A DNA stretch of 64,000 nt, taken from contig NZ_JAQBOD010000003.1 of NCBI RefSeq assembly GCF_028288205.1, positions 1-64,000 of the forward strand, given 5' to 3'. A program made the position numbers and the translations under genes. Below, in pieces: positions 1 to 64,000 of the stretch; position 1 is the stretch's first letter, and every line of letters begins with the position of its first letter. Source of the DNA: Mucilaginibacter sp. (GTDB lineage Bacteria; Bacteroidota; Bacteroidia; Sphingobacteriales; Sphingobacteriaceae). Under the pieces are notes generated by a model that was given only the letters and a program-made list of their open reading frames with translations, searched no databases and was not told the origin of the DNA.

Positions 1-99
1 AAGAAAAAACTTACTCGCTTCTTCAGGTTTGCCTTTTTCTTCCATGCCCATACCTTGAAGACAGAGTTTGACTACATTATTGCTTGGATTGAATTCCAT
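1..99 (-). CDS. Partial small Bacteroidota protein (N-terminal 33 residues)
   Basis: The ATG is at 97-99 and the frame stays open to the window edge, so only the N-terminus is visible. It begins MEFNPSNNVVKLCLQGMGME and continues with a Lys/Glu-rich stretch. This opening resembles a small conserved Bacteroidota family that databases often name, doubtfully, TPR protein or rRNA adenine methyltransferase. The name is recalled family knowledge, not something the fragment proves. No function should be assigned from 33 residues. Confidence 0.6.
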   Translation of the reverse strand, partial: MEFNPSNNVVKLCLQGMGMEEKGKPEEASKFFL

Positions 100-179
100 T
101 TCCTAATATTTACTTGTTAGTTATTATCAAAGTCAGTTTAAATGAATTTGGATGAAACAAAGAGCAACTAATCCATAAT

Positions 180-217
180 AAAAAAACCGTAAGCTCAACA
201 TACGTTGAACTTACGGT
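180..217 (-). terminator. Rho-independent terminator of tRNA-Arg
   Basis: Arms 187-199 and 204-216 (CCGTAAG...CTTACGG with one internal mismatch) are followed, in the reverse direction, by a run of seven T. It starts 12 nt after the tRNA 3' end, so it most likely ends the tRNA transcript. Confidence 0.75.
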
Positions 218-228
218 AAGTGATTCAG

Positions 229-302
229 TGATCCCATCTGGATTCGAACCAGAGACCTACTGATTAGAAATCAGTTGCTCTATCCAGCTGAGCTATGGGA
301 CC
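229..302 (-). tRNA. tRNA-Arg (anticodon TCT)
   Basis: Read on the reverse strand, the acceptor stem GGTCCCA pairs with TGGGATC (one G-U), followed by discriminator A. The anticodon arm ACTGA/TCAGT encloses the loop TTTCTAA, giving anticodon TCT, which reads AGA arginine codons. The T-loop GGTTCGAATCC and the D-arm AGCTCAGCTGGATAGAGC are canonical. CCA is not encoded. A terminator hairpin follows directly. Confidence 0.95.
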
Positions 303-717
303 ATCGCAAATTATTTTTGCGGTGCAAAGATGCAAAAAACTGCTTAAAAATAAAGTACAAAAATCAACTTACTGTTTTATGGTATAATGCCAATTTGCAA
401 AATTGATGAAATTCTCCCAATCATAAGCAGTTAAGTTGTGCACCCCTTCTCGTATTTCTGGCAGGATATAAGCGGTAATTCATCATCATTCTGCGCAAAT
501 AATTTGCTAATAGTGTCATTGTAAATTAGGCAATATTTGTATGCTTTTAACATAAATTTAATAGGATATTGGTGTTAATTATATTAAAGTTAGTGTAATA
601 TTTACAATTAGCTAATAAACGCATTTTTGACAGCGTATTAAAAACGGTAATTTTTTTATATGCATGTATTCTAATTACGATAAGAAGTTATACATTTAGC
701 GATTAAATTTAAATTAT
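303..717. other. Intergenic region, AT-rich, no gene seen
   Basis: These 415 nt lie between the tRNA (leaving leftward) and the BadF-type gene (leaving rightward), so both promoters must be here. I see no convincing ORF or hairpin. A weak -7-like box TACATTTA (one mismatch to TAnnTTTG) is at 691-698, about 20 nt before the ATG at 718. Confidence 0.4.
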
Positions 718-1578
718 ATGATAATAATTGCTGACGGAGGCTCCACAAAAACCAATTGGTGTTTGCTTACTGAGGATGGTAAAAAAGTATATTTTAATAC
801 TGAAGGGTATAACCCATACTTTTCAAGTATAGAATACATTATTAATTCGCTGCATGAAAGCCTGCCCACTGATTTGGAGATAGACAAAATAACTGAAGTT
901 GACTATTACGGTGCAGGCTGCTCTACCGAAGAAAAGCGTAAACAGGTAGAAATCGCCATGAGCGCGGTGTTTACCAGCGCAAAAGTAAACATAGGGCATG
1001 ATCTGCTTGCTGCTGCAAGAGCTTTGTTAGGTAACGGCCCGGGCTTTGCTGCCATATTGGGTACCGGTACCAACACTTGTTTGTATGACGGTAAAAATAT
1101 TACTAACAACATCGACTCTGGCGCTTATATATTAGGCGATGAGGGTAGTGGCTGCTACATAGGTAAAAAGTTATTGACTGATTATTTAAGGGGATATATG
1201 CCTGAAGTTGTACGTTCGCTTTTTTGGGATACTTACAAGCTAACACCTGATGATATTAATGAAGAGGTTTATACTAAACCACTTGCCAATCGTTTTTGTG
1301 CCGGGTTTAGCAAATTTGTTTATGATAATAATGTACATATAGAGTACTCACGCAACCTGGTAAAAACTTCGTTCGAGGATTTTTTCAAGAACCTGGTAAC
1401 TCATTATCCTGATTATCAAAAATATACTTTTAACTGTATTGGTTCTGTTGGTTACAACTTCCGCAATGTTTTGGAAGAAGTTGCTACAGAAAACGGAATG
1501 GTGGTTGGCAATATTATACGCTCGCCTATAGATAACCTGGTAAAATACCACATGGAAGCTGCAGCAACCAAGGTTTAG
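718..1578 (+). CDS. BadF/BadG/BcrA/BcrD-type ATPase, probable N-acetylglucosamine-type sugar kinase
   Basis: A 286-residue cytoplasmic ASKHA-fold protein. The N-terminal phosphate-1 loop is intact (ADGGSTKTNW, residues 5-14). A central HDLLAAARAL carries the Asp expected as catalytic base, followed by the phosphate-2 loop GTGTNT and GDEGSG, as in eukaryotic-type N-acetylglucosamine kinases. Such proteins phosphorylate an amino sugar or related hexose with ATP. The exact sugar cannot be read from sequence. It stands upstream of a convergent regulator and pfkA, and a second, degenerate paralog lies at 3517-4365. The start is the only ATG that preserves the first beta strand. Family confidence is high, substrate confidence low. 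Confidence 0.85.
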   Translation: MIIIADGGSTKTNWCLLTEDGKKVYFNTEGYNPYFSSIEYIINSLHESLPTDLEIDKITEVDYYGAGCSTEEKRKQVEIAMSAVFTSAKVNIGHDLLAAARALLGNGPGFAAILGTGTNTCLYDGKNITNNIDSGAYILGDEGSGCYIGKKLLTDYLRGYMPEVVRSLFWDTYKLTPDDINEEVYTKPLANRFCAGFSKFVYDNNVHIEYSRNLVKTSFEDFFKNLVTHYPDYQKYTFNCIGSVGYNFRNVLEEVATENGMVVGNIIRSPIDNLVKYHMEAAATKV

Positions 1579-1650
1579 ATAGAAGCAAGAATTAAGAGTC
1601 AAGAATTAAAGACGCGGGTTATCCGATTTTTGGTTCTTGGCTTTTTTGGA

Positions 1651-1684
1651 TAAAAAAAAGATGCAGGTTTAATAACTGCATCTT
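1651..1684 (-). terminator. Terminator of the NUDIX-type regulator gene
   Basis: Arms 1658-1666 (AAGATGCAG) and 1676-1684 (CTGCATCTT) form a 9-bp stem. On the reverse strand it is followed by eight T (1652-1659 read in reverse). It sits 30 nt beyond the reverse-strand stop codon, in the convergent gap. Confidence 0.75.
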
Positions 1685-1714
1685 GCATCTTGATTCTTGG
1701 CTCTTGTATCTCCC

Positions 1715-2404
1715 TCACACACCCATTTCGTTCTGAAATATCTTTGAGTATTTGCGCCTGTCAAACTTATAGAGTTTAGCTGCGCGGTATGATACACCTT
1801 TTTGCTTTTCAACCAGTTCCTTCAAAAAGCCATAGCTCAGCATTTTTTTGCGGAAGTTGCGTTTATCAAGTTTCTTGTTTAAAATAGCCTCGTATAGTCC
1901 CTGTAGTTGGGTAAGTGTAAATTTTTCAGGTAACAAGTCAAAGGCAATAGGCTGGTAATTTAACCGCCTGCGTATTTTGCCAAAGCCGTTATTAAATATT
2001 TCTGTATGGTCAAAAGCAAGCCTGGGCAAGTTATTAACAGAGTGCCATATAGCCTTTTTAGCGTAATGACTTATTGGCCTTAGCTCTTTTTGCCCGTTAA
2101 TGCGTATCAATGCATAATAACCCACCGTTATTACTCTTCCCTGGGGGTGGCGGTTTACTTCGCCAAACGTATGGAACTGCTTCATAGGCAGATCTCGCAA
2201 ACCGGTTAACTCATATAATATACGGTCGGCTGCGTCGTCCAGGCTTTCTTCCTGTTTTACAAAATAGCCGGGTAAAGCAAGCCAGTCTTTAAACGGCTCT
2301 TCGTTGCGTTCAATCAATAATATTTTAAGTTCTCCTGCGTCAAACCCAAAAATTAAACAATCTATTGAGAATACGGAATCGATTGTGGGTAATTTTTCTT
2401 CCAA
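1715..2404 (-). CDS. NrtR/AraR-like NUDIX-fold transcriptional regulator
   Basis: 229 residues with an N-terminal NUDIX fold (about 1-145) and a C-terminal winged-helix-like region (about 150-225, rich in Lys/Arg). The NUDIX box is degenerate. From Gly-Tyr-Phe-Val on, the helix reads DRILYELTGL, where an active enzyme has REuxEExGu, so the metal-binding glutamates are mostly missing. In Bacteroidota such proteins (NrtR family, e.g. the arabinose regulator AraR of Bacteroides) bind sugar or nucleotide effectors instead of hydrolysing them. It is divergent from pfkA with a 126-nt shared promoter region containing a dyad, so control of the glycolytic genes is a reasonable inference. The only usable start is TTG at 2402-2404. 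Confidence 0.8.
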   Translation of the reverse strand: MEEKLPTIDSVFSIDCLIFGFDAGELKILLIERNEEPFKDWLALPGYFVKQEESLDDAADRILYELTGLRDLPMKQFHTFGEVNRHPQGRVITVGYYALIRINGQKELRPISHYAKKAIWHSVNNLPRLAFDHTEIFNNGFGKIRRRLNYQPIAFDLLPEKFTLTQLQGLYEAILNKKLDKRNFRKKMLSYGFLKELVEKQKGVSYRAAKLYKFDRRKYSKIFQNEMGV

Positions 2405-2479
2405 ACGGCGTTATAATTAAGTTTATAATTGTTAAGACTATGCTTATAATCATCAAAAATAAATAAAAATAAATTTAAT

Positions 2480-2505
2480 GGTGTAATTTTCACACCTTAT
2501 ATTCG
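2480..2505 (+). promoter_or_regulatory. Candidate operator dyad and pfkA -7 box
   Basis: GGTGT (2480-2484) and ACACC (2492-2496) form an inverted repeat immediately upstream of TATATTCG (2498-2505). That box matches 7 of 8 positions of the Bacteroidota -7 consensus TAnnTTTG. pfkA starts 25 nt further on. A repressor bound to the dyad would overlap the -33/-7 spacer. Confidence 0.45.
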
Positions 2506-2530
2506 TGCAAAATTTTTTTGGTAAAGACAA

Positions 2531-3517
2531 ATGCATAAAATTTCTAAACTTGGGGTACTTACATCAGGCGGCGATGCACCGGGAATGAACCCCTGTATAC
2601 GGTCGGTTGTAAGAACGGCTATATATAACAACTTAAATGTTGTTGGTATACGGCAGGGCTATAAGGGGATGATTGAGAATGATATGTATGATATGGATAC
2701 CCGTTCTGTAAGTAATATATTGAACCTTGGTGGTACCATTTTAAAAACGGCCCGTTGCCTGCCTTTTCGTACAGATGAAGGCATGGAAACAGCTTATCAA
2801 AACTTAAAAGCACGCGGGATCGATGCTTTAGTAGTTATTGGCGGCGATGGTACTTTTACCGGAGCATTGCGTTTTTCGCAAAAATATCCGGATATAGCCG
2901 TAATGGGTATACCCGGTACAATTGATAATGATCTGTATGGCTCAACATACACTTTAGGATTTGATACTGCCACAAATACTGTTATTGAAGCAATTGATAA
3001 AATACGTGATACCGCCGATTCGCACGATCGGTTATTTTTTATTGAAGTAATGGGCCGCGATTCGGGCGCTATTGCTTTACGCGCAGGTATATCATGCGGT
3101 GCCGAAGCTATTTTGCTTCCCGAAAAATCAACAGCAATTGATGATCTGATCAAGCAATTAAAAGATGGCCAATCAAAAAAGAAATCGTCAAGCATAGTTA
3201 TTGTTGCCGAAGGTGATAAAAGCGGCGGTATTTATGATTTGGCCAAAGCGGTCCAAAAAGAAGTTAAAAATTACGATATAAAGGTTACCGTACTGGGCCA
3301 CCTGCAAAGAGGGGGGAGCCCAAGTAGCTTTGACCGTATACTGGGCAGCCGGTTAGGCTTTGCCGCGGTTAACGCTTTAATTGCTGGTCATAGCCAAAAA
3401 ATGGTGGGCCTTGAGGCTAATGATATTAAAATAACCCCACTTGACGAAGCGCTTAGTCATCATGATTTTAAGCTGGAGGCCGATCTTTTACAAATGGTGG
3501 AGGTACTTTCCATATAA
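2531..3517 (+). CDS. pfkA: ATP-dependent 6-phosphofructokinase
   Basis: 328 residues, the usual size for bacterial PfkA. It phosphorylates fructose 6-phosphate to fructose 1,6-bisphosphate in the cytoplasm. The ATP site starts with LTSGGDAPGMN (10-20). GGDGT (104-108) carries the Gly that favours ATP over pyrophosphate, and PGTIDND (128-134) carries the catalytic Asp. IEVMGRDSG and the later LGHLQRGG bind the sugar phosphate. The stop codon TAA (3515-3517) overlaps by one base the ATG of the next gene, a degenerate BadF paralog, so translation is probably coupled. The NUDIX-type regulator is divergent upstream. Confidence 0.97.
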   Translation: MHKISKLGVLTSGGDAPGMNPCIRSVVRTAIYNNLNVVGIRQGYKGMIENDMYDMDTRSVSNILNLGGTILKTARCLPFRTDEGMETAYQNLKARGIDALVVIGGDGTFTGALRFSQKYPDIAVMGIPGTIDNDLYGSTYTLGFDTATNTVIEAIDKIRDTADSHDRLFFIEVMGRDSGAIALRAGISCGAEAILLPEKSTAIDDLIKQLKDGQSKKKSSSIVIVAEGDKSGGIYDLAKAVQKEVKNYDIKVTVLGHLQRGGSPSSFDRILGSRLGFAAVNALIAGHSQKMVGLEANDIKITPLDEALSHHDFKLEADLLQMVEVLSI

Positions 3518-4365
3518 TGATAGCTGTTGTATATAGCGGATCGAACAATGCTGACTGGCGACTGTCTGATAAAGGAAGAACTATTGCTTCTTTTAAAACA
3601 AATGGCATCAATCCTTATTTTATTGACGAAAAGCACATCATACAACTACTTAATAAAAATATAAACCTGATACATCATGCCGAAGAAGTAAAACGTATTT
3701 ACTTTTTTGGTGCCGGTTCTTCGTCTACAGAATTAAAGGCGGTTGTTTTTAATGCGCTTTCCACGTTTTTTAAGTTTGCTAAGATTACTGTTGCCCATGA
3801 TATTGACGGAGCGGCTATTGCATGCTGCCGAAACAATCCCGGTATTATTGGTATATGCGGCAGCGGTTCAAACGCGGCATGGTATGATGGTAAGAAGGTA
3901 AAACCTAATAACTACGGGCTGGGATATATATTAGCTGATGAAGGCTCTGGTAATTGGCTGGGCAAGCAGTTAATAAGAAGCTTCATGAACGAAATGTTAC
4001 CTGAGAACCTGAGAAAAAAATTTGCCCACAAGTATGAAGCAGATCGAAAAACACTGCTTGAAAAAGTTTATCGCCAAAAACAGACAGCATTATATTTAAG
4101 TTCATTCAGCGAATTCTTTATAGAGAATAGTGATGACCAATATCTGAAGAGCGTCATAAAAAGTGGTTTCAATAAACTAATAACCACATACTTGCTACCT
4201 TTACACAAACAATACCCGCAAGCGCCTTTACATTTTGAAGGCTCGGTAGCTTTCGCTTTCCAGGATTATCTGCGTGAGACGGCCGCCGAAGCCGGTCTTG
4301 AAATTACGGGCATTATAAAAGAACCTATAAACAATCTATTAACGTATTATTCAAATAAAAATTAA
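3517..4365 (+). CDS. Degenerate BadF/ASKHA-family paralog coupled to pfkA
   Basis: 282 residues, colinear with the BadF-type kinase at 718-1578. Shared signatures are the INPYF, FFGAGSSS, AHDIDGAA, GSGSN, ADEGSGNWLGK and EGSVAF regions. The first loop is changed: where the neighbour has DGGSTKT, this protein has YSGSNNA (residues 6-12). It has therefore lost the Asp, Thr and Lys that organise MgATP phosphates in this fold. The phosphate-2 and adenosine regions are largely kept, so it may still bind nucleotide or sugar. The ATG overlaps the pfkA stop by one base, and gapA follows after 6 nt, so it is inside a glycolytic operon. A regulatory or chaperone-like role toward PfkA is inference. Weak kinase activity is the alternative. 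Confidence 0.8.
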   Translation: MIAVVYSGSNNADWRLSDKGRTIASFKTNGINPYFIDEKHIIQLLNKNINLIHHAEEVKRIYFFGAGSSSTELKAVVFNALSTFFKFAKITVAHDIDGAAIACCRNNPGIIGICGSGSNAAWYDGKKVKPNNYGLGYILADEGSGNWLGKQLIRSFMNEMLPENLRKKFAHKYEADRKTLLEKVYRQKQTALYLSSFSEFFIENSDDQYLKSVIKSGFNKLITTYLLPLHKQYPQAPLHFEGSVAFAFQDYLRETAAEAGLEITGIIKEPINNLLTYYSNKN

Positions 4366-5367
<1,002 letters not shown>

Positions 5368-5389
5368 TTAACCTAATTGTTATAAAATA

Positions 5390-5424
5390 GCAAAGCCCCC
5401 GAGTTATCGGGGGCTTTGCTGTTT
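5390..5424 (+). terminator. Terminator after gapA
   Basis: A 13-bp perfect stem (5390-5402 with 5407-5419, GCAAAGCCCCCGA and its complement) with a 4-nt loop, followed by GTTTT. It ends the glycolytic operon and may also serve the convergent YtxH-like gene. Confidence 0.9.
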
Positions 5425-5463
5425 TATAACCTCAAAGTTCCCCCTTCAGGGGGCGGAGGGGGT

Positions 5464-5850
5464 TTATGCCTGTTGTATAGAATCATTCACATCATTAGAC
5501 GCGTTTTTTACTTTTGACTTGGCATTATCAACCTGGTTTTTTGCTGATTCTGCTATATCATCAGCGTGCGATCTTACTTTATCGCTAACGCCATCCCTAT
5601 AATTATACAGGTCGTTAACAGCCTCGCTATATTTTGATTTTACTTTGTCTGCAACATTATTGCCATAATCTTTCAGATTATCAGTTGCAGATTGTGCTTT
5701 ATCCTTTGCTTTGCCTACTGCGTCGTTTATAAATTCGCCCAGGTTGCTTCGGGTTGCTTCACCGGAATCGGGGGCCAATAATAATGCTATGGCAGCACCT
5801 GCTGCGGCTCCTGCTAACAGGGCGGCAATAATTTTTGCTTGATCTTTCAT
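5464..5850 (-). CDS. YtxH-like membrane-anchored coiled-coil stress protein
   Basis: 128 residues. One N-terminal Ala/Gly/Leu membrane segment (about 7-26, with AGAAAGAAIALLLAP) is followed by a long amphipathic, Lys/Asp/Ala/Asn-rich helix resembling apolipoprotein or LEA-type repeats. Proteins with this N-terminal GxxxGxxxALLxAP signature belong to the YtxH family, linked to general stress in other bacteria. The precise role is unknown. It is convergent with gapA and separated from the cold-shock gene by a terminator. Confidence 0.75.
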   Translation of the reverse strand: MKDQAKIIAALLAGAAAGAAIALLLAPDSGEATRSNLGEFINDAVGKAKDKAQSATDNLKDYGNNVADKVKSKYSEAVNDLYNYRDGVSDKVRSHADDIAESAKNQVDNAKSKVKNASNDVNDSIQQA

Positions 5851-6005
5851 ATGCTTTTCATTTTTGTAGCTATGGGGTATAATGCAACAACAGTGCCAAA
5901 GGCTCAGCCTAATTCATCTTGAAATGCGATAAAATACAATGTATTAATAACCAGTTCTTTGTAATAAATGCCTCTTTAAGGCAACGGGTTAAAGTGAGGA
6001 CAAAA

Positions 6006-6035
6006 AAAAACATCCGCCAATTGGCGGATGTTTTT
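6006..6035. terminator. Bidirectional terminator below the cold-shock gene
   Basis: A perfect 30-bp palindrome (half AAAAACATCCGCCAA) with A- and T-runs at its two ends. It lies 28 nt after the stop of the reverse-strand cold-shock gene. Confidence 0.85.
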
Positions 6036-6063
6036 GAATACGTTTAAAATGATTATATTATAA

Positions 6064-6258
6064 TTAAATAACCTTTACATTTACCGCATTTAAGCCTTTT
6101 CTACCATTTTCGATCTCAAACTCAACTTTATCATTTTCACGGATCTCATCGATTAGGCCTGTTGAATGAACAAATACATCCTGACCACCATTGCTTGGTG
6201 TAATAAATCCGAATCCTTTTGTTTCATTAAAAAATTTTACTGTTCCTTCTTTTTGCAT
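6064..6258 (-). CDS. CspA-family cold-shock protein
   Basis: 64 residues, one complete cold-shock OB domain that binds single-stranded RNA/DNA. RNP1 (KGFGFI, 14-19) and RNP2 (VFVHST) are both intact, with the aromatic Phe residues used for base stacking. It is monocistronic: a -7 promoter box lies 20 nt upstream of the start and a perfect palindromic terminator downstream. It probably acts as an RNA chaperone; cold induction cannot be judged from the leader. Confidence 0.95.
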   Translation of the reverse strand: MQKEGTVKFFNETKGFGFITPSNGGQDVFVHSTGLIDEIRENDKVEFEIENGRKGLNAVNVKVI

Positions 6259-6277
6259 TATTTTAAATATTAAAGCA

Positions 6278-6285
6278 CAAAGGTA
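6278..6285 (-). promoter_or_regulatory. -7 promoter box of the cold-shock gene
   Basis: TACCTTTG on the reverse strand matches TAnnTTTG at every fixed position. A TTG lies about 23 nt upstream, within the range known for Bacteroidota promoters. Confidence 0.65.
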
Positions 6286-6409
6286 AGTATAATTATCTAA
6301 ACCGAATGCAATGCTTAAGTAATTATCCGGTTTGTGAGAATAAGAGGCTCCATCGGAACCCCCTACTAGTTTACAGTTAAATAATTGACTGATAAAACGC
6401 TATAATTCG

Positions 6410-6417
6410 TATTTTTG
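6410..6417 (+). promoter_or_regulatory. -7 promoter box before the secreted OB-fold protein
   Basis: TATTTTTG is a perfect TAnnTTTG box, with a TTG at 6385-6387 (22-nt spacer). The last three bases are the TTG at 6415 that could be mistaken for a start codon, which argues for the ATG at 6439 as the true start. Confidence 0.65.
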
Positions 6418-6438
6418 TTAGGTACTAAATTTATAAAA

Positions 6439-6798
6439 ATGAAAAAATTTATCCTGCTTGCTGGCCTTGTTATGGGTATCACCGTTATATCTTTTGGTCA
6501 AACTACTATTACTGCAAAAGAAGCAGCCAAACACTTAAATGAGAAGGTAACCGTTTGCGACCAGATTTTTGGCGGGAAATTTTTAAGCGGATCAAACCTA
6601 ACCTTAATTGATGTTGGCGGCAGTCATCCAAATGAATTACTTACCTTGATTATTAAAGGTGATGACCGTAAAAAGTTTAAAACAGCGCCAGAAGAAGACC
6701 TGAAAGGTAAAAAAGTATGTATTACAGGACAGGTTATCGACTATAAAGGAAAACCCGAAATTGTAATTACCGATCCGGAACAAATAAAACTACAGTAG
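6439..6798 (+). CDS. Small secreted OB-fold-like protein
   Basis: 119 residues. A Sec signal peptide (MKKFILLAGLVMGITVISFG) is followed by about 95 residues with the strand pattern of an OB fold of the tRNA_anti-like type (KVTVCDQIFGG, LTLIDVGG, LTLIIKG, VCITGQVIDYKGKPEIVI). Proteins of this shape are common in Bacteroidota and mostly uncharacterised; nucleic-acid binding is not shown. The ATG at 6439 was chosen because the longer frame begins with a TTG inside the promoter box. No operon partner: the next gene is convergent. Confidence 0.75.
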   Translation: MKKFILLAGLVMGITVISFGQTTITAKEAAKHLNEKVTVCDQIFGGKFLSGSNLTLIDVGGSHPNELLTLIIKGDDRKKFKTAPEEDLKGKKVCITGQVIDYKGKPEIVITDPEQIKLQ

Positions 6799-6870
6799 CT
6801 TATCTGAACCGCTGATTTTATGAGTTGTGGATTATTATTATTTTATACTGAAGCGACAAGCTGGTATTTT

Positions 6871-6919
6871 TGACTAATGACTAATGACTAATGACTAATG
6901 ACTAATGACTAATGACTAA
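6871..6919. repeat. Seven tandem copies of the heptamer TGACTAA
   Basis: Exactly 49 bp of perfect 7-mer repeats. The stop codon of the reverse-strand sensor gene (6916-6918) is within the copy nearest the gene. Copy-number change would therefore affect only the 3' untranslated region. Confidence 0.95.
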
Positions 6920-8052
6920 GCTACGATAGCCAAATGGTTATTAATGGTAGTTTCAGAATCTTTAACAATCTCTCTTATTTTAAGGTCCAATTCTTTTACG
7001 GTTACTTCCATCATATCAAAATAATCCGGACTGCTATTTTGCTCCATTTTAATTAATGCCATAATGCCCAGTAATGAAGCCACCGGCCGCCTTAACTCAT
7101 GCGATTGAATGATGGCTATACGTGTTAAAGCAGCATTCTGTATATTGATCTGGGCTTCCTGAAGTTTACGTTCTGTAATGTCGGTAGAGTTTAATGCTAC
7201 GCCAATAACTTTTTTTGCACTATTTTTAACAGGTATAAATTCCAGCTCTTTCCAGCTATCAAACTTTGTACCCGGCCTCATGTGCCATTCTACCTTAATA
7301 GTTTTACCTGCAAACGCGTTCTTAAAATAGTTTGCAAATGTTTCAACCGCTTCTCTATCTGCATATTCCAGAACCGAGATGCCGGGTTTAATGGTTTTAC
7401 CATAAGCGTTACGCACAAAAGCAGTCGATGCCCTGTTGAAAGCCATTACTTCTAATTTGCTATTTACTAATATATGGGTGTCTTTAGTACTGTTAAAAAT
7501 AGCATTCAACTTTAACTCCGACTCTTCAATAAGTGTATTTTGCTTTTGCGAATGTTCCTGCTGCCGTTGCATGTTATTCAGCGTATGATTCAGTTCCATT
7601 AAATTCATTACTTGTTTTGAAAGTACTTTTAATGAATTTTGCTGCAGCTCAGTTAACTCGCGCGGCTCAAAGTCAATTACGCATAAACTGCCTATAGCAT
7701 ACCCGTCGGTTGTAGTTAAAGTAGCACCTGCATAAAAACATACAAAAGGTTCGCCTATAACTAATGGGTTATTATTAAAGCGTTCGTCAAGGCGGGTGTC
7801 GTTCACTATCAATAAGTTATTCTGTAGTATAGTGTGATTGCAAAGCGATACTTCGCGGGCGGTACAATCAATGTCAACTCCCTTACTTGCTTTAAACCAT
7901 TGTGTATCTTCATCAAGCAAGGTGATAAGGGCCACCGGCATATCACATATTTGCGTCGCAAGGTTTACAATTTCATTAAGATCAGTAGTAACTGCGGCGT
8001 CTGGTTGTTTAAACCTGCTTACGGCATTAAGGCGGTAAAGTTCTTCACTCAT
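6916..8052 (-). CDS. GAF-PAS sensor with an orphan histidine-kinase dimerisation helix
   Basis: About 378 residues from the ATG at 8050-8052 (MSEELYRLNAV); a longer frame starts nine codons earlier at 8079. Domains: GAF (about 10-160, with the SLCNHTILQ and GSLCVIDF signatures of redox/phytochrome-like GAFs), a linking coiled coil, PAS (about 185-305), then a helical segment with SHELRRPVASLLG, which looks like a HisKA H-box. The protein ends about 45 residues later, so the HATPase domain is absent. Its His could be phosphorylated only in trans. Similar short GAF/PAS-DHp proteins occur in relatives, so this is probably a natural architecture. A heptamer repeat overlaps its end. Confidence 0.85.
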   Translation of the reverse strand: MSEELYRLNAVSRFKQPDAAVTTDLNEIVNLATQICDMPVALITLLDEDTQWFKASKGVDIDCTAREVSLCNHTILQNNLLIVNDTRLDERFNNNPLVIGEPFVCFYAGATLTTTDGYAIGSLCVIDFEPRELTELQQNSLKVLSKQVMNLMELNHTLNNMQRQQEHSQKQNTLIEESELKLNAIFNSTKDTHILVNSKLEVMAFNRASTAFVRNAYGKTIKPGISVLEYADREAVETFANYFKNAFAGKTIKVEWHMRPGTKFDSWKELEFIPVKNSAKKVIGVALNSTDITERKLQEAQINIQNAALTRIAIIQSHELRRPVASLLGIMALIKMEQNSSPDYFDMMEVTVKELDLKIREIVKDSETTINNHLAIVA

Positions 8053-8246
8053 GTTAGTTGCGGTAAAGGTAAGGTGCATTATATGCGTTCAATATTATTA
8101 AAAAATTATGCAGTGAAATTTAGGATTCAGGTAACTTTTATGGTACAAGTATTTATTTTTAGCTATTAATTAAAGCTATAAACAAAACTGTTATTTTAAT
8201 TACGTTGGCATGAGCCAAAAAGGTTGCCTTTAAAGCTATTTTAAAA

Positions 8247-8254
8247 TACTTTTG
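8247..8254 (+). promoter_or_regulatory. -7 promoter box of the HAD gene
   Basis: TACTTTTG is a perfect TAnnTTTG, with TTG at 8224-8226 (20-nt spacer), 51 nt before the ATG at 8306. It shows that the upstream TTG at 8252 is promoter, not coding. Confidence 0.6.
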
Positions 8255-8305
8255 CGGCACGATGAGCAATCGCCGCTATGTTATTTACTAATATTATATA
8301 ATTTA

Positions 8306-8962
8306 ATGAAAGCTTTTATTTTCGACCTGAACGGTACCATGATTAATGATATGGAACATCATACCCGGGCATGGATGCAACTGTTAAATGATGAATTGGA
8401 CGGGAACTTTACCTGGGACGAAGTAAAACAACAGATGTATGGCAAAAATCCCGAAGTGCTGGTACGTATGTTTGGTCCGGACCGTTTTACTTTGGATGAA
8501 ATGAATAACTTGTCGCTTGAGAAGGAAAAGCAATACCAGCAAGTTTTTTTACCACACCTTAAACTATTACCCGGCCTGGCCGAATTTTTAGAAAAGGCTT
8601 ATCATGGAAATATACCCATGGCAATTGGGTCGGCAGCTATACCGTTCAATATTGATTTTGTGTTGGACAATCTTAATATACGCCACTACTTTAAAACCAT
8701 TGTAAGCGCGGATGATGTAGTATTGAGTAAACCACATCCCGAAACTTATTTAAAGGTGGCAGAGCGCTTGCAGGTACCTGCTACAGATTGTATAGTGTTT
8801 GAAGATGTACCCAAAGGTGCAGAAGCAGCAGCAAATGCCGGTATGAAAACCGTTGTAATTACTACAACACATGAGCAACATGAGTTTGCCCATTTAAAAA
8901 ATGTGCTGTATTTTTCTGATGATTTTACAGGCGGTTTTTTTGAGAAGCTGGTGAACGACTGA
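8306..8962 (+). CDS. HAD-superfamily protein, beta-phosphoglucomutase-like, with altered motif I
   Basis: 218 residues. HAD class IA fold with a helical cap: motif I FDLNGTM (6-12), motif II around GSAA, motif III Lys in LSKPHPETY, motif IV FEDVPKGAEAA. In beta-phosphoglucomutases and phosphatases motif I is DxDGT; here the second Asp, the general acid/base, is Asn. The nucleophile Asp, the Lys and the acidic motif IV remain. It could be a slow phosphatase/mutase or a binding protein. The start is the ATG at 8306, because the longer frame begins inside the promoter. No operon partner. Confidence 0.85.
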   Translation: MKAFIFDLNGTMINDMEHHTRAWMQLLNDELDGNFTWDEVKQQMYGKNPEVLVRMFGPDRFTLDEMNNLSLEKEKQYQQVFLPHLKLLPGLAEFLEKAYHGNIPMAIGSAAIPFNIDFVLDNLNIRHYFKTIVSADDVVLSKPHPETYLKVAERLQVPATDCIVFEDVPKGAEAAANAGMKTVVITTTHEQHEFAHLKNVLYFSDDFTGGFFEKLVND

Positions 8963-9099
8963 ATTTAGCGATGTATCGGAGTGTTGCAGCATGTAGCGGG
9001 GATGCACAACGCAACACCTGCCTGGCTTACCTATTTATCGATAATAATATTGATAATAAATAGTTGGTGTAGTGTAATAACCTGTATTTTTAAATATAC

Positions 9100-9870
9100 A
9101 TGCCTATGAAATTTAAAATCCTTATTACGATAAGCTGCCTGTTTTTACTAAGTGCCTGCACACATGTCTATTCGCCGGCGCTTTATCATCAGGATATTGC
9201 CTATCAGCCAAAGCCTGCATCGTTTGATACAGAAAAAGCAGCCAGCTATATTTCGGCAGGGCTAAATACCTATACTAACACCAATTTAAATGATGCAGTT
9301 GTAAGTGGCCAGCTTAATTTAAGCCGCGGTTATGTTTTTGATAATTTTAATATTGCTTATGGCGCTTTTGGTGTTTTAGGCGATTATCAAAATGGATCAT
9401 CTGATCAATCGAAAGCAAATTATTTTAATGACAAGTTTTTTGGCGCTGTTGGCGGCAGGGCATCGATCAATGCTTATGTTCACAGCGACCGGGCAGATTT
9501 TAGGTTTATTGGCTTAGAAGCAGCCTACAGTCATGAATTTGGCGATTATGCCACTTATAGGCAAATGCTTCAAAACCAGGGCGGCTATTACGTGGATCCG
9601 CGTACAGATCTGTTCACTATAGGCTTAACTACCGAGGTAATATTTCATAACCAAAATAATAATGATTTTGAGCATGGTATACGTGGTTTTTTAGGAACAA
9701 CTGTTGGTCATAATAATTTAAACGATACCTATTATAAAGACGAAACGGCAACAACCAGGATGTTTCGCAGCCTGTTCCCCAAAGCCAGTTATTTTATCAA
9801 ATACAAAGATTATTTTGGTACAATAGAAGCCGGAAACGCTATTTTTTTACGGGTAGGGTATAAGTTTTAA
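9100..9870 (+). CDS. Outer-membrane lipoprotein, unknown function
   Basis: 256 residues. A lipoprotein signal peptide ends in the lipobox LLSAC (Cys about residue 20). The rest alternates hydrophobic and polar residues with many Tyr/Phe/Asn (e.g. LNLSRGYVFDNFNIAYGAFG) and ends in an aromatic Phe (VGYKF), typical of a beta-barrel-like outer-membrane protein. I do not recognise the family. A second ATG, two codons in (9106), fits equally well. It stands alone, with a long AT-rich hairpin downstream. Confidence 0.7.
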   Translation: MPMKFKILITISCLFLLSACTHVYSPALYHQDIAYQPKPASFDTEKAASYISAGLNTYTNTNLNDAVVSGQLNLSRGYVFDNFNIAYGAFGVLGDYQNGSSDQSKANYFNDKFFGAVGGRASINAYVHSDRADFRFIGLEAAYSHEFGDYATYRQMLQNQGGYYVDPRTDLFTIGLTTEVIFHNQNNNDFEHGIRGFLGTTVGHNNLNDTYYKDETATTRMFRSLFPKASYFIKYKDYFGTIEAGNAIFLRVGYKF

Positions 9871-9882
9871 ATGTCTTGACAC

Positions 9883-9930
9883 GATTTAATGATTATTATG
9901 ATTTCAAGATAAAATCATAATAATTAAATC
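9883..9930. terminator. Long AT-rich hairpin between convergent genes
   Basis: An inverted repeat (GATTTAATGATTATTATGATT with a near-complement ending AATTAAATC, one two-base bulge) occupies the gap between the lipoprotein stop and the lysA stop. The position suggests a bidirectional terminator, although there is no long T tail. Confidence 0.5.
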
Positions 9931-9943
9931 TTATAAATGGTGT

Positions 9944-11104
9944 TCAGACAGAATATACGCTCTGCACCCTATCGCGCAAGTTATAGCTTGATGCCATTAC
10001 CTCGCCATATGCACCTGCTGTACGTACTGCTATTAAATCGCCGCGAAATGATTCAGGCAGATCAACATCTTTTCTAAAGCAATCGGTGCTCTCACAAATT
10101 GGCCCTACAACATCATATTTTAAGTCTTGAGTTTCGAGTTTTGAGTCTTGAGTTAGATTTTCTATCACGTGATAGGCCTGGTATAGCATTGGTCGTATCA
10201 GTTCGGTCATACCAGCGTCTAATACCAGGAAATTCTTTTTTTGCCCGTTTTTAACATACAGCACTCTTGATATAAGCGAAGCGCTTTGGGCAACCAGCGC
10301 ACGGCCCAGCTCAAAATGAACTTCCTGGCCAGGCTTTACATTTAAAAAATCTTTAAATACTTTAAAGTAGCTTTCAAAATCACTTATGGAGTTAGTATCC
10401 GGGTTATGGTAATCAACCCCTAAGCCACCGCCTGTATTTAATACTTTTACCTGGAAACCATGATCCTCGAACCAATCCTGCATCTCGTTTATGCGGATAC
10501 AGAGGCTTTTATAAACTTCCATATCAGTTATCTGCGAGCCTATATGAAAATGGATGCCTAAAAATTGCAGGTTAGGGCAGGCGCGCAGGGCTTCGGCAAC
10601 ATCATGTAACTGCCAGGTGTTAATGCCGAATTTATTTTCGTCAAGCCCGGTAGTAATAAAATGGTGCGTATGTGCGTCAACATTAGGGTTAATGCGGATA
10701 GCTACCTTAGCTGTTTTGTTTTTGGCTTTCGCCAGATCATTTATAATGTGCAGCTCTTGTACAGACTCTACATTAAAGCAAAATATATCGGCATCAAGTG
10801 CAAGGTTTATTTCTTTGTCTGACTTACCTACACCTGCAAAAACAACATTCTGTTTACCAAAGCCATGTTCAATGGCTGCCTTTACCTCGTTGCCGCTCAC
10901 ACAATCGGCACCAAAACCAAATGATTGGATCATATCCAGCACTTTAGGGTTAAAGTTAGCCTTCATGGCATAATGTACATGAAAACCATACTTAACCGAA
11001 GCGGTATGGCAAGCCTCCAATGTTTGGCGAAGCACCCCCATATCATAATAATAAAAGGGGGTTTCTATAGATTGAAAACGGGTAACGGTATCTGGATTGA
11101 ACAT
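9944..11104 (-). CDS. lysA: Diaminopimelate decarboxylase
   Basis: 386 residues from the ATG at 11102-11104 (MFNPDTVTRF). PLP-dependent fold III enzyme that converts meso-diaminopimelate to lysine. The PLP Lys lies in HYAMKANFN, and GIHFHIGSQ, LNTGGGLGVDY, ELGRALVA and CESTDCF with its catalytic Cys are present. A longer frame to 11254 adds 50 residues, but these are encoded by an inverted-repeat element and look non-protein-like, so I reject them. It follows lysC by 164 nt, so both probably serve lysine synthesis. Regulation is not visible; the repeat separates the two genes. Confidence 0.95.
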   Translation of the reverse strand: MFNPDTVTRFQSIETPFYYYDMGVLRQTLEACHTASVKYGFHVHYAMKANFNPKVLDMIQSFGFGADCVSGNEVKAAIEHGFGKQNVVFAGVGKSDKEINLALDADIFCFNVESVQELHIINDLAKAKNKTAKVAIRINPNVDAHTHHFITTGLDENKFGINTWQLHDVAEALRACPNLQFLGIHFHIGSQITDMEVYKSLCIRINEMQDWFEDHGFQVKVLNTGGGLGVDYHNPDTNSISDFESYFKVFKDFLNVKPGQEVHFELGRALVAQSASLISRVLYVKNGQKKNFLVLDAGMTELIRPMLYQAYHVIENLTQDSKLETQDLKYDVVGPICESTDCFRKDVDLPESFRGDLIAVRTAGAYGEVMASSYNLRDRVQSVYSV

Positions 11105-11115
11105 TGTCTTTACGT

Positions 11116-11256
11116 CATTGCGAGGAACGAAGCAATCTCTGCTCTTATAAGGCATGAGGATAATTTCATTCTTGTGGTAATTTAATTTGTTTACCGCTTT
11201 GCGATCTTCGACAATCTCTTTTAGCTTATGTAGAGATTGCTTCGGTCCCCGCAATG
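11116..11256. repeat. Inverted-repeat element between lysC and lysA
   Basis: Two 25-bp arms (11116-11140, CATTGCGAGGAACGAAGCAA plus TCTCT; and 11232-11256, its reverse complement at 23 of 25 positions) bracket about 90 bp. The arm resembles the 'cattgcgagg-acgaagcaatc' type of dispersed intergenic palindrome I recall from many bacterial genomes. It would fold into a long hairpin on the lysC-lysA transcript. Confidence 0.75.
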
Positions 11257-11268
11257 CGGTTTAATTTT

Positions 11269-12579
11269 TTAAAATAATCGGCTATGCAAACTTCTTAAAG
11301 CTTCCACCTTATCCACTGTTTTAACTAAAACAGATAAATTATGGTCACTGCCACCGTAGGATATCATTCGTAGTGGTAAATGCTTTAAAGAGTCTAACAC
11401 ACGCGAGCCAAAACCATGCTTATCGGCCGCAAAATCACCAACTACACAAACAATGGTAAGGTCTGTATCTACTTCAACATCGCCAAAAGCTTTTAACTCA
11501 TCTAATATCTCGTCTAAATGTGTAGTATCATCAATAGTTAATGATACCGCAACTTCTGATGTAGTGATCATATCTATTGATGTTTTATAACGCTCAAACA
11601 CCTCGAACACACGGCGCAAAAAGCCATAGGCTAACAGCATACGGCTTGAGTTTATTTTAATGGCAGTTATACCATCCTTTGCAGCTATTGATTTGATCTG
11701 ATTCTTTTCGCTTTCGTTGGTTATCAAGGTGCCTTTAGCTTGCGGATCCATTGTATTTAACAGGCGCACCGGTATTTTATACTTTTGCGCCGGGAACACA
11801 CTTTGCGGGTGCAATATCTTAGCACCAAAATAAGCAAGCTCGGCAGCTTCATCAAATGATAGTTGGGCAATTGGCCTGGTACCTTTCACAATCCGCGGAT
11901 CGTTGTTATGCATGCCATCAATATCGGTCCATATCTGTACTTCTTCGCTGCGTATACCTGCACCAATTAATGATGCGGTATAATCACTTCCGCCACGACG
12001 CAGGTTATCAACTTCGCCATAGGCGTTGCGGCAAATATATCCCTGGGTAATAAAAAGATTATTATCAGGTGCTTTTTCCAGTAAAGGTGTAAGGTGTGAG
12101 GTGATATAATCAACCTCGGGCTCATTATCTTCATCTGTTTTCATAAATTCCAATGCAGGCAATAAAACAGATGGTACACCAATTTCTTTTAAGTATACAT
12201 GGTATAGGGTGGTTGATAATAATTCGCCTTGTGCTAAAATTATCTTCTCTTCAATCGAAGTAAACAAATCATTAGCCAAACCGCTTAATAACGAAAAATG
12301 ATAATCTATAACTTCTTTACCCTGGGCTAAAAACTCGGATTGGGCAAACAGCTCATTTATAAAAACCTCGTACTTATCTTTTAAAACAGTAATTAATTGT
12401 GCCGCCTTATCCTTATCGCCGGCCAGGTAAGCCTGGCCAATTTCTACTAAACTGTTTGTTGTGCCCGATACGGCCGATAATACTACGATCTGTCTTTCAC
12501 GAGCATCAATAATATCCAGCAAATTCTTCATTCGCTCCGGGCTACCTACTGATGTTCCTCCAAATTTTAAAACTTTCAT
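11269..12579 (-). CDS. lysC: Aspartate kinase (monofunctional)
   Basis: 436 residues. Phosphorylates aspartate at the head of the lysine/threonine/methionine and diaminopimelate pathway. The kinase part has MKVLKFGGTSVGSPERM (1-17), a Thr/Ser-rich nucleotide loop RRGGSDYTASLIGAG and WTDIDGM. The C-terminal about 140 residues form two ACT domains that bind the feedback amino acid (SRMLLAYGFLRRVFEVF..., LTIVCVVGDF). There is no fused homoserine dehydrogenase. It is the first gene of the lysC-lysA pair. The divergent phosphohexomutase gene starts 95 nt away. Confidence 0.95.
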   Translation of the reverse strand: MKVLKFGGTSVGSPERMKNLLDIIDARERQIVVLSAVSGTTNSLVEIGQAYLAGDKDKAAQLITVLKDKYEVFINELFAQSEFLAQGKEVIDYHFSLLSGLANDLFTSIEEKIILAQGELLSTTLYHVYLKEIGVPSVLLPALEFMKTDEDNEPEVDYITSHLTPLLEKAPDNNLFITQGYICRNAYGEVDNLRRGGSDYTASLIGAGIRSEEVQIWTDIDGMHNNDPRIVKGTRPIAQLSFDEAAELAYFGAKILHPQSVFPAQKYKIPVRLLNTMDPQAKGTLITNESEKNQIKSIAAKDGITAIKINSSRMLLAYGFLRRVFEVFERYKTSIDMITTSEVAVSLTIDDTTHLDEILDELKAFGDVEVDTDLTIVCVVGDFAADKHGFGSRVLDSLKHLPLRMISYGGSDHNLSVLVKTVDKVEALRSLHSRLF

Positions 12580-12673
12580 TTTTTGTTTCTGTTTACCACA
12601 AATGATTGATATTCTTGTATCAAGTTTGAGGCGCCTAAATTAGGATTTTAACTACTATATATCATATACAAAA

Positions 12674-14086
12674 ATGACAAAAATAAAATTTGGTACTGAT
12701 GGCTGGAGAGCTATCATAGCGGATGATTTTACGGTTGAAAACGTAAAACGTGTTTCGTACGCCACTGCATTATGGCTAAAAGAGAATTTTAAAGATCCTT
12801 CGGCAGTTGTAGGGTGCGATCCGCGTTTTGCCGGTCCGTTGTTTGCTGATACCACCGCAAGGGTATTGGCATCGCAAGGTGTGAAGGTTTTCCGTGCCGA
12901 AAACTCGTTCGTTTCTACCCCGATGATATCATTAGGAACGGTACGCAAACATGCATCAGCAGGTATAATTATTACCGCGAGCCATAATCCTCCATCATAC
13001 AATGGTTTTAAAATAAAAGCCGACTTTGGCGGCCCCGCTGTACCATCTGATATTGAAAAGGTAGAAGCCAGGATACCAGATACGCTTGAACTCAGCTTAA
13101 AATCATTGATCGAATATCAAAAAGATGGCTTAATAGAATATATAAACCTGGAGGACATGTATGTTGCCCATGTTGAAAATAATTTCGACCTGGAAGCTAT
13201 ACGTACCTGCGGATTGGGCTGGGCCTATGACGCCATGTACGGTGCCGGGCAAAATGTAATGCGCCGCCTGTTCCCTGACATTACTTTTTTGCACTGCGAT
13301 GCCAACCCGGGCTTTGATGGGCAGGCACCAGAACCTATACAACGTAATTTAACCGAATTTGAGGATATTATTAAGTTATCAGAAGGCGAGATTGCTTCGG
13401 GCTTAGTTACTGATGGTGATGCCGACCGTATTGGTTTGTATGACCAGAATGGTACGTTTGTAGATTCGCACCATATTTTGTTGCTACTTATTCACTACCT
13501 GTATAAAGTTAAAAAGGAAACCGGCGAAGTTTACTCAACCTTCTCTTGTACCAGCAAAATACAAAAGCTTTGCGATGTTTATGGTTTAAACAATACGGTA
13601 ACCAAAATTGGCTTTAAATATATTTGCGATTTGATAGTAAACTCGGGCAAACCATTTTTGGTTGGTGGCGAAGAATCTGGCGGCATTGCTGCCGTGGGGC
13701 ATATCCCCGAGCGTGATGGTATCTGGATAGGGTTAATTATATGGGAGTTTATGGCCAAAACCGGCCGCAGCTTAAGCGACCTGGTACAGGAAATTTATGA
13801 CATTGTAGGCAAATTTGCAGTTGAGCGTTATGATCTGCACGTAACCGAAGAATTGAAACAACAGATCATTAACAAAAGCAAAACCGGCGTATATAGCAGC
13901 TTTGGAAATTTAAAGGTTGTAAAAACTGATGATATGGACGGCTTCAAATTCTTCTTTGAAGATGAAACCTGGGTAATGATACGCCCATCAGGAACAGAAC
14001 CGGTACTTCGCGTTTATGCCGAAGCGCCAACCTCTGCAGACTCATTTAAAATACTTGATGTGGTTAAAGCTGTTTTATTAGGATAA
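12674..14086 (+). CDS. Phosphoglucomutase/phosphomannomutase family protein
   Basis: 470 residues, alpha-D-phosphohexomutase superfamily. It interconverts hexose 1- and 6-phosphates through a phosphoserine. Active-site Ser in TASHNPPSYNG (about 98-108), metal loop DGDADR (about 246-251), sugar-selectivity loop GGEESGG, and phosphate-binding RPSGTEP near the C-terminus are all present. GEESGG fits glucose/mannose enzymes, but the substrate cannot be fixed. It is a single-gene unit with a downstream terminator. Confidence 0.92.
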   Translation: MTKIKFGTDGWRAIIADDFTVENVKRVSYATALWLKENFKDPSAVVGCDPRFAGPLFADTTARVLASQGVKVFRAENSFVSTPMISLGTVRKHASAGIIITASHNPPSYNGFKIKADFGGPAVPSDIEKVEARIPDTLELSLKSLIEYQKDGLIEYINLEDMYVAHVENNFDLEAIRTCGLGWAYDAMYGAGQNVMRRLFPDITFLHCDANPGFDGQAPEPIQRNLTEFEDIIKLSEGEIASGLVTDGDADRIGLYDQNGTFVDSHHILLLLIHYLYKVKKETGEVYSTFSCTSKIQKLCDVYGLNNTVTKIGFKYICDLIVNSGKPFLVGGEESGGIAAVGHIPERDGIWIGLIIWEFMAKTGRSLSDLVQEIYDIVGKFAVERYDLHVTEELKQQIINKSKTGVYSSFGNLKVVKTDDMDGFKFFFEDETWVMIRPSGTEPVLRVYAEAPTSADSFKILDVVKAVLLG

Positions 14087-14102
14087 GGCTAATTCACTCA
14101 TT

Positions 14103-14131
14103 AAAAGGCTTGCTACCGGCAGGCCTTTTTT
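14103..14131 (+). terminator. Terminator after the phosphohexomutase
   Basis: AAAAGGC (14103-14109) pairs with GCCTTTT with an inner TGC/GCA step, followed by TTTTTT, 17 nt after the stop codon. Confidence 0.8.
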
Positions 14132-14423
14132 GTGATTATTAAAATTAAAGAAATAAGATGTTTTACTCAAAATATCACAAAAACATACTTATAAGTATGT
14201 TTTTAATAATATTTGAAGCATTGATTTGGTAGATGTTGAAATATTCTTTTACTTTACATCAGGTTATTTTAATAGGGGTATTAAATAGCTATAACGAGCC
14301 ACTTGCATAAGCAAGTGGCTTAATTTTTTTAATGAGGGTTCCTGCCTAAAATTACCTAACCAGGTTTAAAAATATAACAATTAATACATTTTATATGTTG
14401 CTATTTATAGTAAATATATAAGG
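14132..14423 (+). other. Intergenic region with two orphan hairpins, possible small RNA
   Basis: No ORF of coding character. A perfect 26-bp palindrome (14179-14204, half AAAAACATACTTA) is followed 92 nt later by a terminator-like hairpin (AGCCACTTGC 14297-14306 with GCAAGTGGCT 14311-14320, then TAATTTTTTT). A terminator that does not follow any gene suggests an untranslated transcript of about 100 nt. There is no good promoter match, so this is speculative. Confidence 0.3.
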
Positions 14424-14431
14424 TAACTTTG
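14424..14431 (+). promoter_or_regulatory. -7 promoter box of the DUF2027-Smr gene
   Basis: TAACTTTG is a perfect TAnnTTTG box, with TTG at 14398-14400 (23-nt spacer). It is 23 nt before the ATG at 14455. Confidence 0.6.
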
Positions 14432-14454
14432 CCTCTTTAACGCTATTGCTGTAT

Positions 14455-15396
14455 ATGAAATATAAATTAGGTGACTTTGTAAGGTTTGTTGACGAAAAGA
14501 TGGAAGGCTTTATTACCCGCATTATTGATGAGGTTATGATAGGGGTAACCGGCGAGGATGATTTTGAAATACAGGTACTGGCAAGCAAAGTGACCATGGT
14601 GCATGGATATGAGCCCACGGGTACCAAAACAACTATAACCGAAGAAGCACAGATACAGCAGGGCGAATTTAAAAACAAAGGCATTTATATAGGTGTAATT
14701 GCTGATGCTAAAGCAAATTCGGTAGTGCATTTCAATTTAATAAATGATACATCCTATCAATTACTGGCAAGTTTAACTACCGAAAAGCAGATTTTTAGAG
14801 GAGAATATGCCGGTATAGTTGCGCCTAAATCTGTTGTTAAAGTTTATTCTGCCCAATTGGCCGATCTGCAACTATGGCCAAAGTTTATTTTTAATATCCT
14901 GTTTTATACAACGCAAAATGTAGAGTTGCCCCCTTCATTAACTGTAAAAGAAAAGTTTAAAGCCAAAGATTTTTCGGGAAGTAAAAAACTACTTCCGGTT
15001 TTAAACGAACAAGGCTGGTTGATACAATTAGACGAGCCTGATTTTGTAATAGATGCCCAACAACTAAAGGAAAGCTTTTATAAACCTGCCGAAGAAAAGG
15101 TAGCACTTGAAAAAACCGCCCGCGAAACAGACTTGCACATTGAAAAGCTGCGCGATGATCATCAATTTTTAAACAGTGCCGAAATATTAAAAATTCAGCT
15201 TGACTATTTTAATAAAGCGCTTGATTCGGCCATTGTGCACCAGTTGCATGATGTTGTTTTTATACATGGCGCGGGCAATGGTGTTTTACGGCACGAAATA
15301 CAAAAAACACTAAGCAAACATCCTAAAGTGCAAACCTTTATGGATGCGCTTAAAGAAAAGTTTGGTTATGGGGCTACCAGGGTGGTTTTGAAGTAG
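14455..15396 (+). CDS. DUF2027 and Smr domain protein
   Basis: 313 residues. N-terminal SH3-like DUF2027 segment (KYKLGDFVRFVDEKMEG), a central beta-rich domain (about 75-225), a basic coiled-coil linker, and a C-terminal Smr domain (about 235-313) with the LQLDYFNKALDSA and FIHGAGNGVLRHEI signatures. Smr domains are nicking endonucleases or RNA-binding modules related to the MutS2 C-terminus. This domain order is typical for Bacteroidota; the biological role is unknown. The ATG at 14455 is preferred over a TTG nine nucleotides earlier. It stands alone. Confidence 0.85.
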   Translation: MKYKLGDFVRFVDEKMEGFITRIIDEVMIGVTGEDDFEIQVLASKVTMVHGYEPTGTKTTITEEAQIQQGEFKNKGIYIGVIADAKANSVVHFNLINDTSYQLLASLTTEKQIFRGEYAGIVAPKSVVKVYSAQLADLQLWPKFIFNILFYTTQNVELPPSLTVKEKFKAKDFSGSKKLLPVLNEQGWLIQLDEPDFVIDAQQLKESFYKPAEEKVALEKTARETDLHIEKLRDDHQFLNSAEILKIQLDYFNKALDSAIVHQLHDVVFIHGAGNGVLRHEIQKTLSKHPKVQTFMDALKEKFGYGATRVVLK

Positions 15397-15531
15397 ATAC
15401 GGTCTGAGTAAAAGCTGGGACAAGTGCGATTCCTTTCCTCGGGAAGGTAGGGTTTATACATCATTTTACTATTACCCCTCCCTGCTTTTGCACACATCCG
15501 ACCGCACCCGCTGGGGAGGGAATTGTATGTA

Positions 15532-16554
15532 TTACTGCGCTACCAAACTGGTTTTGAAATAACTCGTTTCTGCAAACTGTTCAAAAAGCAGATCAATTAC
15601 GTGCTGTGTATTATCCGGGTAGTTTACTTTAATTGGCTGGCCGTTATTTATCCAATCCAATATCTTTTCGTCATGCTTTGGTTTAAGGCTTTTTATAACA
15701 GGTACGCCCATATCTTTTAAAGCAGCTGCATTTAGTTGCTGCTCATATTGGTTCTTCATAGGTATTACCAATAATTTTTTCTTCATAAACAGGGCTTCGG
15801 CAGGGGTTTCAAAACCACCACCGCAAAGCACACCCACGCTTTGGGCCATGCTTTTTATAAAGCCTTTATTATCAATAGGCTGTATAGCAACGTTTTTATG
15901 CTTATATACCTTTTTGTTGTGTTTAGAGAAAACATCCCATTGCACATCTTTAAATTCTGATAGTCTTTTTATTAATCGCTTATCATCATAAGCCGGCAAA
16001 TACACGGTATAATGCCCTTTGTTCTCAATTTCCTGCTCACGTACCTGTTGGCGTATTACCGGGGTAAATATATTTTTATCAAATGATTTAAAATGAAAGC
16101 CATATTGCGCTGTAACAGGTGCGTAGTTTTTAAGAATGAGCCTACCTATCATATCGGTTTCATCGGGCTTTGGGGCTTTCTCATGTAAAACAGCTGCCTG
16201 ATGGCTAAGCCCTATGCAAGGTTTATTTTTAAGATAACATGCCCATGCCGATACCGGCTCAAAATCATTGATCACCAGGTCATATTTATCAATGGGCAGA
16301 GTATTTATTTCTTTGATAAATTTGCGGAACCTCGATCTTAAAAACGATTTCCAAAGATCTACCCCGCCTGATTTACCGAATACAAAACCAAAGCCATGCA
16401 GTTTGTATTTTATGGCGAAAGGCAGGTTCAAATCGCCTTGCGTACCGCTTACCAATACATCAACATCGCCCATTTTTTTAAGCAGGGGCACAATATCCAT
16501 CGAGCGGCTTAAATGCCCGTTGCCGGTGCCTTGTATAGCATATAATATCTTCAT
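15532..16554 (-). CDS. GT-B glycosyltransferase, MurG/UGT-like
   Basis: 340 residues. The N-terminal MKILYAIQGTGNGHLSRSM has the glycine-rich acceptor loop, and the C-terminal donor half has CGGGFETPAEALFMKKKLLVIP, the usual nucleotide-sugar site of UDP-glycosyltransferases. It resembles the family called UDP-N-acetylglucosamine:LPS transferase-like or MJ1255-type proteins. There is no membrane segment, so it is probably cytoplasmic, acting at the inner membrane face. It is divergent from an acyltransferase gene, a plausible envelope-glycan pairing. Substrate unknown. Confidence 0.85.
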   Translation of the reverse strand: MKILYAIQGTGNGHLSRSMDIVPLLKKMGDVDVLVSGTQGDLNLPFAIKYKLHGFGFVFGKSGGVDLWKSFLRSRFRKFIKEINTLPIDKYDLVINDFEPVSAWACYLKNKPCIGLSHQAAVLHEKAPKPDETDMIGRLILKNYAPVTAQYGFHFKSFDKNIFTPVIRQQVREQEIENKGHYTVYLPAYDDKRLIKRLSEFKDVQWDVFSKHNKKVYKHKNVAIQPIDNKGFIKSMAQSVGVLCGGGFETPAEALFMKKKLLVIPMKNQYEQQLNAAALKDMGVPVIKSLKPKHDEKILDWINNGQPIKVNYPDNTQHVIDLLFEQFAETSYFKTSLVAQ

Positions 16555-16596
16555 AATAATGGGTAATGTATTTGAAAAGAAATAGTTTTAAATAAA

Positions 16597-16621
16597 TAAA
16601 GAGAGCCGAAAACTCTCTTTA
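16597..16621. repeat. Hairpin between the divergent glycosyltransferase and acyltransferase genes
   Basis: TAAAGAGAG (16597-16605) and CTCTCTTTA (16613-16621) form a perfect 9-bp stem in a region where neither gene transcribes toward it. It could be an operator, a leader structure or the end of an unseen small transcript. Confidence 0.5.
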
Positions 16622-16792
16622 CTATTAACTGATCTTATTAGTTCAATGAAAAAAGAACAAGTGGGTAGTACATCAAATGAATAATGTACAAAAGTAAAAG
16701 CTGCATGTTAAGGCTTAATTAAGTTTGTGTTAGTTGTTATACAGAATTATATTACTTTTAAACACACATGCAGTTATAAACATTTCTTATTA

Positions 16793-17842
16793 ATGACCAC
16801 GGCCAAATCGCAAAACTTTGAATGGATAAATAGTTTAAGGCTTATTGCCTTATTGGCTGTAATTGTATTACATACCGCTGCTATTCCGCTGGGGCAATAT
16901 GGCCATATACCTATCAATACCTGGCTCGCTGCCGATCTTTACAATAGCTTGGTGCGTTTTGCTGTACCCGTATTTGTAATGATAACCGGCGCGCTTTTAC
17001 TGCACCGCGAATATGAGCTGGGCAATTTCCTGCAAAAACGTTTAAGCAGGGTAGTGGCACCCTTTTTATTTTGGAGCCTGGTATATATAGGTTACTCCTG
17101 GTATAATGAAGAATTGGTTTTTGACGGTGATACCCTGGCAAACATTAAACAGGTTTTACATCAGCTAAAATATGGCAGCTGTTACCATTTATGGTATGTA
17201 TATATGCTGATAGGGCTTTACTTTTTTATACCGATAATAAGCAAGTTTGTACGTAACGCTACAAAAAGAGAGATTGAATATTTTTTAATAATGTGGTTGG
17301 TAGTAATGATAATTAGTCAGCCATATATAGTAAGATTTAATCCACAGGTTAATTTGCATTATTTTGCCGGCTATGCAGGTTATTTGGTTTTGGGGCATTA
17401 TCTTACTTTTAATTTTGATAGAAGGAAAAACATTGTATTGGTGATGTTTATTTTATTTGTGTCTATTTTATGCATAATATTTTGGGGCACTTACCTGGTT
17501 TACAAATATGCCAGCTTTATTACTTTACTATATGAACCACTTGGCCCGGCAATTGTATTATTAGCATCGGCAGTGTTTTTAATGGGGCGGTTTACGAAGA
17601 TGGAATTACCGGCATTTGTTAAACAAGCCCAGGATTTTGCCTGTAAATTTAATTTTGGCATTTATTTGAGCCACGCGCTGGTTCTATATTTTTTGGATGA
17701 TTTGTTTGGTATAAATTATAAGCTTTGTGCGCCATTGACAAGTATACCCGTAACAGCAATTATATGCTTTTTACTATCATTATTATTGGTGTGGCTGTTA
17801 AGTAAGCTGCCATTTATAGGTAAGTGGGTAGCAGGGATATAA
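16793..17842 (+). CDS. Acyltransferase family 3 membrane protein
   Basis: 349 residues with about ten hydrophobic segments. It begins WINSLRLIALLAVIVLHTAA, where Arg and the His of the family's catalytic motif are both present. Members O-acetylate or O-acylate sugars of surface polysaccharides in the inner membrane (WecH/OafA type). The ATG at 16793 gives a normal N-terminus; the longer frame begins at GTG 16727 with an unlikely leader. It is divergent from the glycosyltransferase. The acceptor sugar is unknown. Confidence 0.85.
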   Translation: MTTAKSQNFEWINSLRLIALLAVIVLHTAAIPLGQYGHIPINTWLAADLYNSLVRFAVPVFVMITGALLLHREYELGNFLQKRLSRVVAPFLFWSLVYIGYSWYNEELVFDGDTLANIKQVLHQLKYGSCYHLWYVYMLIGLYFFIPIISKFVRNATKREIEYFLIMWLVVMIISQPYIVRFNPQVNLHYFAGYAGYLVLGHYLTFNFDRRKNIVLVMFILFVSILCIIFWGTYLVYKYASFITLLYEPLGPAIVLLASAVFLMGRFTKMELPAFVKQAQDFACKFNFGIYLSHALVLYFLDDLFGINYKLCAPLTSIPVTAIICFLLSLLLVWLLSKLPFIGKWVAGI

Positions 17843-17960
17843 GATGGCGGTACTCACCGCTCATCACTTCGCTCTACAACCCTTTTTTTGTTTTGGCGGA
17901 AAGGGGGGAGGAAGTGCCGCGGGATGAGTAAAAATGAGTTTATTAATATGGAAAATTATC

Positions 17961-18605
17961 ATGAATTATAAAATATTTTTAATTATCCTATCATTTGCCG
18001 GCTCAAAATTGCTGCATGCACAAGAGCATTGGGTATTTAAAACAGAAAGCGAAGGCATAAAGGTTTATAACAACATCTTATCTGCGGCAAAAGTTAAACC
18101 AATTAAAGTTGAATGCACCTTTAATGCCACAGCATCACAATTGGTTGCAGTATTGCTGGATATTAAGCATTATACAGATTGGGTATATAAAACCAAATTA
18201 ACCACATTGATTAAGCAGGTGTCGCCTGCCGAACTTTATTATTATGCGGAGATCGATATGCCCTGGCCCGCTCAAAACCGCGATTTTGCGGCCCATATTA
18301 CAGTTAGCCAAAACCGTGATACTAAAGTGGTGACTGTTGATGCACCGTCGGTGGTAGGTCTGGTACCCGAAAAAGATAATATTTTCCGGATACATGAGTC
18401 AAAAGGTAAATGGGTAATTACACCTGTCGGCAATGACCGGGTTAACGTTACTTATTTTTTACAAATAGATCCCGGCGGTGCCGCACCGGCATGGCTAATT
18501 AATATATTTATTGCCGAAGGTCCGTTACAAAGCTTTAAGAAGCTAAAATTGCAAGTGCAAAAGTCTGCTTATAAAAGTATTTCTCTTCCATTTATTCATA
18601 ATTAA
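17961..18605 (+). CDS. Secreted START-domain protein
   Basis: 214 residues. A signal peptide (MNYKIFLIILSFAGSKLLHA) is followed by a START/SRPBCC hydrophobic-ligand fold: SEGIKVYNN, LLDIKHYTDWV, YYYAEIDMPWPAQNRDFA and the C-terminal helix. START domains bind lipids; the ligand here is unknown. The ATG at 17961 is chosen because it directly precedes the signal peptide. It is followed by the SGNH esterase with a single base between stop and start, so they form an operon. Confidence 0.85.
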   Translation: MNYKIFLIILSFAGSKLLHAQEHWVFKTESEGIKVYNNILSAAKVKPIKVECTFNATASQLVAVLLDIKHYTDWVYKTKLTTLIKQVSPAELYYYAEIDMPWPAQNRDFAAHITVSQNRDTKVVTVDAPSVVGLVPEKDNIFRIHESKGKWVITPVGNDRVNVTYFLQIDPGGAAPAWLINIFIAEGPLQSFKKLKLQVQKSAYKSISLPFIHN

Positions 18606-18606
18606 C

Positions 18607-19377
18607 ATGAAAAAATATTTTCTTTTACTCATTTGTTTAATTGCCGCTATTAACAGTAATGCACAAAAACCTGATCCTAAATTTGAATTGTATATTCTTG
18701 CCGGGCAATCAAACATGGCAGGCCGTGGATATATAACCGATGATATTAAGAACGAGGGTAACGATAAAGTATACATGCTTACTAAGGATAGTACATGGGT
18801 ATTAGCCAAACACCCGGTTCATTTTGATAAACCTACTGCAGGCGTTGGCCCGGGATTGAGTTTCGCAATAGCAATGACCAATGCCAACCCCAATATTAAA
18901 ATCGGTTTAATACCCTGCGCGGTGGGTGGTACGCCTATTGAGCATTGGTTACCGGGTGCTTATGATGCGGCAACAAAAACGCATCCTTATGATGATGCTA
19001 TAAAGCGCATAAAGTTCGCTATGCAATTTGGCGATATTAAAGGCATTATTTGGCACCAGGGCGAATCAAATACTACACCCGAAAAAGCAAAGGTTTACTT
19101 AGCGCAATTAACAGAATTGATAGGGCGTTTGCGCTCGCTGGTAAATAATCCAAGGTTGCCGTTTGTGGCAGGCGAGTTGGGCAGATACCGCCCTGAATTT
19201 GTGTATATTAATACAGAACTGGCAAAACTACCCGCAACGGTACCTTTCACAGCTTTAGTCACATCAGAAGATTTGGTGCATCGTGGTGATACTTTACACT
19301 TTAATAGCTCATCAGCCCAGGTATTAGGCAGGCGTTATGCGGTAAAGATGCTGCAGTTGCAGAAGGGAAAGAGGTAA
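18607..19377 (+). CDS. Secreted SGNH esterase, sialate O-acetylesterase (SASA) family
   Basis: 256 residues. Signal peptide to about residue 19. Block I AGQSNMAGRG carries the catalytic Ser. The Gly and Asn positions appear in CAVGGTPIEHW and IWHQGESN, and the DTLH motif near the C-terminus supplies Asp and His. CE6-like enzymes remove acetyl groups from xylan or sialic acid. It follows the START gene by one base. Probably periplasmic, deacetylating glycans; the substrate is open. Confidence 0.9.
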   Translation: MKKYFLLLICLIAAINSNAQKPDPKFELYILAGQSNMAGRGYITDDIKNEGNDKVYMLTKDSTWVLAKHPVHFDKPTAGVGPGLSFAIAMTNANPNIKIGLIPCAVGGTPIEHWLPGAYDAATKTHPYDDAIKRIKFAMQFGDIKGIIWHQGESNTTPEKAKVYLAQLTELIGRLRSLVNNPRLPFVAGELGRYRPEFVYINTELAKLPATVPFTALVTSEDLVHRGDTLHFNSSSAQVLGRRYAVKMLQLQKGKR

Positions 19378-19426
19378 TATTTTCTATAGTGTTCCATCTG
19401 TTCTTTTACTTTTGGAATACCCCTAT

Positions 19427-19463
19427 AAACAACAAAAGCGGAACCGGATAAATCCGGCCCCGC
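19427..19463 (-). terminator. Terminator of the SusCD operon
   Basis: On the reverse strand a hairpin (CCGGA/TCCGG inner stem at 19444-19457, outer GCGG/CCGC) is followed by TTTTGTTGTTT. It lies 32 nt beyond the stop of the last operon gene. Confidence 0.7.
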
Positions 19464-19494
19464 CTTGTCATCAAACAAACAACTTATTTAAACA

Positions 19495-21453
19495 CTATTT
19501 TTCTATCAACTTCACATCAACATGCGATGGATATTGAGGCGTAAAATATACCTTGTTGGTAGCCTTCTGGAAATCAGATTCGTTGGCTTTATAAATATTT
19601 ACAAACTTTTGCGGGTTCCTGTCATTCAATGGGAACCAGGTGCTTTGTATTTGGAACATTATTTTATGGCCCTTCAGGAAGGTATGGTTAATATCTTCCA
19701 CATCCCATTTAACCTCGGTTACCTTACCGGGTACCATTGGCTCAGGTTTACCAAAGTCGTTCCTGAACTTGGCGCGCATTATCTCACCTCTTACCAGCAT
19801 CTCAAAACCACCCATTTTTATGGCCGGATTTAGTGCGGCGTTATCAGGAGCATCGTCAGGATATACGTCAATTACCTTTACTACAAAATCAGCGTCAGTT
19901 CCGGTTGTTGAAACAAACAGATCAGCTGTTACATTGCCCGCAACGGTAACGTCTTTATCCAACACCTCAGTTTCATAAACTAATACATCGGGCCTGTTGG
20001 CTGCAAAACGTTGATCTTCTACCATAAATTCGCTTCCTCTAATGGTGCGTATCTCGGCAGTATAAGGCACCGGTTTAGCAGGGTCACTTACGTAGGCATC
20101 AAACATTTTTGTATTTGCCTGTGGTGTAGTAAATGCAAGCTTGTTACCCGGTTGCAAATATATAGCGCCCTGTTTAGCTTCTTCAGGTGGCCATTTACTG
20201 TATTTTTTCCACACGTTGGTTCCGGTTTCAAACATATAAGCATTTGGAAGTTGAGGATCAGGCGCGTCTTTTAAATAATGCATGAAAAATGGAAACTCAA
20301 TATTTTCACGATAAAATACGCCTGTTTTTGATCCTAATTGGATATTGCCAACAGTTTCATCATCGCCGCGCGAAAACCCACCGTGGTACCATGGGCCCAT
20401 CACTAAAATGTTCCTGTCTTTATGGCCGCCTTTTTCTATACTGGCGTTTACCTTTAACGGTCCGTATGGATCTTCCTGGTCAAAGAAACCGCCTACGGTC
20501 ATCATTGCAGGCACTATGTTTTTTAAATGCGGTTCGGGTGTACGGCTTTTCCAATACTCATCATAGGTATCATGCTCCATCATTTCATTCCAAAGTTTAT
20601 TGGTATGATGAAGAATTTTGTCATCAAAATTCTTTAATGGCCCCATAGCTAAATAAAACTTATAACCATCAGGCGTACCGTATGCAGAAAACGCGCGTGC
20701 ATTTATTGGTGTAGGTACCGGCCTGGCAACACCAAAGCCCGAAAGGAAAGCAAATGTTCCCATCTCCTGGAAAGCACCATTGTGGTGGCGGTCATCGCCC
20801 ATAAACCAGTTGGTAACCGGTGCCTGCGGCGAAACCGCTTTTAAGGCAGGATGAGCCTCAATAGCCGTCATAGTAGTATAAAAGCCCGGAGCTGATATAC
20901 CCCAGGTACCTACTTTACCATTGTTGTGCGGAAGGTTTTTTATCATCCAATCGATGGTATCGTAAGTATCAGAGCTTTCATCTATATCCTTATTGGTTTT
21001 TTTAAGCACATAGGGCCTGGTTGCAACAAAATCGCCCTCAGACATGAAACGCCCGCGTGCATCCTGGTAAGCAAAAATAAAACCCTCTTTTGCAAATATC
21101 ATAGATGGGCCCAACGATGTTTTATAAACATCTGCTCCATAAGGGCCAGAGCCATATGGCGACCGGCTCATCATAATAGGATAGCTTTTAGTTTCGTCCT
21201 TAGGTACATATATTGCAGTATAAAGCTTAACACCATCCCTCATCGGGATCATGATCTCTATCTTTTTATAATTGTTCCTGATATAGGCAGAGTCTTCTTT
21301 ATTAACCATTCTTGCCGGCGCAGCTGTACTTGCGCTTCTGCCACCGCGTTGTGCCATTAAAGGCGAGGTAGTTAAACCTGATATTGCTGTTAGCAATACC
21401 AGGTTTAGTTTAATTAAACTCATTTTTGGTGAGCCATTAAAGTTCTTCTTCAT
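19495..21453 (-). CDS. CocE/NonD-family alpha/beta hydrolase
   Basis: 652 residues, secreted (signal peptide, about 35 residues, ending near LMAQ). Peptidase S15-like catalytic domain with MIPMRDGVKLYTAIYVPK, SPYGSGPYG and the nucleophile Ser in GTWGISAPGFY, followed by the C-terminal beta-sandwich of X-Pro dipeptidyl-peptidase/acylase enzymes. Substrates in the family are acyl esters, acyl amides or Xaa-Pro peptides. The true ATG is at 21451-21453; the longer frame begins with TTG. It is the last gene of the SusC-SusD-esterase operon, 29 nt after the esterase. What is cleaved is unknown. Confidence 0.9.
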   Translation of the reverse strand: MKKNFNGSPKMSLIKLNLVLLTAISGLTTSPLMAQRGGRSASTAAPARMVNKEDSAYIRNNYKKIEIMIPMRDGVKLYTAIYVPKDETKSYPIMMSRSPYGSGPYGADVYKTSLGPSMIFAKEGFIFAYQDARGRFMSEGDFVATRPYVLKKTNKDIDESSDTYDTIDWMIKNLPHNNGKVGTWGISAPGFYTTMTAIEAHPALKAVSPQAPVTNWFMGDDRHHNGAFQEMGTFAFLSGFGVARPVPTPINARAFSAYGTPDGYKFYLAMGPLKNFDDKILHHTNKLWNEMMEHDTYDEYWKSRTPEPHLKNIVPAMMTVGGFFDQEDPYGPLKVNASIEKGGHKDRNILVMGPWYHGGFSRGDDETVGNIQLGSKTGVFYRENIEFPFFMHYLKDAPDPQLPNAYMFETGTNVWKKYSKWPPEEAKQGAIYLQPGNKLAFTTPQANTKMFDAYVSDPAKPVPYTAEIRTIRGSEFMVEDQRFAANRPDVLVYETEVLDKDVTVAGNVTADLFVSTTGTDADFVVKVIDVYPDDAPDNAALNPAIKMGGFEMLVRGEIMRAKFRNDFGKPEPMVPGKVTEVKWDVEDINHTFLKGHKIMFQIQSTWFPLNDRNPQKFVNIYKANESDFQKATNKVYFTPQYPSHVDVKLIEK

Positions 21454-21482
21454 AACCAAATTTTAATATAAATAATGTAAAC

Positions 21483-23093
21483 TTATTTATAAGCCGGATG
21501 CATCTTTTTTAAATGCGCGTCCATAACTTTAATCAACTCGCCGCTGGTGTAGTTGCGGTAACTATGTCCGCCCCTGTCACCATAAGTGATGGTACCGCCA
21601 TAGTAAGGATCTTTTGTTTTCACCAAAAAGTCTTCCATATGATAAACACCAAAGTTCAGGAAAAAGTCGTCCGTACGGCCGGCAATAACATTTAGTTTGC
21701 CCACCAGTTTTGGTCCAACAGTTGCCCAGTTTTTTTCCAGGTAAACACGCATATCCCAGTTGTCTATCCAGTATTTGGCTACGGCAGGGTCCATGTCGCC
21801 GGTTGTTTTATCGAACAATGGTTTAAAATAACCATTCGGACCGATAGGGCCGAATATCGAACTCCAGATATCCAATTGCCCACCCGAACGGCCAAGCGTG
21901 CCATTTACCACTTCCATGGTATTGCGCTGCTCTGATGTTAAACGAACATCGCCGGTTAGCGGGTAACGGGTATTGGCTGTAGGTACCTTGTAATATTCAT
22001 GAATTTTGTAGAACGCGTTTTTATCTTCATAAACATTGATACCTTCTACGTTATGAAAGTCAAGCGGATCTGGCGAATAAGACCAGGTACCACCATAAAA
22101 CTCAGGATAAAGACATTGTAGCGCGAACGATTCCCAACCACCGGTTGAGCCGCCTGTTAGTAAACGGGCCCATCCTTCTTTAATACAACGAACCTGCTTT
22201 TCAATTTCGGGTATCAGTTCTTCATGTATCGCATCGCCGTAAGGGCCATTGTTAGGTGTATTTACCGCATACGAATCATCAAAATAAGGTGATGGGTGCT
22301 GAATAGTTATCGCTATAAATTCAGGAAAACCGGCAGATGTCCAATCCTGGTAAAACTTATTATCCGGTGCATCTTTAAACCTAAACGGCGCCCCTGTAGA
22401 AAAGTGACCCTGCTCATAAACAGTTGGGTAATGCTTTTCCGGATGGTCCTCATAACCTTTAGGCAAAAGTATGGTGGCACCTATAAAAATAGGATGCCCC
22501 CAAAAAGCCGTAAGCTTTGCACTTTGTATTTTAATATGCTTAACCCATTTTGTATCCGGCGGAACAGCGATAGGCGGAATAATCTGGTCCACAGTTAACT
22601 TTACAACCTGGTTAGGGGTTTTGTTAATAGTTATTTTCATCATCTTGCTGTAAATATTGCCAGGTGATCGTGTCCAGTTTTGCCCCTCCCATTGATCCAT
22701 GTGCATCCACAGGGTATGCCCGTCTGACCGCTTAAACTTGGTGTATTTACTTAATACCGCCTGCACATAATAATCGCCCGCAGGCAGATTTTTAAGTGTA
22801 TTGCCAGGATACCCAAGTGTTGTAGCATCTACAGTAACCGGCTGCGATGGTTTCAGGTTTACAACATCCACACCAAAAAGCTGAGGACCGTAACGACCAA
22901 CCTGCAAACGCGGTTCAATAGTATCAGAATGAGATATTATTAAAAACATGCGCCCGGTTATGGCTTCTTTACTTGCAGTTGAAGAAAACGCCAGTTTAAA
23001 ATCCGTTTTATTGCCAACAGCTTTATGCTGTGCGTTAACGCTTAATAATCCTCCGCTTAAAAATAGCAATGCTATTAAAAATTTGTTTTTCAT
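21483..23093 (-). CDS. Secreted esterase-family alpha/beta hydrolase
   Basis: 536 residues. Signal peptide (ends at about VNAQ, residue 21), an N-terminal beta-rich region (about 30-200) with an Ig-like look, then an esterase D-like catalytic domain with LLTGGSTGGWESFALQ holding the nucleophile Ser. Near the C-terminus GRTDDFFLNFG and GDRGGHSYRN probably hold the acid and His. Enzymes of this shape remove ester-linked groups such as feruloyl or acetyl. It lies between susD and the CocE-type gene, 24 and 29 nt away, so the cargo of this locus is probably ester- or amide-substituted. Confidence 0.85.
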   Translation of the reverse strand: MKNKFLIALLFLSGGLLSVNAQHKAVGNKTDFKLAFSSTASKEAITGRMFLIISHSDTIEPRLQVGRYGPQLFGVDVVNLKPSQPVTVDATTLGYPGNTLKNLPAGDYYVQAVLSKYTKFKRSDGHTLWMHMDQWEGQNWTRSPGNIYSKMMKITINKTPNQVVKLTVDQIIPPIAVPPDTKWVKHIKIQSAKLTAFWGHPIFIGATILLPKGYEDHPEKHYPTVYEQGHFSTGAPFRFKDAPDNKFYQDWTSAGFPEFIAITIQHPSPYFDDSYAVNTPNNGPYGDAIHEELIPEIEKQVRCIKEGWARLLTGGSTGGWESFALQCLYPEFYGGTWSYSPDPLDFHNVEGINVYEDKNAFYKIHEYYKVPTANTRYPLTGDVRLTSEQRNTMEVVNGTLGRSGGQLDIWSSIFGPIGPNGYFKPLFDKTTGDMDPAVAKYWIDNWDMRVYLEKNWATVGPKLVGKLNVIAGRTDDFFLNFGVYHMEDFLVKTKDPYYGGTITYGDRGGHSYRNYTSGELIKVMDAHLKKMHPAYK

Positions 23094-23117
23094 TTTTTTT
23101 ATGTTAAAATTAATTAA

Positions 23118-24506
23118 CTATTGAGGATTTTTCGCGTCCCACTGCACTTCGGCAAACGGTCTTATTAATTGCGTATATACCTTTGCTGTAGGCAGATCAT
23201 TAGGTAAGGTGCTTAATAAATTATACCTGCGCATATCAAACCAGCGGTGGCCTTCAAAAAATAAAGAATACCTGCGTTGATTTAGCATTTCTGTTATTAA
23301 TGCAGCCTGGTTACCTAACACAGTTGGTTTTGCTATTGCCAAAGTTGGTAGTCCTGATGCAACCCTTATAACATCAAGTGCTGCTGCCCCGGCTATTAAA
23401 CTAGTTGGCGTATTAAGCTGAATTTGTGCTTCTGCATACATTAATATCAACTCCTCATTACGTAAAATTGATATAGGAGAGGTATTTGTAGGATACATAT
23501 ACACGTCATAAGCACCGGTTAACCCGTTAAGTACACGTGGTGTAGTTCTTAAAGCTACTTTAGCAGGTACCCGGGTATCGCCTGCTTCTGCCTGCGAAAT
23601 AAATAAGGCTTGCGCTACCATAGGTGCCGAGGTTGTGTTTTTTTGTTGATAAAGCGGATTAAAAATATCGCCGGATGTAGTTGAAAAAGTAAACACCGGA
23701 CCGGTTGTTAACGGACCGCTAAGATTCATAAAAGATGCACCTAAGGCTGTTAACATACCATTCCAGTCTTTTTGATACATCATCACTTCGGCAGCCAGGC
23801 CGCGGTTAAATGTAGAAAAGGTGGTCGGAGTTGAAAATCCTGCCCAGCCGGTTGTCATCGGGAAGGCAAATGCGGTACCGGCTGAGGCCAGTTGCGTGTT
23901 GCCAAGATCAAGTAATCGCTTAATTTCTGTTAACGCTGCGTCATATGATACAAACGGTCCGGGTTTAAGCAAATCGCCGGGTGTATTTAAGTCAGTAAAA
24001 CTAATACGTATACCATTTTGGTATTGCATATTTAAGTTTTTAAGCATTACATAAGCTTCAACTGTATTACAAAAGCCCCTGATGCTATTTTTTTGTGTTT
24101 CGTTAAGAGCAGTACTGGCATTAGCGCCTCTCATAAATAATTCTGCGCGCCTGCGGGTTTGCGAAAAATCATCATATGACGCGTTGAAGCCCGTAGTTAA
24201 GCTAAAGCCGCCATTTGTAGTGCCTAAAAGCTCAGTAGTCCAGGTTAATTCAACCGAACTTAGATTGTACATTTCTCTTCCGATGGATCCGGTTACTAAA
24301 CGATAGTTTTGTATACCGTTACGCATTACAGATTGTAAACCAACACCCAGTTCATTAAGTTGTACGGCTGTTGCATTTGTTAATACAGATTCTTGCGATG
24401 GTAAGTTAGGGTCAACTACCTTTTTTGTCTCGAATACGCTACATGCAGGGAGCATGAACAATACTCCGATCAATAGAATATGGGATTTTATTTTAAAGTA
24501 TTTCAT
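23118..24506 (-). CDS. SusD/RagB-family nutrient-binding lipoprotein
   Basis: 462 residues. Lipoprotein signal peptide with LPAC (Cys about 22). The helical TPR-like core and the C-terminal SusD signatures RNEELILMYAEAQIQLN and RRYSLFFEGHRWFDMRR are clear. It sits on the outer membrane as the lid of the SusC channel beneath and binds the nutrient. It is 24 nt after susC and 24 nt before the esterase gene. At 462 residues it is shorter than classic SusD, typical of a small-ligand clade. The ligand cannot be read. Confidence 0.95.
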   Translation of the reverse strand: MKYFKIKSHILLIGVLFMLPACSVFETKKVVDPNLPSQESVLTNATAVQLNELGVGLQSVMRNGIQNYRLVTGSIGREMYNLSSVELTWTTELLGTTNGGFSLTTGFNASYDDFSQTRRRAELFMRGANASTALNETQKNSIRGFCNTVEAYVMLKNLNMQYQNGIRISFTDLNTPGDLLKPGPFVSYDAALTEIKRLLDLGNTQLASAGTAFAFPMTTGWAGFSTPTTFSTFNRGLAAEVMMYQKDWNGMLTALGASFMNLSGPLTTGPVFTFSTTSGDIFNPLYQQKNTTSAPMVAQALFISQAEAGDTRVPAKVALRTTPRVLNGLTGAYDVYMYPTNTSPISILRNEELILMYAEAQIQLNTPTSLIAGAAALDVIRVASGLPTLAIAKPTVLGNQAALITEMLNQRRYSLFFEGHRWFDMRRYNLLSTLPNDLPTAKVYTQLIRPFAEVQWDAKNPQ

Positions 24507-24530
24507 GTTTTTAAGTTTTAAAATTAGGTT

Positions 24531-27500
24531 CTAAAATCCAACCGCTAAGCGTATAAATATTCTCTTGCTGCTCGGGAATGCCGAGTTGTCAACACTTGCT
24601 CCAACTGATTGGTTACCAAAGTTTGATGCTTCAGGGTCATATCCCTGGTATTGCGTTATTGTAAACAAGTTAGTAGCTGATGCACCAAGTTTTACACTCT
24701 GTACCGTATTATGAAAAGCAGTGGTAAGGAATGATTTTGGAATATTATAATATAGCGCAACTTCTCTTAAGCGCAGGTAGCTGGCATCTTGTATAAACTC
24801 TCTTGCAGTTACATTTGGATTACTAGGAGACCTTGCCTTTCCATTTGGCACGCCTGTTAGGCCCCATAAATTGTCGTTATGGCTCCAATCGATTGACGTA
24901 CCGCCGGCATCTTTTTGCTTTTGGGTAAGGTTAGAGTTGAAGTTACCGTAGCTTCTATGTAATAAGAACGAAAAATCAAAGTTTTTAAGAAAAGTGAATG
25001 TATTTGACCATGATACCTGGTACTTAGGCTGTGCATCTTCATATTGTGTAGCCTGTGCAATTCCTGACGCGTCAACCACGTTTGGTGAACCATACCATGC
25101 GCTGGGAGACTGGCCCAATCTTAACTGGTTACGGCCATATATACTAAAACCACTACCTACGGTTGTATTTGGTATAACCAGGCGGGTTACTTTGGTCCTG
25201 TTATTCCAAAATTGGAGGTTTGTGGTCCATGCAAAATTTGGCAATTTAACAGGTGTACCGCCTAAAGCGAGTTCAATACCTTTGTTTTGTAAATCGCCTA
25301 CCGGATAAGCTATATATGATAATACCCCGGTGCCGTCTGATAGAACATAAGGATTTAACAGATTATATACATTTTTAATGTAATATGAACCTTCAAATGT
25401 TAACCGACCATTAAACAAAGCTATATCTGTACCCATTTCTATTTCCTGGGCAGTTTCTGGCTGAATAGTTGAGTTGCCTACTGTAGTTGGTGTTACCGTA
25501 CCTAATAAACCACCATAGCTTGTAGTAGCTAATGAGGTAAAGGTATTACCAAAAGCAGGCTCGCCACCTGTACGGCCATAAGCAAGCCTTAGTTTAAACT
25601 CATTAATAGTTTGCGCTTTCCAAAAATCAAATTTGGTTAAGTTTAAAGCAACCGAGGCTCTTGGGAAAGCGTATAATTTATTATTATCACCATTTAAGGT
25701 TGATTTATCAAACCTTATACCACCGGTAGCAATAACTTTATCATCCCAGTTAATTTCTTGTTGTCCAACAAAGCCAACATCTGTCCAGTTCTGAAAAGTT
25801 TCGCTCGAAGTTCTAACAGTAGCATTGTTTGGATTTTCCTGGCCCGGCAATAAGCCTTCGCCTTGTATCCAGCTAAAATCATTCTTGGTAGAAAGCTTTA
25901 CCACACCTACTTGCGTGGTGAAATCAATATTTTTAATTTTCCAGTTATCAATTAAAAAGCCTTGATAATTGGTATTAAAGCTCCTGTTTTTTGAGAAACG
26001 CGAAGCACCGGCGCCATTGGCCCTGGTTCTTTGCGATTGCAAATCATCCGGAAAATAGATCTCATCCTCTGTAAGTACATAATCCAAACCACCCGAGAAA
26101 GCAAACTTTAAAGTTTGATTAGGTTTTTGCATTAAATAAAGTGTAGAGCTGAATGATTGTATAAAACGGTTGGTTATTTCGTTATTAACAGCTCTGTCTG
26201 ATATAGCAAGAGGATTATCACCGGTATAAGGTGAATCCGGGTATTTGCCATCTACAGGAAGTAGCTGCGCATAATTTGGCGTGTAAGCTAAAGTATACGG
26301 AACAGATACGCCTCTGTTATCATTACCGCTAAAGCCACGTTGGTTACCTGTGTTTAAATAGTTAGAACCAATTGAGAAGCTCCAGAAATCAGTTAATTTT
26401 TGATCAAGGTTTACTTTAACCGAACGGCGTTGAAAGCCGGTGCGTTTTTCAATACCTGTTTCATTATCTAACCCGCTGGCTAAATAATACTTGGTTTTAT
26501 CAGTACCGCCTGATACGCTTGCTGTTGTATTACTTACTTTACCAATATTGCCGTAAATAATTTTTTCATAATCATATATTTTACCTGCTGCCGTAGCTGC
26601 TTTCCATGCTGCAATTTCTGTAGCACTACCGCTGCCTGCAACGCCGGTACCAAAAACATAGTCAAATTTGTTTTGTCCTTGCGGGCCTATAGGGTCAAGG
26701 CTCCAACCTTCAGCACCTAATAGCTTTTCGGCGGAAACAAAACCTACATCCTGGCTAACGTTTACACGCGTTTGGCCCGCTTTACCTTTTTTAGTAGTAA
26801 TAATTACAACACCTGCATTTGCACGGGTACCATATATAGCACCGGCACTTGGGCCCTTTAATACCTCTATTGATTCAATATCGGCAGGGTTAATATCTGA
26901 TAAACGGTTTGTAGCCTGGTCCTGGTTTGTACCAGCACCGCTAAATGCACTTGCACCTGCACCTGTACTAAATTGTGAGTTGTTTACAAATACACCATCA
27001 ACTACATATAAGGGCTCTGAAGAACCGTTAATTGATGATATACCACGTAATTTAACTGATATACCACCGCCCGGTGCACCGCTATTTGAGTTAATGTTTG
27101 CACCAACAATTTTTCCGCTCATGGCACCATCAATAGTAACCGGCGGGGTAGTACCTGCTAATTGTTGAGATGAAAGGTGAGAAATTGAACTGGCCGCATT
27201 ACTTCTTTTTATGCTGGTTGCCAAACCGGTAACCACTACTTCATTTAAAGAAGATTCATCCAGATCTAACGCAATAGTAACAACTGATGAAATGTTTTTA
27301 ACCGAAACTTCTTTTGTTTTGTAGCCGATAAATGAAACTGTTAATATAGCCGCATCCGGAACATTGTTAAGTTCAAATTCGCCATTAACATTGGTAACTG
27401 CACCAATTTTGGTTCCTTTGATCATAACCGATGAGCCTGGTAATGGCTGTCCTTTTTCGTCAACAACTTTTCCTTTTATACTTTTAAGGACAGGTTGAAC

Positions 27501-27878
27501 ACTTTCGGGAGTCTCGTTTTTTGGAGTTACAACAATAGTTTTATTTTCTATTGTATAAGTAAACGGTTGCCCTTTTAAGCATTGATTTAAGGCATCGGTA
27601 ATAGATTTGTTTTCAAAATGAACCGAAATAGGCTTGGCCTTTTGAAGCTCATTATATTTATAAAGAAAGAAATAGCCGCTTTGCTGTTCAATTGTTTTTA
27701 GGGCTTTTTCTAAAGTAATATTCTCGCCCGATAAGGTGATTTTTTGAGAGTATACTTTAGCGCTTAATTGCATACATGAAATTGTAATAATAAATACAGT
27801 TAATTTCATAATAATAAACACTTTGGAGGATAAGAACCGTAACTTTTTACGGTCTTTACAGAGAGAATTTAATTGCAT
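24531..27878 (-). CDS. SusC/RagA-family TonB-dependent transporter with STN domain
   Basis: 1115 residues. A short N-terminal extension, then a signal peptide beginning MKLTVFIITISCM (residue 24 on). STN domain (about 45-125), carboxypeptidase-regulatory domain (about 130-210), TonB box region SLNEVVVTG, plug (about 220-370, GVVIITTKKGK) and a 22-strand barrel ending in Phe. The STN domain contacts FecR-type anti-sigma factors, and such a pair lies directly upstream. It imports nutrient across the outer membrane with TonB energy. It heads the SusC-SusD-esterase-CocE operon. An alternative start is the ATG at 27807-27809. Confidence 0.95.
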   Translation of the reverse strand: MQLNSLCKDRKKLRFLSSKVFIIMKLTVFIITISCMQLSAKVYSQKITLSGENITLEKALKTIEQQSGYFFLYKYNELQKAKPISVHFENKSITDALNQCLKGQPFTYTIENKTIVVTPKNETPESVQPVLKSIKGKVVDEKGQPLPGSSVMIKGTKIGAVTNVNGEFELNNVPDAAILTVSFIGYKTKEVSVKNISSVVTIALDLDESSLNEVVVTGLATSIKRSNAASSISHLSSQQLAGTTPPVTIDGAMSGKIVGANINSNSGAPGGGISVKLRGISSINGSSEPLYVVDGVFVNNSQFSTGAGASAFSGAGTNQDQATNRLSDINPADIESIEVLKGPSAGAIYGTRANAGVVIITTKKGKAGQTRVNVSQDVGFVSAEKLLGAEGWSLDPIGPQGQNKFDYVFGTGVAGSGSATEIAAWKAATAAGKIYDYEKIIYGNIGKVSNTTASVSGGTDKTKYYLASGLDNETGIEKRTGFQRRSVKVNLDQKLTDFWSFSIGSNYLNTGNQRGFSGNDNRGVSVPYTLAYTPNYAQLLPVDGKYPDSPYTGDNPLAISDRAVNNEITNRFIQSFSSTLYLMQKPNQTLKFAFSGGLDYVLTEDEIYFPDDLQSQRTRANGAGASRFSKNRSFNTNYQGFLIDNWKIKNIDFTTQVGVVKLSTKNDFSWIQGEGLLPGQENPNNATVRTSSETFQNWTDVGFVGQQEINWDDKVIATGGIRFDKSTLNGDNNKLYAFPRASVALNLTKFDFWKAQTINEFKLRLAYGRTGGEPAFGNTFTSLATTSYGGLLGTVTPTTVGNSTIQPETAQEIEMGTDIALFNGRLTFEGSYYIKNVYNLLNPYVLSDGTGVLSYIAYPVGDLQNKGIELALGGTPVKLPNFAWTTNLQFWNNRTKVTRLVIPNTTVGSGFSIYGRNQLRLGQSPSAWYGSPNVVDASGIAQATQYEDAQPKYQVSWSNTFTFLKNFDFSFLLHRSYGNFNSNLTQKQKDAGGTSIDWSHNDNLWGLTGVPNGKARSPSNPNVTAREFIQDASYLRLREVALYYNIPKSFLTTAFHNTVQSVKLGASATNLFTITQYQGYDPEASNFGNQSVGASVDNSAFPSSKRIFIRLAVGF

Positions 27879-28060
27879 ATCTTTGCAAGGTTTGAGTGAA
27901 TAAATGTGATTCTGTCAGGGATCTTTTTTAGCTAACTCATATCAGTAAGCCGGGGGTGTTGGTAGCACTTCCGGTTTTTTTGTGATTAGCTTTAATGTGT
28001 GTTTTCATAGCCGTTTTTTCATATTTTTTGTTATTTTTTAGGGGTTAAACAATTTGTTAA

Positions 28061-29275
28061 TTATGGTAATACAATTATCTTTTTATCTTCAATTTTAAAA
28101 TGCACGTTATCTAATTCTAATATGTGCAGCACCTGCCTTATATTTTCGCCCCGCCCTATCGTTCCAACAAACTCATCATTCTTTATATTGCCCTCATATA
28201 AAACATCAACATCATACCACCTTGCCAGTTGCCTCATTATATATTTAATATTAACCCGGTTAAATTTAAAATATCCATTTTTCCAGGCTAAAGCTTCATC
28301 AACTAATGCGGGGCCAATTTTTACGCTGCCATTTTTATCAACAATTGCTTGTTCGCCCGGCTTTAATATACTTGCCTCATTATTCTCTACTATTTTTACC
28401 GAGCCCTCAAGCAATGTTGTTTTAATAGCATCTTCATCAGCATAAGCCATCACGTTAAAGTGTGTACCTAATACTTCTATAGTTTGGTTGCCGGATCTTA
28501 CACGAAAAGGCTTCTCTTTATTTTTTGCTACTTCAAAGTACGCTTCGCCGGTTATATTTACATTACGCTCTTTACCTACAAAAGCTGTAGGATAAGTGAT
28601 AGAAGAGGCCGAATTAAGCCAAACCTCTGTGCCATCCGGCAAGGTTAATTTGTATTGGCCACCCCGGGGTGTAGTCATTGTGTTATACAATACTTTTTCG
28701 GGCTCGGCATTTGTTTTGTTATAAACTAACTGCCCGTTAGCCAATTTAACTACATTAGCATTGCCTTGTTGGGCAAGTGTGCCATCCTTTGCATCATTCA
28801 AAACTATTTTAGAGCCATCCTGTAACGTTAGTATAGCTTTGTTACTTCCAGGGGTTATATTCGTTTTTATCTCTTTGCTTTTTACAACTTTGTTAATTTC
28901 TGCTTTGTTAGCAGATTTATAATAAGTGTACATACTTTGAAATATTAATAGCATAATGGTGGTAGTAGCCATTAATTTCAAAATTAACGGGCGGATAGAG
29001 GTTGGTTCAGATTCTACTTCCTCGTTGTTTACCTCAACAGTATCTATTTTTTGCAATATGCTGTTAAATGTTTCATCAAATGTCCTACTCATTTCGGGCA
29101 TTTGATCAAAGTCATCTAACGCATATTCATTTAACTTCTCGACTATAATTTGCCTTAAAGTACTTTCGTTGTTATCTGTTTTAAAATGCTCCAGTAAGAA
29201 CTTGATTTCTTGTTCGGTGCATTCATTATTAATATAACGCTGAAAGATTTCTTTTAGCAGATGTTGATCTTCCAA
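28061..29275 (-). CDS. FecR-family anti-sigma factor
   Basis: 404 residues. A cytoplasmic N-terminal sigma-binding region (about 1-95), one membrane segment (about 105-122, LILKLMATTTIMLLIFQ), a periplasmic FecR domain (about 180-300; GGQYKLTLPDGTEVWLNSAS, GEAYFEVAKNKEKPF) and the C-terminal DUF4974 domain. It relays transporter occupancy from the STN domain of the SusC protein to the ECF sigma factor. The start is TTG at 29273-29275; no ATG lies in frame nearby. It lies between the sigma and susC genes. Confidence 0.93.
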   Translation of the reverse strand: MEDQHLLKEIFQRYINNECTEQEIKFLLEHFKTDNNESTLRQIIVEKLNEYALDDFDQMPEMSRTFDETFNSILQKIDTVEVNNEEVESEPTSIRPLILKLMATTTIMLLIFQSMYTYYKSANKAEINKVVKSKEIKTNITPGSNKAILTLQDGSKIVLNDAKDGTLAQQGNANVVKLANGQLVYNKTNAEPEKVLYNTMTTPRGGQYKLTLPDGTEVWLNSASSITYPTAFVGKERNVNITGEAYFEVAKNKEKPFRVRSGNQTIEVLGTHFNVMAYADEDAIKTTLLEGSVKIVENNEASILKPGEQAIVDKNGSVKIGPALVDEALAWKNGYFKFNRVNIKYIMRQLARWYDVDVLYEGNIKNDEFVGTIGRGENIRQVLHILELDNVHFKIEDKKIIVLP

Positions 29276-29434
29276 TTTCCTTGTATTTGTATGCTAATAC
29301 GTACGGGAAGAAAATTACATCTGCTCTGTTTAAAAAAAATATTATTTAATTTTTACTGTACTGCTTGTAAAGATTTATACAGGCGATGTAAGATGATTTT
29401 CAATATATATGAAAATCTATAGGGATAAGCTCTA

Positions 29435-30010
29435 TCAGCTTATATTGGTTGATAGTAAAAAATATTTTTTTACTACACTGGAAGCTTTAACTATATGCTC
29501 GTTAACTGTTGATACGGATACACCAAGTAGCCGGCTAACTTCTTCGTAGCTTCTTCCCTCTATTTTACATAATATATAAACCTGCTTACGCTTAGGGGGC
29601 AATTGTTCAATTGCTTTTGCCAGTACGTAATTACCTTCTTTATAATATATATGCTGTTCAATAGGGGATGTTGTAGGTACGGAAACTGATATTAAATAAG
29701 TTTCAAGTTTCTTATTAAGTGCCGCTTTTCGGAAAAAATCATAAACTAAATTTTCGGCAATTTTAAATAAATAAGAACGAAATGACTTTTCAGGATTAAG
29801 TTTTTCCCTGCTTATCCATATTTTTACAAACAGATCTTGTAATAATTCCTCAGCTATTTCGTCAGATTTTACCATTTTTAATAGGTTTCTGTATATTCTG
29901 ACTTTGTAATTGTGATATAATTGCTCAAAAGCGTATTTATCGCCATTTTTTAGCGACTCTACAAGCTCTTTTTCGGTTAATAGTAAATAATTTTCGCAAA
30001 TTTTACTCAT
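29435..30010 (-). CDS. ECF sigma-70 factor
   Basis: 191 residues, sigma regions 2 (about 25-95, FEQLYHNYKVRIYRNLLKMVK and ELLQDLFVKIW) and 4 (about 130-180, LPPKRKQVYILCKIEGRSYEEVSRLLGVS, an HTH), no region 3. It directs RNA polymerase to the downstream SusCD promoter when released by FecR. The gene is 159 nt upstream of fecR, and a perfect -7 box precedes it. Typical hybrid sigma/anti-sigma control of a Bacteroidota nutrient locus. Confidence 0.95.
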   Translation of the reverse strand: MSKICENYLLLTEKELVESLKNGDKYAFEQLYHNYKVRIYRNLLKMVKSDEIAEELLQDLFVKIWISREKLNPEKSFRSYLFKIAENLVYDFFRKAALNKKLETYLISVSVPTTSPIEQHIYYKEGNYVLAKAIEQLPPKRKQVYILCKIEGRSYEEVSRLLGVSVSTVNEHIVKASSVVKKYFLLSTNIS

Positions 30011-30030
30011 TTTGGCAATTAACTTTGACT

Positions 30031-30038
30031 CAAATATA
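30031..30038 (-). promoter_or_regulatory. -7 promoter box of the sigma-factor gene
   Basis: TATATTTG on the reverse strand is a perfect TAnnTTTG, 20 nt upstream of the ATG. I cannot place the TTG element confidently (nearest is about 28 nt away). Confidence 0.5.
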
Positions 30039-30449
30039 ATTATTTTGATTTTTATTTCATTATTATCAATAAATTAAATGAATAAATGAAAATAAAATTA
30101 TAAATGGTGTATTATTTTGTAATATTTATGATTAATAATGATTTGAGAATTGATAATTATGAAATTTATAATTTTTTAACATTAATTTTTTATGTATTGT
30201 TAGGTATAGGACTGATTTTTACTTGTTAAAACATGTAAGTAGTGTGGTTGGTACGCTAATCACGGGTTTTGTTTTTAATATTTTAATAAATATATATAAT
30301 TATTTTAAAGACTGGCCCAAAAGTTATGCTTTCTCATAAAATGGAGTTAATGCAATGTCTTTTGAGTAGTATGCTTATATTTACCCATCTAACCATGAAA
30401 TTATAAACCTTAAAAAAATCTGTATCACAGATAATTAATAAACCTGCTC
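30039..30449. other. AT-rich divergent intergenic region
   Basis: About 410 nt between the reverse sigma gene and the forward GH2 gene. Very AT-rich, no ORF of coding quality. TCTGTATCACAGA at 30419-30431 is a small dyad (TCTGT/ACAGA) just upstream of the GH2 start and could be an operator. The GH2 gene is not part of the SusCD operon, but it could share regulation. Confidence 0.35.
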
Positions 30450-33194
30450 ATGAGACAACTACTGTTGCCCTTTCTTTTAATTTTTTCTTTAACATCCTTT
30501 TCGCAGTCCACTGTAGTTAAATATTTGTCCGGAACGGATAAAGATCATACTGTGCAATGGGATTTTTACTGTACCGACGGCAGATTGAGCGGCAAATGGG
30601 CAAAAATTGCTGTACCATCTAACTGGGAACAGCAGGGATTTGGTACTTATAATTATGGGCACGATAAAGTAAAGGCAAATGAGCAAGGAATTTATAAGCA
30701 TGAATTTTTTGCAGAAAGCTGGAAAGGCAAAAGAGTATACATAGTTTTTGAAGGCTCCATGACTGATACTAAAGTTATAATTAATGGCAAACAAGCCGGC
30801 CCCATACACCAGGGAAGCTTTTATCGCTTTAAATATGATATAACCGATCTGGTCAAATACAATTCCCAAAACTTATTGGAGGTTACGGTAGATAAAACAT
30901 CGGCAAATGTTTCTGTAAATGATGCTGAGCGAAAAAATAGTGATTTTTGGGTATTTGGTGGTATATATCGCCCTGTTTACCTGGAGATTGTTCCTGCAAC
31001 TTTTATTGACCGAACTGCTGTAAATGCAAAAGCTGATGGTTCTTTCCAATTGGATGTATATGCGCTAAACCTGCATGATGAAGTCGTTGAGGCACAGGTG
31101 CAAAAATTGAATGGTGAAAATGTAGGCAAGCCTTTTTCTGTAATTGCTGATGCTAAGCAAGATCATCTGGAACTAAAAAGCACTTTTAACAAACCCTTAT
31201 TATGGAGTGATGAATATCCTAATTTATACCAGGTAGTTGTTACTATAAAAAATAAACAAGGTATTGTACATCGCGTTAAGCAAAAGTTTGGTTTTCGTAC
31301 GGTCGAAATACGTACCAACGATGGGTTCTATGTAAACGGAGCCAAAATGATATTAAAAGGCAGCAATCGCCATAGCTTTTGGCCCGAGACGGGGCGCACC
31401 CTAAGCCATCAGGTACATTTAATGGATGTGAAACTGATGAAAGAAATGAATATGAATGCAGTACGTATGTCGCACTATCCGCCCGATCAGGATTTTCTTG
31501 ACGTGTGCGACTCGTTGGGTGTATATGTATTAGATGAGTTAACCGGCTGGGAAGCAAAATATGATACATTAGTTGGCCATAAACTGGTGAAAGAATTAGT
31601 GGTACGCGATGTAAACCACCCATCAATTATTTTTTGGGATAATGGTAACGAGGGTGGCTGGAACACCTTGTTAGATAACGACTATGCCTTATATGATCCG
31701 CAAAAACGTACCGTAATACACCCATGGGAGAGATTTAATGGTACCAATACCAAACACTATCCTGATTATAAATACATAGTAAAATCGGTAGCTACAGAAA
31801 AGGATGTTTTTTTTCCTACAGAATTTATGCATGGCCTATATGATGGTGGGGCAGGAGCAGCGCTTGATGATTTTTGGAGCCTGATGCTTAAGCACCCGTA
31901 TGGGGCAGGCGGGTTTATCTGGGCATTTTTGGATGAGTCTATTATTCGAACAGATAAAGGTAATATATATGATGGTGACGGCAATCACGCGCCTGACGGT
32001 ATAGTTGGCCCGCATCGCGAAAAGGAAGCCAGCTTTTATACCATAAAGGAGATATGGTCGCCTATATATATTAACCCGCAGCCAATTGATAATACGTTCA
32101 ATGGAAAAATAGCAGTCGAAAATAGATACGCATTTACCAAATTAAGCCAATGTAAGTTTAAATGGCAGCTGGTTAAATTTCCATCGGCAGAAAGCAAAAG
32201 CACTATGCCCGTTACAATAGCTACCGGGGCACCATTAGCAGTTGAACTGGCACCTGGCGAAAAAGGAATGCTCGACCTGCATTTGCCTGCAACATGGGCA
32301 AAAAACGACGCGTTGTATTTAACCGCTTACGGGCCACATAATGAAAAGCTGTTTACCTGGAGCTGGGCTATTAAATTACCGGCTGCTATAGCCAATCCCA
32401 TTGTATTAGCACCTAAATCTGCAATAGCAGGTATAGCAACAGGTAATGAGTTAGTGGTTAAATGTAATAATATTGAATATTACTTTGATCAGCGTACCGG
32501 GTATATAGAAAAGGTAGTTAAAGCTAAATCAATTATTTCGTTATCCGGTGGCCCCGTACTGGCGGGCGTTAGCACAACATTGAAAGAATTTACTTACAAA
32601 TATGTAGACAAACAATATGTTGTAGAGGCTGATTACCAGGGCGCAGCAACGTTACATGTTAAATGGACATTCACTACCGGCGGGCCTGTTAAACTTGAAT
32701 ATACCTACGCCCAAACCGGCGATGCCGATTATATGGGTATTACCTTTAATTATCCCGAAGAAAAAATTACCGGGATGAAATGGCTTGGCCGTGGTCCGTA
32801 CCGTGTTTGGAAAAACAGGCTGCGCGGTCAACTATTTGGTGTATGGCATAAGGCCTATAATAATACTATTACCGGCGAGACTTGGGGATACCCCGAATTT
32901 AAAGGCTATCATGCCGAGGTTAGCTGGGCCGTTATTGAAAATAAAGAATCACCTTTTACGGTTTATACCGATAATAAAAACATGTACCTGCAAATGCTGC
33001 GCCCGGCAAGAGAAAAGGATGCGTTGAAGGATAATAATGTAGAGCCGCCATTCCCTGATGGCAATATTGGGTTTTTAAACGGAATAAGTGCTATTGGTAC
33101 CAAATTTCAGCCGGCAAGAGTTATGGGGCCGCAAAGCCAGAAAAACAAAAACACCGGCGAACCTATAAGCGGTACCTTATGGTTTAAGTTTTAA
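30450..33194 (+). CDS. Glycoside hydrolase family 2 enzyme (beta-galactosidase-like)
   Basis: 914 residues, secreted (signal peptide to FS at about 18). Order: sugar-binding N-terminal domain with IAVPSNWEQQGFGTYNYG, Ig-like domain, TIM barrel with FWDNGNEGGWN (acid/base Glu) and FPTEFMHGLYDGGAG (nucleophile Glu), then the C-terminal beta-sandwich (small chain). The FIWAFLDE motif follows. Retaining exo-glycosidase; galactosidase, glucuronidase or mannosidase specificity cannot be assigned. It diverges from the sigma gene of the SusCD locus and may process its cargo in the periplasm. Confidence 0.92.
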   Translation: MRQLLLPFLLIFSLTSFSQSTVVKYLSGTDKDHTVQWDFYCTDGRLSGKWAKIAVPSNWEQQGFGTYNYGHDKVKANEQGIYKHEFFAESWKGKRVYIVFEGSMTDTKVIINGKQAGPIHQGSFYRFKYDITDLVKYNSQNLLEVTVDKTSANVSVNDAERKNSDFWVFGGIYRPVYLEIVPATFIDRTAVNAKADGSFQLDVYALNLHDEVVEAQVQKLNGENVGKPFSVIADAKQDHLELKSTFNKPLLWSDEYPNLYQVVVTIKNKQGIVHRVKQKFGFRTVEIRTNDGFYVNGAKMILKGSNRHSFWPETGRTLSHQVHLMDVKLMKEMNMNAVRMSHYPPDQDFLDVCDSLGVYVLDELTGWEAKYDTLVGHKLVKELVVRDVNHPSIIFWDNGNEGGWNTLLDNDYALYDPQKRTVIHPWERFNGTNTKHYPDYKYIVKSVATEKDVFFPTEFMHGLYDGGAGAALDDFWSLMLKHPYGAGGFIWAFLDESIIRTDKGNIYDGDGNHAPDGIVGPHREKEASFYTIKEIWSPIYINPQPIDNTFNGKIAVENRYAFTKLSQCKFKWQLVKFPSAESKSTMPVTIATGAPLAVELAPGEKGMLDLHLPATWAKNDALYLTAYGPHNEKLFTWSWAIKLPAAIANPIVLAPKSAIAGIATGNELVVKCNNIEYYFDQRTGYIEKVVKAKSIISLSGGPVLAGVSTTLKEFTYKYVDKQYVVEADYQGAATLHVKWTFTTGGPVKLEYTYAQTGDADYMGITFNYPEEKITGMKWLGRGPYRVWKNRLRGQLFGVWHKAYNNTITGETWGYPEFKGYHAEVSWAVIENKESPFTVYTDNKNMYLQMLRPAREKDALKDNNVEPPFPDGNIGFLNGISAIGTKFQPARVMGPQSQKNKNTGEPISGTLWFKF

Positions 33195-33253
33195 TGGCCT
33201 TGATTGTAATAAAAAAAAGTTACTGCACTCTAACACCTAAATCATAATAAAAT

Positions 33254-34036
33254 ATGGCTATTGAAGACGATAAGTACATTTTACAAGTAGAGGGCCTTTA
33301 TGTTAACTACGGCAACTTTGTTGCGGTAAATAATGTAAAATTTGAAGTATTAAAAGGAGAAATTTTTGGTTTGCTTGGGCCTAATGGCGCGGGTAAAACC
33401 AGTACCCTTAGCGCTATTGAGGGACTGCTGAAATTTAAAAACGGAACTATTATTGTTGATGGGCAAGACGTACAAAAAAAGCCTTTACACGCGCGTGCAT
33501 CAATGGGTGTACAGCTGCAATCAACCAGCTTTCAGCCGGAGTTGAATGTGGTGCAAATACTTCAACTGTTTTCGGGTGTTTATGGTGTGCCGATGAGTAA
33601 AGATCAGATTAAGGGTACCTTAAAAGATATTAACCTGGAGGATGCTGCTACTAAAAAATTCGGGCAGTTATCAGGCGGGCAGCAGCAACGCGTATCGCTG
33701 GTAATTGCAACTATTCATAACCCACGGTTGGTGCTGTTAGATGAGCCTACAACAGGCCTTGACCCGCAATCGCGCCGCCAGCTTTGGGAACGTATTGAAG
33801 CCATACGCGAAAAGGGCCACGCGGTTTTATTAACCACACACTCTATGGAAGAGGCAGAAGCCGTTTGTGATCGGATAGCTATTATTGATCATGGCCGCGT
33901 AATAGCTATTGATACGCCACAATCGCTTATTGATAAACATCGAGACGAGCCGGAAGTAATAGCCGTTTCGCGCCGTGGAAAAGTAACTTTAGAAGATGTG
34001 TTTATTGCCCTAACCGGCAGCGCTGTGCGCGCCTAA
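33254..34036 (+). CDS. ABC transporter ATP-binding protein, DrrA/CcmA-like exporter type
   Basis: 260 residues with Walker A GPNGAGKTS (about 45-53), Q-loop, signature LSGGQQQRVSL, Walker B LVLLDEPTTGL and H-loop LTTHSMEEAE. The C-terminal VTLEDVFIALTG tail is usual in drug/lipid exporters. The permease starts 12 nt downstream. It energises export of an unknown hydrophobic substrate from the inner membrane. Confidence 0.95.
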   Translation: MAIEDDKYILQVEGLYVNYGNFVAVNNVKFEVLKGEIFGLLGPNGAGKTSTLSAIEGLLKFKNGTIIVDGQDVQKKPLHARASMGVQLQSTSFQPELNVVQILQLFSGVYGVPMSKDQIKGTLKDINLEDAATKKFGQLSGGQQQRVSLVIATIHNPRLVLLDEPTTGLDPQSRRQLWERIEAIREKGHAVLLTTHSMEEAEAVCDRIAIIDHGRVIAIDTPQSLIDKHRDEPEVIAVSRRGKVTLEDVFIALTGSAVRA

Positions 34037-34048
34037 TTTAAAAATCAA

Positions 34049-34798
34049 ATGGAAACAGTGATACCTAAAACATCCACCGTATTTATAACTTTACTAAGGG
34101 CCGATCTGGCCACTTTGTTCAGTAATCGCCGGTCGGTTATAATTTCATTATTAGTACCTGTTATTATCCTTATATCTTGGAAAGGGATGATACCGCAAAT
34201 GGGTGGTCCGTTTGCACTTTCTACTGCAATAACCATAGGGTTAATGGCCATAGGTTTAATGGGTTATACTATATCTATATCACGCGATAGAGATAAAGGC
34301 ATTTTTCAGCGTTTGCGTGTAGCGCCGGTACCCGGCTGGGCAATCATGGCAAGCCGCATAAGCATCCAGCTGGTTATGATCATGATATTAACCCTCGCGG
34401 TTTTTATTGTAGGATTTGAATATGATAAAATAGCACTTAGCGCGCAGGGATATTTACTCACCTTTGCTGTAGCCATTTTGGGCGGAGCGGTTTATCTTAG
34501 CCTTGGGCAGTTAATTGTGGGCCTTGTTAAAAACCCCGAAACTGTTAATGCAACTACGCGCCTTACCTATTTCTTATTTATGATGGTTGGCATGTTTGGC
34601 GAAATGGGAGCATTGGGCCCCCAGGTAAAGCAGGGCGTGCATTGGTCGCCATACGGTTCAGTTAAACTCATGCTGGCAGCAAGTATGGACCCTGTTAAAT
34701 GGAATAATGATACTACTGCTACCGTTTTAGTATCATTAGGTTACGTAATTATATTTGCCGGGATTGGCATTAAGAATTTTAAATGGAACACTAAATAG
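34049..34798 (+). CDS. ABC-2-type transporter permease
   Basis: 249 residues with six hydrophobic segments (about 25-45, 53-73, 100-125, 135-160, 165-190, 225-245), the ABC-2 type topology. SRDRDKGIFQRLRVAPVPGW between the second and third segments is the coupling loop. Pairs with the ATPase immediately upstream (12-nt gap). Substrate unknown. Confidence 0.92.
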   Translation: METVIPKTSTVFITLLRADLATLFSNRRSVIISLLVPVIILISWKGMIPQMGGPFALSTAITIGLMAIGLMGYTISISRDRDKGIFQRLRVAPVPGWAIMASRISIQLVMIMILTLAVFIVGFEYDKIALSAQGYLLTFAVAILGGAVYLSLGQLIVGLVKNPETVNATTRLTYFLFMMVGMFGEMGALGPQVKQGVHWSPYGSVKLMLAASMDPVKWNNDTTATVLVSLGYVIIFAGIGIKNFKWNTK

Positions 34799-34818
34799 AG
34801 TTCTTCAAAATTGTCATT

Positions 34819-34877
34819 CTTGAATGATAGCAAAGCAGGCGGATTGAAATGCCTATATTTTTTCGCTATCATTCAAG
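34819..34877. repeat. Intergenic inverted repeat
   Basis: Perfect 13-bp arms CTTGAATGATAGC (34819-34831) and GCTATCATTCAAG (34865-34877), separated by 33 nt, downstream of the ABC permease. The flanks (TGTCATTC... and ...GAAATGAGAGCG) look like a dispersed intergenic repeat of the same style as the lysC-lysA element. It could terminate the ABC transcript, though it lacks a T tail. Confidence 0.6.
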
Positions 34878-35014
34878 AGATAGTTCCCGCTACCGCTCGA
34901 AATGAGAGCGCGTTTTATAATGACATGTTTTAATCGTAACGTGTCATTTTTAGCTTCAAAGTCCTTGGGATTTTATAACTCAGAACGACAAAAAAGATTT
35001 TAGGAGGATAAGAA

Positions 35015-35056
35015 CCTAACAAAAAAGCCAACTGTATAGTCGGCTTTTTTGTTAGG
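35015..35056. terminator. Strong terminator between convergent ABC and M1 genes
   Basis: Perfect 15-bp arms (CCTAACAAAAAAGCC and its complement at 35042-35056) with a 12-nt loop. A- and T-runs inside the arms make it bidirectional. It lies 15 nt past the M1 stop codon. Confidence 0.85.
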
Positions 35057-35071
35057 AAAGATTGCTTAATA

Positions 35072-37492
35072 TTATTTAGCAACCTCCATTGGGTTTACAC
35101 CCACAGATTGGCCACGGCCCGCAGCAGCAGTTTTCTGTTTAAATATTGCGAATTTTGATGGTGCAGGCATTTTACCCCAATAGTTATTGCTTTCATCAAT
35201 ATCGGCTGTTTCACGCAATGGATCTAATTTAATTGACGCTACTTCTTTATCCTGCACATAGAATTTAGACGCTGTTTTTTCATTAAGCCTCCATATTTGT
35301 GCAGGTATCCTGTCAAGCATTTTGGTGCCATCGGTAAAAGTAAACTCAACAATAACAGGCATCACCAATCCGCCTTTATTACTAAAAGATAATGTGTAAA
35401 AATATTTACCGGTATATTTTGCTGCTTCATCACTGCTAAGCGGATCAGTTGCTATACCGCCTGCTGGTGGCATGTTTTTTAGCATGGCGGCAAACTTAAC
35501 GGTATCAACCCCAACCAGGCCCCTGTCATACTTCCAATAAAAGTCATGTGTAGCAGTATCCAGGTCAGTTTGAAATGGCTTGCTCTTATCATTACGGTTC
35601 TTGATCTTAGATATATCATCAAAGCTGTTTACAGCCGGGGGAGCTACCTTATTTGGATTGCCGGGAGCAAAACCACCGGCTCCGCCAAAACCTCTTCCGG
35701 CAACTGGTTTTCCATTTATATCAGCCCTTGCTACTTTTACAGAATCTAACGCGATGTCGCAAGCTTCGGTACCGTAGAACCAGCCTCTCCAAAACCAGTC
35801 AAGATCTTCGCCGCTGGCATCTTCCATTGTGCGGAAAAAGTCGGCAGGGGTAGGGTGTTTAAAGGCCCAGCGCTTAGCATATTCTTTAAATGAATAATCA
35901 AACAGCTCCCTACCCATTACAGTCTCTCTTAATATGTTTAATGCAGTTGCCGGTTTGGTATAGGCATTAGGGCCAAAGCGTACAATGTTTTCAGAATTGG
36001 TCATGATTGGCTCCAACTCATTTTTTGGCAGTTTCATATAATCTGTAATGGTATAAGCAGCGCCTTTTTTGCTTGGGAAAGTATTGTCCCATAGCTCTTC
36101 TGTTAAATACTCTACAAACGAGTTTAATCCTTCATCCATCCATGTCCACTGGCGCTCATCACTGTTTACTATCATCGGGAAAAAGTTATGCCCAACCTCG
36201 TGGATAATTACCCCTATCATACCGTTTTTGGTTCCTTCGCTATAGGTGCCGTCTTTTTGAGTACGGCCATTATTAAAACAGATCATTGGGTACTCCATAC
36301 CGTTTGATGCCTCAACACTTTGTGCAACAGGATAAGGATATGGAAAGGTAAAACTTGAATAGGTTTTTACGGTATGAGCAACTAAACGGGTTGAGTATTT
36401 GCTGTAAAGCCCATAAGCCTCTTTGCCATAAAAACTCATGCACATTACTTTTTTGCCGCTTACATCCTGGCCCATAGCATCCCATATAAATTTACGTGAT
36501 GATGTCCATGCAAAGTCGCGCACGTTATTGGCTTGGAATACCCAGGTCTTTTTTGCCGGGGATGGGGCAGTTTCTGCCTTTTTAGCTTCGGCAAGGGTTA
36601 CTACTTCAACCGGTACTTTTGAAGTACGGGCCTTTTGGAAACGGGCTAATCTTTCAGGGTTTAATACAGCGGCATAGTTAATACACTCGCCTGTACCGCC
36701 AACTACATGATCGGCAGGTACAGTAATTTGTACTTTAAAATTACCAAACGTTAGCGCAAATTCGCCGCGGCCGGCAAACTGGTGATTTTGCCATCCCTGG
36801 AAATCACTGTAAACACATAAGCGCGGGTACCATTGTGTCATGGTAAAAAGGTAATTACCATCACCCGGGAAATACTCATAACCACCACGGCCGCCAAATT
36901 TTAATCTGTCGGATATTTTATAGTTCCAGTCTAAATTAAATACAAATTGCTGGCCAGGTTTTAAAGTTTCCGGCAATTCAATACGCACCATTGTTTTGTT
37001 GATAGTATATTTTAGTTTATTACCTAAAACATCCGTCAGTTTGGTAATAATATCACCGTAACCGTTATCTGCAGAATGATTGTCGGAAGTTGTAAATGCA
37101 TCCAGGGCTTGTACCGATCCGCCGCCTCGCGGAGCAGTTGAACTGGTTGGGTAGGCGGCATTTCTTAAATTGTTATGCTCATTCTCATCCAATTGCAGCC
37201 ATATATAAGTAAGCGGATCAGGCGAGTTATTGTAGTAGGTAATGGTTTCGCTGCCGGTAAGCTTTTGTGTCTTTTCGTCCAGCTCGCACTTAATATTATA
37301 ATCGGCACGCTGTTGCCAATATTTGGTACCCGGTGCGCCGCTTGCAGTACGCTGCTCGTTAGGCGTATTTAAAATAGTGCCTAACTGCTCAAATTTGTTG
37401 CCATGATTACTGCCCGGATTATTTTGAATATCCTGGGCAAGTATGGCCGTTGAGGCCATAGCTAACAAAACGCTTGTAAAAAGTAGTTTCAT
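35072..37492 (-). CDS. Secreted M1-family metallopeptidase
   Basis: 806 residues. Signal peptide to about residue 19 (ILAQ). Gluzincin core: IIHEVGHNFFPMIVN gives HExxH, followed by DEGLNSFVEY with the third zinc ligand Glu. EASNGMEYPM replaces the GAMEN exopeptidase loop, as in this Bacteroidota clade. Beta-rich domains lie N- and C-terminally. Likely an aminopeptidase in the periplasm. It follows the HupE-like gene by 47 nt on the same strand. Substrate unknown. Confidence 0.92.
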   Translation of the reverse strand: MKLLFTSVLLAMASTAILAQDIQNNPGSNHGNKFEQLGTILNTPNEQRTASGAPGTKYWQQRADYNIKCELDEKTQKLTGSETITYYNNSPDPLTYIWLQLDENEHNNLRNAAYPTSSTAPRGGGSVQALDAFTTSDNHSADNGYGDIITKLTDVLGNKLKYTINKTMVRIELPETLKPGQQFVFNLDWNYKISDRLKFGGRGGYEYFPGDGNYLFTMTQWYPRLCVYSDFQGWQNHQFAGRGEFALTFGNFKVQITVPADHVVGGTGECINYAAVLNPERLARFQKARTSKVPVEVVTLAEAKKAETAPSPAKKTWVFQANNVRDFAWTSSRKFIWDAMGQDVSGKKVMCMSFYGKEAYGLYSKYSTRLVAHTVKTYSSFTFPYPYPVAQSVEASNGMEYPMICFNNGRTQKDGTYSEGTKNGMIGVIIHEVGHNFFPMIVNSDERQWTWMDEGLNSFVEYLTEELWDNTFPSKKGAAYTITDYMKLPKNELEPIMTNSENIVRFGPNAYTKPATALNILRETVMGRELFDYSFKEYAKRWAFKHPTPADFFRTMEDASGEDLDWFWRGWFYGTEACDIALDSVKVARADINGKPVAGRGFGGAGGFAPGNPNKVAPPAVNSFDDISKIKNRNDKSKPFQTDLDTATHDFYWKYDRGLVGVDTVKFAAMLKNMPPAGGIATDPLSSDEAAKYTGKYFYTLSFSNKGGLVMPVIVEFTFTDGTKMLDRIPAQIWRLNEKTASKFYVQDKEVASIKLDPLRETADIDESNNYWGKMPAPSKFAIFKQKTAAAGRGQSVGVNPMEVAK

Positions 37493-37539
37493 ACTTGTTA
37501 GTGAAGTTAATTTATGTGTAATAAGAAATCAGTTTTATT

Positions 37540-38118
37540 TTATAGCGGCAGTCTTTCAACTGCCATTTTAATTGCTAACGCAAAAACTCCTGCGGATAAA
37601 AAAAATATCCAGTCTCTGCGTGGCATCTTGCCGAAAGATAGAAAAAGATAGGCAAATATTAAAATTATTCCTACAACAAATATTTGCCCGGCCTCTAAAC
37701 CAACATTAAAACCAAACAAACCCATGCCAATGGTTTGATCTTTAGCCAGCATAATACGTACGGCATTGGCAAACCCCATGCCATGTATCAGCCCAAAGCC
37801 TAATGCCAGGTAATAGTTAATTTTTGCGCTCGCGCCTTTTCTGTCGATCTGTATAATATTGTTTAATGCAGTGATAAATATAGTGCAGGGTATTAAAAAC
37901 TCTACCCATTTAGTGGAGAAGCGGATGACATCCGTAACGCTTAATGCTAATGTTAGGGAATGACCAATGGTAAAAGCCGTAACCAGTATCAATACCTGTT
38001 TAATATTTTTAAAGGTATATACAGATGCCAATGCCAAAATAAACAACTGGTGATCCAACGCGTCGACACTAATGATGTGGTGCCAGCCAAGGCCGAAATA
38101 AAAAACAAAATCAGACAT
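37540..38118 (-). CDS. HupE/UreJ-family membrane protein
   Basis: 192 residues with six membrane segments, no soluble domain. The first helix carries GWHHIISVDALDHQLF, whose clustered His/Asp residues are the HupE/UreJ metal-binding signature; a second, FGLIHGMGFA, follows later. The family transports nickel or another metal. Without hydrogenase or urease genes nearby the metal is uncertain. The ATG at 38116-38118 is used because the longer frame begins with GTG and a poor leader. Precedes the M1 gene; DUF6702 is divergent (55 nt). Confidence 0.85.
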   Translation of the reverse strand: MSDFVFYFGLGWHHIISVDALDHQLFILALASVYTFKNIKQVLILVTAFTIGHSLTLALSVTDVIRFSTKWVEFLIPCTIFITALNNIIQIDRKGASAKINYYLALGFGLIHGMGFANAVRIMLAKDQTIGMGLFGFNVGLEAGQIFVVGIILIFAYLFLSFGKMPRRDWIFFLSAGVFALAIKMAVERLPL

Positions 38119-38173
38119 AATAAGAATTAGCGTTGAAAGCGCTAAATTTAGCACGTTTTTACATTATTGTGCT

Positions 38174-38689
38174 ATGGCCTCCTTGTTTTATAAATCTATA
38201 TTGTGTTTTTGCCTGTTAACCGGAGCAATGTTTGGTAAAAAGCCTGCTCCACATCCCCTGCATGTAAGCACTACCGACATTAGCTATAATGCTCAGGACA
38301 ATAAACTGGAAGTAATATGCACCATTTTTACAGATGATTTTGAAGCTGCTTTGGCAAAGCAATACCATACCACCACAGACCTTACTAAATCAGACATGCA
38401 TGCAGCTATGGATAAAATGGTAAAAAGTTATGTGTCTGCAAATGTGCATATAAAAACCACTGCTGTGCCCTTGTCCTTTAATTACATTGGTTATGAAATA
38501 AACAAAGAAGCAGTGAATGTTTATTTTGAATCGGAAAAGACACCCACCCCCAAAAAAATAGATGCCGAGATAAGTTTATTGCATAACCAGTTTAATGACC
38601 AGTTAAACATTGTACACATGACGGTTAACGGTACCCGCAAAAGCGAGAAGCTGGATTATCCTGATAAGAAAGTAATGCAGACTTTTTAG
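38174..38689 (+). CDS. DUF6702-like periplasmic protein
   Basis: 171 residues. Hydrophobic N-terminus (signal-like, about 1-20), then HPLHVSTTDISYN, a start I associate with the DUF6702 family, and a beta-rich body. No known catalytic residues. It diverges from a HupE-like gene, an arrangement I recall from other Bacteroidota together with an M1 peptidase, which hints at a shared function in metal or peptide handling. That is inference. Confidence 0.75.
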   Translation: MASLFYKSILCFCLLTGAMFGKKPAPHPLHVSTTDISYNAQDNKLEVICTIFTDDFEAALAKQYHTTTDLTKSDMHAAMDKMVKSYVSANVHIKTTAVPLSFNYIGYEINKEAVNVYFESEKTPTPKKIDAEISLLHNQFNDQLNIVHMTVNGTRKSEKLDYPDKKVMQTF

Positions 38690-38833
38690 CATTACCCGAA
38701 CATCCTCCCCGTAAGGCTACACTTTGCGGTCTGCGGTTAAATTTTTACCGCAAAGTACACAAAGGAGTCACAAAATAACGCAGAGCGCTGTATCCGAAAA
38801 TATAATGCTGTTTCACTTTTGTAATATCAATAC

Positions 38834-38857
38834 AGCCTTTAGATGAGGCTTTTTTTA
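38834..38857 (+). terminator. Terminator after the DUF6702 gene
   Basis: AGCCT (38834-38838) and AGGCT (38846-38850) form a short stem with TTTTTTT after it. It overlaps the stop region of the convergent GT39 gene. Confidence 0.5.
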
Positions 38858-40480
38858 ATTGCCAAACGGCGGTAAACCCATCAACTGTCTGTACAGCGGA
38901 TAGTCCGGAAACTTATTAGCCGATTCATGAAAATTTTTGCAATAGTACACCTGTAAATGCTCCTCCACAATTCCGCCGCGTATTACGGGGATATCAGCCA
39001 GTTTAGTAACACTGTCAAAAAATGGCTTGGCATCATTATCAACCGTTTCCTGGTGATCTTCGCCAACGATAACGCAATCTTTGCCTACCAGCGTTTTCGG
39101 ATCAACTAAAAAAGCCATGTTACGGGTATCGCGGTTAAAGCAGATAATATCTTTTTTACCTTTCAGCGCCCAGTCAACCTTGCCGGTTAGCCACCAGCGG
39201 GTACTGCCGGCAAAAACGTTTTTATTTGCTATCCAGCCTTCTTTTTCAAAGCGGGTCATGATGTCATCAAAATCAACCCCTTGAATGGTAGGGTCAACTG
39301 TACCCCCGCCCAGGCTCACTACCCATTTAGGGCCATAGCTTTGCCAGAAACCAGTGGTCATGTGCAAACCAAGTACGGTAATAGTTATAATAGTGAAGTA
39401 GATAGAAAAATTAAGCCACCTGCGGGTGAGGCGTTTTGGTTTCTCATCAGCACTGTTTAATCTTTTATCAATAGCAAATCCCAACGGCATAAACAGCATC
39501 ATGTAACCGGGTGCCTGCCAGTGAAAATGGTACTGCAGATCGGCCCATAAAGTAATTACAGTAAAGAATACTATAGGTAATACCGACATCCAGAAATTAA
39601 AACCATATTCGGCCTGTACGCGTTTTTTGTAGGATATAAATAATTGCTTTATGGTAGGGAACCATATCCATGGCAACAACCATACTGCCTGGCCTAATAT
39701 ACTGCGGATGAACCAATCTAAATGTATCCGGAAAGGCTCATGGCGTGTACCGGCTCTTTGACCCTGCCAAACAAACGATACCCAGTTATTTTTATAGTTC
39801 CACCAGATGATGGGCAGGGCCATTATAATGGTTATTAATATTGCCAGGTATGGGCCGGGATGTTTTAACCAGTGCCGCTGGTTTTTATTGGTGCTGATAA
39901 ACATAAATACCCCGGCAAACAGAAATAATACGTGGTACTTACTCAATGTAGCCAGCCCCATACATATGCCAATGGTTATCCATAGTAAATACACTTTGCG
40001 GCTATTGGTTTTTGGGTCGGGGGGGAGGGCGTCGCCAATGCCTAATACCTTAACTATGTACCAGGTGCTAAGTAACCAAAAGAACATTAACGGTGCGTCT
40101 GGTTGGTACCAACAGGCAACCCCTACGGTAAATAATGCGCTTAAATTCATGACGGTTACCGCCCAAAATCCGGCTGCAGCATTAAACAATTTACGACCAA
40201 GAATAAACAACAGCCAGCTTGTACCGGCAAACATTAACACATCAGGAAAGCGCAGCCCTAAATTGGTTAAGCCCAATAGCCGGATGCTTAATCCGCCCAG
40301 CCAGAAAAACAAAGGCGGTTGGTCAAAATAGCTCCAGTCAAGATGGATGGCCCCCCTAAAATAATATGATTCGCCATTACCCAAACCCGTATACGCGGCA
40401 ATAAGCAAGCGGATGAAAAAAGTAACAATTATTAATACCAGCGTATATTTTGCGGCGTTTTGTTCTGTTATTTTTTTCAT
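38855..40480 (-). CDS. GT39-family membrane glycosyltransferase (ArnT/PMT-like)
   Basis: 541 residues, about 10-12 hydrophobic segments. The first periplasmic loop has NGESYYFRGAIHLDWSYFDQPPLF, where acidic/Tyr/Asp residues fit the lipid-phosphate-sugar donor site of the PMT/ArnT fold. The C-terminal about 130 residues (GWIANKNVFAGSTRWWL to YRQLMGLPPF) form a soluble periplasmic domain. Transfers a sugar from a polyprenyl phosphate to lipid or protein. Single-gene unit; sugar and acceptor unknown. Confidence 0.88.
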   Translation of the reverse strand: MKKITEQNAAKYTLVLIIVTFFIRLLIAAYTGLGNGESYYFRGAIHLDWSYFDQPPLFFWLGGLSIRLLGLTNLGLRFPDVLMFAGTSWLLFILGRKLFNAAAGFWAVTVMNLSALFTVGVACWYQPDAPLMFFWLLSTWYIVKVLGIGDALPPDPKTNSRKVYLLWITIGICMGLATLSKYHVLFLFAGVFMFISTNKNQRHWLKHPGPYLAILITIIMALPIIWWNYKNNWVSFVWQGQRAGTRHEPFRIHLDWFIRSILGQAVWLLPWIWFPTIKQLFISYKKRVQAEYGFNFWMSVLPIVFFTVITLWADLQYHFHWQAPGYMMLFMPLGFAIDKRLNSADEKPKRLTRRWLNFSIYFTIITITVLGLHMTTGFWQSYGPKWVVSLGGGTVDPTIQGVDFDDIMTRFEKEGWIANKNVFAGSTRWWLTGKVDWALKGKKDIICFNRDTRNMAFLVDPKTLVGKDCVIVGEDHQETVDNDAKPFFDSVTKLADIPVIRGGIVEEHLQVYYCKNFHESANKFPDYPLYRQLMGLPPFGN

Positions 40481-40882
40481 TTAGAGGAGTGAATTTTTTA
40501 ACCGCTGCAAGGTCCTGATTTTTTTAAATAAAATCAGGATTTATTTTTTCCGTGCCATGAAATTGTACCCAGGGCAAATGCATTAAAAAAAAATCCACCA
40601 TCCCAACCCTCTTTCCGCACAGCGAAGAGAGGGTGATCGAGCGACTTAGCGATGATCGGGTGAGTACTAACAAAGCGACATTACCGCCAATGCCCGGTGG
40701 CGATTACTCACCCCGACTACGCTACGCTGGTCGGCCCTCTCTTCGCTGCGCGGAAAGAGGGCAAAGAAATTTTAATGCCGTTTGCCCTGAAATTGTACCC
40801 GCTTCTATAGCGTGAAGATAGAAATTTTATTAAATTGCAATGGATATTTACCAATTGTATCCCTCAATTTAAACCTGTAATA
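40481..40882. other. Intergenic region dominated by a palindromic element
   Basis: Between GT39 and the propeller gene. A 10-bp hairpin (TCCTGATTTT 40513-40522 / AAAATCAGGA 40530-40539) lies next to the GT39 start. The long inverted-repeat element at 40570-40789 fills most of the rest. No ORF of coding character. Confidence 0.6.
40570..40789. repeat. 220-bp nested inverted-repeat element, copy 1
   Basis: Outer arms CAGGGCAAATGCATTAAAA (40570-40588) and the similar complement at 40770-40789; inner arms 40607-40633 and 40735-40761 are complementary at 26 of 27 positions. Each inner arm is itself quasi-palindromic (CCCTCTTT...AAGAGAGGG). A related sequence is at 42406-42525. The structure is that of a non-coding, MITE-like or REP-like element. 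Confidence 0.8.
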
Positions 40883-42388
40883 ATGAGAAAATTCGCGTTC
40901 CTTTCGGCAGTATTTGCCATTTTGTTTAGTTTATCCGCATTAGCGCAGCAAAATACTTTAGGTGTTTTTGATGGACAAGCCGATGTTGGTGCAAAAACCA
41001 AACCCGGTTCGGGCACATATTTGCCGCAAACACAGCAATATATCCTTTCGGGTGCCGGCGAAAATATCTGGAACGCCAGCGATGAGTTTCATTTTATGTA
41101 CAAGAAAATGAAGGGTGATTTTATCCTTAACGCCCGTGCTGATTTTTTGGGATGGAACGGTGTAGAGATGCATCGTAAAATGGGTTGGATGGTACGTAAA
41201 TCACTGGATGGCAATTCGGCACATGTTAACACGGTTGTGCATGGCGACGGGCTTACTTCACTGCAATTTAGGCGCACGGCAGGTGCTAAGACCGAGGAGA
41301 TCCATTCAAAAACAGATCATGCCAGTATTATACAGTTAGAGCGCAAGGGCAAAACCTATACCATGCGCGTAGCTAAATACGGTGAGCCTTTTGTTACCGA
41401 ACAAATAACAGATATTGATTTAGGCGATGATGTATACGTTGGCGTTTTTATTGGCTCACATAATGCTGATGCTAATGAGACCGCTGCATTCAGCAATGTG
41501 CGGATAGCGGTACCTTTCCCGGATAATAAGAAAATGGGAATGATATTGGGCAGTAATGTAGAGCTGATGGAAATAGCTACCGGCAACCGTAAGGTTGTCT
41601 ATACCGTTCCGTACTCTATACAAGCACCTAACTGGACACCGGATAACAAATTGATATTCAATGATGAAAAAGGGCTATTATATAATTTTGACCTGGCAAG
41701 TGGTAAATCATCAATAATTAATACCCCCGGTGTAAAGAATAATAACGACCATGTGCTTTCTTTTGACGGTAAAATGCTTGGCCTGAGCAGTAATACCAAA
41801 CAGGGTTCTATTGTTTATACAGTACCGGTTGCAGGCGGCACCCCTAAGCAAATTACACCTACGGGGCCGTCTTATTTGCATGGTTGGTCGCCGGATGGGA
41901 AGAGCCTGGTTTTTTGCGGACAACGAAATGGCGATTTCGATATTTATAAAGTACCCGCAGGTGGCGGTCCCGAAGTACAGCTAACCAACACCAAAGGACT
42001 GGATGACGGCCCCGAATATACGCCCGACGGAAAGTACATCTATTTTAACTCTGTACGCTCGGGATTGATGCAAATATGGCGCATGAAGCCCGACGGAAGC
42101 GGGCAGGAGCAGGTAACCAACGATGATTACAATAACTGGTTCGCCCATATCTCGCCTGATGGGAAATGGATGGTTTTTATTACGTTTTTAAAAGAAGAAG
42201 TTGAGCCGGGCGCGCATCCGGCATACAAGCATGTTTATATCCGTTTAATGCCTGTGGCAGGTGGCAAACCAAAGGTACTGGCCTATTTTTATGGCGGACA
42301 AGGTTCTATCAACACCCCATCATGGTCGCCTGATAGTAAGCAGATTGCTTTTGTTAGTAATAGCGATATGGGGGAGGTTGTAAAATAG
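40883..42388 (+). CDS. Secreted TolB-like beta-propeller protein with an N-terminal jelly-roll domain
   Basis: 501 residues. Signal peptide (MRKFAFLSAVFAILFSLSALA). An N-terminal concanavalin-like/DUF1349-type beta-sandwich (about 25-215, with MHRKMGWMVRKSLDGNSAHV) is followed by WD40-like PD40 repeats (GWSPDGKSLVFCG, YTPDGKYIYFNS, ISPDGKWMVFIT, WSPDSKQIAFVS), the TolB propeller. Probably binds a polymer in the periplasm or outside. The ATG at 40883 is preferred to a TTG at 40835 because it starts the signal peptide. Flanked on both sides by copies of the palindromic repeat. Confidence 0.85.
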   Translation: MRKFAFLSAVFAILFSLSALAQQNTLGVFDGQADVGAKTKPGSGTYLPQTQQYILSGAGENIWNASDEFHFMYKKMKGDFILNARADFLGWNGVEMHRKMGWMVRKSLDGNSAHVNTVVHGDGLTSLQFRRTAGAKTEEIHSKTDHASIIQLERKGKTYTMRVAKYGEPFVTEQITDIDLGDDVYVGVFIGSHNADANETAAFSNVRIAVPFPDNKKMGMILGSNVELMEIATGNRKVVYTVPYSIQAPNWTPDNKLIFNDEKGLLYNFDLASGKSSIINTPGVKNNNDHVLSFDGKMLGLSSNTKQGSIVYTVPVAGGTPKQITPTGPSYLHGWSPDGKSLVFCGQRNGDFDIYKVPAGGGPEVQLTNTKGLDDGPEYTPDGKYIYFNSVRSGLMQIWRMKPDGSGQEQVTNDDYNNWFAHISPDGKWMVFITFLKEEVEPGAHPAYKHVYIRLMPVAGGKPKVLAYFYGGQGSINTPSWSPDSKQIAFVSNSDMGEVVK

Positions 42389-42405
42389 TAACCCTGCGCC
42401 TTTTG

Positions 42406-42525
42406 CTCACCCCGACATCGCTACGCTTGTCGACCTCTCTTCGCTGCGCGGAAAGAGGGCCGTTTGAGCGAAATTAACCCTCTTTACCGTGAAGGTGGTC
42501 GGGCGAAGCAAAGACCGGGTGAGTC
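42406..42525. repeat. Palindromic element, copy 2 (shorter)
   Basis: 42406-42460 repeats 40708-40762 almost exactly (CTCACCCCGAC...GCGGAAAGAGGGC). The remaining half (CCCTCTTTACC...GACCGGGTGAG) is its complementary arm. It occupies the gap between the propeller and VOC genes. Confidence 0.75.
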
Positions 42526-42558
42526 TTCGCCGCCGTTCTCGCCCTTTAAAAAGGGGGC

Positions 42559-43026
42559 TTACTCACCGGCTTTCTTCAATACTGCAATATCCAGCTTGCT
42601 CATTTTAAGCATGGCCTGCATTACGTTGTTTGCTTTTTTGGGGTCGCTGTTATGCAACAGCTCGCCAAGATTATAAGGCACAACCTGCCATGATAAGCCA
42701 AATTGATCTTTAAGCCAGCCGCATTGGCTTTTTTGGCCTCCTGCAGATAGCTGTTCCCAGTAATAATCTATTTCGTCCTGGCTTTCGCAGCTTATAAAAA
42801 ACGATACAGCTTCTGTGAATTTAAACATGGGGCCACCGTTCAATGCCATAAATTTTTGACCCTCCAGCTCGAATGTGGCGGTCATGATGGTTCCTTTTGG
42901 GCCGGGACCGGCATCGGTATATTTTACCTCGTACAATAGCTTTGAGTTTTTAAATACAGAAGTATAAAATGCTATGGCCTCGCCAACATTGTTGTCGAAC
43001 CATAAAAACGGGGTTATCTTGCTCAT
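42559..43026 (-). CDS. VOC-superfamily protein, PhnB/3-demethylubiquinone-methyltransferase-like
   Basis: 155 residues, paired beta-alpha-beta-beta-beta modules: KITPFLWFDNNVGEAIAFYTSVFKNS at the start, ELEGQKFMALNGGPMFKFTEAVSFFI in the middle and GWLKDQFGLSWQVVP late. This is the PhnB-like clade, mostly without known substrate despite the methyltransferase name. Cytoplasmic. Convergent with the propeller gene; its promoter shares the 344-nt region with the tandem-paralog operon. Confidence 0.88.
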   Translation of the reverse strand: MSKITPFLWFDNNVGEAIAFYTSVFKNSKLLYEVKYTDAGPGPKGTIMTATFELEGQKFMALNGGPMFKFTEAVSFFISCESQDEIDYYWEQLSAGGQKSQCGWLKDQFGLSWQVVPYNLGELLHNSDPKKANNVMQAMLKMSKLDIAVLKKAGE

Positions 43027-43370
43027 AATTTCTTTATTAGGTTAATGCTTAATAGTTGGTTTATTTGGCAATTATTTAACATGTTTATTTTCAATGTATT
43101 GCAATTTTAGGTGTACCAAGGTGTACCAACGTGTACATGGTACAGTACAGTAATAATATTTAACGGGTATAGGTTTATTGTTTGCATTTGCCTATAAACA
43201 AATATAGTTTCAATAAACAGCAATAACAGGGTGCGTACAAGACAATTTTAGGGATGATTAAAGACAGGGATAAATGATTGTATCTATCCCCCGGTTTTTT
43301 AAAAATGGAGTATTTAGCATATATCCATATAAATGATGAGATTAGTAATGCCAATTAAATATTGCTTACC
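43027..43370. other. Divergent intergenic region with three 10-bp iterons
   Basis: 344 nt without coding potential. GTGTACCAAG-GTGTACCAAC-GTGTACATGG (43111-43140) is a tandem set with exact 10-bp period, followed by TACAGTACAG. An inverted repeat GGGATA/TATCCC is further on (about 43267-43292). It must carry both the VOC and the tandem-paralog promoters. Confidence 0.6.
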
Positions 43371-45092
43371 ATGAAGCTTAGCATCATATTGCTATTAGGT
43401 ATTTGTATAAATGCTACCGCAAAGGTATCTGCCCAACAAATAAATCTTAAAGAAGTAAATGCTCATCTTGAAACAGTATTCAAGGAAATAGAAAAGCAAA
43501 CCAATTATACCTTTATTTATACAAAAGAGCTACTAAAAAAAGCCAGCATTGTAAATGTAGAAATAAACAACTTACCCTTAAATGAAGCTTTAAGGCTGAT
43601 GTTTTTAGGACAGCCACTCGATTATACTATGTATAAAAGAACAATTGTAATTAAAGAAGTTGCCCAACAAACTTATTCAATAAGCGGTACTGTGAAAGAC
43701 GAAAATGGAACAATCCTTACCGGTGTTATTGTTTTTATAACTAATACAAAAAAAGCTACGTCAACAGATGGTTACGGAAAATTTATATTAAACGGACTAC
43801 CAACCGGAGATTACGAATTGGTAGCCAAAATGGTAGGATTTACAAATCATATAGAGACGATCAAGATCAAAGATAAATCTATCAATATTAATATTAAACT
43901 TAAGGAAAGTAACACATTACTTAATGTGGTTACAATAAAAGCTATACCTCCCGGTAAGCAAAGTAAAAGAGACTTAAAATCATTCATCAAAAATTTTATT
44001 GGTACCTCTGTCAATGCCGCTCAATGCAAAATTTTAAATCCCGAAGTACTTAATCTGCATCCGGGAAAAAAAGGGCAGTATATACTTGAAGCAAACGCTG
44101 ATGATTTTCTGATAATTGAAAATGACGCGCTTGGCTACAAAATTAAGTATCTATTAAAAAAATTCATCTATTATTATAAGTACGATATCTGTTATTATGA
44201 CGGCAGCCCTTATTTTGAAGAGCTTGAGGGCAATGAACAACAGAAAAAACAATGGGCAAATAACCGAAGAAAAGCTTACATGGGTTCGTATCGGCATTTT
44301 TTTCGATCCGTTATGAATAATACATCAAGAACGGAAGGGTTTTATACATATGTTTTAAATAAAAGCGCACCCTGGCTGAAACCTTTTAATATTGACAGCC
44401 TGGCGGTAACAATTAACAAAGATCATAAAGAATTTATATTAAAACCTTACGGTACCCTCAGGCCCGATCTGTACATTTATTATACAAGGATAGCATATGA
44501 AGAATACGAAGATATTAAGAACGTGAGTCAATTAACCTGGGTAACCCAGTGCATTGATACGGTAATGATTGATAAAAACGGGAGCACCTCATCTGCCGGA
44601 TATGAGCTTTTTAATAGTCGGTCTGCAATTAATGGAAATAGGGGTATTACAGATGGTGTGGGTTTTAGTTTTTGGGGCAAATGGACATATCAACGTGTGG
44701 CTGATATGACACCTTTAGATTATTTTGCAGAGCAACTGCCAGATGAGTATATTTCTGATAAATATCATTTGGTAGCCATAGATGCTGCGGATAAACAAAG
44801 CATATCTTACTTTGATCGTGCGGCAAATGATTTTAAACCTGTTATTAAAGAAAATGTTTTTGCAGCAGGCTATAATAACAAGTATATAATAGCACAGCAG
44901 CATCCCAACAATAGCAATGATATTGTTAATTATTATATTTTGCCATTAAAAGGTAAAAAGAAAACCGGTAATGATTTTGGGTTGATAGGCCCATTATCTT
45001 TAAATGAGTTTGAACAAAAAAGAAAAGAATTAAAATTGGAGGGTGTTAATTTTAGTATAGTTCACAATGATGTCGAACAATCAAAACAATAA
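43371..45092 (+). CDS. STN and carboxypeptidase-regulatory domain protein, first of three paralogs
   Basis: 573 residues. Signal peptide (about 1-20, MKLSIILLLGICI...AKVSAQ). STN domain (about 22-95, LETVFKEIEKQTNYTFIYTKE). Carboxypeptidase-regulatory domain (about 100-190, YSISGTVKDENGT). Then the shared core (about 200-450): CKILNPEVL, ADDFLIIENDALGYKIKYLL, PYFEELEG, NNRRKAYMGSYRHFFRSVMN and WTYQRVADMTPLDYF. An extra C-terminal domain of about 120 residues (YISDKYHLV to EQSKQ) is absent from the two other copies. Probably periplasmic or outer-membrane exposed; no function known. The ATG at 43371 is chosen because the TTG nine nucleotides earlier is the only alternative. Next gene is 40 nt on. 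Confidence 0.8.
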   Translation: MKLSIILLLGICINATAKVSAQQINLKEVNAHLETVFKEIEKQTNYTFIYTKELLKKASIVNVEINNLPLNEALRLMFLGQPLDYTMYKRTIVIKEVAQQTYSISGTVKDENGTILTGVIVFITNTKKATSTDGYGKFILNGLPTGDYELVAKMVGFTNHIETIKIKDKSININIKLKESNTLLNVVTIKAIPPGKQSKRDLKSFIKNFIGTSVNAAQCKILNPEVLNLHPGKKGQYILEANADDFLIIENDALGYKIKYLLKKFIYYYKYDICYYDGSPYFEELEGNEQQKKQWANNRRKAYMGSYRHFFRSVMNNTSRTEGFYTYVLNKSAPWLKPFNIDSLAVTINKDHKEFILKPYGTLRPDLYIYYTRIAYEEYEDIKNVSQLTWVTQCIDTVMIDKNGSTSSAGYELFNSRSAINGNRGITDGVGFSFWGKWTYQRVADMTPLDYFAEQLPDEYISDKYHLVAIDAADKQSISYFDRAANDFKPVIKENVFAAGYNNKYIIAQQHPNNSNDIVNYYILPLKGKKKTGNDFGLIGPLSLNEFEQKRKELKLEGVNFSIVHNDVEQSKQ

Positions 45093-45132
45093 CCGATATT
45101 GTAAACAATTAAATCTAACCTAAAAACATTTA

Positions 45133-46191
45133 ATGAAAAACTTCATCTGCCTGGTGCTGATATTTATCAGCATAGGCATAAAGGCTCAAACTTATTCTAT
45201 AACCGGTACTGTGAAAGATGATAAAGGGGCGCTATCCGGCGCTACGGTTTTTTTGACCAATACAAAAAAAGCAACATCAACAGATGCTTCGGGCAGATTT
45301 ATGCTGAACGGATTACAGCCGGGATCATACGAAGTAGTTATAAATATGATTGGTTTTATTTCTGATAAACAAAGCATCAAATTAGAAGAGAAATCGCTTG
45401 ATATTGCTTTTAAGCTAAAAGAAAGCAACACCATGCTTAGAACGGTTACCATAAAAGGCAAAGCTATAAAGCAAGATCCGCAGGATTTAAGAATATTTAC
45501 GTCGAGTTTTCTTGGTTTTTCTGGCAATGCACCACAATGCAAAATATTAAACCCCGAAGTGCTGAGCTTTAAAAAAAATAACAAAACCGAAATGCTGGAG
45601 GCTAAAGCAGATGATTTCCTGGTGATACAGAACGACGCGCTTGGCTATAAACTGAAATACTTGCTAACTAAGTTTCAGTACCAATTTAGAAGCGCAATAT
45701 GTTATTTTGAAGGCGATCCCTATTTTGAAGAAATGAAAGGCACCGACGAGGAGCAAAAGCAATGGGAGAAAAACAGGATAGCAGCTTACCTGGGCTCGTG
45801 CAGGCATTATTTTAAAGCGGTAATGGCCGGCAATTCGCGCGCGCAGGGATTTTATACTTATGAATACAGGCAAAAATTATCAGCAAAAGAGTCGCCGTTA
45901 AGACGGCTTATTGATGTTGATTCGGAAATGGTGGCGGTTAATAAAAATTTTAAAGTGATGCTGGCCCGCCAGACAGTTTTAAAAAAGGACACGATAAGAT
46001 CTACCCTGCATATTTACTATTTGAACCAGATAAGCCAGATAAAGCAGTTTGTTGATACCATAACGGTTGATAAGCGAGGTGTTATAACACCAGGTAATGG
46101 CTTTTATTTTAATGGTTACTGGGCAAGCCAAAGAATAGCCGACCTAACACCTCTGGATTATTTTGTTGACCCATTGGAGGAAAAGAAATAA
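45133..46191 (+). CDS. Carboxypeptidase-regulatory domain protein, second paralog
   Basis: 352 residues. Signal peptide (MKNFICLVLIFISIGIKA), the carboxypeptidase-regulatory domain (about 20-110, YSITGTVKDDKGALSGATVFL), then the same core as its neighbours: CKILNPEVLSF, ADDFLVIQNDALGYKLKYLL, PYFEEMKG, SCRHYFKAVMAGNSRAQGFYTY and ASQRIADLTPLDYF. It lacks the STN domain of the first copy and the C-terminal extension. The next paralog begins one base after its stop, so these are one operon. Function unknown. Confidence 0.8.
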   Translation: MKNFICLVLIFISIGIKAQTYSITGTVKDDKGALSGATVFLTNTKKATSTDASGRFMLNGLQPGSYEVVINMIGFISDKQSIKLEEKSLDIAFKLKESNTMLRTVTIKGKAIKQDPQDLRIFTSSFLGFSGNAPQCKILNPEVLSFKKNNKTEMLEAKADDFLVIQNDALGYKLKYLLTKFQYQFRSAICYFEGDPYFEEMKGTDEEQKQWEKNRIAAYLGSCRHYFKAVMAGNSRAQGFYTYEYRQKLSAKESPLRRLIDVDSEMVAVNKNFKVMLARQTVLKKDTIRSTLHIYYLNQISQIKQFVDTITVDKRGVITPGNGFYFNGYWASQRIADLTPLDYFVDPLEEKK

Positions 46192-46192
46192 T

Positions 46193-47386
46193 ATGAAAAA
46201 ACTGGTTTGTGTTTTATTGGTATTTATAGCTTTTAACGTAAAGGCACAAACTTATTCTATAGGCGGTACGGTTACCGATGAAAAAGGGGCAACTGTTAGC
46301 GGGGCAACCGTTTTTTTAACTAATTCTAAGTATGTCACTTCAACAGATAATGCGGGGAAATTTAGCTTCAATAAATTACAATCGGGCAGTTATGAGGTGG
46401 TTATTAAAATGGCAGGGTTTATTGCGGTTACTCAAAGTGTTATAGTTCAGGAAAAACCGGTTTACTTATCTATCCGGTTAAAAGCAAGTAACACCATACT
46501 TAATTCAGTAACCATACGTGGGCGTCCTGATCCAAAAAGGGAAGAATATCTGGCGCAATTTATTAAAAATTTTATTGGTGAAACTGTAAATGCACAACAC
46601 TGCAAAATATTAAATCCTGAAGTTTTAAGTTTTCATTATAACAAAACAACAAAATTTCTTACAGCAAGCGCTGATGACTTTATTGTAGTTGAAAATAAAG
46701 CGTTAGGTTATAGGCTTAAATATCTGTTAACCAAGTTTGAGTTGGATATAAATAATTATATATGTGGTATTATAGGGTCGCTGTATTTTGAGGACTTAAA
46801 AGGAACGGCAGCCGAACAAAAAAAATGGGCGAATAACCGCCGAATAACGTATTTAAGCTCCAGCAGGCATTTTTTTAGGGCGGTAATGAATAATACAACA
46901 AAAGCCGAAGGTTATCTGGTTTATCAAAATATAAATGACCCTGCCATAATAACGGCGGTGCATAAAGGATCACCGGCAGAAATTATTGAATTTTATCAAA
47001 CTGCACCTACCGGCAAAATAAAAAGGTATGCTGTTAAAATTTCAGATGTCAATTCTTTGTTTATTGATGATAAGAAAAACTTTAAAACGCTGAAGAAGGA
47101 TGTTGCACGGCTGGGATTACTTATTATTTATACGGGACAAAAACAATCGCCTTTGTTCTATAAAACGGGCCAGTCTTATAATTTGCCTATACCGCTTCCG
47201 GCAAAGCAAAGGCGTAACATGCAGGTATCCCAAATCATATCGCTTATGGATGTGGTAACGATAGACAAAAATTACGAATGGCTCGCAAAAGGTTTTAGAT
47301 ATTCCGGATATTGGTCATGGTTAAGAACAGCCGACCTGGTACCAATAGATTATTTTGTTAACCCATTGGATGAAAAGAAGCAATAA
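46193..47386 (+). CDS. Carboxypeptidase-regulatory domain protein, third paralog
   Basis: 397 residues from the ATG at 46193, one base after the previous stop (a longer frame overlaps that gene and lacks a signal peptide). Signal peptide MKKLVCVLLVFIAFNVKA, regulatory domain (about 20-110, YSIGGTVTDEKGATVSGATVFL), then the core: CKILNPEVLSFH, ADDFIVVENKALGYRLKYLL, YFEDLKG, SSRHFFRAVMNNTTKAEGYLVY, and SWLRTADLVPIDYF. More diverged than the first two and with a longer insertion in the middle. Function unknown. Confidence 0.8.
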   Translation: MKKLVCVLLVFIAFNVKAQTYSIGGTVTDEKGATVSGATVFLTNSKYVTSTDNAGKFSFNKLQSGSYEVVIKMAGFIAVTQSVIVQEKPVYLSIRLKASNTILNSVTIRGRPDPKREEYLAQFIKNFIGETVNAQHCKILNPEVLSFHYNKTTKFLTASADDFIVVENKALGYRLKYLLTKFELDINNYICGIIGSLYFEDLKGTAAEQKKWANNRRITYLSSSRHFFRAVMNNTTKAEGYLVYQNINDPAIITAVHKGSPAEIIEFYQTAPTGKIKRYAVKISDVNSLFIDDKKNFKTLKKDVARLGLLIIYTGQKQSPLFYKTGQSYNLPIPLPAKQRRNMQVSQIISLMDVVTIDKNYEWLAKGFRYSGYWSWLRTADLVPIDYFVNPLDEKKQ

Positions 47387-47727
47387 TTATTGTAGCTGAC
47401 TGATATTCCCTGGTTGATTATCAGGTTATGAATTAAATTTATTCGTAAAAAAGCTGACGATAAGTTGTTTCCTATTTTTTGTTTCACAGACGGTAATCTT
47501 GTTTCAAAAATTTGTTTCACCACTTCAAAAATTGGCAATCTGCAATTGTTTGATTATCAATGATAAAACTTAAAATTACACTTAAAAATACTGACGAATA
47601 AGTTGTTACATTTTGTTACATCACTTTTTCGCAATTGTCTAACAATCAATATTTTAAGTCAAAATCTTGTTTCACTTGTTACATTTTGTTACACTATTTC
47701 GTGAAACAAAATGTAACAAGTGAAGTA
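47387..47727. other. Convergent intergenic region with TGTTACA/TGTTTCA repeats and a long palindrome
   Basis: 341 nt without coding potential. A perfect 19-bp inverted repeat TCACTTGTTACATTTTGTT (47672-47690) / complement (47705-47723) ends 5 nt before the GH92 stop. Two related blocks begin CTGACGATAAGTTGTTTC (about 47450) and CTGACGAATAAGTTGTTAC (about 47591), so the region looks duplicated. Probably a bidirectional end for both operons, though there is no T tail. Confidence 0.65.
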
Positions 47728-50031
47728 TTATTTAACCGCCGCTGGTACACCCGTTGGCTGCTGTGCAGGGTTTACTCCCCAGTTTTTATCAGGCGTATCC
47801 TGTAAGTAGATATCAAGTGTGCCACCCTTTACAATGTTGGCATAAGTGATGTAATTTTTTGCATAGGCCTGTCCATTCCATTTTACCGCATTGATGTACA
47901 TGGAATTTTTAGATTTTTTATGACAAATTATCTGCAGCTTTTTACCGTCGTTTAGGTTAATAGTTACATTATCAAATAGGGGCGAGCATAAGATGTACTC
48001 GCCGGATATTGGGCTAACCGGGTAAAAACCCATCGAGGCAAACATATACCACGCCGACATTTGCCCTGCATCATCATTACCACCCAAACCACCCGGGCCG
48101 TTGCTGTATTCGGCCGCTAATATGGCGCGTACTTGTTTTTGTGTTTTCCAGCTGCTGGCAGTATAGTTATACATAAACGGACTTTGATGCCCCGGCTCGT
48201 TGCCGTGCCAGTATTCGCCTTTAATAAATTGACTATCTAAAGCGGTTTCCAGTTTTTGGCGACCACCCATTAGCTTGGTTAATCCCTGTACATCCTGTGG
48301 CACATAGAAGGTATATTGCCTTGGTGTGCCTTCGGTTATATAGGTTTGTTTAGAGTCGGGGTTAAATGGCTTTATAAAGCTGCCATTTTGATAGCGCCCC
48401 CTTACAAAACCTGTAGACGGGTCGAATACATTAACATAGTTTTTTGACCTTTTTAAAAGCTTGTCATAATCATCCGTCTTGCCTAATTTTTTTGATAGCT
48501 GGGCCAGCGCGTAATCATCATAAGCATACTCTAATGTGCGGCTCACCTGCTCCATTTTATGGAAAGCTTCCAACACGCTATCCTCTAACGGGATATAACC
48601 ATATTTAATGTACGAATTTAAAGCACGGCGACCTTTACCCTCTACATACTCGGCCCTGGTTTTAGGCTGATCGAACGCGTTTTGGCGCATCAGGCGGTAG
48701 GCATTTTCTACATTACCTGTACTGATACCTTTTAAATAAGCTGATGAAATAACCGATGTGGTATGGTCGCCCACCATCTCTGATGTATAATTATCCCAGC
48801 ATGGGAAAATAGGCAGCCATCCGCCTTGTTCGCCTTTGGTTAAAAGCGATTGTACAAAGTTATTTACATAGGTTGGTTTCAGTATTTCAAACAATGGTAT
48901 CTCTGCCCTGAAAATATCCCACAGCGAGAAATCATCATAATAATTGCCGCCTTTTGGCATTTTAGCCAGTTTATAGTTTGATGAAAATTTAGGGTAAGTG
49001 CCATCCACATCATTATACAAACGCGGCACCTGCATGGCATGGTAAAACGATGTGTAAAAAATATGCTTATCAACTGTATTGGTGGTGTTAACCGTAATTT
49101 GCTTTAAAGCCTGTTGCCATACCGCTTTGCATTTGGCGGCAACAGCTTCAAAATCCCATCCCGGTAATTCGGCTGCTAAATTTTTACGTGCGCCATCTAT
49201 ACTGGTAAATGATGTACCTATACGGATATGCAGTTTCTCGCCTTTTTGTACCCTGAAACCCACATAAGCGCCTTTGTTTTTTCTTCCCTTAAGGCTATCA
49301 GGTATGTTAGAATTATCAGTAAGGAACATTCCGTTTGTGCCAATTTTCTTTTCCAACTTAATAACAAAATACCCGCTAAATCCAGCCGCTTTGCCCCAGC
49401 CCTGGTAAATGCGATGCGCCGGGTTATAGCCATATATCTCGTTGTTTTTTGTGTCTACTTTAACATAACCTTCGCCCCAGTCGCTGTTTGGTGTAATTAA
49501 CAGATACAGGCTGTCGGCGGCATCGGCAGTAACTTCTATAATGCCTGCGCGCGGGGTAGCAGTAACAGCGGTGTGTATTTTATAAGATGGCAAATTAACA
49601 CGGTATACATAGGGGGTAGACTTTTCATCTTTATGCGTAAACTGCGCGGCATAACCTGTTGTTTTTAACTTGCCGGTTATAGGCATAATGGTTACACTGC
49701 CATAATCCTGCGTGCAGGAGCCGCTTATCCAGTGTGAGCCACGGAAGCCAGAGAAAGCGTTGTCTTTATAATAATATGGCGGGATACATTTTTGTTCGGC
49801 TGCCTGTGTTTGTGGTATCCATTGCGTCATGGCAAACGGTGTAGTTACAGATGGTGCTGTATTGGCATAATTAGTAAGCGCCTCATAACCATGCTTTAAC
49901 GCGGATGGTGTAGTGCTGTTTGCCGTTCCGGCTAACGGGTTTACGTATTTAACCAGGTCAGTTTCCTGCGCGAAAGCGGTACTAACTACTGCTGCAAATA
50001 ATAATACAAAACAAAAACTAATTGATCTCAT
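47728..50031 (-). CDS. Glycoside hydrolase family 92 (exo-alpha-mannosidase type)
   Basis: 767 residues. Signal peptide (MRSISFCFVLLFAAVVSTAFA). N-terminal beta-sandwich with VKYVNPLAGTAN, GFRGSHWISGSCTQDYG; C-terminal (alpha/alpha)6 barrel with YYDDFSLWDIFRAEIPL and GGNDDAGQMSAWYMFASMG, the acidic residues that bind calcium and act as acid and base in GH92. Removes mannose from N-glycans or yeast mannan in the periplasm. Stands alone here, away from a SusCD pair, so it probably takes material made elsewhere. Confidence 0.93.
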   Translation of the reverse strand: MRSISFCFVLLFAAVVSTAFAQETDLVKYVNPLAGTANSTTPSALKHGYEALTNYANTAPSVTTPFAMTQWIPQTQAAEQKCIPPYYYKDNAFSGFRGSHWISGSCTQDYGSVTIMPITGKLKTTGYAAQFTHKDEKSTPYVYRVNLPSYKIHTAVTATPRAGIIEVTADAADSLYLLITPNSDWGEGYVKVDTKNNEIYGYNPAHRIYQGWGKAAGFSGYFVIKLEKKIGTNGMFLTDNSNIPDSLKGRKNKGAYVGFRVQKGEKLHIRIGTSFTSIDGARKNLAAELPGWDFEAVAAKCKAVWQQALKQITVNTTNTVDKHIFYTSFYHAMQVPRLYNDVDGTYPKFSSNYKLAKMPKGGNYYDDFSLWDIFRAEIPLFEILKPTYVNNFVQSLLTKGEQGGWLPIFPCWDNYTSEMVGDHTTSVISSAYLKGISTGNVENAYRLMRQNAFDQPKTRAEYVEGKGRRALNSYIKYGYIPLEDSVLEAFHKMEQVSRTLEYAYDDYALAQLSKKLGKTDDYDKLLKRSKNYVNVFDPSTGFVRGRYQNGSFIKPFNPDSKQTYITEGTPRQYTFYVPQDVQGLTKLMGGRQKLETALDSQFIKGEYWHGNEPGHQSPFMYNYTASSWKTQKQVRAILAAEYSNGPGGLGGNDDAGQMSAWYMFASMGFYPVSPISGEYILCSPLFDNVTINLNDGKKLQIICHKKSKNSMYINAVKWNGQAYAKNYITYANIVKGGTLDIYLQDTPDKNWGVNPAQQPTGVPAAVK

Positions 50032-50133
50032 TGATTTATTGCTGAAAGCTGAATTTTTATTGGTTGCTATAATAATACCTTACAGGTATGGGCAGCCAAT
50101 TTAGGGGTTTTCGGCAATAATTAACAATAAAAT

Positions 50134-50658
50134 TTAGCTAAGCTTTACGGTACTATCAGGCGTTTGGGCAGATTTTTTCTTTTTCCAGATTTTGTATAGC
50201 TGGTAGGCTATACCAACAGTATAAAGCACAACTAACACCATTAGTCCCTTTTGTATGATCGGGTCGTTAGGACCACTTGCTATGGGGTGAGATATAGGTA
50301 GCCTTGTTAACGTCTCAACTATAGTTGGAATACCCGAAAGAAATAATGTTGTCGACATTGCAATAGTTTCTATATACGCCGCGCTTTTCCCTAATGCACG
50401 TATGGCTTTTGCATATAAACCAATGGGCAGCAATATTAAAACTACTATGGCAACGCCATGAGCAGCGGTAAAATGCCCGGTTTTCATGATAGGGAAGGCT
50501 GTTAAGCAGGTAATGGCCGTTAATAAAATATATAGTTTTCCAGAGCCGTTTAATGGGGTGATCTTACCATCGCGAAACAAACAATAAAAAGCTGCTAATA
50601 AGGCAAGGATACTGATTGCAGTATGTATAATGCCAAGGATGGATAAATGATTAGGCAT
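50134..50658 (-). CDS. Membrane protein of unknown function, DUF2306-like topology
   Basis: 174 residues with about five hydrophobic helices (about 5-25, 42-57, 65-85, 95-115, 135-155), and a basic Lys-rich cytoplasmic tail (IWKKKKSAQ). GHFTAAHGVAIVVLILLP in the third helix holds two His, as in small membrane proteins that bind haem or quinone, but I cannot assign a family firmly. Lies between the GH92 and ferritin genes on the same strand. Function unknown. Confidence 0.65.
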   Translation of the reverse strand: MPNHLSILGIIHTAISILALLAAFYCLFRDGKITPLNGSGKLYILLTAITCLTAFPIMKTGHFTAAHGVAIVVLILLPIGLYAKAIRALGKSAAYIETIAMSTTLFLSGIPTIVETLTRLPISHPIASGPNDPIIQKGLMVLVVLYTVGIAYQLYKIWKKKKSAQTPDSTVKLS

Positions 50659-50711
50659 AACTATAATATTTAAATGTGAAAGGATAATTAAATATTACAA
50701 AAAAATTCATT

Positions 50712-50750
50712 AAAACAAAAAAGCGGATGATCTTTTAATATCATCCGCTT
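50712..50750 (-). terminator. Terminator of the ferritin gene
   Basis: AAGCGGATGAT (50721-50731) and its complement (50740-50750) form an 11-bp stem, followed on the reverse strand by TTTTGTTTTA. It is 50 nt past the ferritin stop. Confidence 0.8.
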
Positions 50751-50799
50751 GCCAATGGTGTGAGCTATTGGTTTATAATTGATTATGGTTTCTCTACGG

Positions 50800-51336
50800 T
50801 TACATCCTGTGCCAATGTGGCATCGCTGGCGTTTCTACAAGGTCCTTATCCAATGCGTAAGCGGTATCGTCGTCTTTGGCATCCGGATCTTCGGCAGCTT
50901 TTATTTTATTTAACAGGTCCATTTCAAGGGTTTCTTCTTCTGTTTGTTCTTTAATAAACCATTGCATAAAGCTAAAGGTTGCCCAGTCTTTTTCGGCCAT
51001 GCTCATGTTCACAATGGCATATATTTTGGATATGTTTTCAACTTCTGATGTGAATATTTTTTCAAAGCAATCATTTATACTTATCGGGTCCGGGCCGGGT
51101 GCAGGTATAGCTTTAACCACAACTTTAGCGCCGCGTTTTAAAATATATTCCAGGAATTTCATCATGTAATTACGCCTCTCGTTTACATGCCTGAAGAGGA
51201 AGTTTGCAATACCAGTATACTCATTCTCGCTTGCCCATGAAGCATACGCCAGGTACATCTGCGCATTACGCGCCTCGTTGGTCATTTGGTCGTTTAACGC
51301 TTTTGCAAGTGGTTGCGACAGTCCGTTAGCTTTCAT
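50800..51336 (-). CDS. Ferritin-like protein with an altered ferroxidase centre
   Basis: 178 residues, four-helix ferritin fold of E. coli FtnA size. By alignment with FtnA, Glu17 is Glu21 here, Glu49 is Glu53, and the Glu94 and EQTEEE region ligands are retained. Glu50 is Arg54 and His53 is Tyr57 (helix B reads HVNERRNYMMKF). Those are two primary iron ligands, so the diiron site should be impaired. It may store iron slowly, form mixed cages with a competent ferritin, or bind something else. No other iron gene adjoins it; the divergent gene encodes DUF4342. The nucleotide sequence is clear at these codons (GAG AGG CGT AAT TAC). Confidence 0.9.
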   Translation of the reverse strand: MKANGLSQPLAKALNDQMTNEARNAQMYLAYASWASENEYTGIANFLFRHVNERRNYMMKFLEYILKRGAKVVVKAIPAPGPDPISINDCFEKIFTSEVENISKIYAIVNMSMAEKDWATFSFMQWFIKEQTEEETLEMDLLNKIKAAEDPDAKDDDTAYALDKDLVETPAMPHWHRM

Positions 51337-51518
51337 AAAGTATAAACCAAGTATTTAATAAATGGTTTGTACTGCTAATGTTTTATTTAAAATATTATCT
51401 TCAATTATATTTAGTTTTACCCCGATTCCTCTCCAAAGGATAGGGATTAAATAAAAGCGGATAGAAAGTCCTCTGCATTTAAGGTGAAGCGAACAAATAA
51501 TATTAAAACCAATACTGT

Positions 51519-51794
51519 ATGGCCAACAAAGAATTCTTCTCTATAAATGGAGAGGGCCTGCTTAAAAAGGTAAAAGAACTAATAGCAGAAGGTAATATAA
51601 CCCGCATTACTATTGCTGATAAGGCAGGAAAGGAAATAGCAAGTTTTCCGCTAACACTGGGCGTGATAGGTATGTTATTGATGCCTATGTTTGCAGCTGT
51701 AGGAGCTATAGCGGCATTAATTGGCGAGTGCACCATTGTTGTTGAAAGACAAGAAACCGCGGAAGAAAAAAAAGAAGAAGATCAACCTATCTAA
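51519..51794 (+). CDS. DUF4342 domain protein
   Basis: 91 residues: a short helical cap, one beta-like strand pair (RITIADKAGKEIASFPLTLGV), and a hydrophobic stretch (about 50-68, IGMLLMPMFAAVGAIAALIGE), then an acidic tail. DUF4342 is widespread and uncharacterised; some members are described as membrane-associated. It precedes the SGNH hydrolase by 10 nt, so the two share a transcript. Confidence 0.8.
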   Translation: MANKEFFSINGEGLLKKVKELIAEGNITRITIADKAGKEIASFPLTLGVIGMLLMPMFAAVGAIAALIGECTIVVERQETAEEKKEEDQPI

Positions 51795-51804
51795 ACCATA
51801 TAAA

Positions 51805-52494
51805 ATGAAACCTAAATTTTTACTAACCGCTATTTTATTATTTGCTATCGCGGTACCAGCCATAGCGCAGGATACCAAACCAAGAAGAGAAGGTACCGAG
51901 TGGATAGACGCATTTATGCCAAACACTAATGATTCGGCCTTACCGCGGATATTGTTGATTGGTAATTCGATTACCAGGGGATATTATCCCGAGGTTGTTG
52001 AGCTGATGAAAGGTAAAGCCTACGTAGCACGTTTAGCTACCTCAAAAAGCCTGTGCGACCCGGCGCTGCTAAAAGAGATAGACCTGATAATGAGCTATTA
52101 TAAATTTGATATCGTTCAGTTTAATAATGGCCTGCACGGGTTTGATTATACCGAAGATGAATACAAGGCAGCTTTCCCGGCCTTTGTACAAAGCATACGT
52201 AAAAACGCGCCTAATGCTAAGCTAATGTGGGCAACGCTTACACCATTACATACCCGCGCCGATGCCAAAATATTCGACCTAAAGATAGAACGCATAAAAA
52301 TCCGTAATAAAATAGCGCTTGATTATGTAACCGCTCAAAAAGATATAAAGGTGGATGACCTATGGGAAACGGTTATAGATCATCCCGAATATTATCAGGG
52401 TGGCGATGGCGCGCATCCATTGCCTGTTGGTTATACCGCATTGGCGCAAAAGGTTGCTGCAGAGTTGACGGCCTTAATGGTGGAGAAGAAATAA
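51805..52494 (+). CDS. Secreted SGNH/GDSL hydrolase
   Basis: 229 residues. Signal peptide (MKPKFLLTAILLFAIAVPAIA). Block I LLIGNSITRGYY has the catalytic Ser, and the Gly/Asn blocks are in QFNNGLHG; the C-terminal GDGAHPLPVGY supplies Asp and His. Likely a lipase/carbohydrate esterase in the periplasm. The ATG at 51805 is used: a longer frame overlaps the DUF4342 gene and begins with an unlikely Lys-rich stretch. Substrate unknown. Confidence 0.9.
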   Translation: MKPKFLLTAILLFAIAVPAIAQDTKPRREGTEWIDAFMPNTNDSALPRILLIGNSITRGYYPEVVELMKGKAYVARLATSKSLCDPALLKEIDLIMSYYKFDIVQFNNGLHGFDYTEDEYKAAFPAFVQSIRKNAPNAKLMWATLTPLHTRADAKIFDLKIERIKIRNKIALDYVTAQKDIKVDDLWETVIDHPEYYQGGDGAHPLPVGYTALAQKVAAELTALMVEKK

Positions 52495-52579
52495 GTTAAC
52501 GATGGGGCGATATCATTTATAATATCAATTCTTATATCGAACCCACAATAACTTAATATGTTTAATTGTTGTCTGGGTC

Positions 52580-53044
52580 TTATTTTATCCTTTTACCCTC
52601 ACCAAATTTCTTAAACAATTGGTACCCAATCCCGGCAAAAACAGCAAATACTACGTGCGCCGGTACAAGCTGCAGGTAGTACTTGTTAAAGCTCATTGCA
52701 GGAGGTAGCGGGTGCATTTTAAAAGTGGTTTTCCATATAGCTGCGGCAACAAGCCCACTTACTGCACCCAATACCAGGTTGTTTTTTATAGATGATTTTA
52801 TCTTTTTCCTGCGCCAAAGCTCTACATACACCATCGCGAATAATAAACCAACGGCATAATGTCCGGTCCACCCCATAAACTGGGTTTCTTCCTCATTAAG
52901 CATAGGTAACAAGGCATGGGTCAGTTGCCCCAATCTTTCAGGTTCACTAAAATTTTCATCATCGGCTACAGAAACCAGATAGCTAAACAGGGTCATAAAA
53001 GTTGTGCCGGTAAAGCCAGCAATTAATACTTCGTTACTTTTCAT
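52580..53044 (-). CDS. Small membrane protein of unknown family
   Basis: 154 residues with three or four hydrophobic helices (about 8-25, 60-77, 93-108, 130-148) and a Lys-rich C-terminus. HALLPMLNEEETQFMGWTGHYAVG might be a conserved loop; family not recognised. The ATG at 53042-53044 is used, because the upstream TTG (53051-53053) is a poor start. 24 nt after the next upstream gene, so probably co-transcribed with the 78-residue protein. Confidence 0.6.
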   Translation of the reverse strand: MKSNEVLIAGFTGTTFMTLFSYLVSVADDENFSEPERLGQLTHALLPMLNEEETQFMGWTGHYAVGLLFAMVYVELWRRKKIKSSIKNNLVLGAVSGLVAAAIWKTTFKMHPLPPAMSFNKYYLQLVPAHVVFAVFAGIGYQLFKKFGEGKRIK

Positions 53045-53068
53045 ATCATTCAACTTTTTGGTTTTTAG

Positions 53069-53305
53069 TTAAATATTGTAGCTCTCTAACTGATCAGCAA
53101 TAAGGTGTAACATGCTTTTCTTAATAACCCCCGGGTTTTTACAGATATGTAAAATTTTATGTCCATCAGGCTCAAAACTTCCTACAAATTGTCCGTTCTT
53201 AAATACTTCATATTTACAATTTTCGCCGTCGTGATGCATATAGTCGAAAACCTCAAAATGGAGGTTTTCATTATTATCGGTAACGGATATCTCGAATTTT
53301 TCCAT
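53069..53305 (-). CDS. Small hypothetical protein
   Basis: 78 residues, acidic and His-rich (EVFDYMHHDGENCKYEVF, EPDGHKILHICKNPG). No signal or membrane segment. It reads like a small beta-rich domain, with alternating strands and a final helix. No homologue recognised. Upstream of the membrane protein by 24 nt; divergent from the sensor kinase. Confidence 0.6.
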   Translation of the reverse strand: MEKFEISVTDNNENLHFEVFDYMHHDGENCKYEVFKNGQFVGSFEPDGHKILHICKNPGVIKKSMLHLIADQLESYNI

Positions 53306-53450
53306 AGAAATAGTTTATTAGTATAAAACCATAATGGCACAATATTGTTGTATTCAAGATAAATAATGACCAGATAAGTCTTTTTTTATAATAAGCACAT
53401 CAATATTTTTACAGCAAATATTTATAATTGCATAAAGTATACCCCAATAA

Positions 53451-55688
53451 GTGATAGAAGAAGATAACAGAAGCCTGAAAAAACATATTGACCCTAATAT
53501 TCAAGCCGATATTGAAGCGGTTAGTAATTTGCCAATGGTATCAACCTTGCTTGAAGTTATATGTCGTACTACAGGCATGGGCTTTGCTGCTATAGCGCGT
53601 GTAACAGAGGATAGGTGGGTAGCCTGCAGTGTGCGTGATGAAATAAGCTTTGGAATAGAGGCAGGTGGAGAGTTACAGTTGGAAACCACCATTTGTAATG
53701 AGATACGTCAAAGCGGTAAACCGGTTATTATTGATGATGTTTTGAAAGATGTTTTTTTTTGTGAGCATCATATCCCAGCTATGTATGGTTTTCAAAGTTA
53801 TATCTCGGTTCCTATCTTTCGTAAAGATGGAAATTTTTTTGGTACGCTTTGCGCTATCGACTCTAAACCGGCTAATGTTAGTTCGCCGGCGGTAACAGGA
53901 ATGTTTAACTTTTTTGCCGAATTGATCTCTAATCATTTAACCACTTTTGATCAGCTTGCCGAAACAGAATCAGATTTTTTACAAAATCAAAGAACTTTAA
54001 AGCTTCAAGAGTATTATAATAAAGAATTAGCCGCTGCCAATAAAGAGCTGGCAGATACTCAAAGAAGCCTGCAATTATCTGTAAAACAGCTTACTGATAG
54101 TAAAGATAAACAGGCCATGCTTGCAGCCATTATTGAATCATCAGAGGATGCTATCATCAGTAAAACATTAGATGGCATTATTACCAGCTGGAACCAATCA
54201 GCCGAAAACTTATTTGGACATACTGAAAATGAAGCAATTGGCAAACATATCACTTTAGTTATACCGGAAGATAGACAAAAGGAAGAGCGATTAATAATTG
54301 AAAAAATAAGAAACAGCCAACGGATTGACCATTTTGAAACTATCCGGAAAACAAAATCGGGTGCTGAAATTCCTATTTCACTTACTGTATCGCCTATAAG
54401 GAATGAAGAGGGGCAAGTAATTGGCGCTTCTAAAATTGTACGCGATATTAGCAAGCAAAAACAAGCCGATGAGCAATTGAAAAATTATGCAGAGCGGTTA
54501 GAAATATTGAACTCAATAGGACAGACCATATCGGCCGGTTTAGATACGGAAAGTATATTACAAAAAGTAACCGATGCCACCACTCAGCTCACCGGCGCAT
54601 CCTTTGGAGGCTTTTTTCATAATCAGGTTAATGAGAAAGGCGAATCATATATGTTGTATACATTATCCGGTGCCCCCCGTGAAGCATTTGAAAAATTTGG
54701 CATGCCGCGCAATACAACTGTTTTTGCTTCAACCTTTAATGGCGAAGGTATAGTACGGGTTGATGATATTACAAAAGATCCAAGATATGGCAAGAACCCG
54801 CCCTATGCAGGTATACCTGAAGGGCATTTGCCAGTAATAAGCTATTTGGCTGTACCTGTAACCTCTAAAACAGGAGAGATTATTGGCGGGTTATTTTTTG
54901 GGCACCCTGAGCCCGCAATGTTTAAAAAAGAACATGAGCAATTAGTAGCCGGAGTAGCTGCTCAAGCATCTGTAGCTTTAGACAATGCTAAGCTATATGA
55001 AGAAGTACATGTATTAAATGCCAAAAAAGATGAGTTTATTGGTTTGGCCAGCCATGAATTAAAAACACCTGTAACCAGTATTAGTGGCTATTTGCAAATT
55101 ATTAAACGTAACCTTTCGTCTGACGACAGAAACAAAGCCTTTATAAGTAAAGCTTTGCAACAAGTTAATAAACTCACAACACTGATATCTGATCTGTTGG
55201 ATGTATCCAAAATTCAAACCGGTAAACTACCACTATCTTACACTCAGTTTGATTTGGTTGATATGTTAACCGAAGTTATAGAAATGATGCAGCAAAGCTA
55301 TAACAGCCATAAAATAGAACTGCAATATGATATGCAGCCTATCCTGCTTAGGGCAGATCATCAACGTATGGAGCAGGTAATTATTAACCTTATCACTAAC
55401 GCGGTCAAATATTCGCCGGGCACTGATAAGGTTATTATAAAAGCGGCAATTTTAGGCAATAAAATAAATGTATCGGTACAAGATTTTGGTATTGGTATAG
55501 CTAAAAATCAACAAGAGAGAATATTCTCCAGGTTTTATCGTGTAGAGAATTTGGCGGCGCATATGTCTGGCCTGGGTATCGGCTTGTATATCTGCCATGA
55601 AATTATCAGCAGGCATAAAGGTAAAATGTGGGTTGAAAGTAAATTAGGTAAAGGGGCAACCTTTTCCTTCGAGCTGCCAATTGGCTAA
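53451..55688 (+). CDS. GAF-PAS-GAF histidine kinase
   Basis: 745 residues, no membrane segment. GAF (about 20-165, with GTLCAIDSKP), coiled coil, PAS with PAC (about 215-335, EDAIISKTLDGIITSWNQSA), second GAF (about 345-505), HisKA (about 520-585, SHELKTPVTSI with the phospho-His), HATPase (about 625-745; NLITNAVKYS, DFGIGIAKNQQERIFSRFYR, GLGIGLYI). Cytoplasmic sensor that phosphorylates an unlinked response regulator. The start is GTG at 53451 immediately after an in-frame TAA; no ATG is available before residue 31. No cognate regulator gene adjoins it. Confidence 0.93.
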   Translation: MIEEDNRSLKKHIDPNIQADIEAVSNLPMVSTLLEVICRTTGMGFAAIARVTEDRWVACSVRDEISFGIEAGGELQLETTICNEIRQSGKPVIIDDVLKDVFFCEHHIPAMYGFQSYISVPIFRKDGNFFGTLCAIDSKPANVSSPAVTGMFNFFAELISNHLTTFDQLAETESDFLQNQRTLKLQEYYNKELAAANKELADTQRSLQLSVKQLTDSKDKQAMLAAIIESSEDAIISKTLDGIITSWNQSAENLFGHTENEAIGKHITLVIPEDRQKEERLIIEKIRNSQRIDHFETIRKTKSGAEIPISLTVSPIRNEEGQVIGASKIVRDISKQKQADEQLKNYAERLEILNSIGQTISAGLDTESILQKVTDATTQLTGASFGGFFHNQVNEKGESYMLYTLSGAPREAFEKFGMPRNTTVFASTFNGEGIVRVDDITKDPRYGKNPPYAGIPEGHLPVISYLAVPVTSKTGEIIGGLFFGHPEPAMFKKEHEQLVAGVAAQASVALDNAKLYEEVHVLNAKKDEFIGLASHELKTPVTSISGYLQIIKRNLSSDDRNKAFISKALQQVNKLTTLISDLLDVSKIQTGKLPLSYTQFDLVDMLTEVIEMMQQSYNSHKIELQYDMQPILLRADHQRMEQVIINLITNAVKYSPGTDKVIIKAAILGNKINVSVQDFGIGIAKNQQERIFSRFYRVENLAAHMSGLGIGLYICHEIISRHKGKMWVESKLGKGATFSFELPIG

Positions 55689-55880
55689 TCAAAATAAATA
55701 TTATGTAAGCGCAAACTGGTTAGGGGTTTAAGAATATTAAACCCCTGGTTTGAATCTCCCGGGCTTGGTTGTAAAACTTAAATCTTCAAATATCCACTTA
55801 GAAATAAGCGGAACAACTATATAGCTATTTTCACTAAAGCATAATTTTCCATACAGGTACTTGAAAAACATAAATAGCTG

Positions 55881-55888
55881 TATATTGG
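55881..55888 (+). promoter_or_regulatory. Candidate -7 box of the S9 peptidase gene
   Basis: TATATTGG matches TAnnTTTG at all but one position, with TTG at 55861-55863 (17-nt spacer). It ends 30 nt before the ATG. Confidence 0.4.
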
Positions 55889-55918
55889 TTGCCTAAAATT
55901 AACTGTCTTAAAATCGCT

Positions 55919-58237
55919 ATGAATAAGTTTTTTCTTACCGCTATGCCTTTGGTACTGGCATTAACTACACATGCCCAACAGGGTAAAATTTTAACCGCAA
56001 AAGATTACGAACGTGCCGAAAGTATGATGGCTTATAATACTGAGCCATTAGTTGAGCATACAGGAATACGCCCTACGTGGCTTACTGATGACCGTTTTTA
56101 TTACCGTACACCAGTTGCCCAAGGCAATCAATTCATTTTATTCAATCCTGCTAAGGCAACTAAAGTTGCCGCTTTTGATCATCAAAAACTGGCAACTACT
56201 TTATCAACAGCTACCGGCAAGCAATATAAAGCAACCGAATTACCTTTCCAGGCTATTAGTTTTTCAGCAGATGGAAAGGGCGTCATCTTCCAGGCAGAAG
56301 GTAAACAATGGAGATTTGAAAACAACCAGGTTGTAACTGATACCAGCACGGTAAAAGTAGTTGCATTGACTGGCGGCCGTGGCCGCCGCGGTGGTGGGAT
56401 TGGAGGGGGAAATGACGTGCTGTCACCAGATAAAAAGAAAGCTGCCTATATAAAAGATTTCAATTTATGGGTTCGTGACGTGCCAACCGGTAAGGAAACT
56501 CAATTAACTATTGATGGGGTAAAGGATAATGGTTACGCAACTGACAATGCCGGCTGGGCCGCAAGCGAAAGGGCCATCCTGGTGTGGTCGCCTGATTCAA
56601 AAAAGATAGCCACCTTTCAGCAGGATGAGCGTAAAGTAAATAATATGTACCTGGTGCCCACCAAAGTAGGTGCGCCAACCTTAAAAGCATGGAAATATCC
56701 TTTCCCGGGTGATAAAGAAATACCGATGCTTACCCGCGTTATTATTAACGTGGAAAATCCAAAAGTAATTAAATTACAGGTAGCCCCTGATCCGCATAGA
56801 TCTACACTAAGTGATGACATTAAAGGCGGTGCCGGATGGGCAGATGTATATTGGAGCGACGACGCTACCAAGCTGGTCTTTGCCTCTACCAACCGCGATC
56901 ATAAACAAGAAAAGGTACGTATGGCTGATGCCGAAACAGGCGCCGTGCGCGAAATTTTTGAAGAAACTGTACTCACCCAATTCGAATCTGGATGGGCAGC
57001 GGTAAACTGGAGATACCTGAGCAAGACTAACGAGATACTTTGGTTCTCTGAACGTGATAATTGGGGGCATCTTTATTTATATGATGCTACTACCGGTAAG
57101 CTTAAGAACCAGATAACCAAAGGTGATTGGGTGGTAACAGGAATAGATAAAATAGATGAAAAAAATAGGGTTGTTTATTTTACGGCAGGGGGATTAGAAA
57201 CGGAGAATCCTTATTTCACGCAGCTTTGCAAGATCGGGTTTGATGGTAAAGGTTTCACTGTGTTAACTCCGGGTTCTGGCAACCATACTACAAGCTTTTC
57301 GCCAATGGGTAATTATATTATAGATACTTATTCTAAGCCTGATGTTCCGCCGGTTACGGTTTTACGTGATATGAAGGGCAAACAAATTACCGAACTGGAA
57401 AAAAATGATCTATCCAAACTTAGCGCTACCGGCTGGAAACCTGTAATTCCTTTCTCTGTTAAAGCGCATGATGGCAAAACAGATATATATGGCTTAATGT
57501 GGGTGCCAAAAACAATTGATCCAAATAAAAAATATCCGGTTATTGATTATATCTATCCTGGTCCGCAAGGTGGGAGTGTGGGCAGTTGGTCGTTCGCTAC
57601 TGAACGCGGAGACAATGGCGCTCTTGCCGAATTGGGGTTTATTGTAGTAGAAATTGAAGGTACCAGCAACCCGTTGCGTTCAAAAAGTTTTCATGATATG
57701 AGCTATGGCAACATGGCCGATAATACACTATCAGACCAGGTAGCGGGCATTAAACAACTGGCAGCAAAATACCCTTATATGGATCTGGATAAGGTTGGTA
57801 TCTGGGGACACTCTGGTGGTGGTTTTGCCGCTGCCGCCGCTATGTTCCGTTATCCTGATTTCTTTAAGGTCGGTATTTCAGAATCAGGCAACCACGAAAA
57901 CCTGAATTATGAGGACAACTGGGGCGAACGTTATAACGGTTTAGTTAATAACGCTGATTATAATGCCCAGGCCAACCAAAACTTAGCCAAAAACTTAAAA
58001 GGTAAGCTTATGCTTGCCCACGGTTTAATGGATAATAATGTGCCGCCGCAAAATACCTTTTTGGTTATTGAGGCACTGGAAAAAGCCAATAAGGATTATG
58101 ATCTGGTTGTATTCCCTAACAGCCCGCATGGTTATGGTGCTTATGCGCCATATATGATGCGCCGCCGCTGGGATTATTTTGTGAAAAACCTGATGGGGGC
58201 AGAGCCACCGTATGAGTATCAGCTTAAAGGCAGATAG
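55919..58237 (+). CDS. Secreted S9-family dipeptidyl peptidase (DPP IV type)
   Basis: 772 residues. Signal peptide (MNKFFLTAMPLVLALTTHA). An N-terminal eight-bladed DPP IV propeller (about 40-510) with blade motifs such as LSPDKKKAAYIKD and WSPDSKKIATFQQDE is followed by an alpha/beta hydrolase domain: Ser in WGHSGGGFAAAA, Asp in LMDNNVPP, His in NSPHGYG. Removes N-terminal dipeptides from peptides in the periplasm. The start is ATG 55919; the longer frame begins at TTG 55889. Monocistronic. Confidence 0.93.
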   Translation: MNKFFLTAMPLVLALTTHAQQGKILTAKDYERAESMMAYNTEPLVEHTGIRPTWLTDDRFYYRTPVAQGNQFILFNPAKATKVAAFDHQKLATTLSTATGKQYKATELPFQAISFSADGKGVIFQAEGKQWRFENNQVVTDTSTVKVVALTGGRGRRGGGIGGGNDVLSPDKKKAAYIKDFNLWVRDVPTGKETQLTIDGVKDNGYATDNAGWAASERAILVWSPDSKKIATFQQDERKVNNMYLVPTKVGAPTLKAWKYPFPGDKEIPMLTRVIINVENPKVIKLQVAPDPHRSTLSDDIKGGAGWADVYWSDDATKLVFASTNRDHKQEKVRMADAETGAVREIFEETVLTQFESGWAAVNWRYLSKTNEILWFSERDNWGHLYLYDATTGKLKNQITKGDWVVTGIDKIDEKNRVVYFTAGGLETENPYFTQLCKIGFDGKGFTVLTPGSGNHTTSFSPMGNYIIDTYSKPDVPPVTVLRDMKGKQITELEKNDLSKLSATGWKPVIPFSVKAHDGKTDIYGLMWVPKTIDPNKKYPVIDYIYPGPQGGSVGSWSFATERGDNGALAELGFIVVEIEGTSNPLRSKSFHDMSYGNMADNTLSDQVAGIKQLAAKYPYMDLDKVGIWGHSGGGFAAAAAMFRYPDFFKVGISESGNHENLNYEDNWGERYNGLVNNADYNAQANQNLAKNLKGKLMLAHGLMDNNVPPQNTFLVIEALEKANKDYDLVVFPNSPHGYGAYAPYMMRRRWDYFVKNLMGAEPPYEYQLKGR

Positions 58238-58587
58238 TGGATTTATAAATTATAAAATAAAGCAGCTTGATTAGGCCAAATTGAGTAAGAAAGAAATATA
58301 GTTCTTATTCTGCTAAAATAGAAACCTAAAAACAATATGGTTAATTTGTCTTAATTACTGTTTGGTGGCAAAATATTTGAGGTATAAAATAATATACACT
58401 ATTGTTTATGCCATGTACAGTAACCATACAGCTGAAATGTTGCCTTATTTATTAAGTGCTCTTCGGTTTTTGCTAACCCATTGTGGTTAAATAGTTTAAT
58501 TTTTAATTTATTTATAGTTTCGTCTGGCATGCAAATTATATTAGATAATGGTGTTGAAATAATTATAAATCTTTAAAAATTATCAAA
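58238..58587. other. Intergenic region, AT-rich
   Basis: 350 nt between the S9 gene and the KGG gene; no ORF of coding quality and no clear terminator hairpin. A weak GCATGC palindrome lies at 58528-58533. Confidence 0.4.
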
Positions 58588-58881
58588 ATGGCAACTAATC
58601 AAAAAAATCAGGGCGGTCGTGAAGAGCAGGATCAAAAGGGCCGGGGAAGCAATCAGGGAAATAGTAGAAGCAGCCAGGAAAATCAGGACAAGAGTCGTGG
58701 AGGAAGCCAGGAAAGTCAGGAAAATAGCGGCAGCTCTAACCGAGGGTTCGCTTCTATGGATGACGACAAACAACGTGAAATTGCCAGTAAGGGCGGTAAA
58801 GCTGCTCATGAATCAGGACATGCTCATGAATTCGATTCTAAAGAAGCAAAGGAAGCTGGCCGCAAAGGTGGCAAAGCCTGA
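58588..58881 (+). CDS. KGG-repeat stress-induced protein
   Basis: 97 residues, highly hydrophilic. The N-terminal 55 residues are Gln/Gly/Arg/Ser/Asn-rich and disordered. The C-terminal part carries two KGG motifs: GFASMDDDKQREIASKGGKA and the later AKEAGRKGGKA (stress-induced bacterial acidophilic repeat, con-10 type). Such proteins accumulate in desiccation or general stress. Single gene, strong terminator downstream. Confidence 0.9.
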   Translation: MATNQKNQGGREEQDQKGRGSNQGNSRSSQENQDKSRGGSQESQENSGSSNRGFASMDDDKQREIASKGGKAAHESGHAHEFDSKEAKEAGRKGGKA

Positions 58882-58941
58882 GTTGATGTAGAGAGAGATT
58901 ATAAGCTTATTGAAGCGAAAGGATAAGCATTAATAGCTTAT

Positions 58942-58975
58942 AACAGGACAGCAGCAATGCTGTCCTGTTTGTTTT
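58942..58975 (+). terminator. Terminator after the KGG gene
   Basis: AACAGGACAGCA (58942-58953) pairs perfectly with 58958-58969; the tail is TGTTTT. Confidence 0.85.
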
Positions 58976-59024
58976 AAAACTATTATTAAGTATGGCCAAT
59001 TAAAATTATCAGAACAATTAACGC

Positions 59025-59501
59025 TTACTGTTTTCCAAGCTCATATGCAGATTCATTTTTCGCTTCTGACATTACAAAAAAGCTTTGCATCATACCTACA
59101 TCGGGCAGGATGGAAAGCTTATTCATCACCAGATGATTATATTCGTCCATATCACTAATGGCTATCCGCAGTAAAAAATCAAAAGCTCCGGTCATGTGAT
59201 AGCATTCCATTACCTCGCTTAGTTTCACCACTTCGGCCTGGAATGCCATTAAACTATCCTGGGCATGTTGCTTTAGTTGTACTTGTGTATAAACAATAAG
59301 GCCGCGGCCTATTTTTTTTGGATCAAGGATAGCTGCATAACGTTTAATATAGCCTTCGTCCTGTAATCGTCGTACCCTGGCATGGATAGGTGTTATTGAT
59401 TTATGCAGGCGCTGCCCCAATTCTTTATGCGTAAGCCGGGCATCATTTTGCAATAAGCGTAAAATGCCGGTATCGGTCGGGTCAAGTTCTTTGTTAATCA
59501 T
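59025..59501 (-). CDS. Lrp/AsnC-family transcriptional regulator
   Basis: 158 residues: N-terminal HTH (about 8-60, [22 protein letters not shown]) and C-terminal RAM ligand-binding domain (about 68-150, with [22 protein letters not shown]). Lrp-type proteins form octamers and sense amino acids. Its ATG overlaps the fbp TGA (59498-59501), so translation is coupled to that of a gluconeogenic enzyme. Amino-acid availability could thus gate gluconeogenesis; that is inference. A 26-bp palindrome at 60650-60675, before pckA, is a possible target. Confidence 0.92.
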
Positions 59502-60532
59502 AAGTTTACAATATCATTAAAGGTAAGTACTCCTGCCTCTTCCATAAAAGCCTCCGCACGCATTACCATTTGCTCAGAGCCTATAAAAATTGGCGAACGC
59601 TGGTGTAGCTTATTTACTTCCAGATCCAATATGCGGTCTTTTCCATTAGTGGCTCTGCCGCCTGCCTGCTCAATAACAAAGGCCATGGGGTTGCATTCAT
59701 ACACCAGCCGTAACTTGCCGTTTGGTGCAGATGCCGTAACCGGATAAATAAAAATCCCTCCTTTTATAAGGTTACGGTGCAGGTCGGCAACCATCGAGCC
59801 AATATAGCGCGATGTATATGGCCGGTTAGTCCCTTTGTCTTCCACCTGGCAGTATTTAATATATTGTTTTACACCTTTCGGAAAATGCACATAGTTGCCT
59901 TCGTTAATCGAATAGATCAGCCCTTCTTTAGGTATTTGCATATTAGGATGGGAAAGACAGAATTCGCCAATAGATGGGTCCAGTGTAAATCCGTTAACGC
60001 CTTTGCCTGTAGTATAAACCAGCATAGTCGAAGAGCCATATATTATATATCCGGCTGCAACCTGTTGTGTACCGCATTGCAGCACGTCTTCCAGTGTAGC
60101 CGGGCCATTTTGTGAAATTTTATGATAGATTGAAAAGATGGTGCCTACTGCTACATTTACATCGATATTTGAAGAACCATCAAGAGGGTCAATGGCCACG
60201 ATATATTTAGCCTGTTGCGAAATGACATCATTTAACGGAATAATATTCTCATTTTCTTCAGAGGCGACAATACAACATTCTCCTCCGCTGCGCAAGGCAG
60301 AGATAAATTGATCGTTGGCATAAATGTCAAGTTTCTGCTGACATTCTCCTTGTATATTGATGCTGCCCGACTGGCCCAATATATCCATCAGGCCGGCTTT
60401 GTTCACTTCGCGGTTAACGATCTTGGCCGCTATACCAATGTCGCGTAATAACCTGGAAAGTTCGCCTTTCGCATATGGAAAATCGGCTTGCTTTTCTATA
60501 ATAAATTGTCCTAAAGTTTTAAATTCCGGCAT
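59498..60532 (-). CDS. fbp: Class I fructose-1,6-bisphosphatase
   Basis: 344 residues. Hydrolyses fructose 1,6-bisphosphate in gluconeogenesis. The metal site [12 protein letters not shown] (about 115-126), [32 protein letters not shown] (phosphate binding) and [15 protein letters not shown] near the C-terminus are complete. It precedes the Lrp-type gene with a 4-nt overlap and diverges from pckA over 314 nt, so the block is a gluconeogenesis module. Confidence 0.96.
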
Positions 60533-60846
60533 TGGCTTAGTGTATTATATACATAATTAATTTGATGCTTGTATTCGTCAATATAAGTATTTTTATACTT
60601 AAAAAACAATAAAACTGTAAAATGTTTTATTTTTTTATGTTAACCATAGTGTATTTAAAATGCATTTTAAATACATATTTGACTAAATCCGGGTAGAAAA
60701 AGCGGTAAAACAGCTTAAATGACTAAAAATAAATCATTAACAGTCTTTTTTTCTAAAAATAATACTTGGTATAGCATACATGACCAAATCACACCAACTT
60801 TACATATTAAATAAGCTGTCCGTCGTACGGTTTTAAATACGCCATT
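60533..60846. promoter_or_regulatory. fbp-pckA divergent regulatory region
   Basis: 314 nt, AT-rich, without coding potential. Inverted repeat TAAGTAT/ATACTTA (60584-60601). A perfect 26-bp palindrome with half-site TGTATTTAAAATG is at 60650-60675. CATATTTG (60674-60681) is a one-mismatch -7 box immediately following, with a long leader to pckA. The palindrome is where a dimeric or higher-order regulator would act on both genes. Confidence 0.6.
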
Positions 60847-62448
60847 ATGATTAGTACAAAAAAATATAATTTCGAAACAACAGGGATAAGCACTCTTAAC
60901 CTGTCTTATCTTAATTTAAGCAGCCAGCAACCCTGTTACTACCAACTGCCACCCAATATCCTGGTCAATTATTCAATTGAAAATAAAGAGGGTATTTTAA
61001 CTGATAAAAAGGTATTAGCTGTGGATACAGGTGAGTTTACCGGTCGTTCGCCAAAAGACCGCTTTATTGTAAAAGATGATTTAACAATGGACACCGTTTG
61101 GTGGGGCGATGTTAATATTCCCTTTGGTATTGATGCGTTTGATAAGCTTTATTTAAAGGTGATAAAATATCTTGCCGATAAAGATTTTTTTGTTCGTGAT
61201 GCCTTTGCTTGCGCCGATGAAAATAGCAGATTATCGTTACGGGTTATAACCGAAAACGCCTATCAAAACCTGTTTGCTTATAATCTTTTAATCAGGCCTG
61301 ATAAACCGGTTATCAATCACCCCGAGTGGACCATTATTGCCGCGCCAGGTTTTAGAGCCAATCCCCTGGAGGACGAAACGCGTCAGTCGAACTTTTCGAT
61401 CATCAATTTTTCAAAAAAAATTATATTGATAGGCGGAACAGGATATACGGGTGAAATAAAAAAAGCAGTATTTTCTGCACTTAATTTTTTGCTTCCCCGG
61501 CAAGGTATATTGCCCATGCATTGCTCTATAAATATGGGTAGAGAAAAAGATACTGCCATTTTTTTCGGCTTATCGGGTACAGGTAAAACCACTTTATCAG
61601 CAGATCCTGACCGCAGATTGATAGGCGACGATGAACATGGCTGGGGTGAAGATTTTGTATTTAATTTTGAAGGTGGATGTTATGCAAAAACTGTTGGTTT
61701 AGATCCTGAAAAAGAACCTCAAATATATGCAGCTGTTAAAGAGGGGGCCCTTCTTGAAAATGTTTGCTTTCATCTTGGCAGGAAAAGTGTGAATTTTGAT
61801 AACATAGCAAAGACAGAAAATACCAGGGTATCATATCCAATTCATTATATAAAAAACGCCGTGATACCTTCTGTAGGTACTACCCCAAAAAATATTTTTT
61901 TTCTCACTGCCGATGCTTTTGGAGTGCTGCCGCCGGTGGCTAAATTAAATAAAGAGCAGGCTTTATACTATTTCCTGTCTGGCTATACCGCTAAAGTTGC
62001 CGGGACCGAACTGGGTATAAATGAACCCCAGGCCACATTTTCTGCCTGTTTTGGCAAAGCATTTTTGCCATTGCATCCACAAACATATGCTAATATGCTA
62101 AGTGAAAAAATAAGTGGTAATAAAATAAACATCTGGTTAATAAATACCGGATGGACCGGTGGGCCTTATGGCGTTGGAGAACGGATAAAACTGGTTTATA
62201 CACGCGCAATAATTAACGCGGCAATTAATGGTGAATTAAATAATGTTGAGTATGAGCTTTTCCCTGTATTTGATTTAATGATCCCTAAATCTTGCCCGGG
62301 TATTCCTGATGAATTATTAAATCCGACTAAAAACTGGAAAAATTTAACCGATTATTGGGCCAAAGCGAATTACTTGCTAAAATTATTTAAAGAAAATTAC
62401 AAGATTTTGGATAATAAAAGTACATTTGTAATAACAGATAAAGATTAA
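60847..62448 (+). CDS. pckA: Phosphoenolpyruvate carboxykinase (ATP)
   Basis: 533 residues, standard ATP-type length. Converts oxaloacetate and ATP to phosphoenolpyruvate, CO2 and ADP. GEFTGRSPKDRFIV (about 59-72) binds oxaloacetate. The P-loop GLSGTGKTTLSADP (about 241-254) and GDDEHGWG with the metal-binding acidic residues are present. Single gene unit; promoter shared with the fbp-lrp operon. Confidence 0.97.
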   Translation: MISTKKYNFETTGISTLNLSYLNLSSQQPCYYQLPPNILVNYSIENKEGILTDKKVLAVDTGEFTGRSPKDRFIVKDDLTMDTVWWGDVNIPFGIDAFDKLYLKVIKYLADKDFFVRDAFACADENSRLSLRVITENAYQNLFAYNLLIRPDKPVINHPEWTIIAAPGFRANPLEDETRQSNFSIINFSKKIILIGGTGYTGEIKKAVFSALNFLLPRQGILPMHCSINMGREKDTAIFFGLSGTGKTTLSADPDRRLIGDDEHGWGEDFVFNFEGGCYAKTVGLDPEKEPQIYAAVKEGALLENVCFHLGRKSVNFDNIAKTENTRVSYPIHYIKNAVIPSVGTTPKNIFFLTADAFGVLPPVAKLNKEQALYYFLSGYTAKVAGTELGINEPQATFSACFGKAFLPLHPQTYANMLSEKISGNKINIWLINTGWTGGPYGVGERIKLVYTRAIINAAINGELNNVEYELFPVFDLMIPKSCPGIPDELLNPTKNWKNLTDYWAKANYLLKLFKENYKILDNKSTFVITDKD

Positions 62449-62473
62449 ACCACAGGGCATTAAATTTAATAAG

Positions 62474-62525
62474 CCCATCTGCCTATTTGTAAGTAATAAT
62501 ATTCTTTCCTTTTTAAGCAGATGGG
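62474..62525 (+). terminator. Candidate terminator after pckA
   Basis: CCCATCTGC (62474-62482) and GCAGATGGG (62517-62525) are perfect 9-bp arms, with a 34-nt loop holding CTTTCCTTTTT. The loop is long, so confidence is low. Confidence 0.35.
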
Positions 62526-62638
62526 ACTCTTATGGCGTCGCTATGCACGTTTGCTATACCAATAGGGCAATAGTAAAATTTATAAACTACTCTTTAGCAT
62601 ATTTAAAACTGTTTGACAGAGCGCCATTAACGCCTGTT

Positions 62639-62959
62639 TTAACGGCGCGGTCGGTTTGGATTATACGCTACCAGAAATTGCAATTGTTTGTTCCTGGCTG
62701 CATCATGTTCAGCATTGTGGAACTTAGCTTTTACAGTGGCTAATTTTGTTTTAACTAATATTAAAAACGCTGCAACAATTTCAGGTAATACGTTAGTAGA
62801 TACCGTAGGATAATACTTTTTCTCGATGGCTTTCTTTTCATCGGCTGTTGCCATGCTCAGTTCCCATCCTTCTTCGGGTTTAAATCCATTCTCATTCGCA
62901 ATATTATTTAAGTCAAAGAGATATTCTTTCGCTTGATATTCTATAGCTTGCTTATTCAT
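62639..62959 (-). CDS. Small hypothetical protein
   Basis: 106 residues from the ATG at 62957-62959 (MNKQAIEYQAKEYL). Helical, Lys/Ala/Glu/Asn-rich, cytoplasmic; motif NENGFKPEEGWELSMATADEKKAIEKKYYP in the middle and a basic Arg-rich end. A longer frame to 63046 adds a Gln/Lys/Asn-rich leader that looks non-coding. Not recognised. Confidence 0.5.
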   Translation of the reverse strand: MNKQAIEYQAKEYLFDLNNIANENGFKPEEGWELSMATADEKKAIEKKYYPTVSTNVLPEIVAAFLILVKTKLATVKAKFHNAEHDAARNKQLQFLVAYNPNRPRR

Positions 62960-63090
62960 TTTATTTAAGTTTTTGTTGTTAAAAATTATTTTAGTTTTAG
63001 TCCATTGCTGATTTACCGCCTGGGTAATCAGATGGTTTTTTTTCATTTGCCTCAGCAGGCAGTTTTTTTCTTTACGAACGATATTAATAT

Positions 63091-63822
63091 TTAATAGGCT
63101 CTTCTTAAGGTAATGATCCGCATCCAGTGCAGGAGTTTCATCACAGGATAAACCGGATCAATCTCGAACCATTTCTTACCGAAATTGGCGCTGTTAGGAT
63201 GCTTGTGATGATTATTCTGGAACAGTTCTCCCAGCATCAAAAAATCAAAAGGTGTTGTGTTTTTGGATTTATCTTTATTGTCGAAATTCCTGTAGCCATA
63301 TTTATGCCCGCACCAGTTCACAATAGCGCCATGGATGGGTCCCATCATAAAATGAATGGGCAGCAATAAGAACAGCCACCAATGGGCTGCAAAGAAAATG
63401 TAAAAGCAGGTATAAGCTGCGCCAAAAAGTAGCCGGGATAAGATTGAAGAACCAATGCGGTCGACTATTGGCCATTCCGGGTAATGTCCCGGGAATTGTG
63501 CTTCCGGGTCTTTGGTTCTTTTCACATAGTCACCAAAAGTATTAATAGTTGACTTCATCATTTGATAGATGTCTGTAAAGAAATGCGGCGAATGCGGGTC
63601 GTTTTCGGTATCGCTGAAAGCATGGTGCTGGCGGTGCATCATAGCGTAAGCGCGGGGATTTAAAAAGGAAGTGCCTTCAAAAAGGTAGGCCAATAAATAA
63701 AATACACGCTCCCAGAATTTATTGGTGGTAAACATCCGGTGCGAAGCATAGCGGTGTTGGAAAAAAGTTTGAAAGAATAGTGATAGGAACCAGTGGGCAA
63801 TAAAAAAAATGAGTATGGTCAT
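63091..63822 (-). CDS. Acyl-CoA / fatty acid desaturase
   Basis: 243 residues, membrane-bound, four hydrophobic stretches. The diiron His boxes are HRYASHR (about 23-29), HRQHH (about 63-67) and NNHHKHP (about 200-206). Inserts a double bond into acyl chains, probably delta-9. The start is ATG at 63820-63822; the longer frame begins with TTG. Few other genes adjoin; a possible upstream frame ends 5 nt before. Confidence 0.92.
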   Translation of the reverse strand: MTILIFFIAHWFLSLFFQTFFQHRYASHRMFTTNKFWERVFYLLAYLFEGTSFLNPRAYAMMHRQHHAFSDTENDPHSPHFFTDIYQMMKSTINTFGDYVKRTKDPEAQFPGHYPEWPIVDRIGSSILSRLLFGAAYTCFYIFFAAHWWLFLLLPIHFMMGPIHGAIVNWCGHKYGYRNFDNKDKSKNTTPFDFLMLGELFQNNHHKHPNSANFGKKWFEIDPVYPVMKLLHWMRIITLRRAY

Positions 63823-63827
63823 AAAAA

Positions 63828-63998
63828 TTAAATTTGATAGCAATAAATAACAGGCATGGTTATTTCCATGGCTATTGTAGTATAATAAACAGAGAGGGTA
63901 TGATTCACTGTTGGCCTGAATTTGCCTGGTTGTGTTTGCGCAATAATGATTAAGCTGCGTTTGTAATCAACCAGTAAATGTTTATGGGTTGTCGGGCC
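63828..63998 (-). CDS. Possible C-terminal fragment of an upstream gene
   Basis: An open frame of 56 codons runs from the window edge to a stop at 63828-63830 (ends MPVIYCYQI), five nucleotides before the desaturase start. Such spacing fits an operon, but the sequence is not recognised and an open frame of this length can occur by chance. The rest of this stretch has no other feature. Confidence 0.25.
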   Translation of the reverse strand, partial: GPTTHKHLLVDYKRSLIIIAQTQPGKFRPTVNHTLSVYYTTIAMEITMPVIYCYQI

Positions 63999-64000
63999 AG

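Follow-up and report, generated by a model that had tools for sequence, protein, structure and literature searches.

A sugar-kinase paralogue with an eroded nucleotide site and a retained sugar site in a glycolytic operon: a probable sugar-sensing pseudokinase

Background

A kinase-like gene lodged between the genes of two glycolytic enzymes, whose product lacks the phosphate-1 loop of its relatives, raises the question of what such a protein may still do. The locus lies in the window, by which we mean the whole stretch of 64,000 nucleotides that was analysed, where the gene order is b1, a Nudix-type regulator on the minus strand, pfkA, b2 and gap. The protein of interest, b2 (3517-4365, plus strand), has 282 residues and is assigned by its open reading frame, similarity and fold match as a BadF/MurK-type pseudokinase. 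It is preceded by pfkA1, an ATP-dependent 6-phosphofructokinase (2531-3517, plus strand; TIGR02482 above cut-off), and followed by gap, a type I GAPDH (4372-5367, plus strand; TIGR01534 above cut-off), which is its most constant neighbour. Divergent from pfkA lies a regulator of the Nudix/NrtR-AraR type (1715-2404, minus strand) that accompanies the operon in many relatives. A second PfkA-like protein with 57% identity is encoded elsewhere in the source genome (G000:C19:2160-3131).

Further upstream, b1 (718-1578, plus strand) is a BadF-type kinase with an intact loop, and it is likely a GlcNAc kinase, since a b1-like paralogue at another locus (L089, 6001-8777) adjoins a glucosamine-6-phosphate isomerase domain protein. 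That paralogue, 53% identical to b1, sits behind a transporter-like ORF and directly before this protein, which has a PIG-L domain as well, in a cluster which probably serves GlcNAc use.

A sequence-only reading of this DNA had proposed that b2 is a pseudokinase translationally coupled to phosphofructokinase, perhaps a regulatory subunit or metabolite sensor made in fixed ratio with PfkA, and part of a conserved, undescribed module. As far as our literature searches show, the b2 family and its place in the operon are indeed undescribed: no description was found among the papers listed, judging by titles and the openings of abstracts, mostly outside subscription journals. Automatic annotation would likely call b2 a sugar kinase. 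Taken as a whole, the earlier interpretation is partly supported by what follows.

Fold and family membership

The AlphaFold model of b2, built with 38 sequences that all come from the window or from the named loci (the best 80 of 309 matches, all close relatives), has a mean pLDDT of 88.6, with residues 134-137 of the specificity loop below 50. The model has the ASKHA sugar-kinase fold, and its best PDB matches are K1058, MurK, PG1100 and Q8A1P1, with entries 8oqk, 8oqw, 1zbs and 1zxo matched at a query TM of 0.86-0.92. It matches MurK over its length, and the sequence match to 8oqw has an E-value of 5e-48. The Pfam family PF01869 is the only one found in the protein, at 24.5 bits against a curated cut-off of 31.5; b1 (28.4) and a third BadF paralogue, b3 (20.7), fall below the cut-off as well, so that this score does not discriminate among them.

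Weaker fold matches of the model include ROK repressors, for example Lmo0178 and Mlc, in which kinase-like domains form part of sugar-responsive repressors. ROK repressors carry a DNA-binding domain, and Mlc functions as a sugar-responsive repressor. By comparison b2 is a single domain, and no fused DNA-binding domain of the ROK-repressor type was found in its 282 residues.

The closest described relatives are the MurNAc kinases MurK and K1058 of Tannerella forsythia (8oqw, 8ow9, 8oqk, 8ow7), which share the fold (query TM 0.89-0.92, 29-35% identity) as well as the catalytic Asp and sugar ligands of b2. According to the accessible part of the structural study, MurK binds ATP and is active, its ATP contacts including G8-S9-T10-K11, T116, S241 and Y244 (PMC10465942), whereas b2 is without the loop and most of the MurK nucleotide contacts.

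Loss of the nucleotide site and retention of the sugar site

Within the window, b1 and b2 are collinear, as had been claimed: residues 1-278 align with 2 gap columns and 32% identity. The phosphate-1 loop DGGSTKT of b1 has given way to YSGSNNA in b2 (residues 6-12, 3532-3552, plus strand), confirming the loss described before. The HD motif with Asp95, the counterpart of the catalytic base of MurK (3799-3801, plus strand), is retained, as are the GSN motif with Asn119 and the DEGSG motif with Asp141, MurK sugar ligands that form the two ends of codons 119-141 (3871-3939, plus strand; MurK numbering and roles from the portion of PMC10465942 available). The phosphate-2 loop, earlier said to be kept, is roughly so, but position 116 is Ser instead of Thr in all 44 of the b2 proteins examined.

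These 44 genomes form the set from which residues were counted; here b2 was assigned by similarity, the loop not being used as a criterion, and roles were taken from the MurK structures as given in the accessible text (PMC10465942), with Glu142 added in the present analysis. At residue 6, 38 of these proteins have Tyr and the other 6 have Phe, which is more than chance would give, and the D/E-x-G-S-T/S-K phosphate-1 loop is absent from b2 in 44/44; the altered loop is conserved. The loop reads YSGS in all 80 named loci, a count that offers no independent support because one of the two patterns which fetched them included the loop itself. Similarly, a set of 91 b2 rows had been selected for carrying one of these two aromatic residues in position 6, which makes its 91/91 at that position circular (one row, L142, is in fact a b3); the residue argument for this reason rests on the 44-genome set.

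The two halves of the active site have fared very differently in these 44 proteins. Asn32, Gly67, Asp95, Asp141 and Glu142 of the sugar site are each present in every one and Asn119 in 42, which means that the catalytic Asp and sugar ligands of BadF/MurK-NagK-type kinases (Asp95 in 44, Asn119 in 42, Asp141 in 44) are still there. On the nucleotide side Gly145 is retained in 11, Ala195 in 2 and Ser241 in 25, while the Tyr244 of MurK is replaced by Ala in 25 and by Phe in 5. Position 10 varies, often being Arg, Lys, Asn or His, and position 199 is Asp or Glu in 42/44, where b1 has Lys and b3 mostly has Lys, Arg or Pro. The mean entropy of b2 is 0.04 bits for six positions of the sugar site, 1.63 for eleven of the nucleotide site and 1.36 for the protein as a whole, so that the nucleotide site is more variable than the average residue and the sugar site almost fixed. 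The same classes give 0.23, 1.12 and 1.35 (whole protein) for b3, and 0.00, 0.11 and 0.79 for b1, the last from 131 rows that are mostly of one genus. By this alignment the contacts to adenine and the α-phosphate are eroded too, which goes beyond the loop change first described.

The protein looks, on this evidence, like a pseudokinase with the same kind of altered loop family-wide, and the signature in the alignments is clear enough that we regard the pseudokinase family as real. As the ATP site is lost and the sugar-binding site kept, b2 probably senses a sugar rather than phosphorylating it.

Conservation and gene order

The pairing with pfkA extends well beyond the source genome, as the sequence-only reading had believed. 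In a sample of 121 genomes of the order, taking the best match per genome at 263 bits or more, b2 is present in 118; it was not found in G063, G114 and G064, each rated 99% complete. In all 118 it immediately precedes gap in the same orientation, with 6-183 bases between match ends (these distances are approximate). The operon pfkA is directly upstream in 112/118, of which 111 are found at a pfkA E-value of 1e-128 or below and one, G158, has a divergent pfkA in place (61% identity). Among the named loci (best 80 of 309), the closest of which has a 99% identical b2, pfkA is upstream in 77, absent in 2 and cut off by a contig end in 1, and gap is downstream in 78, with a contig end in 2.

The operon pfkA is missing from the b2-gap locus in six of these 118, namely G124 and five genomes of the window's genus (G002, G258, G206, G167 and G201). 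In G002, G258, G167 and G201 b2 opens the b2-gap unit beside the Nudix regulator and in G124 it does so with the regulator absent, while G206 is known from a short locus (L050) alone. Beyond the order sample, G067 and three genomes of the window's genus (G032, G035, G036) likewise have b2-gap with no pfkA adjoining it. The converse also occurs, in that genomes of three genera (L145, L146, L147, L153) keep pfkA-gap without b2, which is consequently not needed for the pfkA-gap operon.

In the window the stop codon of pfkA (TAA, 3515-3517) and the ATG of b2 share base 3517 in the motif TAATG (3515-3519, plus strand), exactly as previously noted from the reading frames and bases. From real stop codons, however, the stop-to-start distance ranges from -4 to +24 bases, and where pfkA is present, exactly one base is shared in 13 of 77 named loci (these being from the best 80 of 309) and in 3 of 36 loci of the family; the overlap was for that reason rejected as a conserved coupling device.

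Origin and selection

When 395 genomes of the class were sampled, b2 was recognised at E-values of 1.7e-112 or below in 15 genomes of the window's family among the matches listed; no match in any genome but these exceeded 301.5 bits, and 63 genomes had no match at all. The best 15 loci outside the family (L098, L244-L257) always have an intact loop of the D-S-G-S-T-K kind. Two other families have a BadF kinase with an intact loop as the gene immediately behind pfkA (L263 and L265; L256), from which the pfkA-kinase pairing looks old. With such intact-loop kinases outside the family, some of them behind pfkA, it is probable that b2 arose by decay in place of a functional kinase that belonged to an operon of this kind. 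At a locus of another family (L264, 6876-9485) an aldehyde dehydrogenase gene separates pfkA from the intact-loop BadF kinase, and a Nudix-like regulator is encoded divergently.

In a tree of 116 kinases the 41 b2 rows fall into a single clade (SH-aLRT 100) and 33 b1-type rows into a separate one (SH-aLRT 96). A larger group (94), with several unsettled forks inside, unites b2 with b3 and with kinases from two further families; b2 is nearer to these proteins than to b1 at 718. A further observation concerns gap: in G195 and G166 (L117, L122) it groups with another genus while b2 groups with its own, hinting at gap exchange inside the operon.

Selection on b2 is purifying, with dN/dS of 0.022-0.076 in 8 of 13 pairs, within the range of the neighbouring genes, the other 5 having saturated dS; these values are rough because dS exceeds 1 in several pairs. 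One pair without the operon pfkA gives 0.031. An inert passenger was considered and set aside in view of the low dN/dS and the near-universal retention in the sample.

Candidate partners and rival explanations

Kinase residues can be lost with activity still kept. It is conceivable that b2 is still an enzyme, either a kinase using another phosphate donor or a sugar-phosphate hydrolase acting through Asp95. In favour of this, Asp95 does not vary and the sugar ligands vary little or not at all, and the Arg, Lys, Asn or His often found at position 10 could touch a phosphate; that position varies, however, and with loop positions 6, 10, 11 and 12, the α-phosphate ligand Ser241 and the adenine-stacking Tyr244 lost or variable, most donor contacts are gone. 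We consider such an enzyme quite improbable and favour instead, as the probable reading of these alignments, a sugar-binding pseudokinase, most likely a sensor with a regulatory role. The proteins discussed next, PfkA, GAPDH and b3, are possible partners inside this pseudokinase reading and not alternatives to it.

The proposal that b2 is a regulatory subunit in fixed ratio with PfkA draws on the upstream position of pfkA in 112/118 genomes, on the intact-loop kinases behind pfkA in two other families and on a partial distance correlation between b2 and pfkA of 0.63 within the genus. The correlation falls to 0.21, 0.32 and 0.05 in other sets, the stop/start overlap is not conserved, and b2-gap persists without the operon pfkA in 6/118 genomes, the b2 loop being retained in those of the window's genus. 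In that genus b2 proteins without pfkA are not significantly faster (six loci against two comparators, chi2 at most 2.5), having more changes every time against one comparator (L186; 23-30 vs 16-19) and about equal numbers against the other (L228). A partnership in trans is possible, since each of seven pfkA1-less genomes holds another PfkA elsewhere (55-58% identity). On balance the fixed-ratio subunit of the sequence-only reading, weakly supported by these data, seems very unlikely, whereas its other half, a metabolite sensor, gains strength from a sugar site that is near-invariant in the alignments.

Adjacency speaks more uniformly for GAPDH, which b2 might bind or moderate, an unlikely suggestion in our judgement. 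The b2-gap neighbourhood is the sole adjacency kept in 118/118 genomes, and the partial distance correlation is 0.69 over 44 genomes; but the latter drops to 0.30, 0.16 and 0.28 in three subsets and leans on one clade, gap occurs without b2 in G114, G063, G064 and further genomes, and the adjacency may reflect just a common transcript. Rate correlations shift with the genomes and genes chosen, and unrelated control genes were not included; as a partner finder the approach was abandoned.

The remaining candidate, b3, would form a heterodimer in which sugar is bound by b2 and ATP by b3, much as the degenerate TsaB works with TsaD, and this we put forward tentatively, as a rather unlikely pairing. 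The two proteins group together in the kinase tree and co-occur: by our own cut-offs, 172 of 201 genomes of the family have both, 5 have b2 alone, none has b3 alone and 24 have neither or broken copies. When the b2-alone genomes were rechecked with a looser search, G185 gave a b3 fragment (56% identity) and G067, a deep-branching and incomplete genome, a divergent b3-like protein (L330) with the loop DSCSIKT, leaving G068 (71% complete), G142 (87%) and G195 (99%; b1 and b2 only). Absence of b3 depends on the cut-off in two b2-free genera, whose kinases L100 and L115 are about equally near to b3, b1 and b2 (41, 40 and 38% identity, and 40, 39 and 37%). On a gap tree of 65 rows b2 changes five times and b3 six, in counts excluding three incomplete genomes, and the two independent pairs that have branch support agree in direction, which at a p of 0.5 is too few for significance. 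A dimer would also fit MurK, whose buried dimer interface enlarges on sugar binding, according to the accessible part of PMC10465942.

Loss of canonical residues in b3 gives a mixed picture. In G124, where b3 is without Asp6, b2 has 59 unique changes against 21 in a relative (chi2 18.1), with gap at 21 against 12 (chi2 2.5); G124, however, is also without pfkA1 and has a small genome (2.3 Mb). Its b2 loop has decayed further, to YSDSDGA (L261, 8995-9846), and its b3, with the loop YSGSSKA (L142), has acquired a Tyr6 of its own. A longer tree branch in G195, which has no b3, had suggested that b2 accelerated after b3 loss, an idea dropped because the relative-rate counts (17 v 10 and 14 v 10) show no significant speeding up. 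More generally b3 departs from canonical residues in 15/44 genomes, which tells against the link. In several genera these departures fall on Lys11, Asp95, Asn119, Asp141 or further key residues, the b2 sugar site of the same genome being kept. The b2-b3 partial distance correlation is 0.33, 0.48, 0.48 and 0.60 in four sets, but -0.09 in a 20-genome set with b1 included. Joint decay in G169, one of the 24 genomes counted as having neither or broken copies, where both genes are split by frameshifts, was set aside as likely sequencing error, as a CobW-like gene (L144, 932-1914) appears broken in the same assembly.

Finally, b3 is unlinked to the pfkA-b2-gap operon, which also counts against the pairing. 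In the source genome (L086, 5980-7223, contig 56) it overlaps a single-domain response regulator (Pfam Response_reg) by 4 bases, the pair lying behind an outer-membrane-efflux-like ORF, and the 4-base overlap recurs in L087, L088, L266 and L267. A split sensor in which b2 would read the sugar without ATP and b3 would be the ATP-binding half is a speculative and rather unlikely extension.

Relation to known systems and significance

Paralogues of the ASKHA or sugar-kinase type that have turned into regulators or partners are a kind of protein already known, the ROK repressors among them. The yeast protein Gal3 is a GHMP-type kinase and has another fold than b2. Like b2 it is a sugar-kinase paralogue, in this case eukaryotic, a paralogue of the galactokinase Gal1 specialised as a regulator, as summarised in the part of PMC4493404 available. 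TsaB (YeaZ), the paralogue of TsaD (YgjD), appears to have lost ATP binding (accessible part of PMC2954210) and was retained as a protein partner (likewise in part, PMC4330362). TsaB and b2 are both degenerate ASKHA-superfamily paralogues with a lost nucleotide site; TsaB heterodimerises with TsaD in tRNA modification, whereas b2 retains a sugar site and has partner candidates only.

The proposed course of events is as follows. The ancestor in the family would have been a BadF-type amino-sugar kinase, probably behind pfkA, that lost its phosphate-1 loop and nucleotide site, after which selection would have preserved the sugar pocket and the catalytic Asp. In the present protein an amino sugar or hexose may close the two-domain cleft, and this closure, relayed via protein contacts, may tune a partner that belongs to upper glycolysis or to the metabolism of amino sugars. 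The pattern of a kept sugar site and a lost nucleotide site is clean, and for that reason yields sharp predictions of ligand and partner.

Sugar-kinase paralogues that act as sensors or scaffolds are known, for example in yeast; if b2 is a sensor, a large bacterial family would have one as part of its core glycolytic operon, maintained there under strong selection. Were the split b2-b3 sensor true, a heterodimer would be assembled from a glycolytic operon and a response-regulator locus across the whole family, and it would set how flux is divided between glycolysis on the one side and amino-sugar or cell-wall metabolism on the other.
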